Assembly: GCA_018725485.1 (NCBI GenBank)
Contig: QLUP01000024.1
Location: 1-11,245 of the forward strand
From: Candidatus Lithacetigena glycinireducens
GTDB taxonomy: Bacteria > Coprothermobacterota > HKB111
Direction of reading: 5' to 3'
Length of the DNA: 11,245 nt
Below are positions 1 through 11,245 of the stretch, one piece after another (within the stretch, counting starts at the first letter, position 1; every line of letters starts with the position of its first letter). Under the pieces are notes generated by a model that had not been told where the DNA came from, did no database searches, and saw nothing but the letters and a program-made list of their open reading frames with translations. Both the position numbers and the translations under genes were made by a program.

Positions 1-115
1 TGGTGGCAGTTTTAGTTTAGGTGTAATAGTTTGAGCAGGTTACTATGCTTTGGGCAACAGCCTGTACGCATTTGACACACCTTTTACTTTGATAAGCAAA
101 ACATGAGATTACCAC

Positions 116-203
116 ACCCCATACCTATTCACCAATCTCCAATAGGTGCGAGGCTCGTAATGACTGTTGGATTTGGGGTCTCCGCATTATAAAAAGCAGT
201 CAT
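116..203 (+). other. Cluster of inverted repeats upstream of the operon, possible structured RNA or regulatory DNA
   Basis: The first 297 bases contain no gene I can support. Three perfect inverted repeats lie within about 90 bases: ACCTATT/AATAGGT at 123-129 and 141-147 (11-base loop), ACCCCA/TGGGGT at 116-121 and 174-179, and ATGACTG/CAGTCAT at 160-166 and 197-203. The second pair encloses the first. The third crosses the second, so the two would form a pseudoknot or be mutually exclusive. A run of five T follows at about 213-217, too far from the last stem for a classical terminator. I do not recognise a known riboswitch, tRNA, 6S or SRP motif. It may be a small RNA, a leader, or chance pairing. 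Confidence 0.2.
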
Positions 204-246
204 AAACTACTCTTTTTAACTGATATGGCAGATGTATTAAAATAAC

Positions 247-255
247 TGTTATGAT
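247..255 (+). promoter_or_regulatory. Candidate extended -10 promoter of housekeeping sigma type
   Basis: TG at 247-248 lies one base before TATGAT (250-255), a five-of-six match to the -10 consensus, giving an extended -10 element. No convincing -35 is visible 16-18 bases upstream, which extended -10 promoters tolerate. Transcription would begin near 262 and give a leader of about 36 bases before the sigma gene. The element overlaps the 11-base palindrome ATAACTGTTAT (242-252), which could be an operator. Confidence 0.4.
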
Positions 256-259
256 ACTT

Positions 260-288
260 GTAACCTTTTCCTGGTTTAAAAGGTCTAA
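260..288 (+). promoter_or_regulatory. Candidate ECF-type (autoregulatory) promoter
   Basis: GTAACC (260-265) and GTCTAA (283-288) are separated by 17 bases. This matches the general form of ECF promoters: an AAC-containing -35 and a GTC-containing -10. ECF sigma genes commonly carry such a promoter directly upstream and activate themselves, so this is likely the autoregulated promoter of the operon. The start point would fall at about 294-297, at or just before the ATG at 298, so this transcript would be leaderless or nearly so. Confidence 0.55.
263..284 (+). promoter_or_regulatory. Inverted repeat across the ECF promoter and the sigma-gene leader
   Basis: ACCTTTT (263-269) and AAAAGGT (278-284) form a perfect 7-bp inverted repeat with an 8-base loop. 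In DNA it spans the spacer and parts of both ECF promoter elements. In RNA started from the upstream -10 (near 262) it would form a hairpin at the extreme 5' end and enclose AAAAGG, the only Shine-Dalgarno-like sequence before the sigma gene. It could be an operator, an RNA-stabilising hairpin or a brake on translation. Confidence 0.35.
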
Positions 289-297
289 ATATAAAAT

Positions 298-825
298 ATG
301 GAAGAAAAAGAAATATTAGAGCAATTCAAAAAAGGACAGGAAGAAGCCTTTTTCCACCTCCTGGACTTATATGAGAAAGAGGTCTATACCCTCGCTTTAA
401 GGATTTTAGGCCATGCCGAAGATGCCCGGGACGCTTCTCAGGAAGCCTGGCTCAGAATTTATCGGGGGTTAAACCATTTTAGGGGGGAATCCACGCTTAA
501 AACCTGGATTTATCGTATAGCCTTCAACACTTCCCTGTCAGAATTAAAGAAAAAACACCGCTCGACTTCAATACCATTAGATGAGGAGGCAATCGGAGAG
601 TTTCCGGAAGAGTTTGGAGAAATTGAGAGCGCGCTTCTTAATTTACCAGATAAGTACAGAAGCGCTGTATCTTTAAGGGATATCTATGGTTATCCCTATG
701 AGGAAATAGCTAACATTATGAAAATATCTTTAAGTTCTGCCAAGGTGCTGGTGCATAGGGGTAGGATTAAACTAAAAAACAGGCTGGAAGAAGCCGGATT
801 AAATGAGGTAAAGAAATGGATTTAG
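298..825 (+). CDS. ECF-family RNA polymerase sigma factor
   Basis: This is a 175-residue sigma-70 family protein with only regions 2 and 4, the ECF layout. Region 2 spans roughly residues 20-85; its core DARDASQEAWLRIYRG (42-57) is followed by the WIYRIAFN segment (70-77) typical of promoter melting and -10 recognition. Region 4 spans about 108-165 and contains LPDKYR, the YEEIA helix-turn-helix start (134-138) and LVHRGRIKLKNRL, which contacts the -35 element. It would direct RNA polymerase to its own set of promoters, probably including the one at 260-288. The ATG at 298 is the only reasonable start; no alternative start codon lies before region 2. The Shine-Dalgarno is weak (AAAAGG about 14 bases upstream). 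The gene overlaps the next by 10 bases, the usual arrangement with a cognate anti-sigma gene. The family is certain; the signal and regulon are not visible. Confidence 0.93.
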   Translation: MEEKEILEQFKKGQEEAFFHLLDLYEKEVYTLALRILGHAEDARDASQEAWLRIYRGLNHFRGESTLKTWIYRIAFNTSLSELKKKHRSTSIPLDEEAIGEFPEEFGEIESALLNLPDKYRSAVSLRDIYGYPYEEIANIMKISLSSAKVLVHRGRIKLKNRLEEAGLNEVKKWI

Positions 826-1127
826 ATACTGCCGTGCTGGCCTACTTAAAGGGTGAGTTAAGCCCTCTCGTCAGCCAGAAAATGAAAAACCTTATTAATA
901 CCAAACCCTATATAAAACAGAAAGTTTTAGAGTGGCAATCATATGTTGCTAAAATGGAGTATTTAAGCGATAAAACCTATCCTATCCCAGTGGGTTACCG
1001 GGAACAATTAATAAAAAAACTGACCAAAAAAAATAATTATCTTCCCTGGGTAGGGGCTCTAACCATAATACCTGGATTGTTACTGGTTTTAGGTATTCGT
1101 CTGGCAAGAAAGAATAAGACTGCATGA
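816..1127 (+). CDS. Small one-pass membrane protein, putative anti-sigma factor
   Basis: This is a 103-residue protein that I recognise only by position and architecture. Residues 1-75 form a soluble, helix-rich region; its start (LDTAVLAYLKGELS) resembles the first helix of anti-sigma domains that clamp ECF factors. One hydrophobic segment spans about 76-96 (LPWVGALTIIPGLLLVLGI), followed by a 7-residue basic tail. The HxxxCxxC motif of zinc-containing anti-sigma factors is absent; the protein has no cysteine. With at most about ten residues past the membrane there is no room for an outer sensor domain. A good GAGGT site (805-809) lies 6 bases before the ATG. The start overlaps the sigma gene by 10 bases, and the stop overlaps the fabZ start as ATGA, so translation of the three is probably coupled. 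Basic residues flank both sides of the membrane segment, so topology is unclear. It could also be an unrelated small membrane protein. Confidence 0.6.
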   Translation: MDLDTAVLAYLKGELSPLVSQKMKNLINTKPYIKQKVLEWQSYVAKMEYLSDKTYPIPVGYREQLIKKLTKKNNYLPWVGALTIIPGLLLVLGIRLARKNKTA

Positions 1128-1534
1128 ACCCTGCAGATTTCATTCCCCATAGATATCCTTTTCTCCTGGTAGATAAACTGTTGGCCCTGGAAGCTGGTAC
1201 TTCGGCAACGGGTGTTAAAAAATGGAGTAAAGATGACCCCATTTTTCAAGGGCACTTTCCCGGAGAACCGGTGGTTCCAGGCGTGCTTTTACTGGAGGCT
1301 ATCGCTCAGGTGGGAGCAGCTGCGGTTTTAGCTCAGGCTGAACATAAAGGAAGGAAGGCTTTTCTGGCTAAAGTAGAAGAAGCCCGGTTTTTAAGGGTAG
1401 TTAGACCGGAAGAAGAAGTGAAATTAAAAACCACTGTTCGTATGTTAAAAGCTGGCTTTGGTGAAGGTATAGGTGAAGCCCTGGTAGGTGATGAAATAGC
1501 TGTAAAAGGGAAAATCATCTTTAAGGTGGTATAA
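1124..1534 (+). CDS. fabZ: 3-hydroxyacyl-ACP dehydratase FabZ
   Basis: FabZ removes water from 3-hydroxyacyl-ACP to give trans-2-enoyl-ACP, the third step of each fatty-acid elongation cycle, in the cytoplasm. The 136 residues match the usual family length and form one hot-dog fold. Diagnostic motifs are HRYPFLLVD at 9-17 and GHFPGEPVVPGVLLLEAIAQ at 43-62. The catalytic pair is His44 and Glu58, with the 14-residue spacing seen in characterised FabZ. The ATG at 1124 overlaps the stop of the preceding membrane-protein gene (ATGA) and has only a weak Shine-Dalgarno, so expression probably depends on translational coupling to the sigma/anti-sigma pair. No FabA-type isomerising dehydratase is present. 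FabZ is the more likely identity than FabA given its length and placement with fabK and fabH. Confidence 0.96.
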   Translation: MNPADFIPHRYPFLLVDKLLALEAGTSATGVKKWSKDDPIFQGHFPGEPVVPGVLLLEAIAQVGAAAVLAQAEHKGRKAFLAKVEEARFLRVVRPEEEVKLKTTVRMLKAGFGEGIGEALVGDEIAVKGKIIFKVV

Positions 1535-1536
1535 AT

Positions 1537-2490
1537 ATGATTAAAACCAGATTAACAGAAATGTTAAATTTAAAATATCCCATCTTTCAGGGGGGAATGG
1601 CCTGGGTGGCTACCCCAACTTTGGTAGCTGCGGTGTCAGAAGCTGGAGCCTTAGGTATTCTGGGTACCGGCCACCTCAATGGCGAAGAAACCCTGAAGGC
1701 TATCCGGGAAACCAGGGAAAAAACCACTAAACCTTTCGGAGTGAATATAATGCTTCAGTCTCCCCGGGTTTCAGAGATTATCAAGGTATGTTTAGAAGAG
1801 AAAGTACATCTGGTAACCTTTGGGGCAGGCAATCCTGCCATCTATATCCCTGCTTTTCAGGAGAAACGAATAATGGTTTTTCCCGTGGTTAACAGTGTGT
1901 CGCTGGCTATAAGGCTTAAAAGAACCGGTGTGGAGGGAATCATTGCTGAAGGAAGAGAAGCGGGAGGGCATGTAGGCAAAAACGCCACCTTACCACTCAT
2001 CCCTCAAATTGTAGATGCGACTAATCTACCGGTAGTAGCCGCAGGTGGTTTTGCTGACGGCAGAGGTTTGCTGGCGGCTTTATCGCTGGGAGCGGTAGGA
2101 GTACAGATGGGTACAAGGTTTATTTGCACGCAGGAAGCCGAGGTGCATCTTAACTATAAAGAAGCCATTATTAAAGCCGGAGATTTAAGCACCATGGTAA
2201 CCGGGGAAACCTTCGGACATCCGGTAAGGGTAATTCGTAATCAGCTGGCTAATAAAGTACTGGAACTGGAAAAAAAAGGAGCTTCTCTGGAAGAATTTGA
2301 AACAATAGGTGTGGGTGCTTTAAAAAAAGCTGTTAATAACGGGGATATGATAAATGGTTCGCTGATGGCTGGGGAAATCTCGGGATTAATTAATGATATT
2401 CCTTCAGTAGCACAGGTCTTATGCAGAATAGAAGAAGAATTTTTAATCGGTTTTAATTTGCTTAAGATTCAACTTGAATGTCAGGACTGA
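1537..2490 (+). CDS. fabK: Enoyl-ACP reductase II (FabK), FMN-dependent
   Basis: FabK reduces trans-2-enoyl-ACP to acyl-ACP using FMN and NAD(P)H, the last step of each elongation cycle. The 317-residue TIM-barrel protein belongs to the FabK/nitronate-monooxygenase superfamily. Visible markers are the YPIFQGGMAWV start (14-24), the EGREAGGHVG signature (138-147) with the conserved His145, AAGGFADGRG (168-177) and GVQMGTRF (188-195), the last two shaping the FMN phosphate site. The context inside a fatty-acid cluster favours FabK over nitronate monooxygenase. An AAGGTGG site (1523-1529) lies 7 bases before the ATG, and the gap from fabZ is 2 bases. No FabI, FabL or FabV is seen in the window, so this is its only enoyl reductase. 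FabK enzymes are insensitive to triclosan, a family property not tested here. Confidence 0.93.
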   Translation: MIKTRLTEMLNLKYPIFQGGMAWVATPTLVAAVSEAGALGILGTGHLNGEETLKAIRETREKTTKPFGVNIMLQSPRVSEIIKVCLEEKVHLVTFGAGNPAIYIPAFQEKRIMVFPVVNSVSLAIRLKRTGVEGIIAEGREAGGHVGKNATLPLIPQIVDATNLPVVAAGGFADGRGLLAALSLGAVGVQMGTRFICTQEAEVHLNYKEAIIKAGDLSTMVTGETFGHPVRVIRNQLANKVLELEKKGASLEEFETIGVGALKKAVNNGDMINGSLMAGEISGLINDIPSVAQVLCRIEEEFLIGFNLLKIQLECQD

Positions 2491-3491
2491 ATTTAGTGAC
2501 GATTAAGCATAAAAATAATTTGGGTGTTAAAATTGCTGGTTGTGGTTTTTTTGTTCCAGAGAGAAAATTAACCAATCTGGATTTGGAAAAGATGGTTGAT
2601 ACCTCTGATGAATGGATTCTCCAGAGGACCGGGATTAAGGAAAGATACCTTACTCCTGAGGGCGTAGCCAGTTCTGACCTGGCGGTTCATTCCTCTTTGC
2701 AGGCTATAAAATCAGCAGGGATAAAAAAGATAGATTTAATTATCGTGACTACGGTAACACCTGATTACCCCGTGCCTGCTGGCGCTAACCTCTTGCAGGA
2801 TAAAATTGGAGCTACCAAAGCAGGAGCCTTTGACCTTAATGCAGGTTGCTCGGGGTTTTCTTACGGATTAGTAACGGGTAGTCAGTTCATCATTAGCGGT
2901 AATTATAAAAATGTGTTGGTAGTGGGAGTGGACACTCTCTCGCGGATAACCGATTTTACCGATAGAAACACCTGCGTGCTTTTAGGTGATGGTGCCGGTT
3001 CGGTAGTTTTGCAAAGAGATGAAGGGGAAAGCGGACCCGTAGCCTTTACCCTCGGATCTGATGGCGGAAAGTACGATTCCATCATAGTCCCGGCAGGTGG
3101 AAGCCTGCATCCAGCTTCTATTGCCAGTATTGAAAATAAAAGTCATTTTGTAAGGATGGACGGTCGGGCTGTTTTTGAGTTTGCGGTAAATAAAACTGTC
3201 GGGGTTATTCAGGAAGTTTTAGATAAAGCCCGTCTGAATATTAAGGATATAGACTATTTTCTGTTGCATCAGGCAAACCTGAGAATATTGGAAGGCATAA
3301 GCAGGAAGCTAAAAATACCCTGGTCTAAAATTCTGGTAAATATAGATAGGTATGGCAATACCTCAGCCGCCTCCCTGCCTATCCTCTTAACCGAAGCCAT
3401 CAATGAAGATAAGATTAAAAAAGGGCAACTCCTGTTGTTTGCTGGTTTTGGAGCAGGGTTATCCTGGGGAGTAACCATCTGGAGATGGTAG
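2478..3491 (+). CDS. fabH: 3-oxoacyl-ACP synthase III FabH
   Basis: FabH condenses acetyl- or branched acyl-CoA with malonyl-ACP to begin fatty-acid chains. The thiolase-fold protein carries the full triad: Cys124 in NAGCSGF, His264 in LLHQAN and Asn294 in YGNTSAAS. Other family marks are the DTSDEWILQRTGI block (41-53) and the final GFGAGLSWG. Counted from ATG 2478 it has 337 residues, with an N-terminal extension of about 16 residues before the usual VKIAGCG strand, and it overlaps fabK by 13 bases. An alternative start, GTG at 2496, removes six residues and has AGGA (2483-2486) at 9 bases; ATG 2478 has no clear site, so the shorter form is quite possible. Primer preference (straight or branched) cannot be read from the sequence. 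FabH is in the position that sets initiation rate and often chain type. Confidence 0.95.
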   Translation: MSGLNLVTIKHKNNLGVKIAGCGFFVPERKLTNLDLEKMVDTSDEWILQRTGIKERYLTPEGVASSDLAVHSSLQAIKSAGIKKIDLIIVTTVTPDYPVPAGANLLQDKIGATKAGAFDLNAGCSGFSYGLVTGSQFIISGNYKNVLVVGVDTLSRITDFTDRNTCVLLGDGAGSVVLQRDEGESGPVAFTLGSDGGKYDSIIVPAGGSLHPASIASIENKSHFVRMDGRAVFEFAVNKTVGVIQEVLDKARLNIKDIDYFLLHQANLRILEGISRKLKIPWSKILVNIDRYGNTSAASLPILLTEAINEDKIKKGQLLLFAGFGAGLSWGVTIWRW

Positions 3492-3501
3492 GAAGCATAA
3501 A

Positions 3502-4365
3502 ATGAATTTACTCAACCGGTTAAACTGGCTTAGAAAACCCAAAGTTAAAACCGGGATAACCGATTATACCTCAACAGTTCCCGATAATATCTGGATTAAA
3601 TGCGAAAGTTGCCAGACCCTGATTTATAATAACGATTTAATAGAAAACTTAAAAGTTTGTCCTCATTGTAATCATCATCATCGCCTGACAGCCCGCGAAC
3701 AGATATCCCAGATTTGCGACCCGGGAACTTTCTATGAAGAAGATGCCAGCCTATCTTCCAGAGATACATTAGGTTTTAAAGATACCCAGAGTTATGTGGT
3801 AAAACTGAAAGAGGCTAAGAAAAAAACTGGGTTATCTGAAGCAGTAATAACCGGCATAGGTCAGATAGGCAGTTACCGGGTGGGTATGGCAGTTATGGAT
3901 TTTAATTTCCTCGGGGGGAGTATGGGGTCGGTAATGGGTGAGAAATTAGTCAGGATTATTTATAAAGCTATTAAGGAAGAGTTACCCCTGATAATAATCT
4001 GTGCTTCAGGTGGAGCCAGAATGCAAGAAGGCATTCTTTCCCTGTTTCAGATGGCCAAAATAAATTATGCCCTTAACGAATTCTCTTCTAAATCACTGCT
4101 TTTTATCTCAGTCTTAACCAATCCCACCACTGGCGGGGTGACTGCATCCTTTGCTTATGCAGCGGATATAGTTTTGGCGGAAGAGGGAGCGCTCATTGGT
4201 TTTGCCGGTCCACGGGTGATTGAGCAAACTACTAAATTGAAATTACCTGAGGGGTTTCAAAGGGCGAATTTCTTGCTGGATAAGGGTATGGTTGACCGGG
4301 TAGTCAATAGAAAATCCCTTAAATCCACCCTTATTAGCATTCTGGAGTTTAATTATGGAAGATAA
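3502..4365 (+). CDS. accD: Acetyl-CoA carboxylase carboxyltransferase subunit beta (AccD)
   Basis: AccD pairs with AccA to transfer the carboxyl group from carboxybiotin on AccB to acetyl-CoA, making malonyl-CoA, the committed step of fatty-acid synthesis. The 287 residues match the family. An N-terminal four-cysteine zinc ribbon is intact: Cys34 and Cys37, then Cys53 and Cys56. The crotonase-like core follows, with MDFNFLGGSMGSVMGEK and SGGARMQEG, and later PTTGGVTASFA and GFAGPRVIEQT. AGGA (3490-3493) lies 8 bases before the ATG, and the gap from fabH is 10 bases. The gene overlaps accA by 11 bases, which suits equal production of the two subunits of the alpha2beta2 complex. Identity is secure because the zinc ribbon separates AccD from propionyl-CoA carboxylase relatives. 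Confidence 0.97.
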   Translation: MNLLNRLNWLRKPKVKTGITDYTSTVPDNIWIKCESCQTLIYNNDLIENLKVCPHCNHHHRLTAREQISQICDPGTFYEEDASLSSRDTLGFKDTQSYVVKLKEAKKKTGLSEAVITGIGQIGSYRVGMAVMDFNFLGGSMGSVMGEKLVRIIYKAIKEELPLIIICASGGARMQEGILSLFQMAKINYALNEFSSKSLLFISVLTNPTTGGVTASFAYAADIVLAEEGALIGFAGPRVIEQTTKLKLPEGFQRANFLLDKGMVDRVVNRKSLKSTLISILEFNYGR

Positions 4366-5287
4366 GTTAATCTTTGAATTACCCCTGCTGGAGATGGAAG
4401 AAAAGATCAGGTTATTAATTGAAAAAGAGGGTGAAAGTAGAGATACAGCTAAACTCACCCAGCTTTTGAAAAAAAAGGAAAAAGAGATATACGAGAATTT
4501 AACTCCCTGGCAGGTCGTCCAGTTAGCCAGGTACCAAGGACGACCCAGAAGCCTGGATTATATAAATATAATATTTGAGAATTTCCTGGAGCTTCATGGA
4601 GACAGGCGTTTTGGCGATGACCCGGCTATGGTGGGTGGTTTAGCTTTCTTTAATAAACGCACGGTAATGGTTATAGCACAGCAGAAAGGCAGAGGCGTAG
4701 ATGACAACCTGTTTAGAAGGTTTGCTATGCCCAATCCTGAAGGTTACCGTAAAGCCCAGAGGCTGATGAAGTTAGCCGAAAAGATGAATATTCCTATTAT
4801 TACCCTGGTGGACACACCTGGTGCTTACCCGGGCATAGAAAGTGAAGAAAGAGGGCAGGCAGAGGCTATTTCTCAAAGCATATCCTTGATGTTAAGTTTA
4901 AAGATTCCTACCATCGCCATCGTAATTGGCGAGGGTGGTTCTGGCGGGGCTTTAGCCATAGCTTCGGCAGATAAGATTTTGATGTTAAAATATGCCATCT
5001 TTTCGGTTATTTCGCCCGAAGGCTGTGCCGCTATACTCTGGAAAGACGAGAAATACACCGAGAAAGCAGCCGGTGAATTAAAACTTACTGCCCGAGACCT
5101 TTTGAAGTTAAAAATCATAGACGGAATTATTGAAGAACCCTTAAGAGGAGCGCATTATAATCCCGGTCAGGTTGCCAGGAATATTTCTGATTCCTTAAAT
5201 CATCAACTGGAACTTTTAAGAAACCTGCCTGCGGATACTCTTAAGCAACTTAGAAAAGAGAAATACCTTAAAATAGGCAAGATTTGA
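4355..5287 (+). CDS. accA: Acetyl-CoA carboxylase carboxyltransferase subunit alpha (AccA)
   Basis: AccA is the partner of AccD in the carboxyltransferase half of acetyl-CoA carboxylase. The 310-residue protein begins with a charged, probably helical or coiled region (about 10-50), as is usual for AccA, and continues with RPRSLDYI (63-70) and HGDRRFGDDPAMVGGLA (81-97). Then come the MPNPEGYRKA block (125-134), LVDTPGAYPG (151-160) and the oxyanion and carboxybiotin site IGEGGSGGALAI (191-202). GGAG (4344-4347) is 7 bases before the ATG, inside the end of accD. The separate alpha and beta genes mark the heteromeric bacterial enzyme rather than a fused carboxyltransferase. Length and motifs are normal; nothing suggests damage. 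Confidence 0.97.
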   Translation: MEDKLIFELPLLEMEEKIRLLIEKEGESRDTAKLTQLLKKKEKEIYENLTPWQVVQLARYQGRPRSLDYINIIFENFLELHGDRRFGDDPAMVGGLAFFNKRTVMVIAQQKGRGVDDNLFRRFAMPNPEGYRKAQRLMKLAEKMNIPIITLVDTPGAYPGIESEERGQAEAISQSISLMLSLKIPTIAIVIGEGGSGGALAIASADKILMLKYAIFSVISPEGCAAILWKDEKYTEKAAGELKLTARDLLKLKIIDGIIEEPLRGAHYNPGQVARNISDSLNHQLELLRNLPADTLKQLRKEKYLKIGKI

Positions 5288-5296
5288 AAAGGAGAT

Positions 5297-5301
5297 GGGA
5301 G
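5297..5301 (+). promoter_or_regulatory. Shine-Dalgarno site that sets the accB start
   Basis: GGGAG lies 8 bases before the ATG at 5310. The earlier in-frame ATG at 5295 directly abuts its own AAAAGGAG, leaving no spacer, so ribosomes should start at 5310. Confidence 0.65.
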
Positions 5302-5309
5302 CCAGTAAA

Positions 5310-5753
5310 ATGGATAATTATTTACAGCGGTTAAAAGAACTGATTGAGATATTAAAAAAGGAAAATCTAACAGAAATTTCTATTGAGGATAATAAGTTTA
5401 AGGTAAGTATAAAAAGAAACCACCCCAGCTCCTTGCCTGTAAATGTGCCTGTAAATACACCACAGCCATTGTTAAACCAGAAGATAACTGAAGAAATAAG
5501 CATAGAGGAAGGCTACCGTGAAATAACCTCTCCATTGGTGGGAATCGTAAGACTAATTAGAAATGATGGAACTCCTTACCTTAAAGTGGGGAATCAGATA
5601 AAAAAAGGTCAGACCGTATGCGTGATTGAAGCTATGAAAGTGCTAAATGAAGTTTCCTCCCAGGTAGCGGGAAAGGTAGTTAGAATTATGGTAAAAGATA
5701 AACAGTTAGTAGAGTATGGACAAACCCTAACTTTAGTGGAAGAGGATGTTTAA
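5310..5753 (+). CDS. accB: Biotin carboxyl carrier protein of acetyl-CoA carboxylase (AccB)
   Basis: AccB carries the biotin that shuttles CO2 from AccC to AccA/AccD. I take the ATG at 5310 (147 residues) because it has GGGAG at an 8-base spacing; ATG 5295 would add five residues but touches its Shine-Dalgarno. The protein has an N-terminal helical segment (DNYLQRLKELIEILKKEN), a strand-rich stretch, a Pro/Val/Asn linker (PVNVPVNTPQP), and a C-terminal biotinyl domain. The biotin-accepting lysine is Lys110 in EAMKVLNEV (codon 5637-5639), close to the canonical EAMKMMNEI. The linker is shorter than the Ala/Pro-rich thumb linkers of many AccB proteins. The stop overlaps accC by 8 bases, and the cognate ligase gene lies just after accC, so carrier, carboxylase and ligase are made together. 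Confidence 0.95.
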   Translation: MDNYLQRLKELIEILKKENLTEISIEDNKFKVSIKRNHPSSLPVNVPVNTPQPLLNQKITEEISIEEGYREITSPLVGIVRLIRNDGTPYLKVGNQIKKGQTVCVIEAMKVLNEVSSQVAGKVVRIMVKDKQLVEYGQTLTLVEEDV

Positions 5754-7083
5754 AAAAATACTGATTGCCAATAGGGGAGAGATTGCTGTAAGAATAATCA
5801 GGACCTGCCGGGAAATGGGTATCCCTACGGTAGCCATTTATTCTCAAGCAGACAGGGACAGTCTGCATGTAAAGTTTGCCGATGAAGCCTTCTGTGTAGG
5901 AGGTCCTGCTTCCAGGGATAGCTATCTCAATATACCCAATATACTGAGCGGTGCAGATGTTTTACAGGTAGAAGCCATACATCCCGGATACGGTTTTCTA
6001 TCAGAAAACGCCCGTTTTGTTAAAATCCTGGAAGAGTGTAATTTTAAGTTTATCGGACCTTCCAGAGAATCCATTGAGTTAGGCTCTCATAAAGCCCATA
6101 CCTGTGATACCATGAAAACTGCAGGTCTTCCTATCGTAGAAGGTTTTCGCGGAAATACCGAAGATGAACAGGATTTGTTGAATAAGATAAAAAATATAGG
6201 TTTTCCAGTCATGCTTAAAGCTTCTGCTGGGGGTGGTGGCAAGGGTATGAGAATAGTACATAATGAGAAAGAATTGGCAAAAATGGTTCCAATGGTTAAA
6301 AAAGAAGCAGAGATAAGCTTTGGCTCTGGCGATTTCTATGTAGAGAAATACTTAGGGGATGTCCGGCACATAGAGTTTCAGGTATTAGCTGATAATTATG
6401 GTGAAATAATACATCTCGGTGAAAGAGAATGCACCATTCAAAGACGCCACCAGAAGATTATTGAAGAATCGCCCAGTCCTTTCCTTGATGAACAATTAAG
6501 AGAAGAGATGGCTGAGTCTGCCATAGAAGGAGCTAGATCCCTTAAATATAGAAGTCTTGGTACTATGGAATTTTTAGTGGATAGCAAGCGGAACTTTTAT
6601 TTTATAGAGATAAATACCCGTATTCAGGTAGAACATCCGGTTACGGAAATGGTGTTTGGTCTGGACTTAGTTAGAGAGCAAATCCAGTTAGCAGCCGGGA
6701 AAAAGTTATCCCTGAAACAATCACAGGCCAGACCCAAAGGTCATTGTATTGAGTGTCGGATTCTGGCTGAAGATATAGATAAAGGGTTTATACCATCAAC
6801 AGGAAAGATTGAGGGTTTATATATTCCAGGTGGTTTCGGGGTAAGGGTGGACACGCATATCTACTCGGGATACGAGATTACTCCCTACTACGATTCCCTG
6901 CTGGCAAAATTAATCTGCTGGGGTAAAGACAGGAAAGAAGCCATTGTTAGATGTTATAACTCTTTAGATGAGTTTAATATTACCGGGGTTAAAACCAATA
7001 TCCCCCTCCTTAAAAGGATAATGAAAGATAAAGAATTTATAAAGGGTAATTTTACCACGGATTATCTGGGGAAAATGGCGTAA
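5746..7083 (+). CDS. accC: Biotin carboxylase subunit of acetyl-CoA carboxylase (AccC)
   Basis: AccC uses ATP and bicarbonate to carboxylate the biotin on AccB. Its 445 residues are close to the 449 of E. coli AccC, and the conserved residues fall at nearly the same numbers. The N-terminal domain starts KKILIANRGEIAVRI. The ATP-grasp core has Lys116, the glycine-rich loop KASAGGGGKGMR (158-169), GERECTIQRRHQK (225-237), Glu288, and the catalytic stretch Arg292-Gln294-Val295-Glu296 in NTRIQVEHPVTEM. Arg338 is present too. Around Lys116 the family's GDK/GSK pattern reads GSHK, a small oddity that keeps the lysine. The ATG at 5746 overlaps accB by 8 bases. There is no fused biotinyl or transferase domain, which rules out pyruvate carboxylase and fits the separate accB, accA and accD genes nearby. 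Confidence 0.97.
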   Translation: MFKKILIANRGEIAVRIIRTCREMGIPTVAIYSQADRDSLHVKFADEAFCVGGPASRDSYLNIPNILSGADVLQVEAIHPGYGFLSENARFVKILEECNFKFIGPSRESIELGSHKAHTCDTMKTAGLPIVEGFRGNTEDEQDLLNKIKNIGFPVMLKASAGGGGKGMRIVHNEKELAKMVPMVKKEAEISFGSGDFYVEKYLGDVRHIEFQVLADNYGEIIHLGERECTIQRRHQKIIEESPSPFLDEQLREEMAESAIEGARSLKYRSLGTMEFLVDSKRNFYFIEINTRIQVEHPVTEMVFGLDLVREQIQLAAGKKLSLKQSQARPKGHCIECRILAEDIDKGFIPSTGKIEGLYIPGGFGVRVDTHIYSGYEITPYYDSLLAKLICWGKDRKEAIVRCYNSLDEFNITGVKTNIPLLKRIMKDKEFIKGNFTTDYLGKMA

Positions 7084-7085
7084 AT

Positions 7086-7775
7086 ATGAAACCTTACCGG
7101 GAGATTGGCCATAAAATAATCTGGTTAGAAGAGGTTGATTCTACCAACAATTACGCTAAGAACCTGGCTGAAAAAGGTGAAGAGGAAGGAATTGTGGTGG
7201 TAGCCAGAAAGCAGACCTGCGGGAGGGGTAGAGAAGACAGAAACTGGATATCACCTGAAGGTGGCCTGTATCTGTCTTTTATTCTAAGACCTGTTTTTCC
7301 TGTTAAAGAATTAACACCGATAACGCTGCTATCTGCGGTTGCGGTTTTAGAAGCCGTAGAAGACATAACCTCTCTTAAATGCCAGTTGAAGTGGCCTAAC
7401 GACCTTTTACTACACGGTAAAAAAGTATGCGGTATCTTGACTGAAAGCAAGGTGGTGGGAGAAACGGTAGTCTATGTAGTGGTAGGGATAGGAGTCAATG
7501 TAAATAATAGTATTGAAGAATTAAATGCTGGTTTACAGTACCCGGCTGTTTCTCTTAAGGAAAAGTTAGGGTATGACATAGAAATATCTATATTATTAAA
7601 GGAAATCATACGGAACCTTAATAAATATTATCCATTAACTCTTAGTAAGGGATGGAGTTTTATTGTTAAAAAATGGAAAGAAAAACTTTACCAGGTTGAT
7701 AAAGAGTTACGGGAGCCCATTATTCACCTGCAAGACTTTCTTTCCTTAGAAAACGAAGAAGGCGAATTAGCCTGA
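7086..7775 (+). CDS. birA: Biotin-[acetyl-CoA carboxylase] ligase, catalytic domain only
   Basis: This enzyme makes biotinyl-AMP and transfers biotin to the AccB lysine. The catalytic core is clear: the EVDSTNNYAK start (16-25), the biotinyl-AMP loop TCGRGREDRNWISPEGGLYLS (44-64 region, key residues Gly46-Arg47-Gly48-Arg49), KWPNDLLL (102-109), GKKVCGILTE (111-120) and VGIGVNVN (133-140). At 229 residues it lacks the N-terminal winged helix of bifunctional BirA, so it should not repress biotin genes. The C-terminal SH3-like domain looks cut short: the protein ends at EEGELA, where relatives usually continue for perhaps 15-25 residues to an SGEV-like end. The stop (TGA 7773-7775) shares a base with the fabD ATG, so there is no room downstream. 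The gap after accC is 2 bases. The family is certain; the symbol refers to ligase activity only. Confidence 0.93.
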   Translation: MKPYREIGHKIIWLEEVDSTNNYAKNLAEKGEEEGIVVVARKQTCGRGREDRNWISPEGGLYLSFILRPVFPVKELTPITLLSAVAVLEAVEDITSLKCQLKWPNDLLLHGKKVCGILTESKVVGETVVYVVVGIGVNVNNSIEELNAGLQYPAVSLKEKLGYDIEISILLKEIIRNLNKYYPLTLSKGWSFIVKKWKEKLYQVDKELREPIIHLQDFLSLENEEGELA

Positions 7776-8692
7776 TGTTAGCTTTATTATTTCCCGGACA
7801 GGGCTCTCAGTACCCCGGAATGCATAAAAAATGGCTGGCATATAAAGCATTTAGTTCTACACTGGAAGAGGCAGGAGACTATTTGAAACTAAACCTGTTG
7901 TCCCTGTTAGAAGAAGGTTCGGGTGAACAATTACAGCAAACTTCCCTCGCCCAGCCTTTAATTTTAACGGTAAGCTATGGGATTCTGAAAGTTCTTAAAG
8001 AAAAAGGTCTTAAAGAAGGAGCGGTTCTCGGGCATAGCCTCGGTTCCTATACCGCTCTCCTAGCTTCAGGCGTAGTATCCTTTGAAGATGGTTTGAGTAT
8101 AACCAGAAAAAGAGGAGAGATGGTGGAAGAACTTTTAGGCAGGGATTTTAAGGGTGGACTGGTGGCGGTGATGGGATTGGAAGAAACTTCAGTAAGAGAA
8201 ATTTTAAATAACCATCCCCTGCTGGATATTACCAATGTCAATGCTCCGGAGCAGATAGTGGTAGGTGGCAAAGAAGAAGATATTGCCTGCTTAATGGTTG
8301 AACTTAAAGAGAAAAGAATAAGGGCTGTTAAACTTTCAGTCTCCCACCCTTTTCATACTAGATACCTGAAAGAAATGGTACCCCTGTTTGAACAGTTTCT
8401 GGCTGGTTTTTCTTTTCAAACACCAGCTGTTTATTATATTTCTCCTAGCCTGGCTCAGGTTTTGGAGGAGGGAGAAGATGTAAAAAAGGTTCTGGCACAG
8501 GAATTAATAACACCGGTGCATTTCGTAAATAGCCTGAGAAAAGTTCGGGAACTGGGAGCTGACTGTTTTCTGGAAGTTGGTCCTGGTGATGTTTTAAGCA
8601 GGCTCACCAAAAGAGTTTTACCAGAGGTAAAAATAGCCTCTATTGATTCAGAAGGGCTGGAGGTTTTAGGGAGGTTAGGATATGTTTCCTGA
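7775..8692 (+). CDS. fabD: Malonyl-CoA:ACP transacylase FabD
   Basis: FabD transfers malonyl from malonyl-CoA, the product of the acc genes upstream, to ACP. The 305-residue protein opens with the family signature LLFPGQGSQYPGM (4-16). The nucleophile is Ser88 in GHSLGSY, the malonate-binding arginine is probably Arg113 in RKRGEM, and the catalytic histidine is probably His194 in SHPFHTRYL. The C-terminal FLEVGPGDVL motif is also present. The usual Met-Gln after the arginine region (RGxxMQ) reads RGEMVEE, a modest variation. The ATG shares its A with the birA stop (TGATG); GAAGAAGG ends 12 bases upstream, a poor spacing, so translational reinitiation is likely. It overlaps fabG by 11 bases. 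Confidence 0.96.
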   Translation: MLALLFPGQGSQYPGMHKKWLAYKAFSSTLEEAGDYLKLNLLSLLEEGSGEQLQQTSLAQPLILTVSYGILKVLKEKGLKEGAVLGHSLGSYTALLASGVVSFEDGLSITRKRGEMVEELLGRDFKGGLVAVMGLEETSVREILNNHPLLDITNVNAPEQIVVGGKEEDIACLMVELKEKRIRAVKLSVSHPFHTRYLKEMVPLFEQFLAGFSFQTPAVYYISPSLAQVLEEGEDVKKVLAQELITPVHFVNSLRKVRELGADCFLEVGPGDVLSRLTKRVLPEVKIASIDSEGLEVLGRLGYVS

Positions 8693-9434
8693 GGTTGCGT
8701 TGGTAACAGGTGGAACAAAAGGGATAGGCAGGGCTATAACCCTGCAATTTCTGCAGGAAGGTATTAAGGTGGTAGCTCTTTACCGGGGTGATGAGAAAGC
8801 CAGGGAGGAATTGGAAATAGAGGTAGAAGAGCTGTCAAAAACCGGGGAAATGGGAAAGCTGCTGGTTCTTAAGGGCGATATTTCTCAGGCTGAAGAGGTA
8901 AAACGGGTGGTTTCTCAGGTAAAAGAGATTTACCCCCGTATTGATGTACTGGTAAATAACGCTGGCATTACCCGTGATGGACTCTTTCTCAGAATGAAAG
9001 AGGAAGATTTTATGGCGGTCTTAAGTACTAACTTTCTGGGTGCTTGCCATATAACCCGGGAGGTTCTGCCTTTAATGGTAAAAGCCCGAAGGGGTAGGAT
9101 TATAAATCTGGCTTCGGTGGTGGGTATGGTGGGGAATATTGGACAGACTAATTATGCTTCTTCCAAGGCGGCTCTGATTGGTTTCACCAAGTCTCTGGCG
9201 AGAGAAGTTGCTCCCTTTGGCATTACTGTTAATGCCATAGCTCCGGGTTATATAGAAACAGAGTTAACCGGTAAACTCCCGGATACTATAAAAGATGAAT
9301 TTCTTAAAAAAATACCGGTAAAAAGATTTGGCCAACCAGCTGAAGTTGCCTGGTTGGTAAAGTATCTGGCTTCTGAGGAAGCAGCCTATATTACCGGGCA
9401 GGTGATAGTAATAGATGGCGGTCTTACTGCCTGA
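8682..9434 (+). CDS. fabG: 3-oxoacyl-ACP reductase FabG
   Basis: FabG reduces 3-oxoacyl-ACP to 3-hydroxyacyl-ACP with NADPH. This is a 250-residue classical short-chain dehydrogenase: nucleotide-binding TGGTKGIG (9-16), the GDIS acidic turn (65-68), NNAG (92-95), and the catalytic set Asn117, Ser145, Tyr158 and Lys162 (YASSK). It ends with ITGQVIVIDGGLTA. The N-terminus is slightly short, going almost directly into the first strand (VALVTG) without the usual LKGK lead. AGGGAGGT (8668-8675) is 6 bases before the ATG and lies inside the end of fabD, giving an 11-base overlap. Many short-chain reductases look alike; the position between fabD and acpP makes FabG the sound call. Confidence 0.96.
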   Translation: MFPEVALVTGGTKGIGRAITLQFLQEGIKVVALYRGDEKAREELEIEVEELSKTGEMGKLLVLKGDISQAEEVKRVVSQVKEIYPRIDVLVNNAGITRDGLFLRMKEEDFMAVLSTNFLGACHITREVLPLMVKARRGRIINLASVVGMVGNIGQTNYASSKAALIGFTKSLAREVAPFGITVNAIAPGYIETELTGKLPDTIKDEFLKKIPVKRFGQPAEVAWLVKYLASEEAAYITGQVIVIDGGLTA

Positions 9435-9444
9435 TACATTAATG

Positions 9445-9452
9445 AAAGGAGG
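9445..9452 (+). promoter_or_regulatory. Consensus Shine-Dalgarno of acpP
   Basis: AAAGGAGG lies 8 bases before the acpP ATG, in the largest intergenic gap of the operon (26 bases). It is the strongest ribosome-binding site in the train and suits the high ACP level cells need. Confidence 0.8.
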
Positions 9453-9460
9453 TTTAAAAA

Positions 9461-9703
9461 ATGGAAAGAATTGAGATTTTTAATGCTGTTAAACAAGTGG
9501 TGATTGAACGGCTGGGTGTTTCTGAAGACCAGGTGGTAGAAGAAGCCGAGTTTGTAAAAGATTTAGGCGCTGATTCCCTGTACCTGGTGGATATAGTGAT
9601 GGAACTAGAGGAAAAGTTTAAGGTAAGGGTAGAAGATAGTGATTTTGAGAAGTTAAAAACTATTAAAAACGCAGTTGATTATATCTTCCAAAAGCTGGGT
9701 TGA
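9461..9703 (+). CDS. acpP: Acyl carrier protein
   Basis: ACP holds growing acyl chains on a phosphopantetheine arm. The 80-residue acidic protein has the usual length and four-helix pattern. The attachment site is Ser39 in LGADSL (35-40), and helix II continues [11 protein letters not shown]. The two residues after DSL are Tyr-Leu rather than the more common Asp/Met-Thr/Val, a small change at the partner-binding face. The ATG follows a consensus AAAGGAGG at 8 bases. The stop (TGA 9701-9703) overlaps the TTG start of fabF. No phosphopantetheinyl transferase (acpS) is in the window, so it must be encoded elsewhere. Placement between fabG and fabF is the classical fabD-fabG-acpP-fabF order. Confidence 0.97.
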
Positions 9704-10956
9704 AAAAATTGAAGCGTAGAGTTGTGGTAACCGGTATCGGTGTTATAACTTCCTTAGGCAAGGATAAAAACATCTTTTTTGACTATCTTTTACAGGGTAA
9801 ATCTGGTATTAGTGAGATACCTCATCTCAGGGAAGCTGGATGTCCGGTGATTATTGGTTCAGCAGTTACTGATTTTGTGCCCCTTAATTATCTGGATTTT
9901 AAAGAGGTTAGAATATGCGATAGGATTACCCAGTTTACCCTGGCCTGTGCCGGTCTGGCTCTACAAGACTCGCGATTAGAAATAAAAAGCCTTGACCCAT
10001 ACCGGGTAGGTGTTTATCTGGGAGCAGGGATTGGGGGGATTTTATCTTTTGAAGAGCAGTACACCCGGTATCTCAAAGATGGCTCGTCCCGTGTATCTCC
10101 TTTTACCGTCACCATGATGATACCCAATATTTCCTCAGCCTGGGTATCTTTAAAACATAGTATTAAGGGTCCCGCTTTAACCATTTCCACAGCCTGCGCT
10201 GCTTCGTTAAATGCTATTGGTGAAGCTTTCAAACTTATAAGGGAGGGCAGCCTGGATCTGGTTTTAACAGGGGGAGCAGAAGCCTCTTTAACGCCTTTTG
10301 TAGTATCTGCTTTTAATAATATGAAAGCTCTTTCCACCCGGAATCTTGAGCCAGCCAGAGCTTCCAGGCCCTTTGACCGGGAAAGAGACGGCTTTGTTAT
10401 GGGTGAAGGGGGAGGGATTCTGGTTCTGGAAGAATTGAATCAAGCTCTTAACCGGGGGGCTACCCTATATGCTGAGGTAGCTGGTTATGGGACAAACTCC
10501 GATGCTTATCATATAACCGCCCCCCACCAGGAGGGAGAGGGAGCCATCAGGGCTATGCAAGACGCCGTAAAAGATGCCGGCCTAAGCCTGGAAGATATTG
10601 ATTACATCAACGCCCACGGCACTTCTACCCCTTTAAATGACCGGATAGAAACCTTAGCCATTAAGAAACTTTTTGGTGAACATGCCTATAAACTGAAGAT
10701 TAGTTCTACTAAATCAATGATTGGCCACCTGCTGGGTGGTGCTGGAGCAGTAGAAAGTATAGCCACTGTACTGTCCCTTTATAATGGAATCTTACACCCC
10801 ACTATGAATTATGAGGTTCCCGACCCGGAGTGTGATTTAGACTATGTTCCCAATGTGGCAATTAAACCAGCAGGAGGAATTGAGGTAGCTTTAAAGAACG
10901 CTTTTGGTTTTGGCGGGCACAATGCGGTGCTGGTTTATAAAAAATTCCATTCATAA
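9700..10956 (+). CDS. fabF: 3-oxoacyl-ACP synthase II FabF
   Basis: FabF condenses acyl-ACP with malonyl-ACP to extend the chain by two carbons. The 418-residue protein starts [15 protein letters not shown] and has the complete active site: Cys166 in STACAAS, His306 in [11 protein letters not shown], Lys338 and His343 in STKSMIGH, and the C-terminal gating motif NAFGFGGHN. The start is a TTG, either 9700 (overlapping the acpP stop, GTTGA) or 9709 three codons later; no ATG or GTG lies before the first conserved strand, and Shine-Dalgarno support is weak for both. Translation is probably coupled to acpP. Cys-His-His, rather than the Cys-His-Asn triad of FabH, places it with FabF/FabB; with no fabA present, FabF is the better name. 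It is the last gene of the train. Confidence 0.96.
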
Positions 10957-11001
10957 ATAGTGGGGTTGAGAGTACTCTAAGGTTAATTATAAATGTTTCT
11001 T

Positions 11002-11122
11002 GTCACTCTTGACTTAGGTCCAGAGACTCTTACCTCCCCTGTCATCGCGAGAGCCTGAAAGGCTCGTGGCGATCTAATGTTTTCTCTTCCCCTGTCACTC
11101 TGGACCCCGATCCAGAGTCTCT
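11002..11122. repeat. Composite of two diverged hairpin repeats around a third hairpin
   Basis: Two 29-base units, 11002-11030 and 11094-11122, both begin GTCACTCT and agree at 23 of 29 positions. Each folds: the first as CTCT-GAC with GTC-AGAG around one mismatch (11006-11025), the second as a perfect 8-bp stem ACTCTGGA/TCCAGAGT (11097-11104, 11111-11118). The stem is kept although the loops differ. Between them a third unit, starting CCCCTGTCA like the second copy, forms the hairpin at 11044-11073. This looks like an interspersed palindromic repeat of the REP/MITE-like kind found in many bacterial intergenic regions. The 203-base gap 10957-11159 holds no supportable gene. Confidence 0.6.
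11044..11084 (+). terminator. Possible intrinsic terminator after fabF
   Basis: ATCGC (11044-11048) pairs with GCGAT (11069-11073), and GAGCCT (11051-11056) with AGGCTC (11060-11065) around a three-base loop; the two stems are separated by a small GA/GTG internal loop. CTAATGTTTTCT follows, with a four-T run at 11080-11083. The T run is short and offset six bases from the stem, so termination would be partial at best. The hairpin is also part of the repeat cluster, which may be its only nature. Confidence 0.3.
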
Positions 11123-11159
11123 GGTTTAAATAAATGAAAGAGAGGTTGTCAACAGTAAA

Positions 11160-11245
11160 ATGAGTGATATAAAAAATTTACTGTTTGCCACCGCTATAAA
11201 CTGCATAGATGGCCGGGTTCAGGAACCGGTGATTAAGTTCCTGAA
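11160..11245 (+). CDS. Beta-carbonic-anhydrase-like protein, N-terminal fragment cut by window end
   Basis: An open frame runs from the ATG at 11160 past the window edge, so only about 28 residues are visible. They read as a short lead, then FATAINCIDGRVQEPVIKFL (9-28). Cys15-Ile-Asp17-Gly-Arg19 fits the CxDxR motif in which beta-carbonic anhydrases place a zinc-binding cysteine and the Asp-Arg dyad. The INCIDGRVQ form, with Gly before Arg, recalls carbonic-anhydrase-like proteins I have seen annotated in anaerobic bacteria rather than the classical CSDSR enzymes. GAGG (11142-11145) lies 14 bases upstream, a loose spacing. It is separated from fabF by 203 bases and the repeat cluster, so it is probably a separate transcription unit. 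Activity as a carbonic anhydrase is not established from a fragment this short. Confidence 0.6.
   Translation, partial: MSDIKNLLFATAINCIDGRVQEPVIKFL

Follow-up and report, generated by a model that had tools for sequence, protein, structure and literature searches.

A sigma/anti-sigma pair built into the fatty-acid operon of Coprothermobacterota, a probable switch for membrane-lipid synthesis

Transcriptional control of fatty-acid synthesis is known mostly from repressors and activators. FapR, FabT, FadR and FabR are DNA-binding proteins of these kinds that sense malonyl-CoA or acyl chains, and they match fab expression to membrane-lipid demand, as the system proposed here would. To our knowledge, ECF sigma factors have previously been seen only to tune fatty-acid synthesis from a distance or by overexpression.

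Several described systems come close. Overexpression of SigX in Pseudomonas aeruginosa raises ACC, FabD, FabG, FabZ, FabB and ACP and alters membrane fluidity (PMC3875570). At the locus analyzed here an ECF sigma factor may likewise act on fatty-acid synthesis, a conserved motif being present at fab operons and, in Coprothermobacter, at plsY. SigX differs in that it acts on many scattered genes and is not reported within a fab operon (PMC3875570), whereas the present pair consists of fab-operon genes. In PA14, fabH3-PA14_21550-PA14_21560 combines a fab gene, an ECF sigma and an anti-sigma in one predicted operon (PMC3875570). That operon, however, holds one alternative fabH paralogue instead of the main pathway, and its ECF was shown not to activate fatty-acid genes (PMC3875570). 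Sigma-W of Bacillus subtilis has a promoter inside fabHa of the fabHa-fabF operon, which did not respond under known inducing conditions (PMC3498285). Its anti-sigma, RsiW, gave the top match to the protein described below in both structure and profile comparisons, but sigW-rsiW does not lie in a fab operon, and the regulon of sigma-W covers the envelope broadly, with an effect on fatty acids limited to tuning of chain length (PMC3498285). Among the genes under sigma-E control in Escherichia coli are fabZ, as part of bamA-lpxD-fabZ-lpxA, and plsB, which encodes the glycerol-phosphate acyltransferase; the sigma-E regulon differs in being a broad one for outer-membrane stress, and rpoE does not lie in a fab operon (PMC2731931). 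In the literature, we found no account of the operon analyzed here. An earlier note on this DNA, made from its letters, stated that an ECF pair is not known to head a whole fab-acc operon; a tie between ECF factors and fatty-acid synthesis does have precedents in SigX, the PA14 pair behind fabH3 and sigma-W.

The window, by which we mean the whole stretch of 11,245 nucleotides analyzed, comes from a genome of the Coprothermobacterota, a small bacterial phylum, and carries a run of 14 genes, all on the forward strand, whose reading frames and coordinates were confirmed:

259..288, + strand, putative ECF-type promoter, TGTAAC-N18-GTCTAA, its hexamers and spacing shared by relatives' fab operons
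298..825, + strand, ECF sigma factor, 175 aa, ATG start and TAG stop, Pfam Sigma70_r2 and r4_2 above cut-off
816..1127, + strand, probable class I anti-sigma factor, tail-anchored, 103 aa, from homology, a profile match to RsiW and predicted fold
1124..1534, + strand, fabZ, NCBIfam PRK00006 above cut-off
1537..2490, + strand, fabK-type enoyl-ACP reductase, TIGR03151, E 2.6e-124
2478..3491, + strand, fabH, TIGR00747 above cut-off
3502..4365, + strand, accD, TIGR00515 above cut-off
4355..5287, + strand, accA, TIGR00513 above cut-off
5295..5753, + strand, accB (biotin carboxyl carrier protein, BCCP), TIGR00531, E 3.6e-28, and Pfam Biotin_lipoyl
5746..7083, + strand, accC, TIGR00514 above cut-off
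7086..7775, + strand, birA-type biotin ligase without DNA-binding domain, TIGR00121 above cut-off
7775..8692, + strand, fabD, TIGR00128, E 1.6e-70
8682..9434, + strand, fabG, TIGR01830 above cut-off
9461..9703, + strand, acpP, TIGR00517 above cut-off
9700..10956, + strand, fabF, TTG start, TIGR03150 above cut-off

FabK, FabD and BCCP have very low E-values, yet fall under the NCBIfam equivalog cut-offs. The sigma and anti-sigma genes overlap by 10 bp, the anti-sigma TGA and the fabZ ATG share ATGA at 1124-1127, and the largest intergenic gap in the run is 26 bp, between fabG and acpP. The 14 genes are probably transcribed together. The earlier note had described this train of a sigma factor, a small membrane protein and lipid genes, including the ATGA overlap, correctly; its count of twelve lipid-synthesis genes also stands, except that one of the twelve, birA, is an accessory gene. 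As it had also stated, no gene for a regulator of the FapR, FabT, FadR or FabR type is found among the reading frames of the window, and no Rfam family was found in the window either.

The first gene has the features of an ECF (group IV) sigma factor, which contains only the sigma2 and sigma4 regions in about 170-200 aa: Sigma70_r2 spans residues 23-88 and r4_2 residues 108-159, both above the Pfam cut-off. A cognate-type anti-sigma gene adjoins it, as in six other genomes, and an AAC-type -35 with a conserved -10 precedes it at 259-288, a site that the sigma factor itself would use. In the tree, the seven fab-linked sigmas form one clade (support 87/77, 86% of bootstraps), which shows common descent of the fab-linked sigmas of Coprothermobacterota; the window sigma sits on a long branch, and the support of 87/77 is moderate. 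A scan of genome contigs with this sigma matched only distant RpoE-type loci, which served solely for the comparison with betaproteobacteria below.

The 103-aa protein alone gave no Pfam or NCBIfam match. It is homologous to a Coprothermobacter zf-HC2 protein (zf-HC2 E 3e-10; 105 aa in C. proteolyticus), and a profile search matched RsiW (E 0.0047). Copies in Coprothermobacter contain the Hx3Cx2C zinc motif (HLQNCNSC), which is absent from the window copy and from those of the third family; the zinc ligands have been lost in the window protein. Their absence is compatible with membership of the class I anti-sigma domains (ASDI), since the class includes members with and without the motif (PMC7406223). 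ASDI is defined by three N-terminal helices and a separate fourth (PMC7406223), and the structure predicted from the single sequence (pLDDT 71) has this layout, with helices at 3-11, 17-29 and 31-52, then 61-72. A membrane helix is predicted at 85-99, with about 9 residues or fewer beyond it. Foldseek returned no match with E < 0.001 for the model, so the argument from fold draws on how the matches rank and on VIA-align Z scores: the five best matches are all anti-sigma domains (RsiW, RskA, RslA, MucA and ChrR; Z 6.3 to 4.3, compared with 2.9 for the next). Together, the relatives' homology and the modeled fold identify the protein as a class I anti-sigma factor, which presumably inhibits the window sigma. 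An ECF sigma with a membrane anti-sigma of cognate type, as proposed earlier, is therefore borne out by the Pfam domains and by this homology and fold.

Six other genomes of the phylum (G002, G003, G004, G005, G007 and G008), from two other families, carry sigma, small protein and fabZ side by side in one direction. Genes overlap at the sigma/anti-sigma/fabZ and the fabF/sigma joints. Conserved linkage to fabZ and fabK, a check that the earlier note had suggested, is thus found in both families. There the order is fabD-fabG-acpP-fabF-sigma-anti-sigma-fabZ-fabK, with the pair internal, after fabF. The claim that the pair heads a fab-acc operon is accordingly true of the window but not of either other family: the pair comes first in the window lineage only, for whose order and class the searches contained two genomes only. 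Among the loci read, acc genes lie inside the operon in the window only, so the malonyl-CoA step that had been included in the response belongs to it here but not in Coprothermobacter or the third family.

Might motif and gene order be products of chance in a fragmented metagenome assembly? The window contig does begin only 297 bp before the sigma gene, with dispersed repeats making up the first 165 bases. The order sigma-anti-sigma-fabZ-fabK recurs, however, in complete or near-complete assemblies, including G003 (1 contig) and G002 (2 contigs), which already refutes the linkage part of this explanation and makes the whole extremely improbable. A 65-bp match of window positions 1-65 to G001:C101 was set aside because it is a repeat next to the locus of a Y-family polymerase and not an orthologous flank.

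ECF promoters typically have AAC in the -35 element and TCTAA in the -10 element at fixed spacing. The site at 259-288 follows this layout and is the sole strict match to TGTAAC-N18-RTCTAA in its own genome; the predicted transcription start lies a few bases from the sigma ATG, and the transcript is possibly leaderless. The same hexamers and spacing occur at the fab operons of G002, G003, G004, G007 and G008, so that, where the sigma is present and the start of the operon is assembled, every genome carries the strict motif there (6/6). Comparison across families shows 11-12 of 12 hexamer bases conserved, as opposed to 3-5 of 18 in the spacer. In Coprothermobacter the motif sits between fabD1 and fabD2, a placement implying another promoter for fabD1, and it also precedes plsY, where G002 and G003 share 12/12 hexamer but 6/18 spacer positions. 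Strict motifs were not found at plsY of G000, G001, G007 or G008, and plsY is therefore a candidate target in Coprothermobacter only. The ECF promoter that the earlier note placed before the sigma gene thus has a conserved counterpart in sequence. The separate strong fab promoter at 1050-1124 that it named as a refutation does not stand out: sigma-70-like matches number 23 across the window, compared with 21.1 +/- 5 in shuffles.

Strict matches are expected by chance about 0.17 times per Mb per strand, or about 3e-5 times per 200 bp. Overall there were 14, compared with 8 in the reversed control, and the one-mismatch motif was not enriched (101 vs 124). The case for the motif is therefore one of where it lies and how well it is conserved, and not of how often it occurs. 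A wider regulon drawn from one-mismatch sites was dropped, given the lack of enrichment and their location mostly within reading frames. Strict matches L165 and L166 lie inside reading frames and look like chance, and L161/L168, conserved in G007/G008, is directed away from the flanking genes. Each genome has 0-3 strict sites, which suggests a narrow regulon, although weaker sites are possible.

The genomes lacking the sigma bear on whose motif this is. The site could belong to another regulator, either another ECF factor or a repressor acting over a vegetative promoter, with the pair merely sharing the operon. Motif and sigma are indeed linked by co-occurrence only, and each genome compared has further ECF paralogues. 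Yet the AAC and TCTAA elements at fixed spacing are an ECF layout, and G001 and G006 possess other ECF factors, lack the window sigma and have no strict match genome-wide, which makes this explanation very unlikely. We infer that the window sigma itself reads TGTAAC-N18-RTCTAA. G006, the sole genome without fab genes, is without fabZ, fabF, the sigma and the plsY motif alike. The congener G001 retains its fab genes, with a TnpB element at the expected sigma position and no detectable sigma ortholog; either the sigma is dispensable there, or it is located in an assembly gap.

An ordinary envelope-stress ECF pair could also travel as a passenger in a fab operon that is driven by a vegetative promoter, with its real targets elsewhere. 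Betaproteobacterial rpoE lies downstream of fabH-fabD-fabG-acpP-fabF in 22 of 80 loci without a reported role there, the inactivity of PA14_21550, encoded behind P. aeruginosa fabH3, toward fatty-acid genes (PMC3875570) is of the same kind, and weak sigma-70-like sites occur upstream of the window operon, e.g. at 216-243. The pair's position has nevertheless shifted between families while its bond to fabZ stayed constant, the ECF-type motif is retained at the operon start in every arrangement, and no sigma is present where fab genes are missing. We regard the passenger explanation as unlikely.

We consider it probable instead that the pair is a dedicated switch controlling the synthesis of membrane lipids, that it is ancestral to Coprothermobacterota and that it became an integral part of the fatty-acid operon. 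The anti-sigma would hold the sigma at the cytoplasmic membrane through its class I domain and C-terminal membrane helix. Once let go, the sigma would direct RNA polymerase to TGTAAC-N18-RTCTAA promoters, namely that of the fab operon in each of the three families and, in Coprothermobacter, that of plsY, whose product serves the entry of acyl chains into phospholipid. Because sigma and anti-sigma both belong to the operon, the response would reinforce itself and carry its own brake. The single positive-feedback step envisaged earlier keeps its self-reinforcement but not its simplicity: with the anti-sigma co-transcribed, the loop would be autoregulated and self-limiting. Since the anti-sigma lacks an outer sensory domain, with 9 or fewer residues following the helix, our best guess at the signal is either an altered state of the membrane itself or attack on the membrane helix by a protease. 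A bolder reading, which we find rather doubtful, is that this phylum-wide switch is the main transcriptional control over plsY and the entire fatty-acid pathway, with the anti-sigma reading the state of the bilayer. If so, the sigma factor governing lipid supply would come from the very operon that it activates and would sense what that operon produces.

These results suggest that cells of this phylum switch membrane-lipid synthesis by a built-in sigma factor, not by the usual repressors. An essential pathway here carries its own sigma and anti-sigma, kept across the phylum while the operon was rearranged. Tail-anchored and lacking an outer domain, the anti-sigma is a good candidate for sensing the bilayer directly. 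Which signal sets membrane-lipid synthesis becomes a testable question, posed by a system of two proteins and open to study in culture with C. proteolyticus DSM 5265.

Fourteen co-directional genes span 298-10956 of the window, with intergenic gaps of at most 26 bp; ORFs and family matches over this span bear out the coordinates and gene calls of the earlier note. The features are:

259-288, TGTAAC-N18-GTCTAA, candidate ECF-type promoter
298-825, ECF sigma factor gene
816-1127, gene for a 103-aa protein with a single membrane helix
298-10956, the predicted operon, in the order ECF sigma, 103-aa protein, fabZ, fabK, fabH, accD, accA, accB, accC, birA, fabD, fabG, acpP, fabF

The first two genes overlap by 10 bp, and the stop codon of the second overlaps the fabZ start (ATGA). 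Upstream of the operon, 1-165 holds dispersed repeats of the genus, 95-165 having many copies in this genome (G000) and its congener G001; after it, 10957-11140 is repeat-like, with a hairpin at 11097-11118. The source assembly (1.24 Mb, 83% complete) also carries a further cluster, in which a FabZ-like gene accompanies several ketosynthases, plus a 2050-aa ketosynthase-containing frame (G000:C156 and G000:C24).

The 103-aa protein is identified as an anti-sigma factor by homology to Coprothermobacter copies, profile matches and predicted fold. Alone, the window protein gave no Pfam match. Its counterparts at the same position in Coprothermobacter (25-27% identity) match zf-HC2 (E 3e-10) and bear Hx3Cx2C (HLQNCNSC), the motif that marks class I anti-sigma domains of the zinc type. 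The zinc ligands are missing from the window copy and from those of a further family, f3 (G007, G008); forms of this domain with and without them both occur (PMC7406223). When a profile of the seven copies was run against the PDB, the top hit was RsiW (E 0.0047), followed by RslA (E 1.1). In its predicted structure, the window copy has three helices and then a fourth, followed by the membrane helix; its top five structural matches, RsiW, RskA, RslA, MucA and ChrR (Z 6.3 to 4.3), are all anti-sigma domains; unrelated chains reached Z ≤2.9. Foldseek alone returned the same anti-sigma names, with E-values that were not significant. In every copy the chain ends just a few charged residues beyond the membrane helix, so the protein has no outer sensory domain.

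The comparison covered nine genomes of the phylum, two of them in the window's class and several incomplete. Six other genomes (Coprothermobacter family f2: G002, G003, G004, G005; f3: G007, G008) carry their best match to the sigma next to the small protein and fabZ, in the same order. Their operon runs fabD-(second fabD in f2)-fabG-acpP-fabF-sigma-anti-sigma-fabZ-fabK, and fabH, the acc genes and birA are not part of it. Because this order is shared by both families, the sigma-anti-sigma-fabZ-fabK bond is, judging from gene order, old. The proposal that the pair heads a fab-acc operon thus holds in the window, but the head position with acc genes is peculiar to its lineage, the pair being internal in f2 and f3. 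The seven fab-linked sigmas form a single clade against 22 other ECFs of this and other phyla (support 87/77; 86% of bootstrap trees).

The two genomes in which the sigma was not found fit this picture. G006 (95% complete) showed no fabZ, fabF or fab-linked sigma in the whole genome and probably depends on outside fatty acids; this Coprothermobacter relative carries three plsY-type genes. In G001, the fab genes share 85% DNA identity with the window and homology ends at the fabZ ATG. Directly upstream, at a contig end, an IS200/IS605-type TnpB gene (L098 5012-6212, G001:C253) occupies the exact place of the sigma/anti-sigma pair; the element's apparent left end follows TTAC, and the ancestral ATGA overlap seems preserved. 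The G001 sigma may be lost or lie within an assembly gap. A different ECF sigma stands directly behind the enolase gene in G001:C200 (L088 1408-2685; relative in G000:C126), together with a 225-aa anti-sigma-like protein.

The motif at 259-288 lies directly ahead of the sigma ATG (298), before which no Shine-Dalgarno sequence was found; an mRNA starting at this candidate promoter would therefore have almost no leader. Identical hexamers and spacing occur ahead of fabD in both f3 genomes (G007, G008); in G002, G003 and G004 they lie between fabD1 and fabD2. Such tandem fabD genes, with the candidate promoter between them, are seen in Coprothermobacter at L133 16686-17525 and L140 571-1413. The strict motif (TGTAAC-N18-RTCTAA) is thus present in 6/6 genomes that have the sigma and whose assembly reaches the start of the operon, the G005 contig ending too early. 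Strict matches are rare genome-wide: the window's genome has a single one, G001 and G006 have none, and each other genome has ≤3. In comparisons across families, 11-12 of the 12 hexamer bases are kept but 3-5 of the 18 spacer bases, the pattern that would be expected of a promoter. With one mismatch allowed there was no excess (101 vs 124 for the reversed pattern), and the case for a promoter accordingly draws on strict sites in conserved positions.

A second strict site precedes plsY in three f2 genomes (G002 vs G003: hexamers 12/12, spacer 6/18); no such site precedes plsY in G006, which lacks the fab-linked sigma. One strict site in G007, ahead of a DegV/FakB-type gene, is given little weight because strict matches arise by chance at such a rate. 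G007 and G008 also share TGTAAC-N18-ATCTAA (L161 1501-1530, L168 1501-1530), flanked by thioredoxin-reductase-like and TAXI-type binding protein genes and oriented against both. TGTAAC-N18-CTCTAA lies 48 bp ahead of a second FabK-like gene in G007:C40 (L220 362-391), with a matching site in G008:C86.

ECF factors touch fatty-acid synthesis elsewhere. SigX overexpression in P. aeruginosa raises fatty-acid synthesis genes, and in PA14 fabH3 shares an operon with another ECF and its anti-sigma, an ECF that did not activate fatty-acid genes (PMC3875570). A B. subtilis sigma-W promoter sits inside fabHa (PMC3498285), and fabZ and plsB belong to the E. coli sigma-E regulon (PMC2731931). In none of these cases does the main fab operon itself include a sigma/anti-sigma pair that has stayed with it throughout a phylum, as in Coprothermobacterota. 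Among 80 fetched loci, 22, mostly betaproteobacterial (L009, L086 and 20 others), have fabF, often with the rest of fabH-fabD-fabG-acpP-fabF, upstream of rpoE, at 0.5 to 2.4 kb in the two read closely. This neighbourhood is looser than the sigma-anti-sigma-fabZ bond and is possibly a second case of ECF/fab association.

We propose that the anti-sigma, anchored in the membrane, would bind and hold the sigma, which would read the TGTAAC-N18-RTCTAA promoter. Since the anti-sigma is without an outer domain, release would most likely follow an altered state of the bilayer or cleavage of the protein by a protease at its membrane helix. Released sigma would transcribe the fab operon, plus plsY in Coprothermobacter, yielding more sigma and more anti-sigma and so a fast, self-limiting rise in acyl-chain supply.
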